A stretch of DNA of 64,000 bases from Chloroflexota bacterium (GTDB lineage Bacteria; Chloroflexota; Dehalococcoidia; Lucifugimonadales; JACPCL1): positions 1 through 64,000 of the forward strand of contig JACPCL010000034.1 in the NCBI GenBank assembly GCA_016179765.1. The letters run 5' to 3'. Positions 1 through 64,000 of the stretch are shown one piece after another. Position numbers and translations under genes: made by a program. How positions within the stretch are numbered: position 1 is the stretch's first letter; the number at the start of each line of letters is the position of its first letter. The notes beneath the pieces are model-generated. The model had not been told where the DNA came from. It saw only the letters and a list, made by a program, of their open reading frames with translations, and made no database searches.

Positions 1-103
1 GCGAAACCAGCACCCCGTACCCTTCAAGTGGACCAAAGCAACCGTCCACCAAGACCCTCTCAAACCTCTGTATAATCAATTACGTAAGTAGGTACTAGGC
101 CTC

Positions 104-397
104 GTGATCGCCATTGTGGAGATTATCAAGGAAACCTTGCGCCTTGAGACCCTCCGCCGCATGGAAGGCGGCGCCCTGACCCCCCAGGACACGGAGCGGC
201 TGGGCCAGGCGCTGATGGACCTAGATGAAGCCGTTGAGCAATTGAAGGTGGATCTAGGGGTTGCGGAGGCGGTGAAGGCGGTGCGGGACGGCCTGGATAG
301 GGCCGTGGGCGATATTCTGGACACTATGCTGGCCCCCGCACCATGGAACGGGGTGCAGGGGCAGAGCCTCTGCCAGGGGTCTGGGGCCTGTCCTTGA
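104..397 (+). CDS. GvpK-like gas vesicle protein (short)
   Basis: IVEIIKETLRLETLRRMEGGALTPQDTERLGQALMDLDEAVEQLK resembles the GvpK core (LVELLRQLMERQALRRVEGG.LT..xxERLG..LM.LE). GTG start just after an in-frame stop; TATAAT at 71-76. Confidence 0.65.
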   Translation: MIAIVEIIKETLRLETLRRMEGGALTPQDTERLGQALMDLDEAVEQLKVDLGVAEAVKAVRDGLDRAVGDILDTMLAPAPWNGVQGQSLCQGSGACP

Positions 398-540
398 GTC
401 CTTCAACTGAAGGACAAAGGAGTGTCCCCCAGAACTAATCTTCCCCCTCTCCCTTTAGGAGAGGGGGTACACCCCTATCCCGGCCTTCCCCCATCAAGGG
501 AGAAGGAACTGTGGGCCAGACGAAGCCCTCCTGCAAATCC

Positions 541-1770
541 TCACACTACCCCTTCGGCCTTCAGCGCCTGGAGCCCCTCCTGGCTCAGGCCAAGCTCCCC
601 ACAGTACACCGCCTCATTGTGCTCACCCAGAAGAGGCGCGCGGGAGCTTATGGCCCAGGGCGTCTCACCGAACCGGTAGGGCGCGCCGGCGTACTGGAAG
701 GACCGCCCTAGCTCCGGATGCTCCACCTCCACAAAGAACCCCCGAGCTTGGAGGTGTGGGTCCCGGACGTTTTCATCCGGGGAGCGTACGGGCGCCCACA
801 CCATCTCCCGCTGCTGGGCCTCGTGGAACAGCTCTTCGGCACCGTGGCGAGCGCACAGGTCGGAAACAAGCTGGGTAAGCTGCGGCCCCATCTCCTGGCG
901 GTATTCAGGGTCCCGGAATCTTTCGTTCCGCAACCCTTCTCCCAGGCCCTCGGCCTCCATCCACTCCACAAACTGCTCCCAGGCGCGCCGCTCCGCAGGG
1001 ACGCGGGTGAACTCGTGTTTGCCGTCCGCCGTGGGAAACACCACCGGTTGGGATGATCGGGGAGATGCGTGGCGGTTGGTCTGGCGGCGCACCCGCATGT
1101 TGTTGAAGTAGTAGATGGGCATGGCGCCCTCGGTGGTAGCGTGGCAGGCCTCGTGAACGGACACGTCTACGTACTGGCCCTGGCCGGTCATCTGGCGCAG
1201 CACCAGGGCAGCCATGGCCCCAATGAAGGCGTAGTGGCTACCCACGTGATAGGAGGCGTCCTGGTACGGACGCATGGGAGGGATGGAGTGGTCGTCGTAC
1301 CCGCAGCTCCACAGAGGCCCACCCATGGCAAGGCTCACCATGTCCGATGTCTTCAGGTTCCTGTAGGGGCCCGTCTGGCCAAAGGGGGTGATGGCCACCA
1401 TGACCAGACCCGGTGTGAGCAACGCCAGGTGCGTGTAGCCTAACCCCAGGGCATCCAGGGTCCCAGGAGCCGTGTCCTCTATCAGAACGTCCGCCCCCTC
1501 CGCCAGCCGGCGAAAGAGGCCCTGGCCCTGAGGCTTGGCAATATCAAGGGTAACGCCGCGCTTGCTGGTGTTGTAATGCCAGAAGGAGAGGCTTCGTTCA
1601 GGGTGGGGGATGTCGTCCAAATAGGGGCCAATCTTGCGGCTTGCCGCGCCGTCGGGAGGCTCTATTTTGACCACGTCGGCGCCCATATCGGCGAACAGCT
1701 TGCCGCACTGCTGGCCCATCGGGCCCGTCAGTTCCAGGACACGAAGGCCCTCAAAGAGCTTGCCGTCCAA
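541..1770 (-). CDS. CaiB/BaiF family CoA-transferase
   Basis: 409 aa; LEGLRVLELTGPMGQQCGKLFADMGADVVKIEPPDG N-terminus, GEHNEAVYCGELG C-terminus typical of class III CoA-transferases. Confidence 0.93.
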   Translation of the reverse strand: MDGKLFEGLRVLELTGPMGQQCGKLFADMGADVVKIEPPDGAASRKIGPYLDDIPHPERSLSFWHYNTSKRGVTLDIAKPQGQGLFRRLAEGADVLIEDTAPGTLDALGLGYTHLALLTPGLVMVAITPFGQTGPYRNLKTSDMVSLAMGGPLWSCGYDDHSIPPMRPYQDASYHVGSHYAFIGAMAALVLRQMTGQGQYVDVSVHEACHATTEGAMPIYYFNNMRVRRQTNRHASPRSSQPVVFPTADGKHEFTRVPAERRAWEQFVEWMEAEGLGEGLRNERFRDPEYRQEMGPQLTQLVSDLCARHGAEELFHEAQQREMVWAPVRSPDENVRDPHLQARGFFVEVEHPELGRSFQYAGAPYRFGETPWAISSRAPLLGEHNEAVYCGELGLSQEGLQALKAEGVV

Positions 1771-1961
1771 GGCATTCTCCTTCTCCGCCGGTAAGGCCGG
1801 CGTGGTGTTTCCAACGCCTCGTTAGCCTCGTTCTCAGTCCCGATGAGGTCGGACAGTCATTGGAGAAACCTGACCCCCTGGCTCCTTTCCTTGCAGGGAA
1901 AGGAGGGACATCCCCCTCTCCCCTTAGGAGAGGGGGACAAGAGGGGAAGAGGTTCGCGCCC

Positions 1962-3188
1962 TTAGCATACGCCCCGCTGGGCCAGGCCCTGCACTTGCTC
2001 CTCAGGCATGCCCAGCAGCTGACCGTAGATGTGCTGGTTGTGCTCTCCCGACTGTGGGGCCAGCCTGTAGTCGTCGTGGGCCAGGGCGGATACCGTCATG
2101 GGCAGGCTGTCCACCCGCACGGTGCGGCCTGCAGGGTCCTCAAGCTCCACAATATGCCCCCGCGCCCTCAGTTGTGGGTCCTCCTCCGCTCTCTGCTGAG
2201 GGTCTTGCACCATCCCTGCCGCCACGCCCACCGCTTGCAGGCGGTCCATCACCTCTTTGTGGGTAAGCCCGCTCGTCCAGGCCTCTACGTGCTTGTCCAG
2301 CTCCTCCTGGCTCGCCAAGCGGGCCTCCAGCGTGGCGAACTTCGCCTCTCTGGCCCAGGCTGGGTCTCCCAGAGCCCGGCGGAAGGCAGCCCACTCCTCT
2401 TCAGAAAACACGGCGATGGCGCACCAGCGGTCCTCGCCCTTGCACTGGTAGACGCCGTGAGGCGCCCCAGGCGGGTAGAGGGAGCGGTTGCCCGCGGGCA
2501 TGTCGGCCCTTCGCTGGGACCTGCCGTTCACGGTGAAGTCCAGGATGTTCACGCCCATCAGGTTGCACGCCGTTTCGTACTGGGCCAGGTCCACAAACTG
2601 GCCCCTGCCCGTGCGGTTGCGGTAGTAGAGGGCTTGCAGCACGGCCATGGCGCCGTAGTAGCCCGCGGTGTGGTCCATGTAGGAGTAGCCCCAACCCGCC
2701 GCCGGCATCCCCGCCCGTCCGATCATGAAGCTCTGGCCAGAAAGGGCCTGGATGGTTGGGCCGTTGGACTGGTACTCCTGGTAAGGGCCTGAGTGGCCAA
2801 AGCCAGGCATGCTGACGTAGACAATCGTAGGGTTGATGGCCCGGAGACCCTGGTAGCCGAACCCCCACCGCTCCATGACGTGGGCGCTAAAGTTCTCCAT
2901 GACCACGTCGCTGACGGCCACAAGCTCTCGGAAAACGCCGCGCCCCTCCTCCGAGGCCATGTTCAGGGAGATGCCCAGCTTGTTGCGGTTGAAATAGATG
3001 TACATGCCTTGGGTACGGCGCGTCTGATCACCCCGCCCGGGCGCCTCTATCTTCAGCACCTCTGCGCCCAGGTCTGCCAGGACGCGGCTGCCCTGGGGTC
3101 CAGAGACCACCCAGGTCAGGTCCAGCACCCTCACGCCGCCAAGAGGAAGGGGATTTGACATGGCCTTGCTCCCGTCCTTGAAAACCAC
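1962..3188 (-). CDS. CaiB/BaiF family CoA-transferase
   Basis: 408 aa; GGVRVLDLTWVVSGPQGSRVLADLGAEVLKIEAPGRGD; YMDHTAGYYGAMAVLQAL; GEHNQHIYGQLLG. Likely start at the internal Met (MSNPLPLGG). Confidence 0.93.
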   Translation of the reverse strand: MVFKDGSKAMSNPLPLGGVRVLDLTWVVSGPQGSRVLADLGAEVLKIEAPGRGDQTRRTQGMYIYFNRNKLGISLNMASEEGRGVFRELVAVSDVVMENFSAHVMERWGFGYQGLRAINPTIVYVSMPGFGHSGPYQEYQSNGPTIQALSGQSFMIGRAGMPAAGWGYSYMDHTAGYYGAMAVLQALYYRNRTGRGQFVDLAQYETACNLMGVNILDFTVNGRSQRRADMPAGNRSLYPPGAPHGVYQCKGEDRWCAIAVFSEEEWAAFRRALGDPAWAREAKFATLEARLASQEELDKHVEAWTSGLTHKEVMDRLQAVGVAAGMVQDPQQRAEEDPQLRARGHIVELEDPAGRTVRVDSLPMTVSALAHDDYRLAPQSGEHNQHIYGQLLGMPEEQVQGLAQRGVC

Positions 3189-3233
3189 GATACTTTAGCG
3201 CGCAAGTTTACCCGTTGGAGGCAACCCCCCAGG

Positions 3234-3584
3234 ATGCGAGTGCTCATCTGTTTTGACTGTGACGGCACCATTTTCACTACGGACCGGTTTGGGCCAGACG
3301 TGCCAGCCTCCCAACACCCCGTCCCCCTGGAGCGCATCCACGCCCTGGCCCGTGCGGGGGCGCACATCGTCGTCGTGTCGCCTTCCGATGCGTGCGACGG
3401 CCTTCCCTACCCACGCATCCTGACCTCCTCCGGCAAGACCGTGCCCGACAGGGTTGAGGCCCTGCGGGAAGCGGCGCGGCGCTACCCCGCAGACCTCCAC
3501 CTGTACATCAGCGACAACCGGGGCGATGACCAGGTAGCCCTTCAAGCAGGGTTCACCTATCTGCACCCGGACAACTTCCGGTAA
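3234..3584 (+). CDS. HAD-like small hydrolase/phosphatase domain protein
   Basis: 116 aa; DCDGTIFTT motif I and ISDNRGDDQVALQAGF late motif. Confidence 0.6.
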   Translation: MRVLICFDCDGTIFTTDRFGPDVPASQHPVPLERIHALARAGAHIVVVSPSDACDGLPYPRILTSSGKTVPDRVEALREAARRYPADLHLYISDNRGDDQVALQAGFTYLHPDNFR

Positions 3585-3718
3585 GCCCCCCCCTACCCTG
3601 CCGCCAGACGTGTGATGCATACTCCCAGCCGCTTTGCCTGGGGATAATTCTACCCCTCCCATTTAGCTCTCCCCCTTCCCTAAAGGGAAGGGGGACCCAG
3701 GGGGTTAGGTTAAGAGGG

Positions 3719-5725
3719 CTACCCCCCTTCGCCAGCAGCTGCCGCCGAGGGCGCAGCGCTTCGGGCGCCCCCCATCAGCAGGTCGTACCGCTGGGCCCCC
3801 TGCTCCACCACCCTCTCCACATCCTCCTCCACCATGTAGCGCTGGGCCACCAGCTCCTGAGCGGCCCTCCTCACCCGCGCCAGGTAATCCTCCCTGGATG
3901 CGTACCGCTCTTCTATAGACCTCCGGGGATCACCCTTCGCCTGGCGTTGGGCCCGCGTGGCGGGGAAGGGGATGGAGGAGCCCGTCAGGCCGATCATCTG
4001 GTTCCCGCCGCCGATGTCTCTGTGGCGCACGTTCCAGCCGGCATTGCTCGCAACCGGCGTTGAGACGTCTGGCAGACGGATGCCGCCCAACTCGTTGCCA
4101 TCCTCGTCCACCATGGGCACCAGGTTGGAAAAAGCCACGCCCACTGGCAGCGGCTCTCCCCCATCGGTGTAGTTCGCCCTGGCAGGGTCAAGGCCCCCTT
4201 GGTACTCCCTGGGCGTCAAGGCGTGCAAATGCTCCGGGTAGTGTACCCCTGGGATTTGGTTGAAGACAGGGGCAACCTTCGCCGGCGGCACAAGAGTGCC
4301 ATCGGCAATGCGCGGATGCTTGCTGGGTGGCGGCAAAACTCCCCGGCTGACCCAGGCGTCCATGTGGAGTAGGGCGGCCCGCAACAGAGGCCTGTAGTCC
4401 ACCACGTTGATGAACTGCTGGAGCTTGACGCCTTCCGCGCCGCTGTTGGTAAAGGGCAAACTGCCAGTCCCGTGCTGCGCGCCGGAGAACTGGTAGATGC
4501 GCACCCCATCAGAAGGGGTCACGTCCTGCGTTCCCTCAATGTTGGTGTGGATGAGGGAACCCAGGCTGCCGTAGTACTCAGCGGCGGTGTTGGTGAAGAA
4601 GATTCTGGGCACGCCGCCCTTGGCCTTCTGCCTGGCAAGCAAGCTGTCCCTCTTGCCGGAGAGAGGGTCCCGCTGCTCCGTATCGGTGTAGGGGAACAGG
4701 TAGCTCAGCGTCCGCTTGGCCGCGCTGGTAAGCTGTGAGAAGCGCTTGTTGAACTCAGCACGGCGCCCTCCGCCCACGTGGGCAATGACGCCGTCCAACA
4801 CCTGTCGGCCCTCCTCATCCAGGTTCAGCCCTAGATAGAGGTAGAGGCGCAGAAAGCGGCCCGTCTGGGAAACGCCGAAGGCATGGGTGTAGTCCAGCTC
4901 CCCAGCGCAGGGGTTGCCCTGGGCGGCAGTCCCGTACCGCAGGAAGGCGGTTACGTCTCGCGTGGTGATGAGGCCCAGGCCAGAGATGTGGGTGCCAGCC
5001 GTGGGATAGGAAACCTGGTACACCTTCCCTGGCAAGAAGCCAGACTCCATGTACAGGAAAGAGGCGTCCGGCGTCACTCGCCCATCGGCTACTTTAGCGA
5101 ACCGCCACCGGTCCCGCGGCACCACCTGGGCAGGGTCGTCCTCGTACTCTCGCACGGTGAGGACGGCCTCACGGCTTTCCACGTCGTTGGGGAGGGAACG
5201 AAGGTGGATGCCCGGGAAGAGCTCCTGGGTCACCTCCAGTTTGTTAGGCTGGAAGGTAAAGACGATCTTGCCCGTCAGAGAGCCCTGGGCATCGGGGGCC
5301 TGAAGGCGCAGGCCCTGGCCGGGCGCCACGTCAAACTGCCATCCGCACTGAAGCACCGTGAACCCGTGGCGCATGAGGAAGCCATTGCCCGGGTCACCAG
5401 CGCCTCTGCCACTGGCCCGGGCCGAACTGTTGAATGAGCCGAAGGCGACGCTGTTGCCACGGTTCACCACGTCTACCAGAAGCCTCCGCCGGCCCTTAGC
5501 GGGGTCTGCGGGCCGGAAGATGCGGTAGTCCGCCATGGCCTCCACCAGCCCCTGGCCATTCCGCGGAGCAAGGCCAATGTCCGTGATGGGCGTGTTCGCG
5601 GGATGATTGGGGTTAAACCCAAAGCGCACAGCGCCCTGCAGGACCTCATAGGGGCCAGTAGCGCCAAAGGAGATCCCTCCCGCGTAGGGACCCCGCTCCT
5701 TCACTTCCATTGATAACACAGCCAT
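3719..5725 (-). CDS. alpha/beta-hydrolase domain-containing protein (large secreted/uncharacterised type)
   Basis: ORF 3719..5776; likely start MAVLSMEVKERGPYAGG (5725). GVSQTGRFLRLYLYLGLN nucleophile-elbow-like segment; DUF-type alpha/beta hydrolase pattern. Confidence 0.7.
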   Translation of the reverse strand: MAVLSMEVKERGPYAGGISFGATGPYEVLQGAVRFGFNPNHPANTPITDIGLAPRNGQGLVEAMADYRIFRPADPAKGRRRLLVDVVNRGNSVAFGSFNSSARASGRGAGDPGNGFLMRHGFTVLQCGWQFDVAPGQGLRLQAPDAQGSLTGKIVFTFQPNKLEVTQELFPGIHLRSLPNDVESREAVLTVREYEDDPAQVVPRDRWRFAKVADGRVTPDASFLYMESGFLPGKVYQVSYPTAGTHISGLGLITTRDVTAFLRYGTAAQGNPCAGELDYTHAFGVSQTGRFLRLYLYLGLNLDEEGRQVLDGVIAHVGGGRRAEFNKRFSQLTSAAKRTLSYLFPYTDTEQRDPLSGKRDSLLARQKAKGGVPRIFFTNTAAEYYGSLGSLIHTNIEGTQDVTPSDGVRIYQFSGAQHGTGSLPFTNSGAEGVKLQQFINVVDYRPLLRAALLHMDAWVSRGVLPPPSKHPRIADGTLVPPAKVAPVFNQIPGVHYPEHLHALTPREYQGGLDPARANYTDGGEPLPVGVAFSNLVPMVDEDGNELGGIRLPDVSTPVASNAGWNVRHRDIGGGNQMIGLTGSSIPFPATRAQRQAKGDPRRSIEERYASREDYLARVRRAAQELVAQRYMVEEDVERVVEQGAQRYDLLMGGARSAAPSAAAAGEGG

Positions 5726-6017
5726 GACACACCCTCCGACGCAAGTATAGCCCATCCGGGCTGAGCTGGGACGCACCTCCCACAGTCCGGTTCAGCTTCT
5801 CAACGAACCGTAGCAGGTACGCCTGGGAATAACGCCAAAACCTCCCACAACGTGAAGCCAAAGGGCTCCCTTTGGCGACGGGCTTAGCCCTTTGGTGCGC
5901 CAAGAATATAGCACAACTCTGGATTTCAACAAGGCCTTGCTTTTCAGTGCCAAGTGGGTAAGAATACCGCCGCAGGCTTCCGTTGCCGCAAGGTATTCCC
6001 ACTTTCAGGAGCCTACC

Positions 6018-7304
6018 ATGCAGCAGAAAAGCATACTGAGCGGAGTCCGCGTCCTCTCTATTGAGCAGGTGCACGTGTTGCCCTGGGGCACCGCCTTCCT
6101 GGCAGACCTGGGTGCCGAGGTCATTCGGGTGGAGAGCGTAGAGCACATGAACGATAGAGCGATGGGCCCCTTCGCCGACGGCAAGGCAGGGGAAGCATGG
6201 TGGAACGAGGGCGGCACCTTTGCCTACTGGAACCGCAACAAGGAGAGCCTCTGCCTTGAGGTGGCTCACCCCTTGGGCAAAGAGGCCTTTCTGAAACTGG
6301 TCAAGCGGTGCGATGTCGTGTGTGACAACTTCCGGCCAGGAACCATGCGACGCCTCGGCCTGGACCATGAAAGCCTTGCCAGGGTAAACCCCGCCATCAT
6401 CACCCTGAGCTGCACCGCCTACGGCCACACCGGGCCCTGGCGCGCCGCGGGCGCTCGCGCTCGCACCGTAGACGCCGCCTCCGGCCTCACCTACCTCACC
6501 GGCTATGAAGGCGGCCCCTCCATCCGGGCCAGCAGCAACTACATGGACCACAACAGTGGCAACAATGTGGCCTTCGCCCTTCTGCTCGCCCTGTACAACA
6601 AGCAAAAGACGGGCAAGGGCCTGCGTATTGACCTGAGCATGCAGGAAACCGGAGTCCAGTCCATCGCCCCTGCTATCCTGGAGGCCCAGGACGGCTACAT
6701 TCGCCCCCGGCTCGGCACGGCCCACCTCTGGAAGGCGCCCCACGGCGTCTTCCCGTGCCAGGGCCAGGACCGCTGGATCGCCATCACCGTCTCCTCCGAC
6801 CAGGAGTGGCAGCGCCTTCGCAAAGCCATGGGGGAGCCCGCTTGGAGCATGGATGCTCGCTACGGCACCGTCACCGGGCGCTGGAACCATCGCCATGACC
6901 TGGATAAGCTCCTCTCGGAGTGGACGGCTCCCCAGGACTCCAAGGCGCTGATGCACCATTTGCAGCGGTGCGGAGTGACCGCGGCCGCCGTCTATACCGC
7001 GGCTGACCTGGTCGCCGACCCGCATCTGAACGAGCGCTCCTATTTTGAAGCCTTTGACAACAAGAACGCCCCTGCCGCCGGCCCCAGGAAGCTCGCCGGG
7101 AGACCTTTCCGCATGAGCAACTACCAGATTTCCTTGCGGCAGGTGCCGGCCCTCGGTGAGCACAACCGCAAATTGCTCCAGGAGCTCGCCGGCCTCACCG
7201 ATGGGGAGATAGAGAGCCTGGTGGAGCAAGGGGTGCTCCACACCACGCCCAAGCCTGATGAGCCCAGACCCCAGGGTGGCGGCGGTTGGGGTGGAGGGGG
7301 CTAA
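6018..7304 (+). CDS. CaiB/BaiF family CoA-transferase
   Basis: ORF 5892..7304, likely start MQQKSILSGVRVLSIEQVHVLPWGTAFLADLGAEVIRVES; GEHNRKLLQELAGL. Confidence 0.92.
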   Translation: MQQKSILSGVRVLSIEQVHVLPWGTAFLADLGAEVIRVESVEHMNDRAMGPFADGKAGEAWWNEGGTFAYWNRNKESLCLEVAHPLGKEAFLKLVKRCDVVCDNFRPGTMRRLGLDHESLARVNPAIITLSCTAYGHTGPWRAAGARARTVDAASGLTYLTGYEGGPSIRASSNYMDHNSGNNVAFALLLALYNKQKTGKGLRIDLSMQETGVQSIAPAILEAQDGYIRPRLGTAHLWKAPHGVFPCQGQDRWIAITVSSDQEWQRLRKAMGEPAWSMDARYGTVTGRWNHRHDLDKLLSEWTAPQDSKALMHHLQRCGVTAAAVYTAADLVADPHLNERSYFEAFDNKNAPAAGPRKLAGRPFRMSNYQISLRQVPALGEHNRKLLQELAGLTDGEIESLVEQGVLHTTPKPDEPRPQGGGGWGGGG

Positions 7305-7351
7305 CGGCCAACCGCCTCATTCCTGGAGTCACATTGCACAAGGATACCAAC

Positions 7352-8560
7352 ATGCAGGGCATACTTTCCAATGTAAAGGTGTTAGAGCTTACACACTCCC
7401 TGGCCGGCGCCTTTTGCGCCAAGCTCATGGGCGACCAGGGGGCCAACGTCATCAAAATAGAACCGCCAGGACGGGGCGACGGCGCGCGCCATGAACCTCC
7501 CTTCATTGGCGGCGCACCCCACCCAGAGAGGAGCACCCTGTTTCTGGCCTACAACACCAACAAACGTGGCGTAACTCTTGATGTAGGTACCCCATCGGGC
7601 AAAGAGCTATTCCTCCGGCTCGTCAAAGAGACGGATGTCCTTGTGGAAAGCCATACCCCTAGCTCATTAGAAGAGATGGGACTTGAGTTCACCGCCCTTC
7701 AAGAGGTAAACCCACGCCTGGTCCTGACCTCTATCACCTATTTTGGACAGAACGGCCCTTACACGGACTACCACGGGGATGACCTCATTGCCCAGGCGCT
7801 AGGCGGCTTCCTCTATGCAGTGACAGGCCTGGCGGACAGGCCTCCCATGGGAACGGCCCTGTACCAAATGGAGGTCACCGCCGCTCGTAATGCCGCCATT
7901 GCGACCATGGCCGCCCTGGTCCAGCAAGGGGACACCGGTGAAGGCCAGCACATTGACGTCTCTACCTTTGAAGCCACGGTCAGCGTCCCCGGGGGTCTCA
8001 TTCAGCAGTACACGTATCTCGGCGGTGTGCAAAGGCGAGGCGGTGGAGAGAATAGCGTCATGGACGGCATGCACCTCAAGACCCTGGATGGGGAGGTGAC
8101 CCTGACCACCGCCGGCACCGGAGGACGCGCCATGGAGGCCTGGGCGGAGTTCTTGGGAGAACCGGCTATCCTTGACCCCAAGTTTACGGACAGACGGACC
8201 AGGACCCGGAACTGGAAGGAGCTGTACGACCTGGTGCAGAACAAGCTGGCCCAGTGGAACAACCTGGACCTCATGCGTGAAGCTACCGCCAGAGGACTGG
8301 TCATCGGCCTGGTGCAGGACCCCGTGCAGGTGGCCACCTCACCGCACCTCCAGGAGCGGGGCTTCCTTCTAGAGCTGGACCATCCTGAGGCCGGGCGGCT
8401 CAAGTACCCCGGCCCAGCCTTTCTCCTGGATGGCGAAAACCCCTCGGCAGGTGGTCGCGCCGCACCCACCCTCGGAGAGCACAACCTGGAGGTGTACTGC
8501 GGCCAGCTAGGCCTCTCCACCCACGAGCTCTCTGCTCTGGCTGCCGCCGGGGTGGTGTAG
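7352..8560 (+). CDS. CaiB/BaiF family CoA-transferase
   Basis: ORF 7286..8560, likely start MQGILSNVKVLELTHSLAGAFCAKLMGDQGANVIKIEPPGRGD; GEHNLEVYCGQLG. Confidence 0.92.
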   Translation: MQGILSNVKVLELTHSLAGAFCAKLMGDQGANVIKIEPPGRGDGARHEPPFIGGAPHPERSTLFLAYNTNKRGVTLDVGTPSGKELFLRLVKETDVLVESHTPSSLEEMGLEFTALQEVNPRLVLTSITYFGQNGPYTDYHGDDLIAQALGGFLYAVTGLADRPPMGTALYQMEVTAARNAAIATMAALVQQGDTGEGQHIDVSTFEATVSVPGGLIQQYTYLGGVQRRGGGENSVMDGMHLKTLDGEVTLTTAGTGGRAMEAWAEFLGEPAILDPKFTDRRTRTRNWKELYDLVQNKLAQWNNLDLMREATARGLVIGLVQDPVQVATSPHLQERGFLLELDHPEAGRLKYPGPAFLLDGENPSAGGRAAPTLGEHNLEVYCGQLGLSTHELSALAAAGVV

Positions 8561-8595
8561 GTTTAGCCTCCTGAAGCAACTCATGGGTTCAGAAA

Positions 8596-8835
8596 CTAGC
8601 AGGCTGCGGAAAAAGGGGAGTGCAAAGGGGCGAAGCCCCGGAGCCTGCCCTGAGTACAGCGAAGGGACGGGGGTCTGGGGCCTGTCCTTGAGTTCGCCGA
8701 AGGCGGACGAAGGAGTGTCCCCCAGATACAAATCAATCCCCGAGAGGAAGGCTCCTTTGCAGCCTTCTTGAAAGAGAAGGGGAAACCTTGAACCCCCTTG
8801 AGGGGGTTGGGGGGTATTTTCCCGCAGCCTGTTAG
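8596..8835. repeat. MITE-like repeat with terminal inverted repeats
   Basis: Left end CTAGCAGGCTGCGGAAAAA, right end TTTTCCCGCAGCCTGTTAG (reverse complement CTAACAGGCTGCGGGAAAA). Interior has the dispersed 'ggggcgaagcccc ... gtgtcccccaga' module. Confidence 0.7.
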
Positions 8836-9038
8836 TGTTATTTCGTAGTTGTGCATGCGGCCCCCTACGTACAACTCTATTGACAAGAGTAACCTCATGT
8901 GTATGATAGGAGAACGCCATCGGCGAAGTTCCGCCAGACGAAAGAGAGCTATGCAAGGAACGGCGCGGGCGTAAGCGTATGAATCGCCCCGCCTAGCTTG
9001 AACCAACACCAAATCCCGATTCCAGTAAGGAGTGTGCC

Positions 9039-10757
9039 ATGTTCAAGGCCAACTGGCAGAAAAAAGGTCTCCTGCTTGGTGCGGCAATTGCGGCCATGCT
9101 GCTGGTAGCGGCAGCCTGCGGCGGAGGCGCCGAGCCAACGCCTACCTCTGCCCCTACAGCGACATCCGCCCCAGTCGCAACCCCCACTGCCACCAAGGTA
9201 CCGCCTTCTCCCACTCCTACCCCCAAGTTCCAGCCCAAGAAGGGCGGCTCCCTGCGCTTTGCCCAGACCTCGGACCCGGTGACCTTTGACGTCCACGCCT
9301 CAAGCTTGTCCCTGCTGACCAACCACACACACCTCACTCATAGCCGGGTGTTGCGATACGAGAGCCTGGGCTGGCCGGAGGAGGCAAACTACGGGGCCTT
9401 GACCGTCACCGGCGATGCGGCTGAAAAATGGGAGATCTCCCAGGACGGCAAGACCTTCACCTTCCATCTGCGCCCTGGCATCAAGTGGCCCAACGTGGCG
9501 CCCCTCAATGGGCGGGAGCTCACCTCCGAGGATGCAAAGAAGGCCTTTGAGCGCATCCTTAATGAGCCCAAGTCCATCTTCAAGGAGTTCTACGAAGAGA
9601 TTACCAGCATGTCCACCCCGGACAAGTACACCCTCGTCATGACCATAGATAAACCCCTGGCCTCCTGGCTCTACCGTGTAGCCGATGGCGAGGCAGCCTG
9701 GATCACCGCCCAGGACTTCATTGACGCCAAGGGAAAAGACTACGGCGTCCGGCAAGACAGCCTGGTAGGGACCGGCCCCTTCCTGATCAAATCAGAGGAG
9801 ACCGGGTCTCGCTACATATACACCCGCAACCCCAACTACTTCCTTCCCAACCTGCCCTACGTGGACGAGGTGGTCTGGCTCATCATCAAAGACGCCTCCG
9901 CCAGGGAGGCCGCATTCGTCTCCGGCCAGATTGACGCCCTGGGCGCAAGCCGCACCTCGGTGCCTCGTATACAAAAAGCGTTGCCGAAGGCCGCCCTAGA
10001 CTCCAACCCAGGCCTCTCCAACACCGCCAGCGGCATCATGTTCAACATGACTAACCCCAAGTGGCAGGACATCCGTGTCCGCCAGGCCATTCAGAAGGGG
10101 ATTGACCAGGGGCGCATTATCGCGGACCTGTACGGGGGCCAAGGCCGCTACCAGGGGTGCATGCCCACGGCCCTTTCCTCCTTCGCCCTGTCCCAGGACG
10201 AGCTGAAGGCCCTCTATACCTACGACCCGGAGGGGGCAAAGGCGCTCCTGGCTGCTGCTGGGCTCAGCTCCGGTCTCACCTTTGAGATGACCACCTTCAC
10301 CGGCTACCAGCAGCGGTTGCTGGACATCGCCGAGCTGGCCCAGGACGACCTGAAGAAGATCGGCGTGACCGTGAACTTGAAGCCCGTTCCCGTAGCCAGC
10401 GGCCGGCCGGCGGTGGAGGCTGGCAACTTTGAAACCGTCATTCAGCCCCACAGCACCGGCGTGGAGCCTGACGAGATGATAGGTGGTTTCACCACGGGCG
10501 GGGGCCGCAACTTCATGAGGGTAACCGACCCTAAGGTGGATGCGTGGAACCTGCAACAGACGGTGGAGTTTGACGTCAAGAAACGGGCCGCCATCACCAA
10601 GGAGTTCTCCCGCTACTGCGCCCAGCAGGTAGTGGGCCTCATCCCCATGCCCAATGAGGCCTCCTTCTCCTTCACCCAGGAGTGGGTGAAGAACTTCCCC
10701 ATATCCGATGTCGCCAGTGATGAACCGCGCGAGCTCTTCGCCTGGGTAGAGAAATAG
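9039..10757 (+). CDS. ABC transporter substrate-binding protein, peptide/nickel (SBP_bac_5) family
   Basis: 572 aa; lipoprotein signal ...AMLLVAAACGGGAEPTPTS; DPVTFDVHASS; YTRNPNYFLPNLPYVDEVVW; FNMTNPKWQDIRVRQAIQKGID. Confidence 0.92.
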   Translation: MFKANWQKKGLLLGAAIAAMLLVAAACGGGAEPTPTSAPTATSAPVATPTATKVPPSPTPTPKFQPKKGGSLRFAQTSDPVTFDVHASSLSLLTNHTHLTHSRVLRYESLGWPEEANYGALTVTGDAAEKWEISQDGKTFTFHLRPGIKWPNVAPLNGRELTSEDAKKAFERILNEPKSIFKEFYEEITSMSTPDKYTLVMTIDKPLASWLYRVADGEAAWITAQDFIDAKGKDYGVRQDSLVGTGPFLIKSEETGSRYIYTRNPNYFLPNLPYVDEVVWLIIKDASAREAAFVSGQIDALGASRTSVPRIQKALPKAALDSNPGLSNTASGIMFNMTNPKWQDIRVRQAIQKGIDQGRIIADLYGGQGRYQGCMPTALSSFALSQDELKALYTYDPEGAKALLAAAGLSSGLTFEMTTFTGYQQRLLDIAELAQDDLKKIGVTVNLKPVPVASGRPAVEAGNFETVIQPHSTGVEPDEMIGGFTTGGGRNFMRVTDPKVDAWNLQQTVEFDVKKRAAITKEFSRYCAQQVVGLIPMPNEASFSFTQEWVKNFPISDVASDEPRELFAWVEK

Positions 10758-10778
10758 CGGCGACCAGCCAACGAACGT

Positions 10779-10815
10779 CTCGGCGCCGCTGATGTGCGTT
10801 ATCAGCGGCGCCGAG
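10779..10815. promoter_or_regulatory. Intra-operonic hairpin between SBP and permease genes
   Basis: Perfect 15-bp arms ctcggcgccgctgat / atcagcggcgccgag around a 7-nt loop gtgcgtt, no T-tract. Confidence 0.7.
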
Positions 10816-10837
10816 CATCCATCCAGAGGGTTCAGGA

Positions 10838-11788
10838 ATGACCGGCTACATCATAAGGCGAGTGCTCCTCATTGTACCCACGGCGTTTCTGGTAGTGACC
10901 TTGGCGTTTTTCGCCATGCACATTGTGCCTGGCGACGCCGTCCTCGCCAGTATTGAGGAAGGCACATCCCTACGGCCTGAACAGATCGCCCAGATGCGGG
11001 AGTCCCTGGGCATAGATAAACCCCTCTTGGTCCAGTACGGAAACTGGCTTAGGAGCGCTCTCCAAGGGGACTTCGGCAAGTCCCTGGCAACCGGGCGGCC
11101 CGTTACAAAACAGCTCTTCAAAGCCATCCCCGTCAGCCTGGAACTGGCCCTTTTGAGCCAGGTCATCGCGCTGGCCGTCGCCATTCCCATCGGGGTCATC
11201 TCGGCCCTCCGCCAAGATACCTTTTGGGACTACGTCCTGCGGGTCTTCAGCATCGGGATGCTGGCGGCCCCTAACTTCTGGCTAGCCACCCTTGCCATCG
11301 TCCTGGGGGCCTACTGGTTTTTCTGGGCGCCCCCCTTTGGCTACGTACCCATCTGGCAAGACCCCGTGGTGAATATGAAGCAGTTCTTGCTGCCCGCCGC
11401 CATCATGGGACTCCACGGCTCGGCCACCGCCATGCGCATGACCCGCTCGGCGGTCCTAGAGGTGCTGCGCCAGGACTACATCCGCACCGCTCACGCCAAG
11501 GGCCTGTCCCCCCGGCGCATCCTCATGGTCCATGTGCTGAAGAACGCCCTCATCCCCGTGGTGACCATCTGGGGCGTGAGCATCGCTTACTTGCTCGGAG
11601 GCGCGATCATTATTGAAAGCATTTTTGCCCTGCCAGGCGTCGGCCTCTCCATGCTGGACGCCATCAACAGCCACGACCTCACCCAGCTTCAGGCCAACAT
11701 CCTCTTCTTTGGCGCGGCGGTCGTGCTGGTGAACCTCATAGTAGACCTGAGCTACAGCCTGTTGGATCCCCGCGTTCGGTACAACTAG
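10838..11788 (+). CDS. ABC transporter permease, DppB/OppB type
   Basis: 316 aa; MTGYIIRRVLLIVPTAFLVVTLAFF; HAKGLSPRRILMVHVLKNALIPVVTIWG EAA motif; ends SLLDPRVRYN. Confidence 0.93.
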   Translation: MTGYIIRRVLLIVPTAFLVVTLAFFAMHIVPGDAVLASIEEGTSLRPEQIAQMRESLGIDKPLLVQYGNWLRSALQGDFGKSLATGRPVTKQLFKAIPVSLELALLSQVIALAVAIPIGVISALRQDTFWDYVLRVFSIGMLAAPNFWLATLAIVLGAYWFFWAPPFGYVPIWQDPVVNMKQFLLPAAIMGLHGSATAMRMTRSAVLEVLRQDYIRTAHAKGLSPRRILMVHVLKNALIPVVTIWGVSIAYLLGGAIIIESIFALPGVGLSMLDAINSHDLTQLQANILFFGAAVVLVNLIVDLSYSLLDPRVRYN

Positions 11789-12094
11789 CAGGCTGCGGAA
11801 AAAGGGCAGTCCAGAGGGGCGAAGCCCCTTTAACGGGGGTCTGGGGGTGTCCCCCAGAACTAATCTTCCCCCTCTCCCTTTAGGGGCCTTGCCTGAAAAA
11901 TCAGAGCCTCCAAGGGAAGGTGGAGGAAATCGCAGGTTTCCCCTGGGGTTGTAGGGGTATCCCCTACAGACCCTTGCGGGCGGGTGGGTGGGAAAAACGA
12001 GAATTGCCACTCTCTTTTCAAGAGGGCGAGTTATCGGGCAAAGCCCCCTTTAGGAGAGGGGGAACACAAAGGGGTGAGGTCAGCACCCTGCTAG
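11785..12094. repeat. MITE-like repeat with terminal inverted repeats
   Basis: Left end CTAGCAGGCTGCGGAAAAAGGG overlaps the TAG stop of the permease gene; right end CAGCACCCTGCTAG (reverse complement CTAGCAGGGTGCTG). Confidence 0.65.
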
Positions 12095-12115
12095 CGCTCA
12101 CAGCGGAGGGACGCC

Positions 12116-13036
12116 TTGGCTGTTGACAAGAGTACCACAGGAGGAGGCGGGGACGCCGTCATCACCCGGGCCCCAGGACGGCTTGCGTCCATCACGCGGA
12201 AGGGGTGGTACCTCGGCCTCAAGCGCCGCCCCCTGGCGGTGATTTCCCTGGTCGTCTTGGTGGTAATCATCCTGACGGCGGTTTTCGCCCCAGCCGTAGC
12301 ACCCTATGACCCCACCGAGACCCACCGAGGCCGGACGCTGGAAACGCCGAGCTCGGACTTCTTGCTGGGAACGGACCACCTGGGCAGGGACTTGCTCAGC
12401 AGGATTATATTTGGCGCACGTATCTCCATTACCATTGGCTTCCTTGCCGTATTCTTTGGCACCAGCGGCGGCGTCGCCCTGGGCATTGCCTCCGCCATGC
12501 AAGGCGGCAAGTTTGATATTCTCGTACAACGGCTGGTGGATGCATGGATGGCGTTCCCTGGGCTGGTGATAGCTTTGGCCCTGGTGTCCATGCTGGGGCC
12601 AAGCTTGATCAACGTGGCCATTGCTATTGCCATCGGCACAATCCCTTCAACCTCAAGGGTTGTTCGTGGAGCCGTCCTTGCTGAAAAGGAGCGGGACTAC
12701 ATATCCGCCGTGGTCTCCATCGGCGCAGCCCGGTTGCGCTTAGCCTTACGGCATATTCTCCCCAACGTGTTGCCACCCATCCTCATCCTCGCCACTGCTC
12801 GCCTGGGATCCGCTATCCTGGCGGAAAGCTCCCTCAGCTTCTTGGGCCTGGGTGTGCCGCCTCCAGCTCCCACCTGGGGTGGCATGTTGTCTCGTGAAGG
12901 CCGTGATTTCATGATGACGAATCCCATGCTCGGCCTGTGGCCAGGGCTCTCCATCATGCTCACCGTGCTCGCCTTCAACCTCTTTGGTGATGGCCTTCGG
13001 GACATTCTTGACCCCAAGCTACGGGGCGGGCACTAG
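12116..13036 (+). CDS. ABC transporter permease, DppC/OppC type
   Basis: 306 aa, TTG start; LLGTDHLGRDLLSRIIFGARISI; AKERDYISAVVSIGAARLRLALRHILPNVLPPI-type EAA loop; ends DILDPKLRGGH. Confidence 0.92.
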   Translation: MAVDKSTTGGGGDAVITRAPGRLASITRKGWYLGLKRRPLAVISLVVLVVIILTAVFAPAVAPYDPTETHRGRTLETPSSDFLLGTDHLGRDLLSRIIFGARISITIGFLAVFFGTSGGVALGIASAMQGGKFDILVQRLVDAWMAFPGLVIALALVSMLGPSLINVAIAIAIGTIPSTSRVVRGAVLAEKERDYISAVVSIGAARLRLALRHILPNVLPPILILATARLGSAILAESSLSFLGLGVPPPAPTWGGMLSREGRDFMMTNPMLGLWPGLSIMLTVLAFNLFGDGLRDILDPKLRGGH

Positions 13037-13112
13037 ACCGCGTGTCAATATCCCTTCGTGGAGCGTCAGGCTTCCCGGACTCCACTCCCGCAAACTCCTG
13101 TAGAGGTGGCTA

Positions 13113-14081
13113 ATGAAAGAGCGTGTGCGCCGTTCCTGGCTCATTGTGCCGGCCCACAAGACAGACCTCGTCTCCCAGGCCAGCGCGACGAAGGCGGACG
13201 TCGTCGTCCTTGACCTGGAGGACACCGTCCATGACACCAGGAAGGCAGAGGCCCGCCAGAAGATGCGAGAAGCCATCCAGCTTATCCGCAACAGTGGCTC
13301 GGAGGTCTTTGTGCGGTGTGACCCCGATTTCCTTTACGCAGACCTGGAGTCCTCCGTCTATCGCGGCCTTACCGGTGTCCTCCTGCCCAGGATCACCTCT
13401 GTGGAGCAGGTGCAAGACGCCGAGCATACCCTCGCGGAGTTTGAGGCCCAGCGCGGTGTGAGAAAGCCGCCCCCAGTTGGTGAAATCCTGGAAGTGGACG
13501 AGGCGCGCACCATTGAGAACTCTTTGGAGCTGCATCTTTCCCTTGACACAGGCCGGGGTAACTGGGATGCTCCAAAGCTCATCCAGGCTAGCCCCCGGGT
13601 GCGCTCCGTAAGCCTGGGCCGGGCTGATTTGACCATGGACCTGCGGCCCGAACCGGAAGGCGACCTGCACCTCATGCCCTATCTCATGCAACGTCTGATC
13701 CTGGTCGCCAACGCCACGGGCGTCCAGCCCATCGGCGCCTGGTGGCAAAGCGCCTCCCGCGGCCTGGTGGACACGCCCCAGAATACCTACCATGCGGCGG
13801 CCACTGGCCGTAAAGCCGGGTTCAAAGGCGCCCTCTGCATGCGGGCAAACCAGGTGGAGGCCCTGAACCGGGGCTTTACCCCTTCCAGCGAGGACCTCTC
13901 CCAGGCCCAGGCCATCCTGCACGCCTTTGCAACAGCCCAAGCGCGAGGGCTTTCCCGCGCCGTGGACCATCGCCAGTTCATAGACCAGGGCATTGCCGGT
14001 GCAGCCTCACGCCTCCTGGACCTGGCAGTGGCGTGCCAGGCTACGGACCAAGCCAAGCTGCATCCCATAGAGGGGGCTTAG
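13113..14081 (+). CDS. HpcH/HpaI aldolase / citrate lyase beta-subunit-like protein
   Basis: 322 aa; RRSWLIVPAHKTDLVSQASATKADVVVLDLEDTVHD; SVSLGRADLTMDL; GALCMRANQVEALNRGFTPS. Confidence 0.88.
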   Translation: MKERVRRSWLIVPAHKTDLVSQASATKADVVVLDLEDTVHDTRKAEARQKMREAIQLIRNSGSEVFVRCDPDFLYADLESSVYRGLTGVLLPRITSVEQVQDAEHTLAEFEAQRGVRKPPPVGEILEVDEARTIENSLELHLSLDTGRGNWDAPKLIQASPRVRSVSLGRADLTMDLRPEPEGDLHLMPYLMQRLILVANATGVQPIGAWWQSASRGLVDTPQNTYHAAATGRKAGFKGALCMRANQVEALNRGFTPSSEDLSQAQAILHAFATAQARGLSRAVDHRQFIDQGIAGAASRLLDLAVACQATDQAKLHPIEGA

Positions 14082-14082
14082 T

Positions 14083-15033
14083 ATGCCGAGGAGAGTTCGC
14101 CGCTCCGGGCTGATGATGCCCATCAACAACCCGCGGTTCGTCAACAACTCCTGGCGCCGCAACTGCGATTCCCTGGACTTTGACCTGGAGGACTCTGTCC
14201 CCCAGTCGCAGAAAGAGTACGCCCGGTCCCTGGTGAAGCAGGTCATCCCCATTGGCCTCATGGGCGGCGCCGATGTGTCCGTGCGCATCAACACCGCCAC
14301 ACCAGAGGCGGATATTGCAGCCTCCGCATGGCCTGGAATGGGCAGGATTGCCCATCCCAAGACCGAATCCGCCCAGCGCATAAGGGAGGTTGACGCCCTT
14401 ATCACCAAGTACGAACGCCTGCGAGGCATTCGTGTGGGCGCCATAGAGGTCACCGCCATGATTGAGTCGGCCCTGGGGGTGAGCAACGGCTATGACATCG
14501 CCTCAGCCAGCCCCAGAGTGAAGGCCTTTGGCGGCGGGGGTGGGTACGACATGTCCCTGGACATGGGCGTGGATATGTTCGTAGGCTTCAATCAGTTCGT
14601 CTACTCCGCAGGAGAGTGCGAGCTGGTGGCCCGGGCCCTTGGCAAAGAGTTCAGCATCAGCGTCCATATGACCGACACCTCGGGCAGCGTCAGCGACGCC
14701 GAGGCCACGTACCTGCGAGCTGTCGCCAACCGCAAGGCCGGCGGCCGCAGCGGCGGGGGCCTGCACCCCAATGTGGTAGAGCCTTCCAACCGTGGCCTTA
14801 CGCCTCCCCCAGAGGAGGTGGACCAGGCCAGAAGAGTCTTATCGGCCTACGAGGAGGTCCAGCGGCGCGGAGACGCCGAAGGCGAGCTGAACGGCCAGGT
14901 CATAGACGCCTACGAGGCGGCGCGGGCAGCGGAGCTGATAGACTGGTCCCGCCTCTGCGCAGAGAAGGATGCCTTCAAAGAGCAGAAGCGCCGTGAGGCC
15001 GAGGGCCTCCAGCCGCAACCAACTGCTCGCTAA
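14083..15033 (+). CDS. HpcH/HpaI aldolase / citrate lyase beta-subunit-like protein
   Basis: 316 aa; RRSGLMMPINNPRFVNNSWRRNCDSLDFDLEDSVPQSQK; GGGLHPNVVEPSNRGLTPPPEEV. Confidence 0.87.
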   Translation: MPRRVRRSGLMMPINNPRFVNNSWRRNCDSLDFDLEDSVPQSQKEYARSLVKQVIPIGLMGGADVSVRINTATPEADIAASAWPGMGRIAHPKTESAQRIREVDALITKYERLRGIRVGAIEVTAMIESALGVSNGYDIASASPRVKAFGGGGGYDMSLDMGVDMFVGFNQFVYSAGECELVARALGKEFSISVHMTDTSGSVSDAEATYLRAVANRKAGGRSGGGLHPNVVEPSNRGLTPPPEEVDQARRVLSAYEEVQRRGDAEGELNGQVIDAYEAARAAELIDWSRLCAEKDAFKEQKRREAEGLQPQPTAR

Positions 15034-15151
15034 GAAAAGAAGCGGGAGTCCAGAGGGGCGAAGCCCCTTTGACGGGGGTCTGGGGGTGTCCCCCAGACAT
15101 AAATCCATCCGCCGCAGGCGGATACTTTGACTCCAAAGGTGGAGGCGCATC

Positions 15152-16129
15152 TTGGCAATACGTGAAGTACGGCGGGCTGGCTTGACCATGCCCATCAACA
15201 ACCCCAGATTCGTCAACAACTCCTGGCTACGCAACTGCGACCACATCACCCTGGACTTTGAGGACTCGGTCCCCCAGTCCCAGAAGCCCTACGCCCGCAT
15301 CATTGCACGGGAGGCCGTCGGCCTTGCGGGTCAGGGCGGCGCTGCCATCAACATCCGCATCAACCAGGGCTTTATTGAGGCCGATGTGACCGCTGCCTCC
15401 TGGCCCGGCCTCTCTAGCCTCAGCATGGGCCACACCTGGTCTGCCGATGAGGTCCGCCTCATGGACCAGTACATCACCAGGATAGAGCGCATCCGCGGCC
15501 TGAGGCCAGGCTCCATAACTCTCGGCGCCGCCTGCGATAGCCCCGTGGGAACAGTGCAGTCCGAGGAGATTGTCCAGGCCAGCCCCAGAGTCAAGAACTT
15601 CGGTGGGGGCGGCGGGTACGACTACTCCATGCAGTTGGGCGTGGATATGTTCGTGGGGTTTGACCAGTTTGTGTATCCCCGTGGCGAAGGCGCCCTCATT
15701 GCCAGGGCCTTTGGCAAGAGCTTTGGCATCAGCGTCCATCTGCCAGATACCTCGGGCAGCGTGGCCGACGCCGAGCGGTCATACTTGCAGGCAGCCGCCA
15801 ATCGCAAGGCCGGTGGCCGCGGAGGCGGAGGCCTACACCCCAACGTGGTTGAGCCGATGATCCGTGGCCTTACCCCCCCGCCTGAAGAGGTGGAGCAGGC
15901 CAGACAGGTGCTGGCTTTCTACAACGAACAGGTGGAGGCGAAGGGAGAAGCGGAGGGTGAACTGGACGGCCTGACTGTGGACAAATACGAAGCGGCGCGG
16001 GCATCGGAACTGATTGAGTGGGCACAGGCCTGCGCCGAGATGGACGGGAAAAAAGAGCGGGCCCGTCGGGAAGCCATCGCCCGCCAGGAGGCCGCGCACA
16101 CGAGCCCGGGCCAGCCAACCACAGCCTGA
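15152..16129 (+). CDS. HpcH/HpaI aldolase / citrate lyase beta-subunit-like protein
   Basis: 325 aa; close paralogue of the preceding ORF (MPINNPRFVNNSWLRNCD, GGGGYDYSMQLGVDMFVGFDQFV). Confidence 0.87.
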   Translation: MAIREVRRAGLTMPINNPRFVNNSWLRNCDHITLDFEDSVPQSQKPYARIIAREAVGLAGQGGAAINIRINQGFIEADVTAASWPGLSSLSMGHTWSADEVRLMDQYITRIERIRGLRPGSITLGAACDSPVGTVQSEEIVQASPRVKNFGGGGGYDYSMQLGVDMFVGFDQFVYPRGEGALIARAFGKSFGISVHLPDTSGSVADAERSYLQAAANRKAGGRGGGGLHPNVVEPMIRGLTPPPEEVEQARQVLAFYNEQVEAKGEAEGELDGLTVDKYEAARASELIEWAQACAEMDGKKERARREAIARQEAAHTSPGQPTTA

Positions 16130-16159
16130 ATCTGTTTGCTCACAAAGGAATCGCAACCC

Positions 16160-17089
16160 ATGAACCCTTTTGTACGCCGCTCCCATCTCCAGATTTCAGT
16201 CCTCAACCAGGAGGAGGTGCTCTCCTCTTGGAAGCATAAGGCCGATGCCATTGTGCTGGACATTACCGACGGCGCAGGCCTGGCAGCCAGGCAACAGGCC
16301 CGGGAATTAGTACGGGGCTCCATCGCCCCAGCCTCCAAAGGCGGCGGCGAAGTCCTGGTGCGCATCAGCAAAGAGGCGCTCTTCGCCGACGTCAAGGCCG
16401 CCCTCTGGCCAGGCGTGAAGGGCATTATCTGCCCCAGCCTTGAAACCGCCGCTGACGTACGGGAGTTAGATGAGGCGTTGCTGGAAGCGGAGAAGGAGCA
16501 TGGCATACCCAGAGGCTCAACGGAGGTCCTCGTGCTCCTGGACAGCGGCAAGGGCATCTGGAACGTGCGGGAGATCATCGCGGCCAGCTCCCGCCTGTCC
16601 ACCGTGGGTCTGGAGGAAAGCAGCCTCTACCGCCACATGGAAATCATGCCGGACGCCAGCTTTGATCCCCTGGTCTATGCCAAGGGCCGCATCATTGTGG
16701 AAGCGGTAGCCGCCAAGGTGCATCCCATTGGCGTTGCCCACCCCTACGGGATCATGCCCGGGTTTGACAACCCTCAGGAGATACACCGCCTGGCCCTGCG
16801 CGGCAAGAACATGGGCTTCAAAGGGGCCATCTGTCTCCACCCCTCCTGGGTGGAGCCGTGCAACCGCGCCTACGCCCCGGCGGCAGACCAGATAGACTAC
16901 TTCAAGACGGTGCGCGCCACCTTCGCCGAGGCCGTCGCCCGGGGCACCGCTGCCACCCCCTACCCCGGCACCACCCAGATGATAGACGTGCCCGTAGACG
17001 AACGGGCGCGCATCATGCTGGAGCTCTGGGAGATGGTGCAGTCGCGAGAGGCGGACAAGGCTTCGGCCCTGAGCAAGGCCGCCGAGTAG
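16160..17089 (+). CDS. HpcH/HpaI aldolase / citrate lyase beta-subunit-like protein
   Basis: ORF 16136..17089; KADAIVLDITDGAG, GAICLHPSWVEPCNRAYAPAADQIDYFKTV. Confidence 0.85.
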   Translation: MNPFVRRSHLQISVLNQEEVLSSWKHKADAIVLDITDGAGLAARQQARELVRGSIAPASKGGGEVLVRISKEALFADVKAALWPGVKGIICPSLETAADVRELDEALLEAEKEHGIPRGSTEVLVLLDSGKGIWNVREIIAASSRLSTVGLEESSLYRHMEIMPDASFDPLVYAKGRIIVEAVAAKVHPIGVAHPYGIMPGFDNPQEIHRLALRGKNMGFKGAICLHPSWVEPCNRAYAPAADQIDYFKTVRATFAEAVARGTAATPYPGTTQMIDVPVDERARIMLELWEMVQSREADKASALSKAAE

Positions 17090-17229
17090 CGGACTCCACC
17101 TGCGCCCGGTGGACCTTCCGTCAACCTTCGCCCTATGGCTAGGCAAGAACGGACCAGGCTCCTCTTGCGGCGATCTGGGAATATCCCCATCCCTTCATGC
17201 ACGCACCATGACGTGACGGGATACGCCCC

Positions 17230-17514
17230 TTAGAAAATATCCAGCGTGAACCCCACCCCCGCAGGCGTCTGCTTGAAGTCCAGCACCGCCCGCTCCAGCT
17301 TCTGCCGCAAGTCCCAGTCCACGAGCAGCACCTTCGCCCCCAGGTGCTTCACCACGTAGTCGTCCTCCCCTTCGTCACCAATGCCAACCCCAAACTCCCC
17401 CTCCCCCACCCATTGGGGTGGCGTGACCAGCCGCAGGCACTTCCCAGGCGCCAGGCTGCGGGCGTCTCGTATGCGTTTCAGCTCCGCCATCGCAGCCTTC
17501 GTGACCGTCAACAT
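17230..17514 (-). CDS. HesB/IscA-like fold protein lacking the conserved Cys ligands
   Basis: MLTVTKAAMAELKRIRDAR...GKCLRLVTPP...YVVKHLGAKVLLVDWDLRQKLERAVLDFKQTPAGVGFTLDIF: A-type carrier pattern without the C-terminal CxC. Confidence 0.6.
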   Translation of the reverse strand: MLTVTKAAMAELKRIRDARSLAPGKCLRLVTPPQWVGEGEFGVGIGDEGEDDYVVKHLGAKVLLVDWDLRQKLERAVLDFKQTPAGVGFTLDIF

Positions 17515-17555
17515 GCTCCCTGCCTTCACACACCGATTCCCTACATTCTAGCCGC

Positions 17556-18395
17556 CTACTTCCGCTCCACCAACTGAATGAGCACCCCCTTGGCCGAGCG
17601 CGGGTGAATGAACACCTGGTCCCCTGGCTTCTCGCCGCCGATAAGCTGCACCCCCTTAGCCTTCAGCGCCTTCACCCGCTCCGCCATGTCCTTCACCGCC
17701 AGCGCAATCAGATACACGCCCTCGCCCCGGCGCTCCAGGGCGCGGCCCACCGGCGTCTCCGGCCCCAGAGGCTCCGCCAGCTCAATAAAGCGGCCCTCCT
17801 CGGTGCGGAAGAAGGCCTGCTTGATGCCCAGCGCCTCCGAGACCGCCCGGCGGTCAAAGGTCATCCCCAGGGTGTCCCGGTAGGTAGCGACGGCCTGGTC
17901 CAGGTCCCGCACCGCAACCACCACGTGGTCCAGCCACCGGTAGTGGGCATCGGGATGGGTGGTATACGGTTCCGCTTGCCTATCGGGCCACACCCGCTGG
18001 GTAAGCTGGATGAACATGCCGCAGGCGCTGCGCGGATGCACAAAGACCGGCCCCCGGGGAGCCTCCGTGTTCACCAGGCGCACCCCTTTGGCCGAAAGCT
18101 CCTTCTTCGTCCCCTCCAGGCTATCAATCTCAATAGAGAGGACGTAGAACCCTTCGCCCCGGCCCTGGATGGCCCGGTCAACGGCGTTGCCCGGCTCCAT
18201 CGGCTCAATCAGGGCCAGGTGACGGCCATCCTCGTAGGCAAAGAAGGACTGGTAGATGCCCATGCCAGGCGACTCTCCCAGCCGGTCAAACGTAAAGCCC
18301 AGCGTGTCCCGGAAGATGGGCGCGCTCTCCTCCCTGCTCTTCACCGCGATGGCAAGATGGTCCAAGGCTTTGTAGTGCACGGGCGCCTCCCTCAC
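17556..18395 (-). CDS. VOC (glyoxalase/methylmalonyl-CoA epimerase-like) protein with two VOC domains
   Basis: 279 aa; two repeats of LDHLAIAVKS.EESAPIFRDTLGFTF / LDHVVVAVRDLDQAVATYRDTLGMTF and FIHPRSAKGVLIQLVE. Confidence 0.88.
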   Translation of the reverse strand: MREAPVHYKALDHLAIAVKSREESAPIFRDTLGFTFDRLGESPGMGIYQSFFAYEDGRHLALIEPMEPGNAVDRAIQGRGEGFYVLSIEIDSLEGTKKELSAKGVRLVNTEAPRGPVFVHPRSACGMFIQLTQRVWPDRQAEPYTTHPDAHYRWLDHVVVAVRDLDQAVATYRDTLGMTFDRRAVSEALGIKQAFFRTEEGRFIELAEPLGPETPVGRALERRGEGVYLIALAVKDMAERVKALKAKGVQLIGGEKPGDQVFIHPRSAKGVLIQLVERK

Positions 18396-18605
18396 AAAGA
18401 TGGCTTAGTGTACACCAAAACGCAGCGGGGGGAAGGGGGGCTGTTCAATTCGGCCTCCACCACGCCTTCCGCAACAACGCCTCCGCACCCGCGTCCAGAA
18501 GCGAAGCCATTATCCTGAAAGATGAAACGAGGCAGGTCACTTGACGCTACAATTGCCACTGTATATAATTCGCCGAAAAAGCAGGAGAGGCAGGAGGATA
18601 GTCAG

Positions 18606-19364
18606 ATGAGCGCTGCTGGACTGCCAACCAGACATGTCCTTAGCTACGGGGGAGGCGTCAATACAGTAGCTCTGATGTTGCTTCTGATTAGGAACCAGGA
18701 ACCGCTAGATGAAGTGGTTTTTGCTGACACGGGTGTTGAGGTTCCAGAGACGTATGCCTATATGGAAATAACGCGGGATTACCTGGAAAGGTACGGCATT
18801 CCGTTCCATATCATACGGAAACGCAACGGCAAAACGCTTTACGAAACGTGCGAGGCTAGGCGAGTTTTCCCCTCGGCGATATGGCGCTGGTCCACCCGTG
18901 ACTTCAAGGTGCACCCCATACTTGGTTATTATCGTTCCCTTGGAACCCATGTGAATCAATACCTTGGCATTGCTCACGACGAGATTTGGAGGATGAAGGA
19001 TAGTCCATCTCCATACGTCACTAACCTTTATCCCCTGATTGACAAAAAGATGACAAGGGCCGATTGCGTGGCACTAATTGAAGCAGAAGGCCTTCCCGTA
19101 CCCGTGAAGAGCGGTTGTTTCTTCTGTCCGTTTAACTCCATAGGCCGATGGAAGTGGCTGTATGAGACGCACCCAGAACTGTTTCAGAAGGCGGTGGTTC
19201 TGGAGGAACAGTCCAAGCACTTCCCAGCCCAGCGGCTCACTGACCAAGTGTTCAGGGAAAAGGCCAGCGTAAAGTTACGAGACCTCGCGTCACGTTTCGC
19301 AGACGGAGAACTTCCCAGTAGCGACCCGTCGCTGTCCGCTTGTGGTGGGGAGTGCATGACTTAA
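18606..19364 (+). CDS. PAPS-reductase-like PP-loop (adenine nucleotide alpha-hydrolase) family protein
   Basis: LSYGGGVNTVALMLLLI PP-loop; VVFADTGVEVPETYAYM; VPVKSGCFFCPFNSIGRWKWLYETHPE; C-terminal CGGEC. Confidence 0.8.
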   Translation: MSAAGLPTRHVLSYGGGVNTVALMLLLIRNQEPLDEVVFADTGVEVPETYAYMEITRDYLERYGIPFHIIRKRNGKTLYETCEARRVFPSAIWRWSTRDFKVHPILGYYRSLGTHVNQYLGIAHDEIWRMKDSPSPYVTNLYPLIDKKMTRADCVALIEAEGLPVPVKSGCFFCPFNSIGRWKWLYETHPELFQKAVVLEEQSKHFPAQRLTDQVFREKASVKLRDLASRFADGELPSSDPSLSACGGECMT

Positions 19365-19803
19365 TAAATGCACACTATGGTTCGGGCACTTCCTCAGGCG
19401 GGGAATCCTGTTCGAGAGCGTCAAAGAATTCGCGGTAGCTCAACAGTTCCTGAACCATGTTGTCAAAACGGTTACATCGCCATTCTACTTGTTTGCGTGC
19501 CTCGACCAAACTATTATAACTCCCAGCACTGATTGCCTTGATTATTGTGTCAAGGTCATTAAGACACGAGGGAAATTCCGTCTTCTCCATGTCTTCAATT
19601 CGCAGTATCACTAGGTTGAGCTTTTCCATAGCACCTAGGTGCCCCTCAGCTTTGCACATCTCTGCACGTGAATTCAAGTCCATAAGTTCCCCGGTGACCC
19701 AGTCATTATACGCATGCTTCAAGTTGGTGTATGCACTAGGTAACTATCCCTTGACAATATAAGCGATTGGTGGTAGACTTATCGTAGCTAAAGGAGATAC
19801 GAA

Positions 19804-20739
19804 ATGCCACCTGTCAATCGCACTAATCCAATCCGAGCCAAGTCTTCCGACTCCGAGTATTCGCTCATAGAGTTTATGAAGACCTTCCCTGACGATGCCA
19901 CTTGTCTTGAATGGTTGTGGCGCAAGCGGTTCTCGCCCGGCGGGGAACAAGCCATGTGCCCCAAGTGCGAGCAACTTCGTTGCTTCCGACGTTACGACTC
20001 CGCCCAGCTTAGAGCATCTTGGACGTGCATCGCTTGCGGATACCACCTGCACCCTTTGGCGGGAACCATCTTTGAGAAGTCGTCCACGTCCCTCCATCTG
20101 TGGTTCTACGCCATGTATCTCATGGTTAGCACCAAATGCGGCATATCCGCTAAACAGTTGGAGCGAGAGCTTGGTGTCACCTACAAGACAGCGTGGCGCA
20201 TGGCCTACCTGATTCGTAAGTACCTCATGGAACAAACCGAGGAGCCGCTTGCTGGCACGGTTGAGGCCGACGAAACGTACATCGGTGGTCGCCGCCGGGG
20301 GACGCCCCGTGGTCGCCCAGGGCCTAACTCGCACAAGGTCGCTGTGTTCGGCATGGTAGAGCGGCATGGACAGGTTCGTGCCATGACGGTTCCCAATGTG
20401 AAGAAGGCTACGCTTATGCCGCACTTGACTAGGCGAGTCATTCCAGCATCCACGGTCTACACCGACGAACTCCGCTCCTACAACGGTCTTGAAAAGGCTG
20501 GATACAGGCATGAGTCTGTCAACCACTCGGAAGAAGTATGGGTGAGCGGGGATGTGCATGTGAACACGATAGAAGGCTTCTGGTCGCTCACGAAGCGGGG
20601 AATTGGTGGGGTGTACCACTCGGTGTCTGCTAAGCATCTTCAAGGCTACCTGAATGAGTATGCTTGGCGGTATAACCACAGAGCGGATGCCCGTGCTCAG
20701 TTTGAGACGCTACTTCTTCGGGCGGCGTCTGGGAGTTGA
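19804..20739 (+). CDS. IS1595-family transposase (ISXO2-like DDE)
   Basis: Zn-ribbon CPKCEQLRCFRRYDSAQLRASWTCIACGY; ADETYIGGRRRG; TDELRSY; EGFWSLTKRGIGGVYHSVSAKHLQGYLNEYAWRYNHR. Confidence 0.95.
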   Translation: MPPVNRTNPIRAKSSDSEYSLIEFMKTFPDDATCLEWLWRKRFSPGGEQAMCPKCEQLRCFRRYDSAQLRASWTCIACGYHLHPLAGTIFEKSSTSLHLWFYAMYLMVSTKCGISAKQLERELGVTYKTAWRMAYLIRKYLMEQTEEPLAGTVEADETYIGGRRRGTPRGRPGPNSHKVAVFGMVERHGQVRAMTVPNVKKATLMPHLTRRVIPASTVYTDELRSYNGLEKAGYRHESVNHSEEVWVSGDVHVNTIEGFWSLTKRGIGGVYHSVSAKHLQGYLNEYAWRYNHRADARAQFETLLLRAASGS

Positions 20740-20850
20740 GGGCTTGGGCGGCTTGATTGGCTCCGCCGCCTTTTCCAGTACCTTGAACACGTCGTCCTTT
20801 GTTGGCACGGGGATTTCGTATCCCTGCTTCGGTGTCTTTTGCGTGGTCAT
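20710..20850 (-). CDS. Small basic Pro-rich protein inside the IS
   Basis: MTTQKTPKQGYEIPVPTKDDVFKVLEKAAEPIKPPKPSTPRRRPKK (46 aa); overlaps the transposase 3' end, divergent from the passenger gene. Confidence 0.5.
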   Translation of the reverse strand: MTTQKTPKQGYEIPVPTKDDVFKVLEKAAEPIKPPKPSTPRRRPKK

Positions 20851-20881
20851 CTTCCTGCCCCTCACGCTTGGAGTATAGCAT

Positions 20882-21640
20882 ATGCCCAACCTCGTCGGCG
20901 TCAAACTCAAACTTGGCCGTGCAAATCATCACCTGCAAGAACTGAACACTGAAATCACGAGGTTCCTCAAAGAAAGCTCCCACACTGCTGTTGCTGACTT
21001 CAACCCTGCACTTGGACATTACGATGTCCATATTCATCTTATCCCCATCCCAGACAACTGGTCGCTGGTTATCGGAGACGTTGTGCACAACATTCGTGCC
21101 GCTCTTGACCACCTGGTCTGCGACCTCGCTCTTCTTGGCCCTACGCCCGATTGCTCTGAGACCGAATTCCCCATTTTCTTGAGCCGAAAACTCTACGTGA
21201 GTAGTCGGGACAGACTCAAACCACTCAGGCAAGACAGACGGGCATTCATTGAGGGGCAGAACCCTTATGACCGACCTGATGACCCGCTCTGGCTTCTCCA
21301 TCGAATGGACAGCACCGACAAACATCGCCACATTCTCTTGATTAGAGGCGTCACCTATTTCACTGGCATACAAGGATATGTTGCCGACCCTAGCACGATG
21401 CTCGCCGTAGACAGCGCCGATTTGCAAGGCCAACCGATTGAAGATGGCACAGTAATAGGTTGGTTCCGTGCCGTCCCGCCCGACGCTGAAGTGAATGTGA
21501 GCTTCCAAATCGCCTTCACGATACTTTTCCGAACTGGAACGCCTGATATTGAAGGGCGGGATGTTCTTAGGACGCTCTCGGATGTTTATCAGCATGTCAG
21601 CACCCTCGTTTCTGAGTGTGAAAAACGTTTCTTCTCATGA
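20882..21640 (+). CDS. IS passenger protein, uncharacterised, HEPN-like motif
   Basis: 252 aa; VIGDVVHNIRAALDHLVCDLALL (Rx4H) and MDSTDKHRHI; lies wholly inside the IS boundaries. Confidence 0.65.
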   Translation: MPNLVGVKLKLGRANHHLQELNTEITRFLKESSHTAVADFNPALGHYDVHIHLIPIPDNWSLVIGDVVHNIRAALDHLVCDLALLGPTPDCSETEFPIFLSRKLYVSSRDRLKPLRQDRRAFIEGQNPYDRPDDPLWLLHRMDSTDKHRHILLIRGVTYFTGIQGYVADPSTMLAVDSADLQGQPIEDGTVIGWFRAVPPDAEVNVSFQIAFTILFRTGTPDIEGRDVLRTLSDVYQHVSTLVSECEKRFFS

Positions 21641-21728
21641 GGTTCTACGGTCAAGGGATAGTTACCATGCACTAACCACGGTGATGACGAAGAGATAACG
21701 ATCCCGATCGTATCTTGGGCCACTGTAA

Positions 21729-22316
21729 CTATTCGGTCCCATCGTTCACCCTAAGCCACTGTTGCACGATTTCGGTGACTAGCTCTGAGACCCCCGTATT
21801 TCTCTTGTCAGCCCTTTTTGCCAGCATTCGGTAGTCCGCCTCTGGCAGCATTGCCACAACATGGAACTCCCGCTCTACAACCGTCTGAGACTGGATGATC
21901 TCACGTTCAGCGTCCAAAACAGATACGTCTGGATGCGTAAGCAAGTATTCTACTAACGCCCTTGAGTCCATCGCATTAAGTCGTTTCAATACGCTTGTGG
22001 TATCACTCGCGAGATCCGGGCGCTTCCTTAATAACTGCCACAGCTTACGGCCTTGTTCTAGACCAAGTTCGTTATTCTCAAAGAGCGGGTGAAACTCCGA
22101 TGGCAACCGCAGAAGGGCAAGGAATTCGCGTACTATTTCCCGGCTCACTCCAACACGCCGCGCTACCTTCACATCCGAACCCTGTTGCGGGAGGCGCTTG
22201 AGGTACGCGAGGGCTCGGGCCGTACGCATGAGCTCTTTATGCTTTGACCCCTTTAGGTTTGCAAAGCAGACAGCAAGTGCCTCATCCTCTCGTTCAAATT
22301 CTGTGGAGGCCGCCAC
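21729..22316 (-). CDS. ParB-like HTH protein with RHH-like C-terminus
   Basis: 195 aa; VARRVGVSREIVREFLALLRLP HTH; ALVEYLLTHPD; C-terminal EFHVVAMLPEADYRMLAKRADKRNTGVSELVTEIVQQWL. Confidence 0.6.
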   Translation of the reverse strand: MAASTEFEREDEALAVCFANLKGSKHKELMRTARALAYLKRLPQQGSDVKVARRVGVSREIVREFLALLRLPSEFHPLFENNELGLEQGRKLWQLLRKRPDLASDTTSVLKRLNAMDSRALVEYLLTHPDVSVLDAEREIIQSQTVVEREFHVVAMLPEADYRMLAKRADKRNTGVSELVTEIVQQWLRVNDGTE

Positions 22317-22318
22317 CG

Positions 22319-23104
22319 CTAATACCTGCTACGAAGGAGCCAGTCTATTGTAGCGTCCCTGGCGATCTCTGCCGCGCTGGTCTTAGTATTTCGTTCCGCC
22401 CGTTCCATTGCCAACGCGTACCTCTCCGGTAGCACGAAGGTAATCTGCCTCTCACGCTTCATTTCTTCGGCGCGTCGAAACATCGCATCTATAGGACGAC
22501 CGGGTGCTTCTTCCATCGCAGCTAGAACGCGCTCTCTTTGCTTCGCAGGCGGGTTTGTCTCAGCGATTCGCTTGGCGATCTCAACTGCTTTGCGCTCATC
22601 AGGCACAAACTCGGCAAGACGCATGGCCACAGAGGCTGTAATCTTCTTGTCATCAACCATTGTCTTTAGGGTCTCAGGCACTGCTGCATACCCAATCCAC
22701 TTTCGCACGGTCTGCGGAGTGATGCCCAACCGTTCTGCCACGGCCTCTATCGAACCCAGTTCCCCGCGGAGATATACACAGGTATCAGCCTTGTCTCTGG
22801 GAGCCAAATCCCTTCTCTGAACGTTCTCTGCGAAAGAGATCACCTTTGCGTCAAGCGAGCTGAGACGCTCTGGCTTCACGTAGGCGGGCAGCTCTTGCCA
22901 ACCCAGTTGCTTTGCAGCAAGATACCGCCGCTGGCCAATAATGATCTCAAACCGGCCGTCCTTTCCCTGAACTACGATGGGCTGCTGGAGGCCGTCCCTC
23001 TCCATGCTGTGAGCCAACTCATCTACATCAGCACTGATATCTCGCCGCCGGACATTGGACGCGGAGACCTCAAGCTGGGTCAAGGGAATATAGCGCAATT
23101 CCAT
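22319..23104 (-). CDS. ParB/RepB/Spo0J-family protein
   Basis: ORF 22319..23149, likely start MELRYIPLTQLEVSASNVRRRD; FEIIIGQRRYLAAKQLGW (GxRR box); AVAERLGITPQTVRKWIGY HTH. Confidence 0.88.
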   Translation of the reverse strand: MELRYIPLTQLEVSASNVRRRDISADVDELAHSMERDGLQQPIVVQGKDGRFEIIIGQRRYLAAKQLGWQELPAYVKPERLSSLDAKVISFAENVQRRDLAPRDKADTCVYLRGELGSIEAVAERLGITPQTVRKWIGYAAVPETLKTMVDDKKITASVAMRLAEFVPDERKAVEIAKRIAETNPPAKQRERVLAAMEEAPGRPIDAMFRRAEEMKRERQITFVLPERYALAMERAERNTKTSAAEIARDATIDWLLRSRY

Positions 23105-23566
23105 CCTTGCTCCAGAGGCCGGCCTTTTTCCCGTGGTCAAGAGAACCACCTCCCATCAATGTGGCAAAGGACAATAGTCAAGCTGAATTATAGGCAAAGT
23201 AACCCCATTTGCAAGCGCCTCTCTCAACTCTATCTGAACTTTTTCAGAGCCTGACCTTAATGAAACGGGGTCAAATATCACGTAGGGGCGCAGTATGCTG
23301 CGCCCCATCCTTCCCCCCTCCCACTTTAGGGGAGGGGGCTGGGGGGTGAGGTAAAGCGGCCCCCGGGAACAATCAAACGGCCCCCTGTCTGCGGCGGCCC
23401 GCCCCAAAGCTGGGGCAACAAACAAAATCCCAGAACAATCAGTCGGCGGGCCATCAATCAAACGCCTATGCAGCCTGCCCGTCTGCCCGTCCCCCACCCT
23501 CTGCCCTCTTGCCCGTTTGCCCATTTCCCCGCATACTCTCTCCAACCTACCCCACAGGAGGCACAC

Positions 23567-24559
23567 ATGGTGCTAGAGGTGTTCCACGTCAAAGAAGAAG
23601 ACGCCGTCCGAGTCCGCCACCAAGACCTGCGGGCCACCACCACCGCCCTGTTCATGAAGGTCGGCGTCCCCCGCGCCGACGCAGAGCTGGCAACCGACGT
23701 GCTGGTGGCCGCCGACCTGCGCGGCGTGGACAGCCACGGCGTCTCCAACATGCTCCGCTCCTACATCCAGGGCTACAACGAAGGCCGCCTGAACGCACGC
23801 CCCAACTGGCGCATCATCCGCGAGACGCCCTCCACCGCCAACATAGACTGCGACGCCGGCCTCGGCATCATCATCGGCCCCAAGGCCATGGACATCGCCA
23901 TTGACAAGGCCAAGAAGGTCGGCGTCGGCATCGTCACCATGGCCCATGGCCGCCACATGGGCATGGCCTCCTACCACGCCATGATGGCCCTCAAGCACGA
24001 CATGATTGGCACCTGCATGACCGCCCCCGGTGCCCAGGTGCTGCCCACCTTCGGCGCCCTGGAGCGCCTGGGAACCAACCCCATCGCCGTGGCCGCCCCC
24101 GCCAAGGAGGAGCCCCCCTTCGTCTTTGACGCCGCCACCAGCACCGTCGCCACCAACAAAATCCAGCTTGCCCGCCGCCTGGACGCCGTCATCCCCGCCG
24201 GCCTCATCGCCGACAAGGACGGCACGCCCATCATGGAGGAGGGCAAGGTGCCTGCGGAATACAAGATGCTCCCCATGGGCAGCGTCCGGGAGCAAGGCTC
24301 CCACAAGGGCTACGGCCTCGCCTGCGTCGTGGAGGTCCTGTGCAGCGTCCTTTCAGGCAGCGGCTTCGCCGCCATGAACGCCCGCGGCATGGCCCAGCAC
24401 TACGTCGCCGCCTACAGCATTGAGGCCTTCACCGACGTGGAGGAGTTCAAGCTGGAGATTGAGCGCCGCGCCCACGGCATCCCCCTGCACAAAGAGGTCA
24501 TCCAGTGGTACGACTCCATCTGCGGCGAGATGGACGTGCCAAGGCTCCGCACGGTGTAG
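23567..24559 (+). CDS. Ldh/malate dehydrogenase-like (Ldh2 family) oxidoreductase
   Basis: ORF 23468..24559, likely start MVLEVFHVKEEDAVRV; DVLVAADLRGVDSHGVSNM; GPKAMDIAIDKAKKVGVGIVTM; GSHKGYGLACVVEVLCSVLSG. Confidence 0.9.
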   Translation: MVLEVFHVKEEDAVRVRHQDLRATTTALFMKVGVPRADAELATDVLVAADLRGVDSHGVSNMLRSYIQGYNEGRLNARPNWRIIRETPSTANIDCDAGLGIIIGPKAMDIAIDKAKKVGVGIVTMAHGRHMGMASYHAMMALKHDMIGTCMTAPGAQVLPTFGALERLGTNPIAVAAPAKEEPPFVFDAATSTVATNKIQLARRLDAVIPAGLIADKDGTPIMEEGKVPAEYKMLPMGSVREQGSHKGYGLACVVEVLCSVLSGSGFAAMNARGMAQHYVAAYSIEAFTDVEEFKLEIERRAHGIPLHKEVIQWYDSICGEMDVPRLRTV

Positions 24560-24758
24560 AGGGTGAGCCTTTGCCGCTGAGCGACTGCCCCCAAAGCTCA
24601 GCTTGTCCCCATCCCCATATGCAAGCGCAGAGGTACGTGCACATGTTACGCCGATGGTTCGCATCCCCTGCGGCGTGGACTCTGTGGGCAGTACTGGAAC
24701 CTGCTGCGGCCTGGCCTGGTGCCCAGATTACGACAGCTCCTGATCCGCCCGTAAGGCC

Positions 24759-25913
24759 CTAAACGGCAGGTATGTGCACTCGCACGATGAGACCTCCATC
24801 TTCTCGAGGCGAGGCGTTGACATCACCACCGTGTGCGTGGGCGACGGCCCGCACAATCGACAGCCCTAGTCCGGCTCCTCGGCTCATCGAGGCGTTGCTT
24901 ACGTCGGCGAGTCGTTCGGTGGTGCGCAGGCGGCGGAACGGCTCAAACAGACTGGGGACTTCAGAAGTAGAGACACGGGCTCCGGTGTTTTCGACGGTAA
25001 GGTGCACCTGGTCACCGATCGCCTCGGTAGTGACGGTGACCCAGCCGTGTTCGGGCAGATTGTAGCGGATGGCGTTGTCGACCAGGTTCTGGGTGAGCCG
25101 TTCCAGGAGTACTGGGTCTCCTGCTACCGAGGCGGGCTGCAGGTGAGTGCGGATGTCGATCCCGGCATTCTGCGCAGTGCTCTGGGATTCTGTGGTGACC
25201 TGACGTACGATGCCAGCAAGGTCGACCGGGGTACGTTTTGTGATGCCTTGTTCGCTGCTGGCGAGGGTGAGCAGGCTCTCGATGAGCTGCTCCTGGCGCT
25301 GGTTGACGGCCAGCAGGCGAGCGCCGAGCTGACGCAGGGATTCGTTTGCTTGAGGATCGGTGAGCGCAACTTCGATGAGGGTGCGGTTGATCGTGAGCGG
25401 TGTGCGCAGCTCGTGGGAGGCGTTGGCGACGAATCGTCGCTGGCTGTCGAAGGAGCGGTCAAGCCGTTCGAGCATGGCGTCAAGCGTGTCAGCGAGTTCT
25501 TTGATCTCGTCGTTGGGCCCGATGAGGGCGATGCGTTCGTTCAGGCTGCGGTCGGCGACCCGGCGGGCGGTCGCGGTGATCCGCCGCACAGGACGCAACG
25601 CCTGGCCTGCGAGAAGCCATCCGAGTCCTCCGGCGATGCCACCGACGATGCCGAGCAAAATGAGCGAAGCGATGCGCAAGGTGTTGAGGGTGTCGTCCCG
25701 GGCTCGCTGGAACTGCGCCCTGATCGCATCGTGCACTTCTGGCAACTGGTGGGTGATGTCGCCCTGCACGGTCAACTGATGGCTGAGGACCTGCCCCAGG
25801 GAGAAATACGTCAGCGCGACCAGCGCCGCCCCAGCGAGGAAAAACACCCCGGCGTAGAGCAGGGTGAGCCGGCCCCGGATCGTAGAAGGCCACCAGCGGC
25901 GTGGGGTGGTCAT
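24759..25913 (-). CDS. Two-component sensor histidine kinase
   Basis: Likely start MTTPRRWWPSTIRGRLTLLYAGVF; HAMP region; H-box FVANASHELRTPL; N-box DNAIRYN; GLGLSIVRAVAHAHGGDV. ATGA overlap with the response regulator. Confidence 0.93.
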   Translation of the reverse strand: MTTPRRWWPSTIRGRLTLLYAGVFFLAGAALVALTYFSLGQVLSHQLTVQGDITHQLPEVHDAIRAQFQRARDDTLNTLRIASLILLGIVGGIAGGLGWLLAGQALRPVRRITATARRVADRSLNERIALIGPNDEIKELADTLDAMLERLDRSFDSQRRFVANASHELRTPLTINRTLIEVALTDPQANESLRQLGARLLAVNQRQEQLIESLLTLASSEQGITKRTPVDLAGIVRQVTTESQSTAQNAGIDIRTHLQPASVAGDPVLLERLTQNLVDNAIRYNLPEHGWVTVTTEAIGDQVHLTVENTGARVSTSEVPSLFEPFRRLRTTERLADVSNASMSRGAGLGLSIVRAVAHAHGGDVNASPREDGGLIVRVHIPAV

Positions 25914-26569
25914 GGGATGCGGTACCCGGTACCGGGAACGGTCTCGATGACCGGCGGGTCGCCCAGCTTCCGGCGCACCATCATGATGGTGAACCGGACG
26001 ACGCCGGTGAAGGGGTCGGCGTGTTCGTCCCACGCTTTCTCCAGGAGCTGCTCGGCGGAGACCACTCCGCCCTCGGCCCGCAGGAGCTCGGCGAGGACCG
26101 CGAACTCCTTCCGGGACAACCCCACGGGGTGACCATCTCGGGTGACGGTGCGGCGATGCGGGTCCAGGCGGATACCCGCCCGTTGGAGCACGGGGGGCGC
26201 GGCGGGCCGGGCGCGCCTACCCAGCGCCTGGACCCGGGCGGCCAGCTCGGCGAACGCGAACGGCTTGGTCAGGTAGTCATCCGCCCCGAGGCCGAGCCCA
26301 GCTACGCGTTGCGGCACCGAGGTGGCGGCGGTCAGCATGAGAATCCGGGTGTCGAGGCCGGAGTCAACGAGGGTCGTGCAGACCTCGTCGCCGGACACGA
26401 TGGGCAGATCGCGGTCGAGCACAACGACGTCGTAGTCGTTGACCGTTAACCGCTCCAGCGCGGCATTGCCATCGTAGGCCACGTCTACGGCCATTGCCTG
26501 TCGGCGCAGGCCCTCAGCGATGGTGTCCGCGAGCAACCGTTCGTCCTCTACCACGAGTACACGCAACAT
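25910..26569 (-). CDS. OmpR-family response regulator
   Basis: 219 aa; MLRVLVVEDERLLADTIAEGL, DVVVLDRDLPIVSGDE, GLGLGADDYLTKPFAFAEL, winged-helix C-terminus. Confidence 0.95.
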   Translation of the reverse strand: MLRVLVVEDERLLADTIAEGLRRQAMAVDVAYDGNAALERLTVNDYDVVVLDRDLPIVSGDEVCTTLVDSGLDTRILMLTAATSVPQRVAGLGLGADDYLTKPFAFAELAARVQALGRRARPAAPPVLQRAGIRLDPHRRTVTRDGHPVGLSRKEFAVLAELLRAEGGVVSAEQLLEKAWDEHADPFTGVVRFTIMMVRRKLGDPPVIETVPGTGYRIP

Positions 26570-26695
26570 ATCGGTATTTTACCAGGTCACGGCGTTAGGG
26601 CGTTGTTAGGCCATTCCCTAACGCTGCTCTAACGCCCGAAGGCGTAGCCTAACCCATATGAGGAGTGTGACGAATGCACAGAGGAGGACACGCGT

Positions 26696-26983
26696 ATGGC
26701 TGACCGCAGATTAACCATCGGCATACCAATCTGGGTGAGGGTATCTGGGATCATCGCCCTCGTCCTGGTCGGCGTGTTTCTGAGTTCCATGTGGCTGAGC
26801 GGCGTCAGCGCTGGTGCCAACGACGGTGGCCGGATGCAGGGGATGGGCCACAGCGGGGGCCAAACCGGACCAGCAGCGCCATGCAGTGACCAGACCCTGC
26901 CCACAGAAGGCAGACCGTCCGATGGCGCTGCTAGCCTTACGCCGACACCACCCCCTGGTGGTCATGGCAGTCGGGGCCACTAA
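26696..26983 (+). CDS. Small membrane-anchored hypothetical protein
   Basis: 95 aa; one TM segment VRVSGIIALVLVGVFLSSMWL, then GMQGMGHSGG-type Met/His-containing tail; directly upstream of the ferric-reductase-like ORF. Confidence 0.45.
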   Translation: MADRRLTIGIPIWVRVSGIIALVLVGVFLSSMWLSGVSAGANDGGRMQGMGHSGGQTGPAAPCSDQTLPTEGRPSDGAASLTPTPPPGGHGSRGH

Positions 26984-26999
26984 CCGCCGGAGCTAGAGC

Positions 27000-27824
27000 A
27001 TGAGCACGCAAGCAGTCACCCGATCCCCGAATCAACCGGGCACGAGCGGCGATTGGCGTCATCGCCTCCTCTTCCACCATGCGCCACTGGCCCTTGTGAG
27101 CGCCGTGATCCTTATCCTGTTCATGACTCTCCCGCCGTTCGACACCCAGGTATACCCCCAGACGTCCATGGGCCCTGGTGTGTTCCCCCAGGCGTTCTCC
27201 CAGCAGGTAGACGAGGGCGGACAGATGAACCTGAGCGAGGGGCGCCAACGGCGCTTCTTCATGTCGCGGGTAACCACTGCCACCGGCTACGTCGCCACGG
27301 GGCTCATCGGGCTCACGCTCCTCATCGGGCCGGCCAACCTCCTGCTCCGCAGGCGGACTCCTGTCTCAAACTATCTGCGCCGCGACGTGGGGGCTTGGAC
27401 GGCCATCTTCAGCGTGGTCCACGTGATCTTTGGATGGCAGTTGCATGGCAGCGGACGGATCTCCGCCATGCTTAACTACTTCTTCACTAATTCTTGGCGC
27501 CCAATGGCCGACAATTTTGGCCTGGGGAACTGGACGGGGCTGGCCGCGTTGGTGATCGTAGTGATGTTGCTCGCTCTTTCCACCGACGGCACCCTGCGGG
27601 AACTCAAAGCCAGGACATGGAAGGACCTGCAGCGCCTGAACTACACCTTGTTCGCGCTGGTCATCTTGCATGTGTTCTTCTATGGGGCGCTGCTGCGGCT
27701 GACATCCCCCTTTACGCTCCTCGGTGTCCTCACCGTTATCGCGGTGGTGGTCGGACAGGCGGTAGGGATCTGGCTGTGGCGGCGGAGGCACGCTCGCACA
27801 ACAGCCAGCCAGCGGCAACTATGA
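27000..27824 (+). CDS. Ferric reductase-like transmembrane protein
   Basis: 274 aa; several TMs; WTAIFSVVHVIFGWQLHGSGRI, LNYTLFALVILHVFFYGALL with candidate haem-ligand His residues. Confidence 0.7.
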   Translation: MSTQAVTRSPNQPGTSGDWRHRLLFHHAPLALVSAVILILFMTLPPFDTQVYPQTSMGPGVFPQAFSQQVDEGGQMNLSEGRQRRFFMSRVTTATGYVATGLIGLTLLIGPANLLLRRRTPVSNYLRRDVGAWTAIFSVVHVIFGWQLHGSGRISAMLNYFFTNSWRPMADNFGLGNWTGLAALVIVVMLLALSTDGTLRELKARTWKDLQRLNYTLFALVILHVFFYGALLRLTSPFTLLGVLTVIAVVVGQAVGIWLWRRRHARTTASQRQL

Positions 27825-27837
27825 GCTCGAATCCTGT

Positions 27838-27862
27838 TGGTGGAGCTGACGGGATTCGCACC
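27838..27862 (-). other. Isolated tRNA/tmRNA 3'-end-like fragment
   Basis: Reverse strand reads GGTGCGAATCCCGTCAGCTCCACCA; no canonical cloverleaf found upstream, and a full tmRNA would run into priA. Confidence 0.4.
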
Positions 27863-28017
27863 TTGCAGCCTCTCTACCATCGTATAGCAGTTCCGCTCAA
27901 GCGGGTTAAGCTCGGCATATGGAATCCATACGGCATCACGTAGCGTTGTGTGGAAACGCTACGAGTGCCGGATTCATACATGCTATGTTTCCCTTCCGCA
28001 AAGGGAAGGAAGAGAGC

Positions 28018-30222
28018 CTACAGCACGCTGATGGGGTCAACGTCCACCACCCAGTCGTTAGGAAGCTCCACCTTGTCCAGCAGCAGGCGAGGATCCGGCC
28101 CCCGCAGGATAACGTGCCATCGGTACCGCCCTCGCACCCGCAACGGATAGGCAGGCGCAGGCCCCATCACCTCCACCTCGCCCAGTCCCCACGCCTCTCG
28201 CTGGTGGCGCAGCGCCCGGCCTATGCGTGCGGCCTCCCGCTCCGCCTGGGCCTCGCTGGTGTGGGCAAAGGCCAGCCGGATGAGACGGCTGAAGGGCGGC
28301 AAGCCCTGCCTTCGCCGGAAGGCGATTTCGTTCCGATAGAACCCTCCATACTCCTGGCGCGCCCCCAGGACCACGGCGTAGTGGTCCGGGCGATACGTCT
28401 GCACAATGGCCCCTCCCCCCTCCTCTCCCCTCCCTGCCCGGCCCACCACCTGGCACAGGAGCTGGAACACCCGCTCGCTGGAGCGGAAGTCAGGCAGGTG
28501 CAGGCCAATATCGGCAAGGACAACGCCCACCAGCGTCACCGATGGCACGTGCAGCCCCTTGGCCACCATTTGTGTGCCCACCAGCACCTGGGCCTCCCCA
28601 CGGGCGAACCGCTCCAGCACGCCCTCCTGAGCGTCTGCTTGTGCAGCCACGTCCCGGTCCCAGCGCAGCACCTTCACCCCAGGCAGCAGCGCCTCCAGCT
28701 CGCTCACCACGCGCTGCGTGCCCAGGCCCAACTGCCGGAAGCGAGGACTCCCGCAGCGCGGGCATGACAGGTAAGGCCTGCGACGCCGGTTGCACTGGTG
28801 ACACACCAGCCGGCCGGCGTCGGCATGGTACGTCAGGGGCACGTCACAGCTCGTGCAGCGCACCACATGGCCGCAGTCGCGGCACTGTACGATGCCCGAC
28901 TCCCCTCGCCGGTTGATAAAGAGGATAGCCTGTTTGCCCGCCTCCACCGTCTGGCGCAGCCCGGCTTGCAGGGGGCGGCTGAAGATGCCCCGGTGTCCCT
29001 CCCGAAGCTCTCTACGCATATCCACAATCTGCACCTGGGCCAGGGGCCGCGATGCAGCCCCTCCGTTGCCAAGGCGCTCCGGCAGTTCCAGGAGCTTCAG
29101 CCGCTGACCAGTGGCGGCGCGGTGGTACACCGCCACGTCCGGCGTGGCGCTGCCCAACACAAGAACGGCATCGGCCTGCTGAGCCAGGCGCGTGGCAACG
29201 GCCCGCGCGTGATAGCGCGGCTCCATGTCCTGCTGCTTATAGGTCCACTCGTGCTCCTCATCCAGAACGATGAGGCCGACGGGCCACAGGGGAGCGAAGA
29301 GGGCGCTGCGGGAGCCTATCACCACCGAGTAGCGCCCCCGGTAGATGTCCCACCAGGCGTGGCGGTGCTCCGCCGCAGAGAGCCGGCTGTGCAGCACCGC
29401 CACCTGGCCGGGAAAGCGCGCCTGGAACCGCTGGACCGCCTGGGGCGTCAGGGAGATCTCGGGTACCAGCACCATCCCCTTCCTGCCCCCTTCCAGGCAC
29501 ATGGCCAGGGCCTGAAGGTAGACCTCCGTCTTGCCGCTGCCGGTGACGCCATGCAGCAAAAAGGCCCCATGGCGGTGAGCCTCCAGGGTGGCGCAGATTT
29601 CGCCCAGCGCCCGCCGCTGGTGAGCCGTGGCGACGAGGGGCCGCTCAGCAATGGCGGGGACCGCCTCTGCCTGGGCCTGGGCTGCCGGAGGCCGCAGTGC
29701 GCGCCACCGCCACTCCCGCCTCAGGACGCCCCGCCGAAAGAGGCGCTCCATCTCCCGTTGTCCACGCTGCCCGGCGCGCGCCCGCAGGGCCTCCTCCCTC
29801 ACCAGCCTACGCCGGCCAGGGAACAGGGCCCCCACCCCCTCTCTAAGGTCATCGCTCATGGCGGCCAGAGCCTCCTCCCCGGGCCTCGGCACCACGGCAA
29901 AGGTGCGCCCACGAGAGCCTGGGGGCAGCATCAGGGCCAGGGCATCGTACAGGGGCGAGAGATAGTAGTCGCTCATCCAGTGGGCCAGCTCTAGCCGGTG
30001 GGAGCTCAGCAACGGGCCAAGGGGGTCAGCCTTGTAGATCGGCTTGACGGGGTCAATGGCCGTCGTGGCGCTGAGCTTGACCACCACGCCGTCGGCCACG
30101 CGAGGGCCAAAGGGCGCCTGGACCATCTGGCCAGGCAACACCTCCATACCCGAAGGAATGGCGTAGGTGAAGGTCCGGGCGCCCCTGATGGGAGCATCCA
30201 CCGCCACCTCTGCGTAGGGCAT
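28018..30222 (-). CDS. priA: Primosomal protein N' (replication restart helicase PriA)
   Basis: 734 aa; LLHGVTGSGKTEVYLQAL Walker A, VLDEEHEWTYKQ, Cys pairs CRDCGHVVRCTSCDVPL/CHQCN/CPRCGS, LVGTQMVAKGLHVPSVTLVGVVLADIGLHLPDFRSSERVFQLLCQVVGRAGR. Confidence 0.97.
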   Translation of the reverse strand: MPYAEVAVDAPIRGARTFTYAIPSGMEVLPGQMVQAPFGPRVADGVVVKLSATTAIDPVKPIYKADPLGPLLSSHRLELAHWMSDYYLSPLYDALALMLPPGSRGRTFAVVPRPGEEALAAMSDDLREGVGALFPGRRRLVREEALRARAGQRGQREMERLFRRGVLRREWRWRALRPPAAQAQAEAVPAIAERPLVATAHQRRALGEICATLEAHRHGAFLLHGVTGSGKTEVYLQALAMCLEGGRKGMVLVPEISLTPQAVQRFQARFPGQVAVLHSRLSAAEHRHAWWDIYRGRYSVVIGSRSALFAPLWPVGLIVLDEEHEWTYKQQDMEPRYHARAVATRLAQQADAVLVLGSATPDVAVYHRAATGQRLKLLELPERLGNGGAASRPLAQVQIVDMRRELREGHRGIFSRPLQAGLRQTVEAGKQAILFINRRGESGIVQCRDCGHVVRCTSCDVPLTYHADAGRLVCHQCNRRRRPYLSCPRCGSPRFRQLGLGTQRVVSELEALLPGVKVLRWDRDVAAQADAQEGVLERFARGEAQVLVGTQMVAKGLHVPSVTLVGVVLADIGLHLPDFRSSERVFQLLCQVVGRAGRGEEGGGAIVQTYRPDHYAVVLGARQEYGGFYRNEIAFRRRQGLPPFSRLIRLAFAHTSEAQAEREAARIGRALRHQREAWGLGEVEVMGPAPAYPLRVRGRYRWHVILRGPDPRLLLDKVELPNDWVVDVDPISVL

Positions 30223-30641
30223 AGCGCCTCCGCTTGGAGAGGGAGGCCCCTTTGGGGCCTCCTTGAAAGCTCATATGATGAGCTATGCCTGTAGTGTACC
30301 CCTCCGCGCTCTCCTCAGCGACCTCCACCTGACGCACCTTACATCCATTTCACTGGGATCAGAGAGGCGCGCCACTTCAAGGCGAACAAAAGCGCCTCCC
30401 CCTGACGGAGAAGGCGCGGGAGAGACGGCGGCAAGAGGTACTAGTAGGCTGCTGAAAGACACCCCCAGACCCCCGCCCCTTCGCTTCGTTCAAGGACAGG
30501 CTCTCTCCTATGCGGAGAGGGATAAGAGATGGAGAGGTCAGACGTGCGCTTTCCTCAAAGAAATAGAGGAGTAGCGGGGAATGTCAACGTATTCTGCTTA
30601 TGACCTTACAACGGGCTGTTCTCGTGGGAAGGCGGCTTTGT

Positions 30642-31508
30642 TTAGAACTCAAAGACGCCAAGCTGCTCTTGCACGCTCTTGGGCTTCACGCGGCCCTGGA
30701 GGTCTCCCAGGCGCTTGTCAAGGGTGAGACGGGCCTCGTTCTGGTAAACGACGCCTATGGGTATTTTACCGGAGTTGATGAGCTTGTGGGCTGCCTCGCG
30801 GTCGCTGGCGTTGTGGCCCTTGGGCACGTCAAAGATGATGGATTCAACGCCCTTCTTGGCGTTGCCCTTGAGCTGCTCGTAGTTGTCATTATAGGTGGTG
30901 CAGGGGGACATGACGTGCACAATGGAGAAACCTTTGTGCTCCATGCCCGCCTGGATGAGCTTGCCCAGGTCCTTAGGCTTGCTGGAGTAGCCCGAGGCGA
31001 TGAAGCTGACGCCGATGGACAGGTAGTAGTCCAGGGGGTTCAGGTCGCCTTCCATCTTGCCGTACGGGGTGGAGCTGGTGATGACGCCCAGGTCTGTGGT
31101 GGGGGAGCTCTGGCCCTTGGTCAGGCCGTAGACGCCGTTGTCCATGATCACGCAGCAGACGTCCAGGTTGCGGGCTGCCTGAGGGGCGATGTGCTCCATG
31201 CCGATGCTCAGGAAGTCGCCGTCGCCAGCGACGACCAGTACGTTCAGGTCCGGGCGCGCCATCTTGGCGCCGAAGGCGATGGGCAGGGTGCGTCCATGGA
31301 TGCCGTGGAAGCCGTAGGGTTGCTCCCCTTCCAGCAGGTGCACCAGGTTGCCGGAGCAACCAATGCCCGCGATGACGACGGTGTTGGCCATGGGCTGCTC
31401 GTGATAGGCCGAATAGTCCTGCATGGCGAACTCCAGGGCGCGACGCACGCCAAAGTCGCCGCAGCCTGGGCACCACTTGAAGTCGTATTCTGGGTTCTTT
31501 GCGCTCAT
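30642..31508 (-). CDS. 2-oxoacid:ferredoxin oxidoreductase beta subunit
   Basis: 288 aa; WCPGCGDFGVRRALE, VIAGIGCSGNLVHL, HGIHGRTLPIAFGAKMARPDLNVLVVAGDGDFLSIG (TPP motif). Confidence 0.95.
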   Translation of the reverse strand: MSAKNPEYDFKWCPGCGDFGVRRALEFAMQDYSAYHEQPMANTVVIAGIGCSGNLVHLLEGEQPYGFHGIHGRTLPIAFGAKMARPDLNVLVVAGDGDFLSIGMEHIAPQAARNLDVCCVIMDNGVYGLTKGQSSPTTDLGVITSSTPYGKMEGDLNPLDYYLSIGVSFIASGYSSKPKDLGKLIQAGMEHKGFSIVHVMSPCTTYNDNYEQLKGNAKKGVESIIFDVPKGHNASDREAAHKLINSGKIPIGVVYQNEARLTLDKRLGDLQGRVKPKSVQEQLGVFEF

Positions 31509-33211
31509 GCCGTTACCGCCTTTCTGCTGGTTGCACCGACCACCTCGCTGATGCGGTGGACCAGGTCCTTGGGCCTGAAGGGCAGGCCCGTGTACTGAGT
31601 AATGGATTGGGCTTTGACCCCCTGGGAGCGCAGGAAACTGGAGAACTGGCCCAGGTAGTTTAGCTCCGGCACTATCACCAGCTCCTTCCGGCGCAGCTCC
31701 TCCAGGAGCTTGGGAGGCAGGGGGTTGATGCGCATGGTATAGTACCAGGCCAGGTCAGCGCCCTGGGCCGAAAGCCGTTGGTAGGCCTCCTGGGCGGGGC
31801 CTTTGGAGCCGCCCCACGGCATGACGGCGATGGGGGAACGGGCGTTCTCCCGCTCGTAGACGTTCTCCTCTAGCAGCTTGAGCTTGCTGAAGCGGCGGGT
31901 GGTCATCTGGATGTGGCGGGCGGCCAGGTGTGTCGTGTCGCCAATGGCATCGTGCTCGCTGCCGTTGGCTACATAGGCTCCCGGCTTGCCGGGGATGGGC
32001 ATGGGAGAGAGCTCGTAGCCATCGTAACGCTCGTAGCCATTGGCGCCTGTGTAGACGTTGCGGCCCTCCGGCGCAAACTTGGCGAGGTCCGGCTTCGGGA
32101 TGTTCTGGGCGCGCTCCGACAGGGAGTGCTCGCTCAGGAGCACCACGGGGCCCTGGTATCGCTCCGCCCAGTTCAGGGCCAGGGCACCAGCGGCGATGCA
32201 CTCCTCCACGGTGCCCGGGGCGATGACCGGCATAAGCTGGTCACCATGAGCCGGGGTGAGGGCAGTAGACAGGTCGGACTGCTCGGTCTTGGTGGGAAGG
32301 CCGGTGGCGGGGCCGCCGCGCTGCACGTCTATGACGACGCAGGGGATCTCCGCCATCCAAGCCAGGCCAATGCCCTCTCCCATAAGGGAGAAGCCAGGGC
32401 CAGCGGTGGCGGTCATGGCCTTCTTGCCGGCGAAGCCCGCGCCTACGATGGAGGCGATGGACTCAATCTCGGAGCTGGACTGGTAGGCGAACTTGCCGGG
32501 GCCTATCAGGTTGCGCTCCATGTACACCAGGATGGTTGTCGCCGGGGAGATGGGGTAGCCGATGTACACGTCCAGCCCGGCAGCCAGAGCGCCGATACAA
32601 ATGGCATCGTTGCCCTTGATCATCACCTGCTTGTAGGTGGGTTTGATGGGCGGCTCCATCTCGCCGATCTGGAAGTGGGTGAGGGAAGCCCGCTCGCTGC
32701 CTGCGGCAATGGCCTTCATGTTAGCGTCAACGATGGCCTGGCCACGAGATAAGTACCGGTTGACGATGAAGTCTTGAAGGAACTTGACCGGCATGCCCAC
32801 GAGGTTAGCCAAGGCGCCCATCATCACCATGTTGGCGGTGCGGATATCGCCGGCCAGCTTTGCCAGGTCGTCAAAGGGCATGCCAAACATGCGACCCGCG
32901 CCTTTGGGGGTATAGGAGGAGTCGTAGATGACCACGCCGTTCTCCCCCAGGTCATCTTTGTGGGTTTCGTAGGCTTCCTCGTTGAGGGCCACCAGCACAT
33001 CCACGGAGTCGCCGGGTGATAATACCGGGGTGATGGCGATACGCGCCTGAGTCCAGGTGGGGCCGCCCAGGATCTGAGAGGGGAAGGTGGAAAAGGTAAA
33101 GGCGTGATAGCCAACATCCGCGGCAATGCGGGCCAACGCCTCGGCGGCGGTGACGACGCCCTGGCCGCCCTCTCCGGCGAATCTGACGACAAAGTCCTGC
33201 CTTTTTGCCAT
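31505..33211 (-). CDS. 2-oxoacid:ferredoxin oxidoreductase alpha subunit (gamma-alpha fusion)
   Basis: 568 aa; N-terminal gamma domain VRFAGEGGQGVVTAAEALARIAAD; alpha domain KGNDAICIGALAAGLDVYIGYPISPATTILVYMER; 4-nt overlap with the beta subunit. Confidence 0.95.
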   Translation of the reverse strand: MAKRQDFVVRFAGEGGQGVVTAAEALARIAADVGYHAFTFSTFPSQILGGPTWTQARIAITPVLSPGDSVDVLVALNEEAYETHKDDLGENGVVIYDSSYTPKGAGRMFGMPFDDLAKLAGDIRTANMVMMGALANLVGMPVKFLQDFIVNRYLSRGQAIVDANMKAIAAGSERASLTHFQIGEMEPPIKPTYKQVMIKGNDAICIGALAAGLDVYIGYPISPATTILVYMERNLIGPGKFAYQSSSEIESIASIVGAGFAGKKAMTATAGPGFSLMGEGIGLAWMAEIPCVVIDVQRGGPATGLPTKTEQSDLSTALTPAHGDQLMPVIAPGTVEECIAAGALALNWAERYQGPVVLLSEHSLSERAQNIPKPDLAKFAPEGRNVYTGANGYERYDGYELSPMPIPGKPGAYVANGSEHDAIGDTTHLAARHIQMTTRRFSKLKLLEENVYERENARSPIAVMPWGGSKGPAQEAYQRLSAQGADLAWYYTMRINPLPPKLLEELRRKELVIVPELNYLGQFSSFLRSQGVKAQSITQYTGLPFRPKDLVHRISEVVGATSRKAVTA

Positions 33212-33577
33212 GGTTCCTCCGTTGCGCCCTCTTTAGGGGGCGCAGAAATTGCCTGCAACGGTTGAAAGAGGCCTGTTGGGGAAGGAAGAAAAAGAGAAAT
33301 AGGGGATTGTCGGTAGGCCCAAGCCGAAAAGGAGCGGTGCGAATTGTACCTTTGACATAGCACCAATACAATGGTGTTGGGATAAAGGGGAAACGCATCC
33401 CCGTGGCGGGCGGAGCATCTTTGGCACACCATAGCCGCCCGCTGGTAAAGCTGCGAGCCACTTATGATGGTAGCATTCCGACTAAATCGGTGTCAATACA
33501 GCTTTGGTTGAGACCTAGATGCGTCGGGAACAGTCAAAGGCAGTGTGAAAATTGTCACAAAGAGTTGGTAGTCCCTG

Positions 33578-34792
33578 ATGAATCCCGCGACGCTCCACCA
33601 GGAGCTATCCCGCCGCCTTTCCGCCGAAGACCACATCCCCTTTGCCCAGTTCATGGAGTTGGCCCTGTACTGGCCCAATGGAGGTTACTACGCTCGGCCT
33701 CGCCAAGGAGGGCAGGACTTCTATACTGCCCCCGCGGCCCATCCTGCCTTTGGTGCGCTATTGGTTTTGCAGCTTGAGGAGATGTGGCGAATCCTGGGCC
33801 GCCCCACGCCTTTTGTAGTGCTGGAGCCCGGCGCCGGGTGGGGTCACCTGGCTCTAGACGTGACCAGCTACGCCTGCCACCTGGACCCTGCCTTTACCCA
33901 GGCGCTGCGCTACGTGGCCATAGACCGGGCCGCGCATCCGATGCCAGGGCCAGGCGCTTTGGCGCATTGGGTCAAGGCCAGCGGCGTGCCCCTGCGTGGC
34001 GTGACCGGTTGCATCCTTGCCAACGAACTCTTTGACGCCATGCCGGTGCACCGCCTGGTGATGCGCGGTGGACATCTGAGGGAAACTTTCGTCATAAGCC
34101 GCCAAGGACGCCTCTCCGATGTGGAGGGCGAGCCATCTACCCCTGCCCTAACCGAGCGCCTATCGTCGGAAGGGGTTGCCCTTGCAGAAGGCCAGCAGGC
34201 CGAGGTGTGCCTGGCCCTGGAGCCCTGGCTAGAGGAGGCCAGCCACGCCCTGGAGAGGGGCTTCTTCCTGATCTTGGACTATGGCCATCCCGCCCAGGAG
34301 TTGTACTCGCCCTGGCGTGTTGGGGGGACCCTGCGCTGCTATTACATGCACACCGTCTCCTCTAGCCCCTACGACTACCCCGGCGGACAGGACATTACCG
34401 CCCACGTGGACTTCACCGCCCTGGTCGCTGCGGGCCAACGGTGCGGCCTGGAGAGCTACCCCTTGGTCACGCAAGGGGATTTCCTGCGCAACTTGGGCCT
34501 CCCTATGCTCGTGCGACGACTGGCAGCCGCCGGGGTGGGCCAGGTGAGGCGGGACGCCAACCGTATGGCAATGCTGGAGCTGGCCCGCCGCGGCGGCATG
34601 GGGGACTTCAGGGTGCTCATCCAGAGCAAGGGTGTGCCCCCAGCTCGGCTCACGGGACTGGAAGGCCCGGCGCCCGCGTGGAAGGAGCGCATGGTCCCGT
34701 TGCCCTTGCCCCTGTTGGATGGGCTTCATTTAGACCTCATGGCCGCGCGCTATCCTCATGCCGCGCAGGACTTTGAAGACCTTTGGCGGTGA
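33578..34792 (+). CDS. MidA/NDUFAF7-family SAM-dependent methyltransferase
   Basis: 404 aa; HIPFAQFMELALYWPNGGYYA; VVLEPGAGWGHLALDV; ILANELFDAMPVHRL; LILDYGHPAQELY; DITAHVDFTALV. Confidence 0.92.
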   Translation: MNPATLHQELSRRLSAEDHIPFAQFMELALYWPNGGYYARPRQGGQDFYTAPAAHPAFGALLVLQLEEMWRILGRPTPFVVLEPGAGWGHLALDVTSYACHLDPAFTQALRYVAIDRAAHPMPGPGALAHWVKASGVPLRGVTGCILANELFDAMPVHRLVMRGGHLRETFVISRQGRLSDVEGEPSTPALTERLSSEGVALAEGQQAEVCLALEPWLEEASHALERGFFLILDYGHPAQELYSPWRVGGTLRCYYMHTVSSSPYDYPGGQDITAHVDFTALVAAGQRCGLESYPLVTQGDFLRNLGLPMLVRRLAAAGVGQVRRDANRMAMLELARRGGMGDFRVLIQSKGVPPARLTGLEGPAPAWKERMVPLPLPLLDGLHLDLMAARYPHAAQDFEDLWR

Positions 34793-34969
34793 CTGGCCTT
34801 GATTTCCCCAGGGATGTGGTGTAGTTTATGCAGTAACTGGTCATAGTGTGCCAGGTAGTTAGGCGTCTCTTCGCCTCAGGTCGCGTTGAGGGTATGTCAG
34901 GGGTGGCATCGCCCAATCAATGTCAGCCGCAACCGAGCGTCCACACATTTCATCTGGTGGGAGGACGAC

Positions 34970-35365
34970 ATGGCGGAACGCTACCGGCGCGAGATAGAGG
35001 ATATCCTGGACAAACTGGAGGAAGCGCCCGCGCATTCGCCTAAGGCCAAGGAAGGGGGCCGAAGGCTGCGCGCTTTTGGCTTGCTAGGTAGAGTCTTGGG
35101 CGGTGGGAGCGGCCTGCTCTCTCCAGGGCGGGTTATGCTAGCTGCCCTCGCTTTGCTTCTTGTGGCCCTTTTGCTCAAAGCGAGTATGCCGGGCGCTTTC
35201 GTGCCGTTCCTCATGTGGGGCGCCGTCATCGTCTTTATCTTTGGGTATGCCCTTTTCTTTATCAATGCCAGTGAGCCTATTGAGAAACGGTGGCGCGCCG
35301 CCGTGGTAGAGGGCCCTCCGTCATTTCGGTCTCGCCTGCGTCGGTGGCTCAGAGGTAGGCGCTAG
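34970..35365 (+). CDS. Hypothetical membrane protein upstream of rplS
   Basis: ORF 34886..35365, likely start MAERYRREIEDILDKLEEAP; two hydrophobic helices. Confidence 0.7.
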   Translation: MAERYRREIEDILDKLEEAPAHSPKAKEGGRRLRAFGLLGRVLGGGSGLLSPGRVMLAALALLLVALLLKASMPGAFVPFLMWGAVIVFIFGYALFFINASEPIEKRWRAAVVEGPPSFRSRLRRWLRGRR

Positions 35366-35405
35366 ACGAAGAGGCCCAGGCACGAGCCTGGGCCCCTTCG
35401 TCTAG
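35362..35405. terminator. Long near-perfect hairpin between hypothetical membrane ORF and rplS
   Basis: ctagacgaagaggcccaggc / gcctgggccccttcgtctag: 20-bp arms with one mismatch, 4-nt loop. Confidence 0.75.
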
Positions 35406-35488
35406 CCAAGTTCTTTACTTCCGACTCTCGCTGACGTAGACTCTATCGGTTACACCATCGCTCACATCATGTCAAGGGGCCTGTTCCC

Positions 35489-35956
35489 ATGAATATCCAG
35501 GCGCTTCTTCCTGCTGCTTCCAATCCCAAGATACAGGCGTTTCGCTCTGGCGATACGGTGCGCGTCAGCCTGCACGTCATTGAGGGCAACCGCGAGCGCA
35601 CCCAAACCCTGGAGGGGGTGGTTATCCGCCAGCACAGGGGCGGCGCCGGCTCCACCTTCACCATCCGCCGTGTCACCAGGGGCATTGGCATGGAGTTGAC
35701 CTATCTATTTCATTCGCCGCGACTGGAGGCGGTCCAGGTGATGCGCCGGGGCCGCGTCCGCCGTGCTCGCCTCTACTACTTGCGCGGCCGCTTCGGCAAG
35801 GCCGCCCGCATTAAAGAGGCCCAGCGGATGATTCCCGGCGGCCAGCTCTTTCAGGGCGGTCAGGCCGCTACCGAGGAGGCTGAAGCTCCAGCAGCAGAAA
35901 CCGTTGAGGAGGCGGTGGGGCCGCAGCAGGATGCTCAGGCTCCTCAGACTTCCTAG
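35489..35956 (+). CDS. rplS: 50S ribosomal protein L19
   Basis: 155 aa; [93 protein letters not shown]. Confidence 0.97.
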
Positions 35957-35983
35957 TATGGTGTCCCTGAAATACGCCTACGA

Positions 35984-36092
35984 ATTGTCATTGCGAGGAG
36001 TCCTTCCCTGGAAGGACGACGAAGCAATCTGGAGGAGGGGTGACCCCGCCGCCAGATTGCCACGTCCGCCTGAGGCGGACTCACAATGACAT
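35984..36092. repeat. Imperfect palindromic repeat element (TCATTGCGAG...GCAATCTGG type)
   Basis: attgtcattgcgaggag...gacgaagcaatctgg / ccagattgccacgtccgcctgaggcggactcacaatgacatt: long interrupted inverted repeat downstream of rplS. Confidence 0.7.
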
Positions 36093-36397
36093 TGTTGATG
36101 AACTTCTGGGAAGGGACACGAGCGTCTCTTTCAAAAACCTTTGGCGCCGCCCCTCTTTGGCTTCCCCATTCACTTCCCCTTCATCCCAACTGTATCGGGA
36201 TTCAGGGCGGGGGTCTGGGGGTGTCCCCCAGACAAAATTCTTCCCCTTGCCTGGCAAAAAAGGGGGCGAGGAGGACGGCGCAAAGAGTTTTTCAGCACCC
36301 TGCTAGCCTCTTTCATGGGAGAAAAGGAACTGAAACCTTGCTCTGTCCTGCAAAGTTACTTCGTTGATGACCGTACGGCGGGCTGTTCTGCTCCTGT

Positions 36398-37690
36398 TCA
36401 CGACCCGCGGTACACCTCCGTCTCCGGGTAAATTGCAGCCCAGTAGAACCAGAGGCTGTCTACATGGAGCAGTGGGGGCAGGCGCTCCCCCGCTAGTGGA
36501 CCCTCCATTGCCTGGCCCAAGATACTCCAGCGGCTTCCCGTCTCGTTGTCTTTGAAGGCGCCGTCCCGCCACTGAAAAGTGAGGTGCTTTCCCCTCACCT
36601 GGGGGATGAATGCGGAGGCGGCGCCCACGGCCCGGGACTCGCTCACCCTCGGCTGGTCTAGTGAAGAGGCTGTTGAAGGTTCGTAGAAGATGACCATCTC
36701 CCTTCTACCCACAGCATCGTGGATCACCCGCTCTACGGCCAGTTCCCGGAACGGGTAGGCCCTTGCTGCCCCTTCGTACCGAATGCCCAGCACCCGTTCC
36801 ATCAGCGGCAAGCGGGGGTCGACGGCGTCGCTGAACAGGAAAGGCCAGGAAGAGGTATCGTACTCCTCGTAGGGGTTGGCGTAATGGCTACCTCTCGGGC
36901 CCACCAACACCTTGCCGCCAGGGTAGGCCTCCTTGAAGTCACGGTAAGCAACCACTTGGGAGGGAAGTTGCTCTAGGGTGGTTCCAACCATAGCACCCAT
37001 GATAGCCTGCGCCGTGCCCTGCTGCCACCAGGACTCTGTCTCCCGGTCCCACATGACAAGGTTGCTTTGCCGCAGGAGGCCGCTGACGCCAAAGGTGAGG
37101 GTCTTGCCCTGTACTGTGCGGCCAAAGACCATGGCCGTGTTGCACAGGGGTCACCAGGTGACGGCAACGGGTACCCCTCCCACCACGTCGTTGACCACCT
37201 CGTGAGAGACAAGAATCGTCTGCGGATAGGCCCGCGCGTCGCTATCAATCTCCACCACAATCACCGGCTCCAAGGGAAACATGCGGCCATCGGCCTCAGC
37301 AGTGCTCTCAAGGTGAGGTTCGTAGATAGGGGGAATGGCGTCCCGCATCAGGCCCAGGAACCGTATCTCTTCGGGAACCACCACCCGCCGGGAGAAGTCC
37401 GTTTTCCACTGATACGGAAGGTACGGTAGGTTGAACATGCCAGTGACTTCAGCAGAGGAAGTGGTACTGGTAGGCGTGGCTGGCGGGGAGACGGGGGCAC
37501 CTGACGAGGCGCCGAGGAAGGACCGCAGGCAGCCACCACAACCCACGCCATAGCAAGCAAAGCGGTCACCCGCTCGACCTTCGCCATGTCCCCGCCTCTC
37601 AAGTGAAGGAAGAATACCTCCCCAATGAGATGCTGCGCCGAGGTTAAGGGTACCGTCAGAAGGGGCGGGTATGAGATGGCGTCCAGACAT
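36398..37690 (-). CDS. DUF3179-like protein, candidate selenoprotein read through TGA at 37153-37151
   Basis: ORFs 37151..37690 and 36398..37132 are in the same frame, separated by one TGA: ...HEVVNDVVGGVPVAVTW-[TGA]-PLCNTAMVFGRTVQGKTLTFGVSGLLRQSNLVMWDRETESWW. Downstream hairpin CUGUGC-aacac-GGCC-AUGGUCUUU-GGCC-GCACAG. Confidence 0.7.
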
Positions 37691-37730
37691 GGGGCGAATC
37701 CAGGCTGACCCTGGTCAAGGTCCCTCAGGA

Positions 37731-38270
37731 CTACGGCGCTCCCTCTCCCGTGGCCTTCACGTAGTCCTGGAGGTGCTTGCGCAGCACCACCCGCCCGCGA
37801 TGGAGGCGGGCCTTAAGGGCCGCGACCGTGATCTCCAAGGACCGGGCCGCCTCTTCACTGGAGAGGCCCTGCACATCCCGCAGCACCACGGCGGCCCTTA
37901 AGTCCTCTGGCAGCAGCGCAAGCCCTTCCTCCAGCTTGCCGCGCAGCTCGGCGCTCACCGCCGCCTGCTCCGGCCCCTGCGTCCAGTCCACCACCTCCCG
38001 GTCCTCCACCCCTCCCTGCACAAGCTGGCGCTCCCGTTTCCCCTTCCGCGCCCGCATGAGGCTGCGGTTCACCGTAATGCGATACAGCCAGGTGGAAACC
38101 TGGGAGTCGCCCCGAAAACGGTCCCAGGCCCGGAGGGCGTCAATGAACGCCTCCTGGGTCACATCCTGGGCCTCCACCGGGTCGCTGGTCATGCGCAGCG
38201 CCACGTTGTAGACGAAGTTGCCGTACCTCTCCACCACCTCTTCAAAGGTAGATAGTTTCTCTGTGTTCAT
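37731..38270 (-). CDS. ECF-type RNA polymerase sigma factor
   Basis: 179 aa; FVYNVALRMTSDPVEAQDVTQEAFIDALRAWDRFRGDSQVSTWLYRITVN; region 4 LPEDLRAAVVLRDVQGLSSEEAARSLEITVAALKARLHRGRVVLRKHL. Confidence 0.95.
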   Translation of the reverse strand: MNTEKLSTFEEVVERYGNFVYNVALRMTSDPVEAQDVTQEAFIDALRAWDRFRGDSQVSTWLYRITVNRSLMRARKGKRERQLVQGGVEDREVVDWTQGPEQAAVSAELRGKLEEGLALLPEDLRAAVVLRDVQGLSSEEAARSLEITVAALKARLHRGRVVLRKHLQDYVKATGEGAP

Positions 38271-38464
38271 GGAGCGGAGTCATGATCCGATGGCAAGCTA
38301 TGGGGCCGAGCGCTATGGCTATCCAAAGGCCCCGCTCTGCGAGGCGCAAAGCAATGATACAGTAGCCCCCCTGGATACGGGTGTCAATGGAAAAATCCTT
38401 CCGGGCCATGCCGCATCTAATGGTCAAAGAAACGCGCTCTCCGTACCATGCGCGGGAGACCGAG

Positions 38465-38746
38465 ATGACCCACGACCCTGCCAGCACGCCTCACCCATCT
38501 CCTCGGGCCCTTGCCTGCCGGGAGCTTTTGGAGCGCGCCTCGGAGTACCTTGAGTCTGAGTCTGCCCTGTCCCAGGAGGAGAAGGAGCACATCCAACGCC
38601 ATCTGGAGGAGTGTTTGGGCTGTAAAGGGTTCGTCTCCACCCTCAAAGACACCATCTCCCTGCTCCAGACCCTTCCCCCCAGCGCCTTGCCCCCGGAGCT
38701 GAAGCAGAGGCTCCTCCAAATCTACAAAGGGCAGCCTTCTTCATAG
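38465..38746 (+). CDS. Anti-sigma factor-like zinc-finger (zf-HC2) protein
   Basis: CRELLERASEYLESESALSQEEKEHIQRHLEECLGCKGF (HxxxCxxC); divergent from the sigma-factor gene. Confidence 0.75.
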   Translation: MTHDPASTPHPSPRALACRELLERASEYLESESALSQEEKEHIQRHLEECLGCKGFVSTLKDTISLLQTLPPSALPPELKQRLLQIYKGQPSS

Positions 38747-38874
38747 TATGTGCCTGCCCAAGACTCCTCCTCTTCCCTACCCTACCCACGCTAACGCCCA
38801 GCCGCATCTTGTCTCCATTGACTTCACCCCAGCTGGTCTTCCTCCCCGCAATAGAGAGGGGGACATTTGTTTAC

Positions 38875-38915
38875 GAGAAGGTTGTGTTGCAGCGAAGCTG
38901 CAACACAACCTTCTC
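38875..38915. terminator. Bidirectional hairpin between convergent genes
   Basis: gagaaggttgtgttgcagc-gaa-gctgcaacacaaccttctc: perfect 19-bp arms. Confidence 0.75.
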
Positions 38916-38981
38916 CCATTTCTTCTTTCCCCTTCCCTCATAGGGAAGAGCCTGTCCTTGAGTCCATCATAGGCGAGTGGA

Positions 38982-40145
38982 CTACCTCCCCATCTCTCCC
39001 AGGACCGCGCACACCTGCGCAACCTCCTCCTCCGTGTTATAAAAGGCGGTGCACAGGCGCACCGCGGGCGGCGTGGGCACCTGCCGCGCGGCGATGCCCC
39101 TGGCCCACAGCAGCTCCACCACCTGGCGCGGCTCCCGGCCGGCAAGGGCAAAGGTCACCAGGGCCGAGCCCGTCTCACCCCCTTCGGGTGATGTAATCGT
39201 GACCCCTGGGATGGAGCGCAGGCCATCGCGGAGTCTGGCCGCCAACGCCATGCCCCGCGCCTCTATCTCTTGGAAGCCTTGCTCCCGCTGGAAGGCGATG
39301 GCCTCGGCCATGCCCGCCTCCAGGGCAACGCTGGTAGTGCTCAGGCGAAACTTGCGCGGATGCTCAAGGTTCAGCTTCAGTGCGCCCGTCCTGATGTCAT
39401 ACTCCTCCACTGCGCCGTGGGCCGGATAGCGTGGTGTGATGTCGGGAATCAGCTCCTTGCGGATGTAGAGCGCGCCGGTGCCATCGGGGCCAAGAAGCCA
39501 CTTGTGCCCGGGAATGGCGTAGAAGTCACAGCCCCAGCCTTTCATATCCAGGGCAATCTGCCCGCCGCACTGCGCGCCGTCCAGAAGCAAGAAGGCCCCG
39601 CGCCGGTGGGCCAGCTCCGCCACCTCTTTGGCAGGCAATCGCAGGCCGCAGGAGAACTGGATGTGGCTCAGGTACACCAGGCGCGTGCGAGGAGAGAGCA
39701 GGGCCTCTATCTTGGCGAGGATGATGGATTTGTCATCCTTGGGGTCAATGTCAGCGATGCGCACTTTCACCCCATGCGTCTTCTGGAGCATGAGGCTGGG
39801 CAGCATGACCGAGGGGTGCTCCAAGGAGCAGGTAACGATTTCGTCGCCAGGGAACCAGTCCAGGCCATTGACCACCATCACCAGGCCGTGCGTCGTGCTC
39901 TGGGTCAGGGCAACGGACTCTTCCGGAGCGTTCATCAGGCCAGCCACCCCCTTGGCCAGCTCCTCATGGATCGCCCGGCTGCGGGGGAGGGAGTCCAGGG
40001 TGGCGGGGCCGCGCTCCATTTCGTAGTCAAGCTGCTCTTTGATGCGCTGCGTCACCCTGGAGGGGGATGGCCCCGACCAGCCGGTGTTCAGGTAGATGAG
40101 GTTCCTGGTCACAGGGATGCCTTCTCGGACCTTGAGGATGTCCAT
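38982..40145 (-). CDS. Aminotransferase class V (cysteine desulfurase-like fold)
   Basis: Likely start MDILKVREGIPVTRNLIYLNTGWSGPSP; FLLLDGAQCGGQIALDMKGWGCDFYAIPGHKWLLGPDGTGALYIRKE (PLP-Lys region). Confidence 0.92.
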   Translation of the reverse strand: MDILKVREGIPVTRNLIYLNTGWSGPSPSRVTQRIKEQLDYEMERGPATLDSLPRSRAIHEELAKGVAGLMNAPEESVALTQSTTHGLVMVVNGLDWFPGDEIVTCSLEHPSVMLPSLMLQKTHGVKVRIADIDPKDDKSIILAKIEALLSPRTRLVYLSHIQFSCGLRLPAKEVAELAHRRGAFLLLDGAQCGGQIALDMKGWGCDFYAIPGHKWLLGPDGTGALYIRKELIPDITPRYPAHGAVEEYDIRTGALKLNLEHPRKFRLSTTSVALEAGMAEAIAFQREQGFQEIEARGMALAARLRDGLRSIPGVTITSPEGGETGSALVTFALAGREPRQVVELLWARGIAARQVPTPPAVRLCTAFYNTEEEVAQVCAVLGEMGR

Positions 40146-40302
40146 TCCCGTCCCCCCTGGCGAAAGTTGCCGCATTGTAGCACAGGTGTGGGCAGAATGG
40201 TGGAGCAGAGAGGGACACCCCCGCCAGTAGGCAAAGGCGCTCACGCTCCGTTATCATATCCTCTGGCCGCTAAACCCTAGCCACACTAAAGGAGTGCGCC
40301 TC

Positions 40303-41955
40303 ATGAACGTATCCGAAGCCATCGCCCGTATCCTCAAGCAGGAAGGCATAGAGTGGGCCGCCTGCTTCCCCTCCAACCCCCTCATTGAACCCCTCGCCAA
40401 AGAGGGCGTCCGCGTCATCTCCTTTCGCCACGAGCGCGGCGCGGGCATGGCCGCCGACGGCTACTCCCGCATGAACGACCGCCAGAAGTTCGGCGTTTTC
40501 CTGGTGCAGAACCAGGCCGGCTCAGAAAACGCCATGGGCGCCGTCGCCCAGGCCTTCGCCGATAACGTCCCCGTCCTGGTCATGCCCGGCGCTCCCTCCC
40601 TGGACCACATCAGCGTCCGCCCGGAGTTCTGGCCCGCCCGCTCCTACGAGCGTATCGCCAAGCAGACCGAGTCCATCCTAAAGGCCGACCAGGTCGCCGC
40701 CGTCATGCGCCGCGCCTTCCACGCCCTGCGCAACGGACGCCCCGGCCCCGTCGTCGTGGACATCCCCGCGGATGTGGGCGCCGCTGAGGTCTCCGAAGCA
40801 GCCCTGGCCTACAAGTCCCCCACCACCCTCCACCAGACCCCCACCAGGGGCGACATCCAGGACGCCGTCAAAGCCCTCCTAGCCGCAAAGCGCCCCGTCA
40901 TCTGGTCCGGCATGGGCGTCCTGCTGTCCGGAGCCTCCAGGGAGCTGACAGAGCTGGCTGAGCTCCTGGAGGTCCCCGTCTACACCTCCATGCCCGGCAA
41001 GTCCGGCATGGACGAGCGTCACCCCCTCGCCCTGGGCGCGGGCAGCGGCGCAACCACCCTTGCCGCCCTGACCTGGCTGCGCGACTCCGACCTTCTCTTT
41101 GGGGTTGGCACGAGTCTCACCCTAACCGGCTACGGGCAACGCATCCCGCCCGGTAAGTTCATCATCCACAACACCCTCAGCCAGGAGGACATCAACAAGG
41201 ACCAGTTTGTAGACATCGGCCTGGCCGGCGACGCCAAGCTGACCCTCCAGGCCATGGTAGAAGAGGTCAAGGCCCAGCTTGGCCCTCAGGGGCGCAAGGG
41301 CAAGACCACCGCGCCCGCCGAGGTCGCCAGGATCAAGGCCCAGTGGTACGAGGAGTGGATGCCCATCCTCACCGACGACACCGAGCCCATCAACCCCATG
41401 CGCGTCATCCACGAGTTGGACCGCACCTTGGATAAGTCCCGCAGCATCGTCACCCACGACGCCGGCTCTCCCAGGGACATGATGGTCCCCTTCTACACGG
41501 CGGGTGCGCCCCATAGCTACATCGGCTGGGGCAAGAGCACCCACCTCGGCTACGGCATCCCCCTGATGATCGGCGCGAAGATGGCCTTCCCCGACAAGTT
41601 CTGCCTCAACTTCATGGGCGACGGTGCCTTCGGCATGTCCGGCCTGGACATAGAGACCTCCGCCCGCGCCGGCGCGCCCATCACCACCATCGTCCTGAAC
41701 AACGGCCACATGGCCACCTACCCCGGCGGCTTCCCCACCGCCCGGCAGCGCTTCGGCGTCACCAACATGACCGGCGACTACGCCAAGATTGCCGAGGGCC
41801 TGGGCGCCGTAGGCATCAGAGTCACCAAGCCATCGGAGATTGCCCCCGCCCTGAGGCGCGCCCAGCAGCTTAACGCCGAGGGCAAGACCGTTCTCCTGGA
41901 CATCAAGACCCGCGCCGAGGACAGGCGGTCCGGCCGCGCGCCCAGAGGGGGATAG
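40303..41955 (+). CDS. Thiamine-pyrophosphate-dependent enzyme (acetolactate synthase-like)
   Basis: Likely start MNVSEAIARILKQEGIEWAACFPSNPLIEPLAKEGVRVISFRHERGAGMAADGYSR; GDGAFGMSGLDIETSARAGAPITTIVLNN TPP motif. Confidence 0.93.
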   Translation: MNVSEAIARILKQEGIEWAACFPSNPLIEPLAKEGVRVISFRHERGAGMAADGYSRMNDRQKFGVFLVQNQAGSENAMGAVAQAFADNVPVLVMPGAPSLDHISVRPEFWPARSYERIAKQTESILKADQVAAVMRRAFHALRNGRPGPVVVDIPADVGAAEVSEAALAYKSPTTLHQTPTRGDIQDAVKALLAAKRPVIWSGMGVLLSGASRELTELAELLEVPVYTSMPGKSGMDERHPLALGAGSGATTLAALTWLRDSDLLFGVGTSLTLTGYGQRIPPGKFIIHNTLSQEDINKDQFVDIGLAGDAKLTLQAMVEEVKAQLGPQGRKGKTTAPAEVARIKAQWYEEWMPILTDDTEPINPMRVIHELDRTLDKSRSIVTHDAGSPRDMMVPFYTAGAPHSYIGWGKSTHLGYGIPLMIGAKMAFPDKFCLNFMGDGAFGMSGLDIETSARAGAPITTIVLNNGHMATYPGGFPTARQRFGVTNMTGDYAKIAEGLGAVGIRVTKPSEIAPALRRAQQLNAEGKTVLLDIKTRAEDRRSGRAPRGG

Positions 41956-42060
41956 TAGCCTTCTCCAGCAAGTCCCCCCTCTCCTTCGCAGACAGGGGGG
42001 ACTTGCTACAGGACTGTGTGAGAATAGCCCCATTCGAGAATTCCCATCCATTCCTGGTAG

Positions 42061-44112
42061 ATGACTCATCACAAAACTATGTCAGTTAACCGAATGTTTG
42101 GGGAATCTGAAGAACCGCGTGATGCCCAGGCCGGCCTCAGGTTGGATGACGGTACGGGGCTTCGGGTAGTAAGCGCCGGATTCTTGCATGAGGAACAATT
42201 CAATTGGGATCTGTTCCACGGTTACGACTGCCTGCGCGTGCTGACATACACCGCGAGCATCGGCGCTATCGTCCGAATGCTAGACAGGTATTCGTTCACA
42301 GAGTTTGACTGTGTATTTGGATGTGAACGTACTCTCCGTGACATAAAGGACATTCTGGCGTTTCAAAAAGTTGCCGTTGGGGATACCCGCGCCGCTATCA
42401 TGGGGCTAAAAGACGAGCGACACGCCTATGTTCTAGGAGCAGTGCATGAGGGCCGCGCGCATTTCCGCGTGCTCAGAAAGTACATTGCTCACGCAAAACT
42501 GTATCTGCTTTCAAACGCCGACGGGCATACGCGTGTGATAGTCGGGTCCGCCAACTTATCCGAATCCGCCTTTTCGGGAAATCAACCCGAGACGTTGGTC
42601 AAGTTTGATGATGATGAGCAGGCGTGGCACCACTACAACCGAATGCTGGACGGCATCATACAGTCAGCATCTGATGAAATTTCGTTGCCCAAAGAAAGGA
42701 TATCCAATGCCGAGATTGAAATCTCGGAAACCCCGGTGATGGCCGACACGTCGTCAACACTCGTTATTGAGGCCCCCTCACCTGAGGAAGTGGAACTAAC
42801 AGCGCCGTTCCAAGTAATGCGTATAGAAAAGGTTTTGGCTGTGTTGGGACCGCGCCTGTCCGCAGCTATTCCACCGATCCTCAGAGGCAAGCAAAGGATT
42901 ACGCCAGATATCAAGAGGGAGATAAGCCGCATCCGGCTCGTCAAATCTGCTGAGGAGGTGGACAGCCGCTATTTCTCCCTTGACAGGACGAACCGTACGG
43001 CTCTGCTGTCGGGCGAGCGGTTCCCAATGGAGTGGAGCAATGAAGCAGTCAAGGCAGAAGGGAAACTGCTGCTGGAATACTTCAAGAACTATGAGGGCGC
43101 ATTTGAAGGAAATGTGGCGCGCCTCCAGCAAGACTACTTTACCCTGATGTCCTGGTTATACTTCTCGCCATTCATTTGTGACATGCGCTCCCTAGCGCTA
43201 TTGCAGGACAGTGACGTGATCCGATACCCCTCTTTTGCGATAATCTTCGGCAAGTCCAACTGTGGCAAAACCAGCCTTGTGGACACGCTAATGACCTCTA
43301 TGTTCGGCTATACCCATACAGTAGATAAACAGAGCTTCACTGCGTCTCATCTTCGTGGACTGCAACAGGGGTACAAGAGATTTCCAGTGGTATTCGACGA
43401 CATTGGGCGCAGTGCCTTCAATCGCCACGGCAGGGACATGATCAAGGACGAGATGCTGCCTCCCGTCACAGAGTGCCCGGGGTTCGTACTCTCTATGAAT
43501 GCGGAACCCCAGTCGTTCCCAGACGAAGTGGTGAAGCGGAGCATGATGATATATACAACCACGGCCTTGCCACCTCACAACGAGGAGTTACGTCAGCGGC
43601 TGCAAAGCAAAATACAGGAAATGAGACGGGGGTTAACGGGACATCTCTATCGTCGCTACTTATCAGAAATCATGGACCACCTTAAGGATGAGCGGTTACC
43701 AGAAGATTGGCTAGCGTTGTCGTCAGGTGTGCTGAGCGGCATCATTTCGGAAGCCACTGACGAACCGTTGCCACACTGGTGCAAAGGCGTAACATGGATT
43801 GATTACGCCGAAAAACGGTATGACCGAGTGAAGGCCCGTCTCGATAATTTGCTACGGCCAACGGCCTATGCCAAGGGGGAGGGCGACATCCCCAATGGCT
43901 GGATGATAGAGGGCGATAAGATTATTGTGTGGGAGCAACGGGACGCTTTCGGCAGACGCGGATTTGATTGGGAGGATGTGCCCTCTACGTTGATTGACGA
44001 AGAGGTCAGTGGCGGCGGGAGGACAGTACTTCGGCGGTCTAGTGTGGAGAAGTTCCTTGGGCGGCGCTTCCGCACGTCCCGCAGGTGGTGGAAGCCTTGG
44101 GCGGAGGGTTAG
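42061..44112 (+). CDS. PLD-superfamily nuclease domain fused to a P-loop ATPase
   Basis: 683 aa; IAHAKLYLLSNADGHTRVIVGSANLSESAFSGNQPET (HxK...GSxN) N-terminal; FAIIFGKSNCGKTSLVDTLM Walker A and FPVVFDDIG Walker B C-terminal. Confidence 0.75.
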   Translation: MTHHKTMSVNRMFGESEEPRDAQAGLRLDDGTGLRVVSAGFLHEEQFNWDLFHGYDCLRVLTYTASIGAIVRMLDRYSFTEFDCVFGCERTLRDIKDILAFQKVAVGDTRAAIMGLKDERHAYVLGAVHEGRAHFRVLRKYIAHAKLYLLSNADGHTRVIVGSANLSESAFSGNQPETLVKFDDDEQAWHHYNRMLDGIIQSASDEISLPKERISNAEIEISETPVMADTSSTLVIEAPSPEEVELTAPFQVMRIEKVLAVLGPRLSAAIPPILRGKQRITPDIKREISRIRLVKSAEEVDSRYFSLDRTNRTALLSGERFPMEWSNEAVKAEGKLLLEYFKNYEGAFEGNVARLQQDYFTLMSWLYFSPFICDMRSLALLQDSDVIRYPSFAIIFGKSNCGKTSLVDTLMTSMFGYTHTVDKQSFTASHLRGLQQGYKRFPVVFDDIGRSAFNRHGRDMIKDEMLPPVTECPGFVLSMNAEPQSFPDEVVKRSMMIYTTTALPPHNEELRQRLQSKIQEMRRGLTGHLYRRYLSEIMDHLKDERLPEDWLALSSGVLSGIISEATDEPLPHWCKGVTWIDYAEKRYDRVKARLDNLLRPTAYAKGEGDIPNGWMIEGDKIIVWEQRDAFGRRGFDWEDVPSTLIDEEVSGGGRTVLRRSSVEKFLGRRFRTSRRWWKPWAEG

Positions 44113-44311
44113 CAACTCCAGTAGCGTCTTAGCAGAGAGGGTTCCCCACCAACCTCTCGCCCATAGCTTCCCTCGCTCCGCCGCGCAACCTTCAGCACCA
44201 CCACCAGCGCGCGGTCGTCCTGAATGTCGTCGTCAACCCGGTAGGGCAACATTGGTTGCAATTTGGGCCTAAATATGGTACGTTTCATGGTACTAAACTT
44301 GTGAGGAGAAG

Positions 44312-44587
44312 GTGGTGGCAACGAAGATCTTACCTGTCAGCGAACTGAAGGCCAACCTCGCCAGCGTCATGGCCCAACTGGCGACTGATGCAACGCCTAT
44401 CTATGTCACGCAGCATGGGAAACCCAATGCGGTGCTGTTGAGCTACGAGGAGTACGAGGCCCTGCGTGAGAAGCTGGAAGACCTGGAGGATGCTCTGGCA
44501 ATGCAGCAGGCCCTGGCCAGCCCCGAAGAAGAGGCCATGAGCCTGGACGAGTATGAGCACCAACGGCTCGCCCAGCTACGCCGTTAG
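44312..44587 (+). CDS. Phd/YefM-family antitoxin
   Basis: 91 aa; ILPVSELKANLASVMAQLATDATPIYVTQHGKPNAVLLSYEEYEALREKLE. Confidence 0.92.
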   Translation: MVATKILPVSELKANLASVMAQLATDATPIYVTQHGKPNAVLLSYEEYEALREKLEDLEDALAMQQALASPEEEAMSLDEYEHQRLAQLRR

Positions 44588-44849
44588 GCTCAGGAATCGC
44601 CGGGTGCGCAGGGAGATGGATGCCCTGCGCGAACCGGACCATCGCCGAGTCTTGGCTGCTCTCCGGAGACTTGCTGACCAACCCCGGCCAATTGGCTGCG
44701 AGAAGCTCTACGACGATGTATACCGGGTTAGAGTCGGCGACTGGCGCATCATCTACCAAGTAGATGAAAACAACCGCAGAGTTGAAGTGGGCGGCATTCG
44801 CCGTCGGAGCGAAGGGACATACAAGGGCATTGAGGACCTGTTCAGCTAG
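44553..44849 (+). CDS. RelE/ParE-family toxin
   Basis: 98 aa; VRREMDALREPDHRRVLAALRRLADQPRPIGCEKLYDDVYRVRVGDWRIIYQVDENNRRVEVGGIRRRSE; overlaps the antitoxin 3' end. Confidence 0.92.
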   Translation: MSTNGSPSYAVRLRNRRVRREMDALREPDHRRVLAALRRLADQPRPIGCEKLYDDVYRVRVGDWRIIYQVDENNRRVEVGGIRRRSEGTYKGIEDLFS

Positions 44850-44966
44850 CCAACAAAGCACTCAACCACGGTGCATGCCCGGCCTGCACAAACCTACCGT
44901 CTATAAGTCGTCTCGCTCCTCCACCGCGCAACCTTCAGCACCAACACCAGCGCGCGGTCGTGTAGT

Positions 44967-45119
44967 TCACATGCTCTGGGACATTGCCAGCACCTGGACT
45001 TCCCTGTCCAACCGGTCCCCAAGCTGGTCCTTCTGGACTTCCAGGTCGTGCTGCGCCTGAAGGTTCAGCCAAAACCGGTCGGATGTGGAGAAATAGCGTG
45101 AGAGTCGCAGGGCGATGTC
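44967..45119 (-). pseudogene. HigA-like antitoxin C-terminal fragment
   Basis: Minus-strand reading DIALRLSRYFSTSDRFWLNLQAQHDLEVQKDQLGDRLDREVQVLAMSQSM*; no matching HTH N-terminus in frame upstream. Confidence 0.65.
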
Positions 45120-45254
45120 CGCGCTTGCTCAAGAGAGCTAGGGCAGCCGCCGCAAGGCGTCTACGTGGCGGGGCCGGAGAAGGCGCAAATGATTGACGCC
45201 GGGCGGTTCCCGCATCTATAATGCATCCAAAACGGATGCGTTTGGGAGTCAACC

Positions 45255-45488
45255 ATGCCTGTCAACCTGTCGGTCAAGAGCGTTCCTGACGAGCTAGCAG
45301 AGAAGGTCCGAGAGAGGGCCAGGCGCCATCATCGCTCCCTTCAGGGGGAGATGATGGCCATCCTAGAAGAAGCAGTGGGTCCTAGGAAGCTTTCGCTGGA
45401 CGAGGCCGAGAACCGGCTCCAGGCCCTGGCCTTTGAGACTGGCGACGATTCTACGGCCTGGGTGCGGGAACTTCGTGATGCCCGCTAA
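45255..45488 (+). CDS. FitA-like ribbon-helix-helix antitoxin
   Basis: 77 aa; MPVNLSVKSVPDELAEKVRERARRHHRSLQGEMMAILEEAVG. Confidence 0.88.
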   Translation: MPVNLSVKSVPDELAEKVRERARRHHRSLQGEMMAILEEAVGPRKLSLDEAENRLQALAFETGDDSTAWVRELRDAR

Positions 45489-45858
45489 GGTCGTGGACGC
45501 CTCGGTGCTTGGTGCCTGGTGCTTTCGAGAACCCAGGTCCTCCGAAGCCCTGGGAATGCTCCTCGGTTCAGACCTGTATGCCCCCACGCTTCTTGCCTAC
45601 GAGCTGACTAACATCGCAAGGAAGAAAGCCGCTGCGTACCCCCATGACCTCCACGTGTTCAGCCAAGCGCTCGCTACGGCCCTGGCCCTTCCCATCCACT
45701 GGATGGAGGTAGACCACGTCACAGTCTTGCACCTGGCTTTGGACGTGGGTCTCACCACCTATGACGCCAGTTACCTTTATGTCGCTCAAACCATGGGCGC
45801 TTCCCTCGCCACGTTTGATCAGCAGCTCGGGCGGGCGGCCCGAAACACCGGTACATGA
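45478..45858 (+). CDS. PIN-domain (VapC/FitB-type) toxin
   Basis: Start MPAKVVDASVLGAWCFREPRSSEAL; PTLLAYELTNIARKKA; HLALDVGLTTYDASYLYVAQTMGASLATFDQQLGRAA; overlaps the antitoxin gene. Confidence 0.92.
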   Translation: MPAKVVDASVLGAWCFREPRSSEALGMLLGSDLYAPTLLAYELTNIARKKAAAYPHDLHVFSQALATALALPIHWMEVDHVTVLHLALDVGLTTYDASYLYVAQTMGASLATFDQQLGRAARNTGT

Positions 45859-45885
45859 GGGTCGCGCTTGGTCGTGTCGTCCCCT

Positions 45886-46740
45886 TCACCGCTCCACCGG
45901 GAACCCCACGATGCTCCCCCACTCCGTCCACGAGCCGTCGTACACCTTCACCTCCTGGTAGCCCAGCAGGTAGCGCATGGCAAACCAGGCCAGGCTCGCC
46001 CGGTGGCTCAGTCGGCAGTACACCACCGTCTCGCCTGCTTCGGGGATCACGCCTACACCTCTGAGCAATCGGCCCATCTCCTGGGGTGATTTGAAAGTAT
46101 CGTCGTCATTCAGCAGCTCCCGGAAGAAGAGGTGCACCGCCCCGGGGATGCGGCCTGCCCGCTCCGCGCCGTGGTCAAAGCCGCCCGGCCCGGTCACCCG
46201 TTGCCCGCTGTACTCCTCGGGCGTCCGCACGTCCAGCAGCACACGACCCGCCTTGCCCAGGCCCGCCCGCACGGCGTCCCGCCCCATGCGGCTGGACTCC
46301 TCCCTAGGCGTGGGCACATAGGCGGCTGGCTTGAAGACCGGCGTTTCTTGGAACAGGGGACGGCCTTCGGCCTTCCAGCGAGTGATGCTGCCGTCCAACA
46401 TGCGCACGTCCCGGTGGCCGCACATCGTTAGCGTCCAGAAGGCGTACATCCCGAACTGCACGGGCCGCCCGTACAGCACCACGGTCGTATCGGCCGTCAC
46501 GCCCAGAGCGCCCAGACGCCGCGCCATAGCCGCGGAGGACGTGAACTCCCGGTCCGTGGGGTGCCACAGGGCCGCCTTCCAGTACCACCAGGCCGCGCCG
46601 GGCACGTGCCCCTCTCGGTACGCCGTATCCTCGCTTGCCGACGACACCTCAATGACCCGCACCTTGGGGTCGCCGAGATGCTCCGCCAGCCAGTCGGCGG
46701 AGACGAGACGGGAGCCAAGACCCGAAGCGCCAGTAGTCAT
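45886..46740 (-). CDS. Thiosulfate sulfurtransferase (tandem rhodanese)
   Basis: 284 aa; VSADWLAEHLGDPKVRVIEVS; catalytic loop ETVVYCRLSHRASLAWFAMRYLLGYQEVKVYDGSWTEWG. Confidence 0.92.
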   Translation of the reverse strand: MTTGASGLGSRLVSADWLAEHLGDPKVRVIEVSSASEDTAYREGHVPGAAWWYWKAALWHPTDREFTSSAAMARRLGALGVTADTTVVLYGRPVQFGMYAFWTLTMCGHRDVRMLDGSITRWKAEGRPLFQETPVFKPAAYVPTPREESSRMGRDAVRAGLGKAGRVLLDVRTPEEYSGQRVTGPGGFDHGAERAGRIPGAVHLFFRELLNDDDTFKSPQEMGRLLRGVGVIPEAGETVVYCRLSHRASLAWFAMRYLLGYQEVKVYDGSWTEWGSIVGFPVER

Positions 46741-46840
46741 CTCTTCAACTCCCCTTTCGGTGGTGTGCCCAGGGATTATGCCATAAGCCGCCCTCTTCTG
46801 CTAAACTGGGGCCGAGGCTTCAATTTGAGGGAGGAACGTC

Positions 46841-47590
46841 ATGCCCTTCATCCAGGAAAAGGACAAACTGCCCCTTAAGGACAGGCTGAGGAAAGACCTG
46901 AAGAGCGAGGTAAAGCTGCGCCTCTTCACTCAGCGCACCTTCGGCCTCACCATCCCAGGCAGGGAATGCCTCCACTGTGAGGACACCCAGAAGCTCATGG
47001 AGGAGCTGACCGCCCTCTCCCTCAAGCTGAAGCTGGAGATCGTGGACTTCTACTCCCAGGCCCAGGCCGTCAAAGAGGCCGGCGTGGAGCGCATTCCGGC
47101 CCTGGTCATGTCCGCAAATGGCTCCACCAACGTCAAGTTCTATGGCATCCCCTTGGGACTGGAGTTCGCCGCCCTGCTGGAGACCATCGTCACCCTATCG
47201 CGCGGCGTCAGCCCCCTGGCGTTGGAGACTCGCAAAAAGCTGAAGCAGCTCAAAAGCGCCGTCCACATTCAAGTCTTCGTCACACCCACCTGACCGCACT
47301 GCCCGCAACTGGCCCGTGTGGCCTACGCGATGGCTCTAGACAACCCCAACGTCCGCGCCGACGTGGTGGAGGTCCAGGAGTTCCCCCTGCTGGCCCAGCG
47401 GTACATGGTCTCCGGCGTCCCCAAGACCATCATCAACAACAAGGTGCAGTTCGTTGGCGCCGTGCCGGAGCCGATGCTCATAGACTACGTGCTCAAGGCG
47501 GTGGGGGTGGAGGCGAAGGAGCAGCAGCCCTCCGCCATAGCGGTCGCCCCGGAGGTGGGGCCAAGCACGCGGGCGGGCGCGGGAAGGTAG
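46841..47590 (+). CDS. Glutaredoxin-like / protein disulfide oxidoreductase, candidate selenoprotein read through TGA at 47291-47293
   Basis: ORFs 46841..47293 and 47318..47590 are in the same frame, separated by one TGA: ...LKSAVHIQVFVTPT-[TGA]-PHCPQLARVAYAMALDNPNVRADVVEVQEFPLLAQRYMVSGVPKTIINNKVQFVGAVPEPMLIDYVL. N-terminal domain keeps CLHC. Confidence 0.75.
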
Positions 47591-47612
47591 AAGTCCGCAA
47601 CGGAGCACACCA

Positions 47613-47659
47613 TAGCAGAAGTGTAGGGGCGCGGTAACCGCGCCCCTACACTTCTGCTA
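47613..47659. terminator. Bidirectional hairpin between convergent genes
   Basis: tagcagaagtgtaggggcgcggt-a-accgcgcccctacacttctgcta: perfect 23-bp arms. Confidence 0.8.
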
Positions 47660-48355
47660 CACCAACCGCACCACCTCCATCAGGCCTCTGACCCTCAGGC
47701 ACTCCGGCGGGGCCTCCGCCACCCCCTCCCGGTCCACCAGCACCGCGTGAATGCCCAGGTTGCGTGCCCCCTGCACGTCGGACAGGTAGGAGTCGCCCAC
47801 GTGCAGCGCCTCCGATGCCTGCACCCCGGCTCGCTCCAGGGCCGCCAGGAACATAGGCGGATGGGGCTTGTTGCTGCCTATCTCCTGGGAGGTCACGGCG
47901 AAGTCCAAATAGGCCGTCAGGCCGTGACTCTCCATAAGTTGCCGCGGCTCGCGCCCAATGTTGCTCAAGAGGCCCAGCGTCAGCCCCCGCCGCTTCAGCG
48001 TGTCCAGGGCAGGTATCGCGTCGTCGTACAGCGCCAGGCCATAAGGGATCCCCTGGACCGCCTCCCAAATGCGCCGGGCTGTCGGTAGGTCCACCTCCAC
48101 GCCCGCCTCGCGCAGGATGATCTGCTCGTAGCGTGCAAAAAAGGCCAGCCTCGCCTCTCCCTGCAACCGGTTCATCGGCGTATCGCTGGCGTTCGTCTGG
48201 CCCATGAAGTCATCGGCCAGGGCGTAGCCCTTCACCAGGCCTTCGCGGCTCACGGAGTAGCCAAACCCGCCGATGGCCTCCGCCTGCAGCTCCTCCCGAG
48301 GTGGGAAGAAGCGGGCCAGCGTGCCATAGAAGTCAAAGAAGACTGCTTTGATCAA
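47657..48355 (-). CDS. HAD-family hydrolase
   Basis: 232 aa; AVFFDFYGTLARFFPP, LGLLSNIGREPRQLMESHGL, VTSQEIGSNKPHPPMFLAAL, HVGDSYLSDVQGARNLGIHAVLVDR. Confidence 0.93.
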   Translation of the reverse strand: MIKAVFFDFYGTLARFFPPREELQAEAIGGFGYSVSREGLVKGYALADDFMGQTNASDTPMNRLQGEARLAFFARYEQIILREAGVEVDLPTARRIWEAVQGIPYGLALYDDAIPALDTLKRRGLTLGLLSNIGREPRQLMESHGLTAYLDFAVTSQEIGSNKPHPPMFLAALERAGVQASEALHVGDSYLSDVQGARNLGIHAVLVDREGVAEAPPECLRVRGLMEVVRLV

Positions 48356-48561
48356 GGCCTTCTCTCACATGGAATGCATCTGCACATGTGGAAGCGACTG
48401 GATAGCAGCCGCCTAGTAGGGGCATCCCGACCTGTCTGGACGCCCCTACATCATGTCCTCTGGAACAAGCAAAAGCAAGCGCCATAAAGCCATCAGCCCC
48501 TCTTCCCTAGCGGCCAGAATTATTCTAAGATGGAGCCAGAATAATTACGGAGCCCTCCCCC

Positions 48562-49284
48562 ATGAACCTCTCCTCCTCCTTCAGCCACGCCGCCTCTCGC
48601 ATCACGGAGGCCACCCTAGACCTCCTCTTCCCCAAGCAATGCTACGTTTGCAGCAGACACGGCCAGTTTATCTGCGACCCCTGCCAGAAGGACCTTCCAC
48701 GCTTACGTCCTCCCTACTGCTCCCTGTGCGCCCAGCCAGAGAAGCGCATGACCCGCTTCTGCCGCCACTGCCAGGAGCGCCCCCTGGAGATTGACGGCGT
48801 CCGCGCCCCCTTCCTCATGGACGGCCCTTTGCGCAACATCGTCCACGCCCTGAAGTACCAGGGCCTCCGCGCCCTGGCCCAGCCCATGGGACATTTGATG
48901 GCAAGCTACTACCTTCAGGAGGAGCTTTCTGCAGAGGTGGTGGTGCCCGTGCCCCTGCACCCAAGGAAGGAGCGGGAGCGCGGCTATAACCAGTCGGCCC
49001 TCCTGGCCAGGGCCATAGGCAACTCGTTGGGCCTTCCTGTGGAAGCGCAGGCGCTGCGAAGGGTGCGCAACACCCCGTCCCAGGCCCGCAGCATCAGCAG
49101 CGAGGAGCGCCGCGTCAACGTGGACAAGGCCTTTGCCGCAGAGGCCACCCTGGTAGAGGGCAAATGCATCCTGCTCATTGACGACGTCTGCACCACCGGC
49201 TCAACGTTGGAGGCCTGCGCTATCGCCCTCAGGGACGCGGGCGCCAGCACCGTCTGGGGCCTCACCCTGGCGCGGGAGGCGTAA
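48562..49284 (+). CDS. ComF family protein (phosphoribosyltransferase-like)
   Basis: 240 aa; LLFPKQCYVCSRHGQFICDPCQKDL Zn-ribbon; NQSALLARAIGNSLGLPVEAQALRRVRNTPSQARSISSEERRVNVDKAF; KCILLIDDVCTTGSTLEACAIAL. Confidence 0.93.
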   Translation: MNLSSSFSHAASRITEATLDLLFPKQCYVCSRHGQFICDPCQKDLPRLRPPYCSLCAQPEKRMTRFCRHCQERPLEIDGVRAPFLMDGPLRNIVHALKYQGLRALAQPMGHLMASYYLQEELSAEVVVPVPLHPRKERERGYNQSALLARAIGNSLGLPVEAQALRRVRNTPSQARSISSEERRVNVDKAFAAEATLVEGKCILLIDDVCTTGSTLEACAIALRDAGASTVWGLTLAREA

Positions 49285-49396
49285 CGCCATAACCGCCACG
49301 ATTGCTCCCTCCTTGCCTCATCAGGTATGATAGCTTCACGCCTTGCCGGACTTGCCCTATGCCCCTATGTCTCTATGCCCGTATGCCCATCCTCGC

Positions 49397-49486
49397 GGAG
49401 GGGTGGCCGAGCGGTTGAAGGCGCCTGTCCTGAAAACAGGTAGCTCCGCAAGGAGCTCATGGGTTCGAATCCCATCCCCTCCGCCA
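49397..49486 (+). tRNA. tRNA-Ser(TGA)
   Basis: GGAGGGG...CCCCTCC acceptor stem, anticodon arm CCTGT-CCTGAAA-ACAGG, long variable arm TAGCTCCGCAAGGAGCTC, T arm ATGGGTTCGAATCCCAT, encoded CCA. Confidence 0.95.
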
Positions 49487-49496
49487 CGTTACTCCC

Positions 49497-50660
49497 ATGA
49501 AGCTTCACGAGTACCAGTCCAAAGCCCTCCTCTCCATGTACGGCATGCTGGTGCCGCGCGGCGGCCTGGCCGCCACGCCCCAGGAGGCGCGCCAGGTGGC
49601 CGAACGCCTGGCCGGCCCCTGCGTCGTGAAGGCCCAGGTGTACGCAGGCGGCCGCGCCAGGGCCGGCGGCATCCGCATGGCCGGTGCGCCCCAGGAGGCG
49701 GAGCAGCACGCCACAGCCCTCCTGGGCAGCCGCCTGGTGACGTCCCAGACCGGCCCCGAGGGTGTGCCCGTCCACCGCGTCCTGGTGGAGGAGGCCCTGG
49801 AGGTGGAGCGGGAGCTGTACCTTGGCATCGTCATAGATGGCGGCGCGGAGTCCGTTGTCGTCATGGCCAGCCGCGCTGGCGGCACGGACATTGAAGCCGT
49901 CGCCCGGGAGCACCCCGAGCTCATTCTCAGGCAGGTCGTGGACCCCGTCGTCGGCTTCCAGGCCTTCCAGGGCCGCCGCCTCGCCATTGACATGGGCCTG
50001 CCCGCCTCCCTCGCTCGTTCCCTGGCCGCCCAGATGGTCGCCCTGTACGAGGTCTTCATCGCCAAGGACTGCTCCCTGGCGGAAATCAACCCCCTGGTCA
50101 TCACCAGGGATGGGCGCATCGTGGCCCTGGACGCCAAGCTGAACGTGGACGACGACGCCCTCTTCCGCCACGAAGACCTGGCCGCCCTGCGGGACTGGAG
50201 CCAGTTTGACCCCTTGGAAGCCAGGGCAGGCCAGGCGGGCATCGCCTATGTCAAGCTGGATGGCGATGTGGGCTGCCTGATGAACGGCGCGGGCATGGCC
50301 ATGGCCACCATGGACGCCATCCAAGCGTCGGGCCTCTCCCCTGCCAACTTCCTGGACGTGGGCGGCGCCGCCGACCCCAACCGTGTCGCCACAGCCATGG
50401 GCATCCTGCTGGAAGACCCAGCCGTGAAGCGCGTGCTCGTCAACGTCTTTGGCGGCATCGCCCGCTGCGACGACATCGCCCGCGGCATTCTTCAGGCCTT
50501 TCAACCCGGCCAGCGGGCCATCCCCATGGTCGTCCGGCTGCTGGGCGCCAACCTGCAGGAGGGCCTTGCCCTCTTCCGCGCCTCCGGCCTCAACGTCACC
50601 TTCGCCGCCAGCCTCCTGGACGCCATCCAGGCACTGCGTGAACTGTCCAATGCCCAGTAG
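49497..50660 (+). CDS. sucC: Succinyl-CoA synthetase beta subunit
   Basis: 387 aa; MKLHEYQSKALLSMYGMLVPRGG; ALDAKLNVDDDALFRH; GDVGCLMNGAGMAMATMDAI; FLDVGGAADPNRVATAM; VNVFGGIARCDDIARGI. Confidence 0.96.
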   Translation: MKLHEYQSKALLSMYGMLVPRGGLAATPQEARQVAERLAGPCVVKAQVYAGGRARAGGIRMAGAPQEAEQHATALLGSRLVTSQTGPEGVPVHRVLVEEALEVERELYLGIVIDGGAESVVVMASRAGGTDIEAVAREHPELILRQVVDPVVGFQAFQGRRLAIDMGLPASLARSLAAQMVALYEVFIAKDCSLAEINPLVITRDGRIVALDAKLNVDDDALFRHEDLAALRDWSQFDPLEARAGQAGIAYVKLDGDVGCLMNGAGMAMATMDAIQASGLSPANFLDVGGAADPNRVATAMGILLEDPAVKRVLVNVFGGIARCDDIARGILQAFQPGQRAIPMVVRLLGANLQEGLALFRASGLNVTFAASLLDAIQALRELSNAQ

Positions 50661-50886
50661 GAAGGTACAGGGAACCTGGGTTCCCTGCGGGGTTTGGGGT
50701 ATCCCCAAAAGACATAAAAGGGAGAGACGGCCAAGGGGTCTGCCTGAGTAGGAAGGTTCAAGAAACCGAAGCCTGTCCTTGAGCGCAGCGAAGGATTTCT
50801 TGCCGGGGTCACAGGGGTGTCCCCTGAATCTCTTCCTTCCCCCTTCCCTTCAGGGAAGGGGGCCAGGGGGTTAGGTCAACATCTCC

Positions 50887-51765
<879 letters not shown>

Positions 51766-51886
51766 ACCGCCACCCCTTCTCCCTTGAGGGGAGAAGGTTG
51801 GAGCCTGCCCTTGAGTCCGCCACAGGCGGACGAAGGGATGAGGGTGATCGCCCGCAGTTTGATGCACAGGCCGAGGAGGTGTTGTG

Positions 51887-51990
51887 ATGAAAACACAGAA
51901 GGTGACGGTTGTCCTCTATCCAGAAGAAGGCGGTGGATACACAGCATTCCTGCCGCTTTTCCCTCCCTGCACTACCCAAGGAGAGCGTGG
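51887..51990 (+). pseudogene. HicB-family antitoxin N-terminal fragment
   Basis: MKTQKVTVVLYPEEGGGYTAFLPLFPPCTTQGE, then unrelated sequence that runs into the 3' end of the opposite-strand membrane gene. Confidence 0.6.
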
Positions 51991-52740
51991 AGGGCAGCCG
52001 CCACGTACCCAAACGACCATAGGAATAATGAGCAGGACGGTGCCGAGCACCAGGACGACTGCTGGTGGGGCTGACCATTCCCAGTCAGTCAATGCGTGAA
52101 TAAACATCGCCAGGCATGCGTAGGCAGTTGATACGACAGCGGCAATCCACAGAATAATAAGAAACCATTCCGCCGTCAGGCAGAGTGTGCGTTGCCGCTT
52201 GCGGCTGGCGGCCATTCCAGAAAGCTCCCAAGCAAGGCAGACCCATGTCGCAATGGTAATGATCAGAACCGTGATAATCAAGAACGAGGGCCAACCAGAA
52301 GCAAACGTGATCTCTCGCCACGGTAACTCGCCCCCGGGGAGTGGGCCGTTGTTCCACAGAATCGCCCCTGCGTGAAACGGGTCGCTTCCGTTACCCCCGC
52401 CTACGGATCCAGTAATCCCGATCTTAACCAGGTCCCATAAGAATCCCACTTGATGCAGGGTCCCTGCGGCAAGCGATGTGCCAAGCCAGTATGGCTTGCG
52501 CCATTTGCGAAAGGCTAAGAGCAGCACCACTGTCACATAGAAGAGATAAGCTGTACCGCTTAATGCAAATATGACCCATTCCCCAGTCGTTTCCAGATCC
52601 TGTGGGTTTGCTCCGTTCATATTGATGACAGCGCCGTGTCCAAACAACGCTCCGCCAAAGCCATGCATCAACTCGTGCGCCAGTACCAGCGGCACGACTG
52701 CGAGGAGGGCATATAAGCCAGTCAATCGGAGATTTGCCAT
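51916..52740 (-). CDS. Membrane protein with HExxH motif, putative metalloprotease-like
   Basis: Likely start MANLRLTGLYALLAVVPLVLAHELMHGFGGALFGHGAVINMNG; multiple TM segments; the last residues overlap the hicB fragment. Confidence 0.65.
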   Translation of the reverse strand: MANLRLTGLYALLAVVPLVLAHELMHGFGGALFGHGAVINMNGANPQDLETTGEWVIFALSGTAYLFYVTVVLLLAFRKWRKPYWLGTSLAAGTLHQVGFLWDLVKIGITGSVGGGNGSDPFHAGAILWNNGPLPGGELPWREITFASGWPSFLIITVLIITIATWVCLAWELSGMAASRKRQRTLCLTAEWFLIILWIAAVVSTAYACLAMFIHALTDWEWSAPPAVVLVLGTVLLIIPMVVWVRGGCPPRSPWVVQGGKSGRNAVYPPPSSG

Positions 52741-53089
52741 TTTCGCCAGTCCACCATACGGGACTCGTCCAGTGCGTTGCCTCTCGTTGGCCCGGGCAAC
52801 CTGGGCTGGCAGACTGCCATCTCCCACTTCCCCATTCGCCCCTTCGCAGGCTATCCTCAGGCCATGACCACATCCGTCCACACCCTGCCAGCCGCTTCTC
52901 GCCCAGGCAGGCGATTCGTTTCCTCAAAAAAGAAAAAGAATCCCGCCCGCCAGAGGCGGAGCAGACGTCGCCCGTCCACTTTGGCCAGCCCCGGGAAGGA
53001 TCAATCAGAGGCCTCCTAGCTGTAACCTTCGCATGTGCTATCTGGGCCACACCAAAATGCGAGAATATAATCAGTCTACAGGCAGACAA

Positions 53090-53650
53090 TCAAACCCCCA
53101 CCACCGCCCCTAGCCTCCCCACCGCCTCCCTCCAGAACGCCTTGGCCTGCTCCGCCGCCTCCGCCGTCGGCAGCTTGCTCTGCTGCACCGTCATCTGGGC
53201 TTTGCCTTCGCCCCGGGCGTACAGGTTCACCTCCACCCGCGTGCCGTCCAGCCACGCAATACGCAGGGACTTGCCCGGCGTCGCCCTCGTCACCGTGAAC
53301 TCCGCCTCGGGCAGCCAGCGGCGGCGCACCTCCCCCTCCTGCCAGGCGTTGAACAGGGCGCCCACCGGGGCGGCAAAGGTCTTGCTCACACTGACCTGGT
53401 ATCCCTCCGGCATCTGGTGCAGCGCCCTGCGGCCAAGCTCCTTCTCGTAGGTGTTTGTCACCATCTGCTGCCACCAGGGGCCAACGCCGTGCTTCTGGGC
53501 CAGGTACGCCACGATCTCCTGGTGCGTCATCCTCTCTGCGCCCGCACCGTTCAGCACGGCGAACCACTCCGGCCAGGTCTTGCCCGTCTTTGCCTTTACC
53601 GCCGCATCGCTCATACGCTTGCCAGCACTCGCGTTGGCCGTCTTCGCCAT
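53090..53650 (-). CDS. DUF4287-like / SRPBCC (AHSA1-like) domain protein
   Basis: Likely start MAKTANASAGKRMSDAAVKAKTGKTWPEWFAVL; TNTYEKELGRRALHQMPEGYQVSVSKTFAAPVGALFNAW. Confidence 0.8.
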   Translation of the reverse strand: MAKTANASAGKRMSDAAVKAKTGKTWPEWFAVLNGAGAERMTHQEIVAYLAQKHGVGPWWQQMVTNTYEKELGRRALHQMPEGYQVSVSKTFAAPVGALFNAWQEGEVRRRWLPEAEFTVTRATPGKSLRIAWLDGTRVEVNLYARGEGKAQMTVQQSKLPTAEAAEQAKAFWREAVGRLGAVVGV

Positions 53651-53861
53651 AGCTTCGCCTCCAGAACCCATTCTCTGTGCGTCCCATGCTACCATATCCC
53701 CTGCAAGGCTTTCCCTACCGTCCAGGCACCCCTTTCTTCTGCTAGGCCAAAGGAAATCGCCCTTCTTGGCCCTCAGCGGTTCCCTATGGCGCGCCTCCCT
53801 GTGGTACACTAGCGCCGCTACACGCCCCCTTAAGGCAGACCAGTGCAGGGAGAGCGCCCCT

Positions 53862-55994
53862 ATGTCGCCAACGCAGCCCATTCTGACCCTCGCCTCCAGC
53901 CTGCTTGCCAAAGCCCCCGATATGCCCGGCCGCGAAGACTTCTGGAACATCGGCTACCCCCTGTTCGGTGTCGCCGCCTACCTCTTCTTCCTCATCCTGC
54001 CCATGGCCATCGGCCTTGCCATTTACAAGCGATACCGCATCTGGCGGCTCGGCAGACCCATGCCCGACCTGGGCCCCTGGGGGCCGCGCATCAAGCGGGC
54101 CATAGGCCTGCTCAGTCGGGATGTCCTGGCCCACCACCGCTTCATCAAGCGGGAAGTGTACCCCGGCATCATGCACTTCTTCCTCTTCTGGGGCCTGACT
54201 GTGCTGCTCATCGCCACCACCGTCAGCGGCCTGGAGTTCTGGTCCCACAAATACCTCTCCTTCAACCTGCCCACCACACCCTTCCGAGTCCAGGCCGACT
54301 TCCTCTGGGACGTCTTCGGCGGCGGCTTTGTGCTGGCCGGCCTGGCCATGGCCGCTATCCGGCGCTACTTCATCAGGCCCAAGCGCCTCACCACCTTTGC
54401 GGACGACACCGTCTTCCTGGGGCTCCTAGCCATTCTGGTCCTCACCGGCTTCACGGTGGAGGGTTTACGCATCGCCGGCAGCCTGGCGGAAGGCAGCATG
54501 GACTGGGCCGAGCGAGCCGCTCCCATTGGGTGGCTCTTCTCCCGCGCCTTCACCGGCATGGACCGGCACGCCATCGGCATCGCCCACGCCATCCTTTGGT
54601 GGACGCACATCTACTTCTTCATGACCATCCTCGTGTACGTGGCCACTCGGTTCAGCAAGATAAGCCACATCTTCCTCAGCCCCGCTAACATCCTCCTGCG
54701 ATCGGACCGCCCCCTGGGGGCGCTGCGGCCCATGGGAGACCTGGAGAAGCTGGAGCGGTTTGGCGCTTCTGATCTGCCCGACTTCACCTGGAAGCAGCTC
54801 CTGGACTTTGACGCCTGCACCAACTGCGGACGCTGCCAGGACAACTGCCCCGCCTATCTGAGCGGTAAGGAGCTTTCGCCCCGCAAGCTCATCCAGGACC
54901 TCCGCGCCTACTCCTCCTACCGTGGTCCCCAGCTCCTGGCCGCCAGGGCCGCCGGGCAGGAAGCGCCCCCGCCGGACAAGGCCATGATCGCAGACTTCGT
55001 CGGCACGACGCCCGTGTGGGACTGCGTTACCTGCCGCGCCTGCATGGAGGCCTGCCCCGTTTACATTGAGCACATTGACAGCATCGTGGACATGCGCCGC
55101 CACCTGGTCATGGAGCAGGCCGCCATGCCCGAGGGCGCCCAGGGCGTGCTAGAGAGTATGGAGCGGCGCGGCCACCCCTGGCGCGGCGCCCAGGCCACCC
55201 GCACCGACTGGATGGACGGCACGGATGTGAAGACCCTGGCCGATGACGCAGACGTGGAGGTGCTCCTGTGGGTGGGCTGCACGCCCGCCCTGAACGTCCA
55301 GAACCAGCGTGTGCCCCGCGCCATGGCCTCCCTCTTGAAGGTGGCGGGCGTCAAGTTCGGCGTCTTGGGCAACGAAGAGACCTGCACCGGAGACCCGGCC
55401 CGCCGCCTGGGCAACGAGCTCCTCTTCCAGATGATGGCCCAGCAGAACATCCAGACCTTCAAGAGCTACAACGTCAAGAAGGTCATCACCCTGTGCCCCC
55501 ACTGCTTTAACGCCATCAAGAACGACTATCCCCAGCTTGGCAGCAACGTGGAGGTCGTCCACTACACCGAGTTCGTTGACCAACTCATCAAAGAGGGCCG
55601 CCTCAAGCCTGTCAAGTCCGTCAACATAGAGATGACCTACCACGACTCCTGCTACCTGGGACGCCACAACCGCGTCTTTGACGCCCCGCGCAGCATCGCC
55701 AGGGCCATCCCCGGCCTGACCCTGCACGAGATGGACCGCCGCCGCGAGCACGGCTTCTGCTGCGGCGCCGGCGCCGGCCACATGTGGATGGAGGACAGCG
55801 GCGGCCAGCGCATCAACCACATGCGCACCGACCAGTTCCTGGAGACCAAGGGCAACACCCTCGGCGTCTCATGCCCCTTCTGCCTGCAGATGTTCCAGGA
55901 AGGCATCGCCTCCAAAGGCGTCGCCGAGACCAAGCAGACCAAAGACCTCCTGGAGGTGGTGGTGGAAAGCGTGGGCGTGGAGCCAGGGACCTAG
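53862..55994 (+). CDS. Membrane Fe-S oxidoreductase: NarI/DsrM-like cytochrome b domain plus DsrK/HdrD-like domain (ETF:menaquinone oxidoreductase-like)
   Basis: ORF 53451..55994, likely start MSPTQPILTLASSLL; DACTNCGRCQDNCPAYL and DCVTCRACMEACPVY 4Fe-4S motifs; CCG motifs TLCPHCFNAI..., HGFCCGAGAGHMWME. Confidence 0.88.
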   Translation: MSPTQPILTLASSLLAKAPDMPGREDFWNIGYPLFGVAAYLFFLILPMAIGLAIYKRYRIWRLGRPMPDLGPWGPRIKRAIGLLSRDVLAHHRFIKREVYPGIMHFFLFWGLTVLLIATTVSGLEFWSHKYLSFNLPTTPFRVQADFLWDVFGGGFVLAGLAMAAIRRYFIRPKRLTTFADDTVFLGLLAILVLTGFTVEGLRIAGSLAEGSMDWAERAAPIGWLFSRAFTGMDRHAIGIAHAILWWTHIYFFMTILVYVATRFSKISHIFLSPANILLRSDRPLGALRPMGDLEKLERFGASDLPDFTWKQLLDFDACTNCGRCQDNCPAYLSGKELSPRKLIQDLRAYSSYRGPQLLAARAAGQEAPPPDKAMIADFVGTTPVWDCVTCRACMEACPVYIEHIDSIVDMRRHLVMEQAAMPEGAQGVLESMERRGHPWRGAQATRTDWMDGTDVKTLADDADVEVLLWVGCTPALNVQNQRVPRAMASLLKVAGVKFGVLGNEETCTGDPARRLGNELLFQMMAQQNIQTFKSYNVKKVITLCPHCFNAIKNDYPQLGSNVEVVHYTEFVDQLIKEGRLKPVKSVNIEMTYHDSCYLGRHNRVFDAPRSIARAIPGLTLHEMDRRREHGFCCGAGAGHMWMEDSGGQRINHMRTDQFLETKGNTLGVSCPFCLQMFQEGIASKGVAETKQTKDLLEVVVESVGVEPGT

Positions 55995-56004
55995 AGGCCA
56001 GCCG

Positions 56005-57393
56005 TTGAGCAGAGTGACAAAAAAGGGACGGCCCTCTCTCCCAACCGAATCCCAGACGGCCACAGAGGCGCGGCCCATCCGGTTCCTTGGGATATGGCGA
56101 ATCCCCTTCTTCTACGGCTGGGTCATCGTCGCCGTCGTCTTTGTGGCTGAGTTTGTGGCTTCCGGTGTCGGCGGGTTTGTTACCCCCCTCTTTTTCAAGC
56201 CCCTGACTGAGGAGTTCGGCTGGTCCTTGACCCTTTTGACGGGGGCGGTAACCGCCCAGACCATCGCCTACAGCGCCATCTCTCCCTTCCTGGGCCCCAT
56301 CCTTGACCGTTTTGGTGCGCGGCCCGTCATGCTGTTTGGCGCAGTGTTCGCTGGCCTTGGCCTGGTCCTGCTCACTCGTATCACGCAGGTCTGGCAGTTC
56401 TGGATCCTCTACGCAGCCGTGGGGGCGCTGGGGCTTCACGAAATGGGTGGGTTCACCGGTCCCGTCCTGGTCACCAAGTGGTTTGTACGTCTGCGGGGCA
56501 GGGCAATGGCCCTGGCCACCCTGGGGACTACCGTGGGGGGCATGGTCATGGCCCCTGTCCTGGGCTTTCTCATCACCGCCCTGGGATGGCGCGATGCGTG
56601 GGGAGTCATGGGCCTGGGTGTGCTAGTGATCATGGTCCCCCTTGTCCTCTTGTTCACGCGGAACCAGCCCGAGGATATGGGACTTCAGCCCGATGGTGAC
56701 CGGACCGATGCGTCACCCTCCAGGGAGAAGGAGGAAACGGTGCAGCGCCGGGCCAAGGATGAGACCTCCTGGACGCTCAAGGAGGCCCTGCGGACGAGGT
56801 CGCTGTGGTTGCTTATCATCGCTCTGAACCTGGTGCACCTCTCCGCCAGCGTCATCGTCCTTCACCTCATCCCTTTCCTCACCCTCCAGGAAGGGGTGTC
56901 CGCACAAGCTGCCAGCCTTGTCCTTACCATGCGCCTCGCCGCCTCCTCCCTCTCCAGGCTGTTGTGGGGCTTTGCGGCGGAGCGGCTCCCCATGAATCTC
57001 TGTCTGGCTATCGCCTTCCTCTCCAGGGCATCCCACCCCCTGGCCTTGGCCCTCCTCCCCTACCCGGTCAATGTGATCGTCGTCATTGCCACAAGCATCA
57101 CCGGTGGAGGGTTCCAGGTGCTTCAGCCCTTGGCCTTTGCCAACTACTTTGGCCGGCGTTACACCGGCGCTATCCAGGGGGCCACCCGGCCTTTCCTCAC
57201 CGTCTCCTCCCTCGTGGGGCCCCTGTTCATTTCCATCGTTTTTGACATCACCGGCACTTTTGACCTGGCCTTCCTCGTTGCCGGAAGCCTGGGTGTAGTG
57301 AGCGCAGGTGTAGCGCTCTTCGCAACCCCACCGCGCAAAAGGAGCAGCGAAGGCAGCGGAGCAACCCAGGATGAACGCATCAGTGCGCCCTGA
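56005..57393 (+). CDS. MFS transporter
   Basis: 462 aa; 12-TM-like pattern, GPILDRFGARPVMLFGAVFAGLGLVLL, WGFAAERLPM. Confidence 0.9.
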   Translation: MSRVTKKGRPSLPTESQTATEARPIRFLGIWRIPFFYGWVIVAVVFVAEFVASGVGGFVTPLFFKPLTEEFGWSLTLLTGAVTAQTIAYSAISPFLGPILDRFGARPVMLFGAVFAGLGLVLLTRITQVWQFWILYAAVGALGLHEMGGFTGPVLVTKWFVRLRGRAMALATLGTTVGGMVMAPVLGFLITALGWRDAWGVMGLGVLVIMVPLVLLFTRNQPEDMGLQPDGDRTDASPSREKEETVQRRAKDETSWTLKEALRTRSLWLLIIALNLVHLSASVIVLHLIPFLTLQEGVSAQAASLVLTMRLAASSLSRLLWGFAAERLPMNLCLAIAFLSRASHPLALALLPYPVNVIVVIATSITGGGFQVLQPLAFANYFGRRYTGAIQGATRPFLTVSSLVGPLFISIVFDITGTFDLAFLVAGSLGVVSAGVALFATPPRKRSSEGSGATQDERISAP

Positions 57394-58336
57394 CCAACTT
57401 CTGCAGGCTGCGGACATTCGGGGGAGGCTCCTCAAAGTGGCTGATGGCCGTGGCGGCGACCTCTCCCACATAAATGTTTCTGTGGGAATCAAGGCAGAGG
57501 CCATGGGGGGCCACAAACTGCCCAACGCCGAGTCCAGACCCCAGGTGCCCTATACGCGCCAGGCGTTCACCTTTGGTATTCATGACCGTGATCCGCGGCC
57601 CAATGTTGGGTTGGTATCTGTTCACCGCCATGGCTGACCCCAGCTCACCTATGTAAATGTGCTGCTCCTCAGTGATAAAAAGGGCGCACGGCCGGTGCAG
57701 GTTGTTCCACTGCGTCTCAAACCTACCCTTGGAATCAAATATCTGCACCCTATGGCTCTCCCGGTCAGCGACGTAGACGTAGCCATCCCTGTCCGTCACG
57801 ATGTTGTGAGGGATGTTGAACTCGCCAGGTTCGGTGCCAGGGCCGCCCCAGGAGAACAGGAGTCTCCCATCAGGCGTGTACTTGTGGACTCGGGAGTTCC
57901 CGTACCCATCGGATACGTAGAGGTCGCCAGACTTGGGGTCTAGCGCCACGTGGGTGCAGCGGTTGAACGGCTGTCCGCTCTGGTATTCAGCGGCTTTGCC
58001 AGGCACGCCCAGCGTCATCAGCACCTTGCCGTCAAGGGTGCATTGACGCACGGTGTGGTCTCCGTCGTCGGTGCAGTACAAGGTATCGTTGGGCCCCACA
58101 CTGAGGCCGTGGGCCCTGGTAAAGATGCCTTCCCCCCACGAGCGAAGAAAACGGCCTTCACTGTCAAACACGACCATGGGGTGTGGCCCGCGGTTGAAAA
58201 CGTAGACGCGGTCTTTGGAGTCAACAGCTACGGCAGCGACCTCCCGCCAGCCGTATCCGGGTGGCAGCGTCTCCCAGTTGACAGCCACGTGATAGGCAAA
58301 ACTTCCCTCGCCAAGGATGATCGTGCTCTTATTCAT
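57380..58336 (-). CDS. NHL-repeat / six-bladed beta-propeller protein
   Basis: Likely start MNKSTIILGEGSFAYHVAVNWETLPPGY; NHL blades (VAVDSKDRVYVFNRGPHPMVVFDSEGRFLRSWGEG; HNIVTDRDGYVYVADRESHRVQIFDSKG). Confidence 0.9.
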   Translation of the reverse strand: MNKSTIILGEGSFAYHVAVNWETLPPGYGWREVAAVAVDSKDRVYVFNRGPHPMVVFDSEGRFLRSWGEGIFTRAHGLSVGPNDTLYCTDDGDHTVRQCTLDGKVLMTLGVPGKAAEYQSGQPFNRCTHVALDPKSGDLYVSDGYGNSRVHKYTPDGRLLFSWGGPGTEPGEFNIPHNIVTDRDGYVYVADRESHRVQIFDSKGRFETQWNNLHRPCALFITEEQHIYIGELGSAMAVNRYQPNIGPRITVMNTKGERLARIGHLGSGLGVGQFVAPHGLCLDSHRNIYVGEVAATAISHFEEPPPNVRSLQKLVRAH

Positions 58337-58520
58337 GGGACGAGCCTCCTTCTGTCGGCCACGCAAGGTAACGCCGTATTCTACCAGTCCACTCTTGAAC
58401 GGGATAGCGTGCGTAGATTCAGCAACTCACTCGGTGATGTAAAACCCCAAATCTCGCTCAACAAGCCCTCATGCGGTATCCTTAGCGCCGCGGGAATGCA
58501 CCTCAATCCAGGAGTTGTCC

Positions 58521-59711
58521 ATGACGCTGCCTCTTTCAGACATCAAAGTCCTTGACTTCTGCCAGGTGTTTGCTGGCCCCATGGCTACTATGCTTCTGGC
58601 CGACCAGGGGGCCGATGTCATCAAGGTGGAAACGCCTGAAGGCGATACCTCTCGAAACTTCGTCCCCATCCCCAACACCCCTGGCTTCAGCAGGGGATAT
58701 CTGGCTTTCAACCACAACAAGCGCAATATGGTGCTGGACTTGACCAAACCCCAAAGCCGTGACGTGTTGCATCGCCTTGTTCAATGGGCCGACGTCGCCG
58801 CCTGCAACCTTCGGGTCAGCGTTCCAGAACGCCTGGGCATCGCCTATGAGCAGCTCGCCCCAGTCAACCCAAGGTTGATCTACGCCTCCATCACCGCCTA
58901 CGGGGAGAAGGGCCCAGACGCCACGCTGCCTGGCTACGACCTGGTCGTGCAGGCCAAGTCCGGCATCACCGCCTCCCGACGGCTCCCCGATGGGACGCCC
59001 GTCGGCTCCAACATCTTCTATGCTGATATGGCGGGCGCCATGCTCACCGCCTATGGCGTCATGCTGGCACTCAAGGAGCGGGAGCGGACAGGGCAGGGCC
59101 AGAAGGTAGAGGTAAACCTGCTGCACACATACCTCGCCCTCCAAACCGTCCAGATGGTGCGAACCCCCAACTACAACCCACCCCAGCAGGGCCGCCGGCC
59201 CTCGGCCCTCGTCTCACCCTATAAGGCCATTGACGGCCACTGGCTCCACGTCCACGCAGCCACGGAGAGGCAGTGGCGCAACCTCTGCCGCGCTCTGGGC
59301 CTTTCCCACCTCCTGGAAGACCCCGAGTTCTCCACCCAGCAGAAGCGCGCAGACCACGCGGAAGCCCTCCACGAACTCCTGACAAGCCTCATTGCCTCCA
59401 AGCCGGCAAGGGAGTGGGAAGCCATCCTCAAGGCCAACAATGCCCCCTGTAGCGTGGTTCAGGAGCCGGACGACGTGTGGAGCGACCCTCAAGTCCTTGC
59501 CAATGACATGGTGACGCAGTTTGAGCAGCCAGGGGTGGGGCAGGTCTCCGCCGTCAACCTCCCGGTACGCCTTTCCTCCACACCACAAGATGGCTGGCTG
59601 CGCATGCCTGCGGCCCTTATGGGCCAGCACACCGTCCAGGTCTTGAGCGAGCTTGGCTACAGCGAGGAGGAGATCGCAAGGATGCGGGCCCAAGGCGTCC
59701 TGGGAGGCTAA
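58521..59711 (+). CDS. CaiB/BaiF family CoA-transferase
   Basis: Start MTLPLSDIKVLDFCQVFAGPMATMLLADQGADVIKVETPEGDTSR; YEQLAPVNPRLIYASITAYG. Confidence 0.94.
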   Translation: MTLPLSDIKVLDFCQVFAGPMATMLLADQGADVIKVETPEGDTSRNFVPIPNTPGFSRGYLAFNHNKRNMVLDLTKPQSRDVLHRLVQWADVAACNLRVSVPERLGIAYEQLAPVNPRLIYASITAYGEKGPDATLPGYDLVVQAKSGITASRRLPDGTPVGSNIFYADMAGAMLTAYGVMLALKERERTGQGQKVEVNLLHTYLALQTVQMVRTPNYNPPQQGRRPSALVSPYKAIDGHWLHVHAATERQWRNLCRALGLSHLLEDPEFSTQQKRADHAEALHELLTSLIASKPAREWEAILKANNAPCSVVQEPDDVWSDPQVLANDMVTQFEQPGVGQVSAVNLPVRLSSTPQDGWLRMPAALMGQHTVQVLSELGYSEEEIARMRAQGVLGG

Positions 59712-59721
59712 CCCCCTTCAC

Positions 59722-60447
59722 CTACACCATGATCACCATATGCGCTTCCAACGGCCCGTGGACGCCCACCACCAGCGTCTGCTCTATGTCCGCCGTCCTG
59801 CTGGGGCCGCTGATGAGGCTCAGGTAGCTGCCCATGTCGCCGTTACCCTCCAGGAAGGCCATGCGGCGCAGCGCCCACAGGTCGTCCAGGGTCTCATACA
59901 CCTGGTGCGCCTCAACAATCGCCACGTGCACCGGCGGCAGCAGGGACACCAGCCGGCTCACCCCCTGGCGCGGCAACAGCGCCACGCTCCCCGTCTCGGC
60001 AATGGCATAATCCGCCCCCGTGATGCCCAGGTCCGCCCTGGCCATCGCCTCCCGGAGCTGCTCCCGGGTGACCCCTGGCCCCAAGGCTACCGGCATCACC
60101 TGCACCCCCTGGCCGCGCAGGGCGGCATCCAGAGGCAGGCGCTGAAAGACCTCATGCCCAGAGCGTACTGCGCTCCTCGCTCCCTTCTCCTTCGCCAGAG
60201 CCACCACATAGGCCATCCCATCTTCAGGGGAGGCAGCCCGGTATGCCTTCCACCCCTGACGTGCCGCCATATCAGCCAGCCGGACAATAAGCTGCGAACG
60301 CCGTGCCCGCGCCCGCGCCTCAATGGTGACCACCTTCTGGCGCTGGTCCGCCGGGCGCAGCATCATAGGCAGGTACTCTGGGATGGGGGCGTCGGCCCCT
60401 CCACCCAGAGCCGTCCGTACGGCGCTCAGGAACTCTTCACGTTTCAT
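59722..60447 (-). CDS. lutC: LutC/YkgG-family lactate utilisation protein
   Basis: 241 aa; GITGADYAIAETGSVALLPRQGVSRLVSLLPPVHVAIVEAHQVYETLDDL; SLISGPSRTADIEQTLVVGVHGP. Confidence 0.92.
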   Translation of the reverse strand: MKREEFLSAVRTALGGGADAPIPEYLPMMLRPADQRQKVVTIEARARARRSQLIVRLADMAARQGWKAYRAASPEDGMAYVVALAKEKGARSAVRSGHEVFQRLPLDAALRGQGVQVMPVALGPGVTREQLREAMARADLGITGADYAIAETGSVALLPRQGVSRLVSLLPPVHVAIVEAHQVYETLDDLWALRRMAFLEGNGDMGSYLSLISGPSRTADIEQTLVVGVHGPLEAHMVIMV

Positions 60448-60510
60448 AGGAACCTAACCTGACCCTCTATCTCCCTTCTCCATGGGGGAAGTGAGGATTC
60501 CCCCCTCTCC

Positions 60511-61968
60511 TCACCGGAGAGGGGGGACTTGAGGGGAAGAGGTTCGTAACTCATCCTCCCACAGCTCGTGGAAGGAACGCCGCGCCAGAGTGGGGAAATC
60601 CCGCCCTCGCGTCCAGCGATAGAAGAGCGGCAGCGGCATCTTTTGCAGCCAGCCATCCCTGGAGAAGGGACGCTGCAAGAAGACCGCCACACCTCTTGCC
60701 CTGGCCAGCGTCCGCTCTGACCGCATGAGGCGTCCCCAGGCTCTGAAGGTCAGGCCCTCGTACCAGGAGGCCTTGCGCTGCCCTGGCGCACCTTCCACTG
60801 CATCGGCCCGCAGCTTCAGCAGCATTCGGGGGATGTTGATCTTAACTGGGCACACCTCCCGGCAGGCCCCGCACAGAGTGGAGGCGAAGGGCAGGGCCAC
60901 CGCTTTGGGCAGGCCCACCATCGCCGGCGTCACCACCGCGCCAATAGGTCCGGGGTACACCCAGCCGTAGGCATGGCCGCCCACCTTGCGGTACACCGGG
61001 CAGGCGTTGAGGCAGGCGCCGCACCGGATGCAGAAAAGGGCTTCCCGCAGTTCCGGGTCGGCCAGGAGCCGGCTGCGACCGTTATCCATCATCACCAGGT
61101 GGAACTGCTCGGGGCCGTCCTCGTCCTCGTTGCGCCGTGGGCCGGAGACGAGGGTGAAGTAGCTGGTGGCGCGTTGTCCGGTGGCCGCCCTGGGCAGCAG
61201 CCGGTAGAAGACTCCCAGGTCCTCCAGGGCAGGGGTGACCTTCTCCATCCCCATGAGGGCCACGTGAATGGGCGGCAAGGAGGTGCTCATGCGCCCGTTG
61301 CCCTCATTGGTGACGATGCACACCGTGCCCGTCTCGGCGATGGCGAAGTTCACACCGCTGATGCCCATGCCTGCCTGCAAAAACTTCTGGCGCAGCGTCT
61401 CCCGGGCGATGCGCGTCAGCGCCTCGGCATCGGCTCCCTCTGGCGTCCCCAGCTTCCTGGCAAATAGCTCCGCCACCTCCTCCTGGGACTTGTGGATGGC
61501 CGGCGCCACGATGTGGAAGGGGGTCTCCCCCGCAAGCTGGATGATGTACTCCCCCAGGTCGGTTTCCAGGGCCTCCACGCCGTTGGCCGCAAGAAGGTGG
61601 TTCAGGGCCATCTCCTCGGAGACCATGCTCTTGCCCTTCACGGCGAGCTTCACGCCGTTGCGCCGCGCGATGTCCAGCACAATCTGCGCCGCCTCGTGAG
61701 CATCCCTGGCGAAGTGAACGGCGCCTCCGTTGCGCACCACGTTGTCGGCCAGGAGGCCCACATAGTAGTCCAGGCGCTCAAGTGTGTGGCGCCTGATCTC
61801 CCGGGCGCGGTCCCGCAGACGGTCCCAGGCCTCCGGCGTCAGCTCCAGGATGGCCCGCTGCCGCGCCTGGTCAAAGCCCGTTTGCAGACCCAGAAGGGCC
61901 TTCTGGACTTGCGTATCGCCCAAGGCGCGGGCGGCTAGCTTGGAGAACTCTTGGGTACGTGGCTGCAT
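60511..61968 (-). CDS. lutB: LutB-family iron-sulfur lactate utilisation protein
   Basis: 485 aa; GISGVNFAIAETGTVCIVTNEGNGRMSTSLPPIHVALMGMEKV; IRCGACLNACPVYRKVGGHAYGWVYPGPIGAVVTP; LCGACREVCPVKINIPRML. Confidence 0.94.
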   Translation of the reverse strand: MQPRTQEFSKLAARALGDTQVQKALLGLQTGFDQARQRAILELTPEAWDRLRDRAREIRRHTLERLDYYVGLLADNVVRNGGAVHFARDAHEAAQIVLDIARRNGVKLAVKGKSMVSEEMALNHLLAANGVEALETDLGEYIIQLAGETPFHIVAPAIHKSQEEVAELFARKLGTPEGADAEALTRIARETLRQKFLQAGMGISGVNFAIAETGTVCIVTNEGNGRMSTSLPPIHVALMGMEKVTPALEDLGVFYRLLPRAATGQRATSYFTLVSGPRRNEDEDGPEQFHLVMMDNGRSRLLADPELREALFCIRCGACLNACPVYRKVGGHAYGWVYPGPIGAVVTPAMVGLPKAVALPFASTLCGACREVCPVKINIPRMLLKLRADAVEGAPGQRKASWYEGLTFRAWGRLMRSERTLARARGVAVFLQRPFSRDGWLQKMPLPLFYRWTRGRDFPTLARRSFHELWEDELRTSSPQVPPLR

Positions 61969-62669
61969 GCCAAGTGCATTGGTCTCGTCTTCATCCCTCG
62001 TCTGCGCATGGCCCCACCCATGTGCATCAGGCAGCCCATGTCACAGGCGACCACCGCCTCCGCTTCTGTCACCTCTATGGCCCGCAGCTTCCCCGCCAGG
62101 ATGGCGGTAGAGATGTCCGCGTACTTGACGGCGAAGGTCCCGCCAAAGCCGCAACACTCCGTTGCTGCCTCCATCGGAGCAAACTCTGCACCTCGCACAC
62201 CCCTTAGGAGGGCCAGCGGTTGGGAGGAGACGCCAAGCTCTCGCAGCAGGTGGCACGAGGCGTGATAGGTAATCCTGGCTGGGTAGCTGGCGCCCACGTC
62301 CGTGACCTTCAGCACGTCCACCAGGAACTGCGATAGCTCGTAGGTGCGGCGGGCCAACTCCACGGCGCGCTGGGCATCTTTCGGGTTGTCCTTCAGCAAC
62401 TCAGGCGTATACACCTTGAGCATGGCGGCGCAGGAGCCGGAGGGCACGACGACGTATTCGCTGTCCTGGAACAGGTCAAGCCACCGGAGCGCCAGGGGCA
62501 GGGCATGGCTGCGGTAGCCGGAGTTGAAAGCAGGCTGTCCGCAACAGGTCTGGCCGACAGGGAAGTCTACCTGCACTTCCAGGCGACGGAGCAGGTTTAC
62601 CGTGCTCACCCCCACCTGAGGGAAGAACTGGTCCACCAGGCAGGTGGCGAAGAGGGAAGCTCTGACCAC
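61935..62669 (-). CDS. lutA: LutA-family (Fe-S)-binding oxidoreductase
   Basis: 244 aa; QTCCGQPAFNSGY and ATECCGFGGTFAVKYADIS CCG motifs; overlaps the lutB start. Confidence 0.94.
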   Translation of the reverse strand: MVRASLFATCLVDQFFPQVGVSTVNLLRRLEVQVDFPVGQTCCGQPAFNSGYRSHALPLALRWLDLFQDSEYVVVPSGSCAAMLKVYTPELLKDNPKDAQRAVELARRTYELSQFLVDVLKVTDVGASYPARITYHASCHLLRELGVSSQPLALLRGVRGAEFAPMEAATECCGFGGTFAVKYADISTAILAGKLRAIEVTEAEAVVACDMGCLMHMGGAMRRRGMKTRPMHLACSHVPKSSPS

Positions 62670-62774
62670 GTCGGTCCTTTGGGGTTAAAAACTAGCTGTA
62701 CAGTAGCAGAACGGGGAAAGGGTTCGCAAGCCAGGCGTTCACATGTCTGTTAACGCAAGCCACCTTGTCGTAAT

Positions 62775-63167
62775 CTATTTCAGGGCCATGTGGCCACCAA
62801 TGATGGCGCCAATGCTGCCCACGACCGCTGTATAGACCAGGACCACCCCACCTGTGAGACCAAGGGCCAGACGCATGCCTTGGGACAGCAGCCCGCGAGC
62901 AAAAATGTCCAACCCCAGCACCACGACCGCAATGGGAATAATCATAAACAGGCCCATGAGCACTCCTATCAGAACGGCTTTGCCCGTGGTGGCGCTGACT
63001 TTGGACCCTGCAATGTAGCCGCCTACGAAAGGGCCTAAAGGGGCCGTGATGAAATGCAGGATAGGAGGTAGGAACATGCCAAGAGCAACCAGGAACCCGA
63101 TGAATGCACTTTTGACCATGACATGTCCATCATAACCTGGCGGAACATGCAAGTAAATCTGGGGCAC
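62775..63167 (-). CDS. Small membrane protein, uncharacterised (DUF5518-like topology)
   Basis: 130 aa; several hydrophobic helices, GPFVGGYIAGSKVSATTGKAVLIGVLMG. Confidence 0.6.
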   Translation of the reverse strand: MPQIYLHVPPGYDGHVMVKSAFIGFLVALGMFLPPILHFITAPLGPFVGGYIAGSKVSATTGKAVLIGVLMGLFMIIPIAVVVLGLDIFARGLLSQGMRLALGLTGGVVLVYTAVVGSIGAIIGGHMALK

Positions 63168-63201
63168 ATTTCATACAAAACCTTTGCCGTAGATGCCTTG
63201 G

Positions 63202-64000
63202 TCATTGTTGCTTAGCCACAAATCTCATCGGCAAGTAAGGCTCCGCCTTCAAGAGGCTAGGACTGCCCTGGATCACCATCTCCGCCACGTGGCGTCCGCT
63301 GGCCGCAGCCAGGAGGATCCCGGAGTGACCATGGCCAGTGTTCAGGTAGACGCCGGATAGCGTGGGGGCAGGCCTCATGATAGGCAGGCCATCCTGGGAT
63401 TGCGGGCGTGGCCCGGCGAACTGGCCCACCACCTGAGCGGCCTCCAAGGAAGGGATGATGGACAGGGCGTGCTCTATCAATCTGTCCCGGGCTTCGGCGC
63501 TCCAGGCACCCATGGCCAGCACCGCCCTCTCGCACGGGATGACGCCCGTGGTGGTGCGCAAGCCCGTTAGCTTGCCGGCGCGCCGCTCCAGGCCAGTAAC
63601 CTGCCGCGCCTGAAACTGCGCGCCGCTCCGTTCGGCGGCCTGGGCCAGCGCCAGGGTATGACGATAGGAGTCCACCTGGCCAAAGCGGTCGCACCAGAGA
63701 GCGCCCAGCACCCTGGGGGACAGCCGCGGCTCTAACCTGCGGGCCTCCTCGCCATCCAGATAGGCCAGCTTCGCCCCAGCCAGACCAGGAGCAGCGGCAA
63801 GAGCCTTGCCCTCCTCCACCTGCTCCGCCCGCAGGGCGACCCGCAACCCCTGCGCCACCTGGTAGAAGGTGTCTACGCCCGTCTCCTCCTTCAGGCGCGG
63901 CAACAGCTCCTGGCTCAGACGAAGGGATGTATCAAAGAGGTGGTTGAGGGCGGGGTTGCTGGAGGCGCGCCAGGGACTGAACAGACCGGTGGCGTGGAAG
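63202..64000 (-). CDS. FAD-dependent oxidoreductase (DAO family), truncated by the window edge
   Basis: GVYLNTGHGHSGILLAAASGRHVAEMV C-terminus; FGQVDSYRHTLALAQAAERSGAQF; frame stays open to the window end. Confidence 0.88.
   Translation of the reverse strand, partial: FHATGLFSPWRASSNPALNHLFDTSLRLSQELLPRLKEETGVDTFYQVAQGLRVALRAEQVEEGKALAAAPGLAGAKLAYLDGEEARRLEPRLSPRVLGALWCDRFGQVDSYRHTLALAQAAERSGAQFQARQVTGLERRAGKLTGLRTTTGVIPCERAVLAMGAWSAEARDRLIEHALSIIPSLEAAQVVGQFAGPRPQSQDGLPIMRPAPTLSGVYLNTGHGHSGILLAAASGRHVAEMVIQGSPSLLKAEPYLPMRFVAKQQ

Follow-up and report, generated by a model that had tools for sequence, protein, structure and literature searches.

The gene at 46841..47590 on the forward strand of the window (the whole stretch of Chloroflexota DNA that was analysed, 64,000 nucleotides) very probably encodes a selenoprotein, a glutaredoxin-like protein disulfide oxidoreductase (PDO) of two thioredoxin folds in which selenocysteine (Sec) would replace the first, nucleophilic Cys in the CPxC site of the C-terminal fold. 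This reading draws on the reading frame, the pattern of Sec/Cys exchange among relatives, purifying selection, the decoding genes of the genome and covariation in a downstream hairpin, all of them obtained by sequence comparison.

An in-frame TGA at the C-terminal active site

The frame starts with an ATG at 46841, which has a ribosome-binding site of the GGAGG type directly 5' of it, and ends with the TAG at 47588..47590 (forward strand); the closest relative, the homologous locus L022, ends at the equivalent codon, after ...TRAGSGR. Translation of 46841-47590 gives 249 amino acids with one TGA within the frame, at 47291..47293 on the forward strand, which corresponds to residue 151 (Sec151). 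In the C-terminal thioredoxin fold (VFVTPT-U-PHCP), the TGA takes the exact place of the first active-site Cys. An earlier reading made from the sequence alone (hereafter, the sequence-only reading) had proposed a frame with a single TGA at just this Cys, and translation and alignment bear this out. Both folds were observed to have a CxxC-type site: CLHC in the N-terminal fold (46967..46978, forward strand), where most aligned relatives also carry CxxC, and UPHC in the C-terminal fold, for which the family form is CP[YH]C or UP[YH]C. The two motifs had been named beforehand and appear in the translation as claimed. The same reading had begun the second half at 47318; its frame was correct, but 47318 is an internal GTG and the frame continues straight from the TGA. 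When all in-frame TGAs of the 64-kb window were ranked by the codon usage to either side of them, the one at 47291-47293 came top of the eight that passed.

The whole protein scored 237.5 bits against TIGR02187 (PDO_seleno_TRX) over residues 6-220, above the curated cut-off of 185, and the PDO/glutaredoxin-like name that it had been given is thus right. Pfam Thioredoxin_3 matches it in two stretches. It also matches the Pyrococcus PDO structures (P. furiosus 1a8l, 9.5e-35; 1j08, 8.6e-36), in alignments that span nearly the whole folded length and match the TGA to the first Cys of CPYC in the archaeal proteins. The archaeal and Aquifex PDOs (Pyrococcus 1a8l and 1j08; 2ayt, 2ywm) are alike in having two tandem thioredoxin folds, each with a CxxC; their C-terminal site, however, is CPYC with Cys, whereas the window protein is predicted to have Sec at that first position. 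A remote relationship was seen with the double thioredoxin fold of the AhpF N-terminal domain (1hyu, 1zyn). The score against TIGR03140 was 57 bits, under the cut-off, and the window protein is without the reductase domain that is fused in AhpF.

The gene is adjoined by a divergently oriented gene for a two-domain rhodanese-type sulfurtransferase (45886-46740, reverse strand), which is the only neighbour kept beside it in L022 (upstream, 82% identity). Elsewhere in the window, a DUF3179 selenoprotein candidate is found on the reverse strand (36401-37438, TGA 37153-37151; PF11376, 315.9 bits; VTW-U-PLCNTA), and it is probably the one that the sequence-only reading counted as its first. There are three DUF3179 copies in the genome, with one in-frame TGA each, and DUF3179 with UxxC/T is an already listed selenoprotein family.

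TGA and Cys codons among the relatives

Homologues were searched for in 295 genomes of the same class and in GTDB contigs. Counting the window, 24 loci in 23 genomes had TGA at exactly this codon, at identities of about 37-81%; L022 and L023 are at 79-81% and the most divergent TGA loci at about 37%. The codon is TGC or TGT in every other full-length relative that was inspected, and neither TAA nor TAG occurs at the Sec codon among the homologous loci compared.

The homologues also vary at their remaining active-site residues. The Sec homologues L065-L066, L068-L069, L071-L073 and L052 have lost the N-terminal CxxC and retain UP[HY]C, which would fit an N-terminal site that Sec forms can do without. 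In the Cys homologues L054, L055, L081 and L083 Ser replaces the second active-site Cys (CPYS, CPHS, CRFS), which suggests that they are monothiol variants. Genome G083, of the same order, has two PDO paralogues (L043 and L064), each of which has TGA at its active site.

Sec-decoding genes

The window's genome (G000; 2.29 Mb) contains a tRNA-Sec (65.1 bits; reported by ARAGORN as tRNA-SeC, anticodon TCA), SelA (537 bits) and SelB (340 bits over its pieces), genes whose absence, by the sequence-only reading, would have counted against a selenoprotein. No SelD was found over the cut-off in this 94.8% complete assembly; the best match, L019, was rejected as its sequence is that of a thiamine-monophosphate kinase (ThiL-like). 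Given the completeness of the assembly, and since both closest relatives have a SelD, which itself contains an in-frame TGA, its absence here is likely to be an assembly gap.

The survey was extended to the genomes of the homologues. tRNA-Sec at 61 bits or more was present in all 21 surveyed TGA genomes, and SelD in 19 of them, nearly always with its own in-frame TGA. Seven of the 36 Cys genomes were without a tRNA-Sec at this threshold (at least 61 bits). In four of these seven, G157, G010, G038 and G113, neither SelA nor SelD was found over the cut-off either. G157 shares the window's order; in the tree, its Cys gene L038 adjoins the window's trio with SH-aLRT 84.

A hairpin downstream of the TGA

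We identified a candidate bacterial SECIS at 47304..47329 (forward strand) from its fold and from third-position covariation at 47314/47320 across the TGA loci. In the fold, a lower stem of CGC (47304-47306) with GCG (47327-47329) and an upper stem of GGCC (47311-47314) with GGCC (47320-47323), the latter starting 17 nt after the UGA, surround the loop CGUGU (47315-47319). This hairpin had been proposed from the letters of the sequence and proved to be the minimum-free-energy fold of 47301-47330, while the alternative pairing CCGCAC/GUGUGG, also proposed, was seen in the centroid of a 50-nt stretch. The stem is short and the folding energy ordinary (z = -0.02 for 50 nt, -0.51 for 30 nt). Since folding energy alone is unremarkable, the support for the SECIS is comparative and not energetic.

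With the T of the TGA numbered 0, the upper stem joins positions 20-23 to 29-32 (GGCC/GGCC in the window). Two Ala codons fix pairs 21-31 and 22-30, and pairs 20-32 and 23-29 join third-codon positions. The latter two are both Watson-Crick in 20 of the 24 TGA genes versus 8 of the 27 Chloroflexota Cys genes (Fisher p = 0.0002, a value that ignores sequence relatedness). For the closing pair 23-29, 19 TGA genes have C-G, L062 has A-U and L070 has G-C. Both L062 and L070 are divergent, and their placement amid Cys genes in the tree speaks for a stem restored under selection. In L071-L073 the hairpin is reshaped as CAGCGUC-GUU-GGCGCUG. The Arg codon of the loop is AGG, which permits an additional A-U pair, in 12 of the 24 TGA genes versus 1 of the 27 Cys genes, where it is mostly CGC; the window's own loop is the CGUGU given above. 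A covarying hairpin just downstream of the UGA is thus present, as is looked for in a bacterial SECIS, and we regard it as a candidate element.

These results bear on whether, through suppression or an altered genetic code, the TGA could stand for Cys or Trp. The alignment of the TGA with the Cys of relatives would fit such a reading, but the genome has tRNA-Sec, SelA and SelB, tRNA-Sec accompanies the TGA in every surveyed TGA genome, the hairpin covariation goes with the TGA, and in G157 the presence of Cys for Sec coincides with absent machinery. We therefore consider insertion of a residue other than Sec to be very unlikely.

Selection on the downstream half

In a comparison of the window gene with L022, the 91 codons 3' of the TGA showed 85% amino acid identity, with 8, 6 and 32 differences at first, second and third codon positions respectively, and dN/dS was about 0.17 downstream of the TGA and 0.23 upstream. 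By this comparison, the half downstream of the TGA is under purifying selection. The sequence-only reading had argued against a decayed gene from the conservation of both halves, and had named frameshifts or other stops downstream in relatives as something that would refute the selenoprotein. The dN/dS values and the shared terminal stop in L022 agree with its argument, and in the relatives that share the TGA codon the downstream half was found intact.

Termination at residue 150 followed by a second product from the GTG at 47318 has little to commend it: a 90-aa ORF does start at this GTG, but the conserved active-site segment PHC lies between the TGA and the GTG and would be missing from the product, and the Cys relatives have a single continuous protein, so that two separate proteins are highly improbable. 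A decaying gene, truncated by a nonsense mutation or an assembly error at the Cys codon, would take just one substitution from TGC or TGT to TGA, but this is refuted by the recurrence of the same TGA in 24 loci from many families and separate assemblies and by a downstream half conserved without a further stop or frameshift, and it retains practically no probability.

Discussion

A Sec-containing PDO is the reading that we favour. With regard to the actual insertion of Sec, the catalytic cycle and the substrates, we infer a scheme in which the UGA at 47291-47293 would be read by SelB carrying Sec-tRNA-Sec under the direction of the hairpin some 17-30 nt further on. Thiol-disulfide exchange would then be catalysed at UPHC by way of a selenenylsulfide with C154, and the CLHC of the N-terminal fold probably relays electrons. 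By analogy with its PDO relatives in archaea and Aquifex, the protein may have a redox role in the cytosol.

Sec in this family has been described before. A 2026 inventory lists the TIGR02187 UxxC family as a selenoprotein family by high-confidence prediction (PMC13188914), under the label 'homolog of AhpF N-terminal domain (Grx-like domain protein)', ABB15282.1 (PMC13188914; 2022 review PMC9312934). By the curated cut-off, the window protein belongs to the same family as these selenoproteins, and it shares their UxxC motif, its predicted Sec being likewise at the first position. A 2006 survey already had the family in Carboxydothermus hydrogenoformans and Symbiobacterium, and gave Chloroflexi only three selenoproteins in three families (PMC1794560); the host of the window gene, in contrast, is an uncultured Chloroflexota lineage. 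Chloroflexota are unmentioned in both the 2026 inventory (PMC13188914) and the 2022 review (PMC9312934), and our literature search found nothing specific on selenoproteins of SAR202 or Chloroflexota, or on glutaredoxin-like ones of Chloroflexi. The window gene is a well supported Chloroflexota addition to an already catalogued selenoprotein family, and it is unsurprising because Sec in TIGR02187 is already listed.

A maximum-likelihood tree, built quickly from 57 sequences with the Sec column excluded, requires eight changes of the Sec/Cys label, at least two of them forced by well-supported branches; many of its inner branches are weak, and the counts give no direction. The chances seem to us evenly balanced that Sec and Cys have replaced one another several times in the PDO of this class, the SECIS being a minimal hairpin of 4-5 bp imposed via silent codons. 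The silent choices proposed to shape it are the third position of Ala and AGG for Arg. If true, the PDO family would be a tractable case for watching the gain and loss of Sec at one active site.

Standard gene calling cuts the protein at the UGA, and the active site is lost. As the Sec form is common among the surveyed genomes, this truncation makes it likely that the redox annotation of Chloroflexota metagenome bins is systematically wrong for this gene. The principle is known, as is Sec in this family; the repeated Sec/Cys exchange, together with the covarying hairpin, makes the family a compact natural data set on how a SECIS is fitted into coding sequence.
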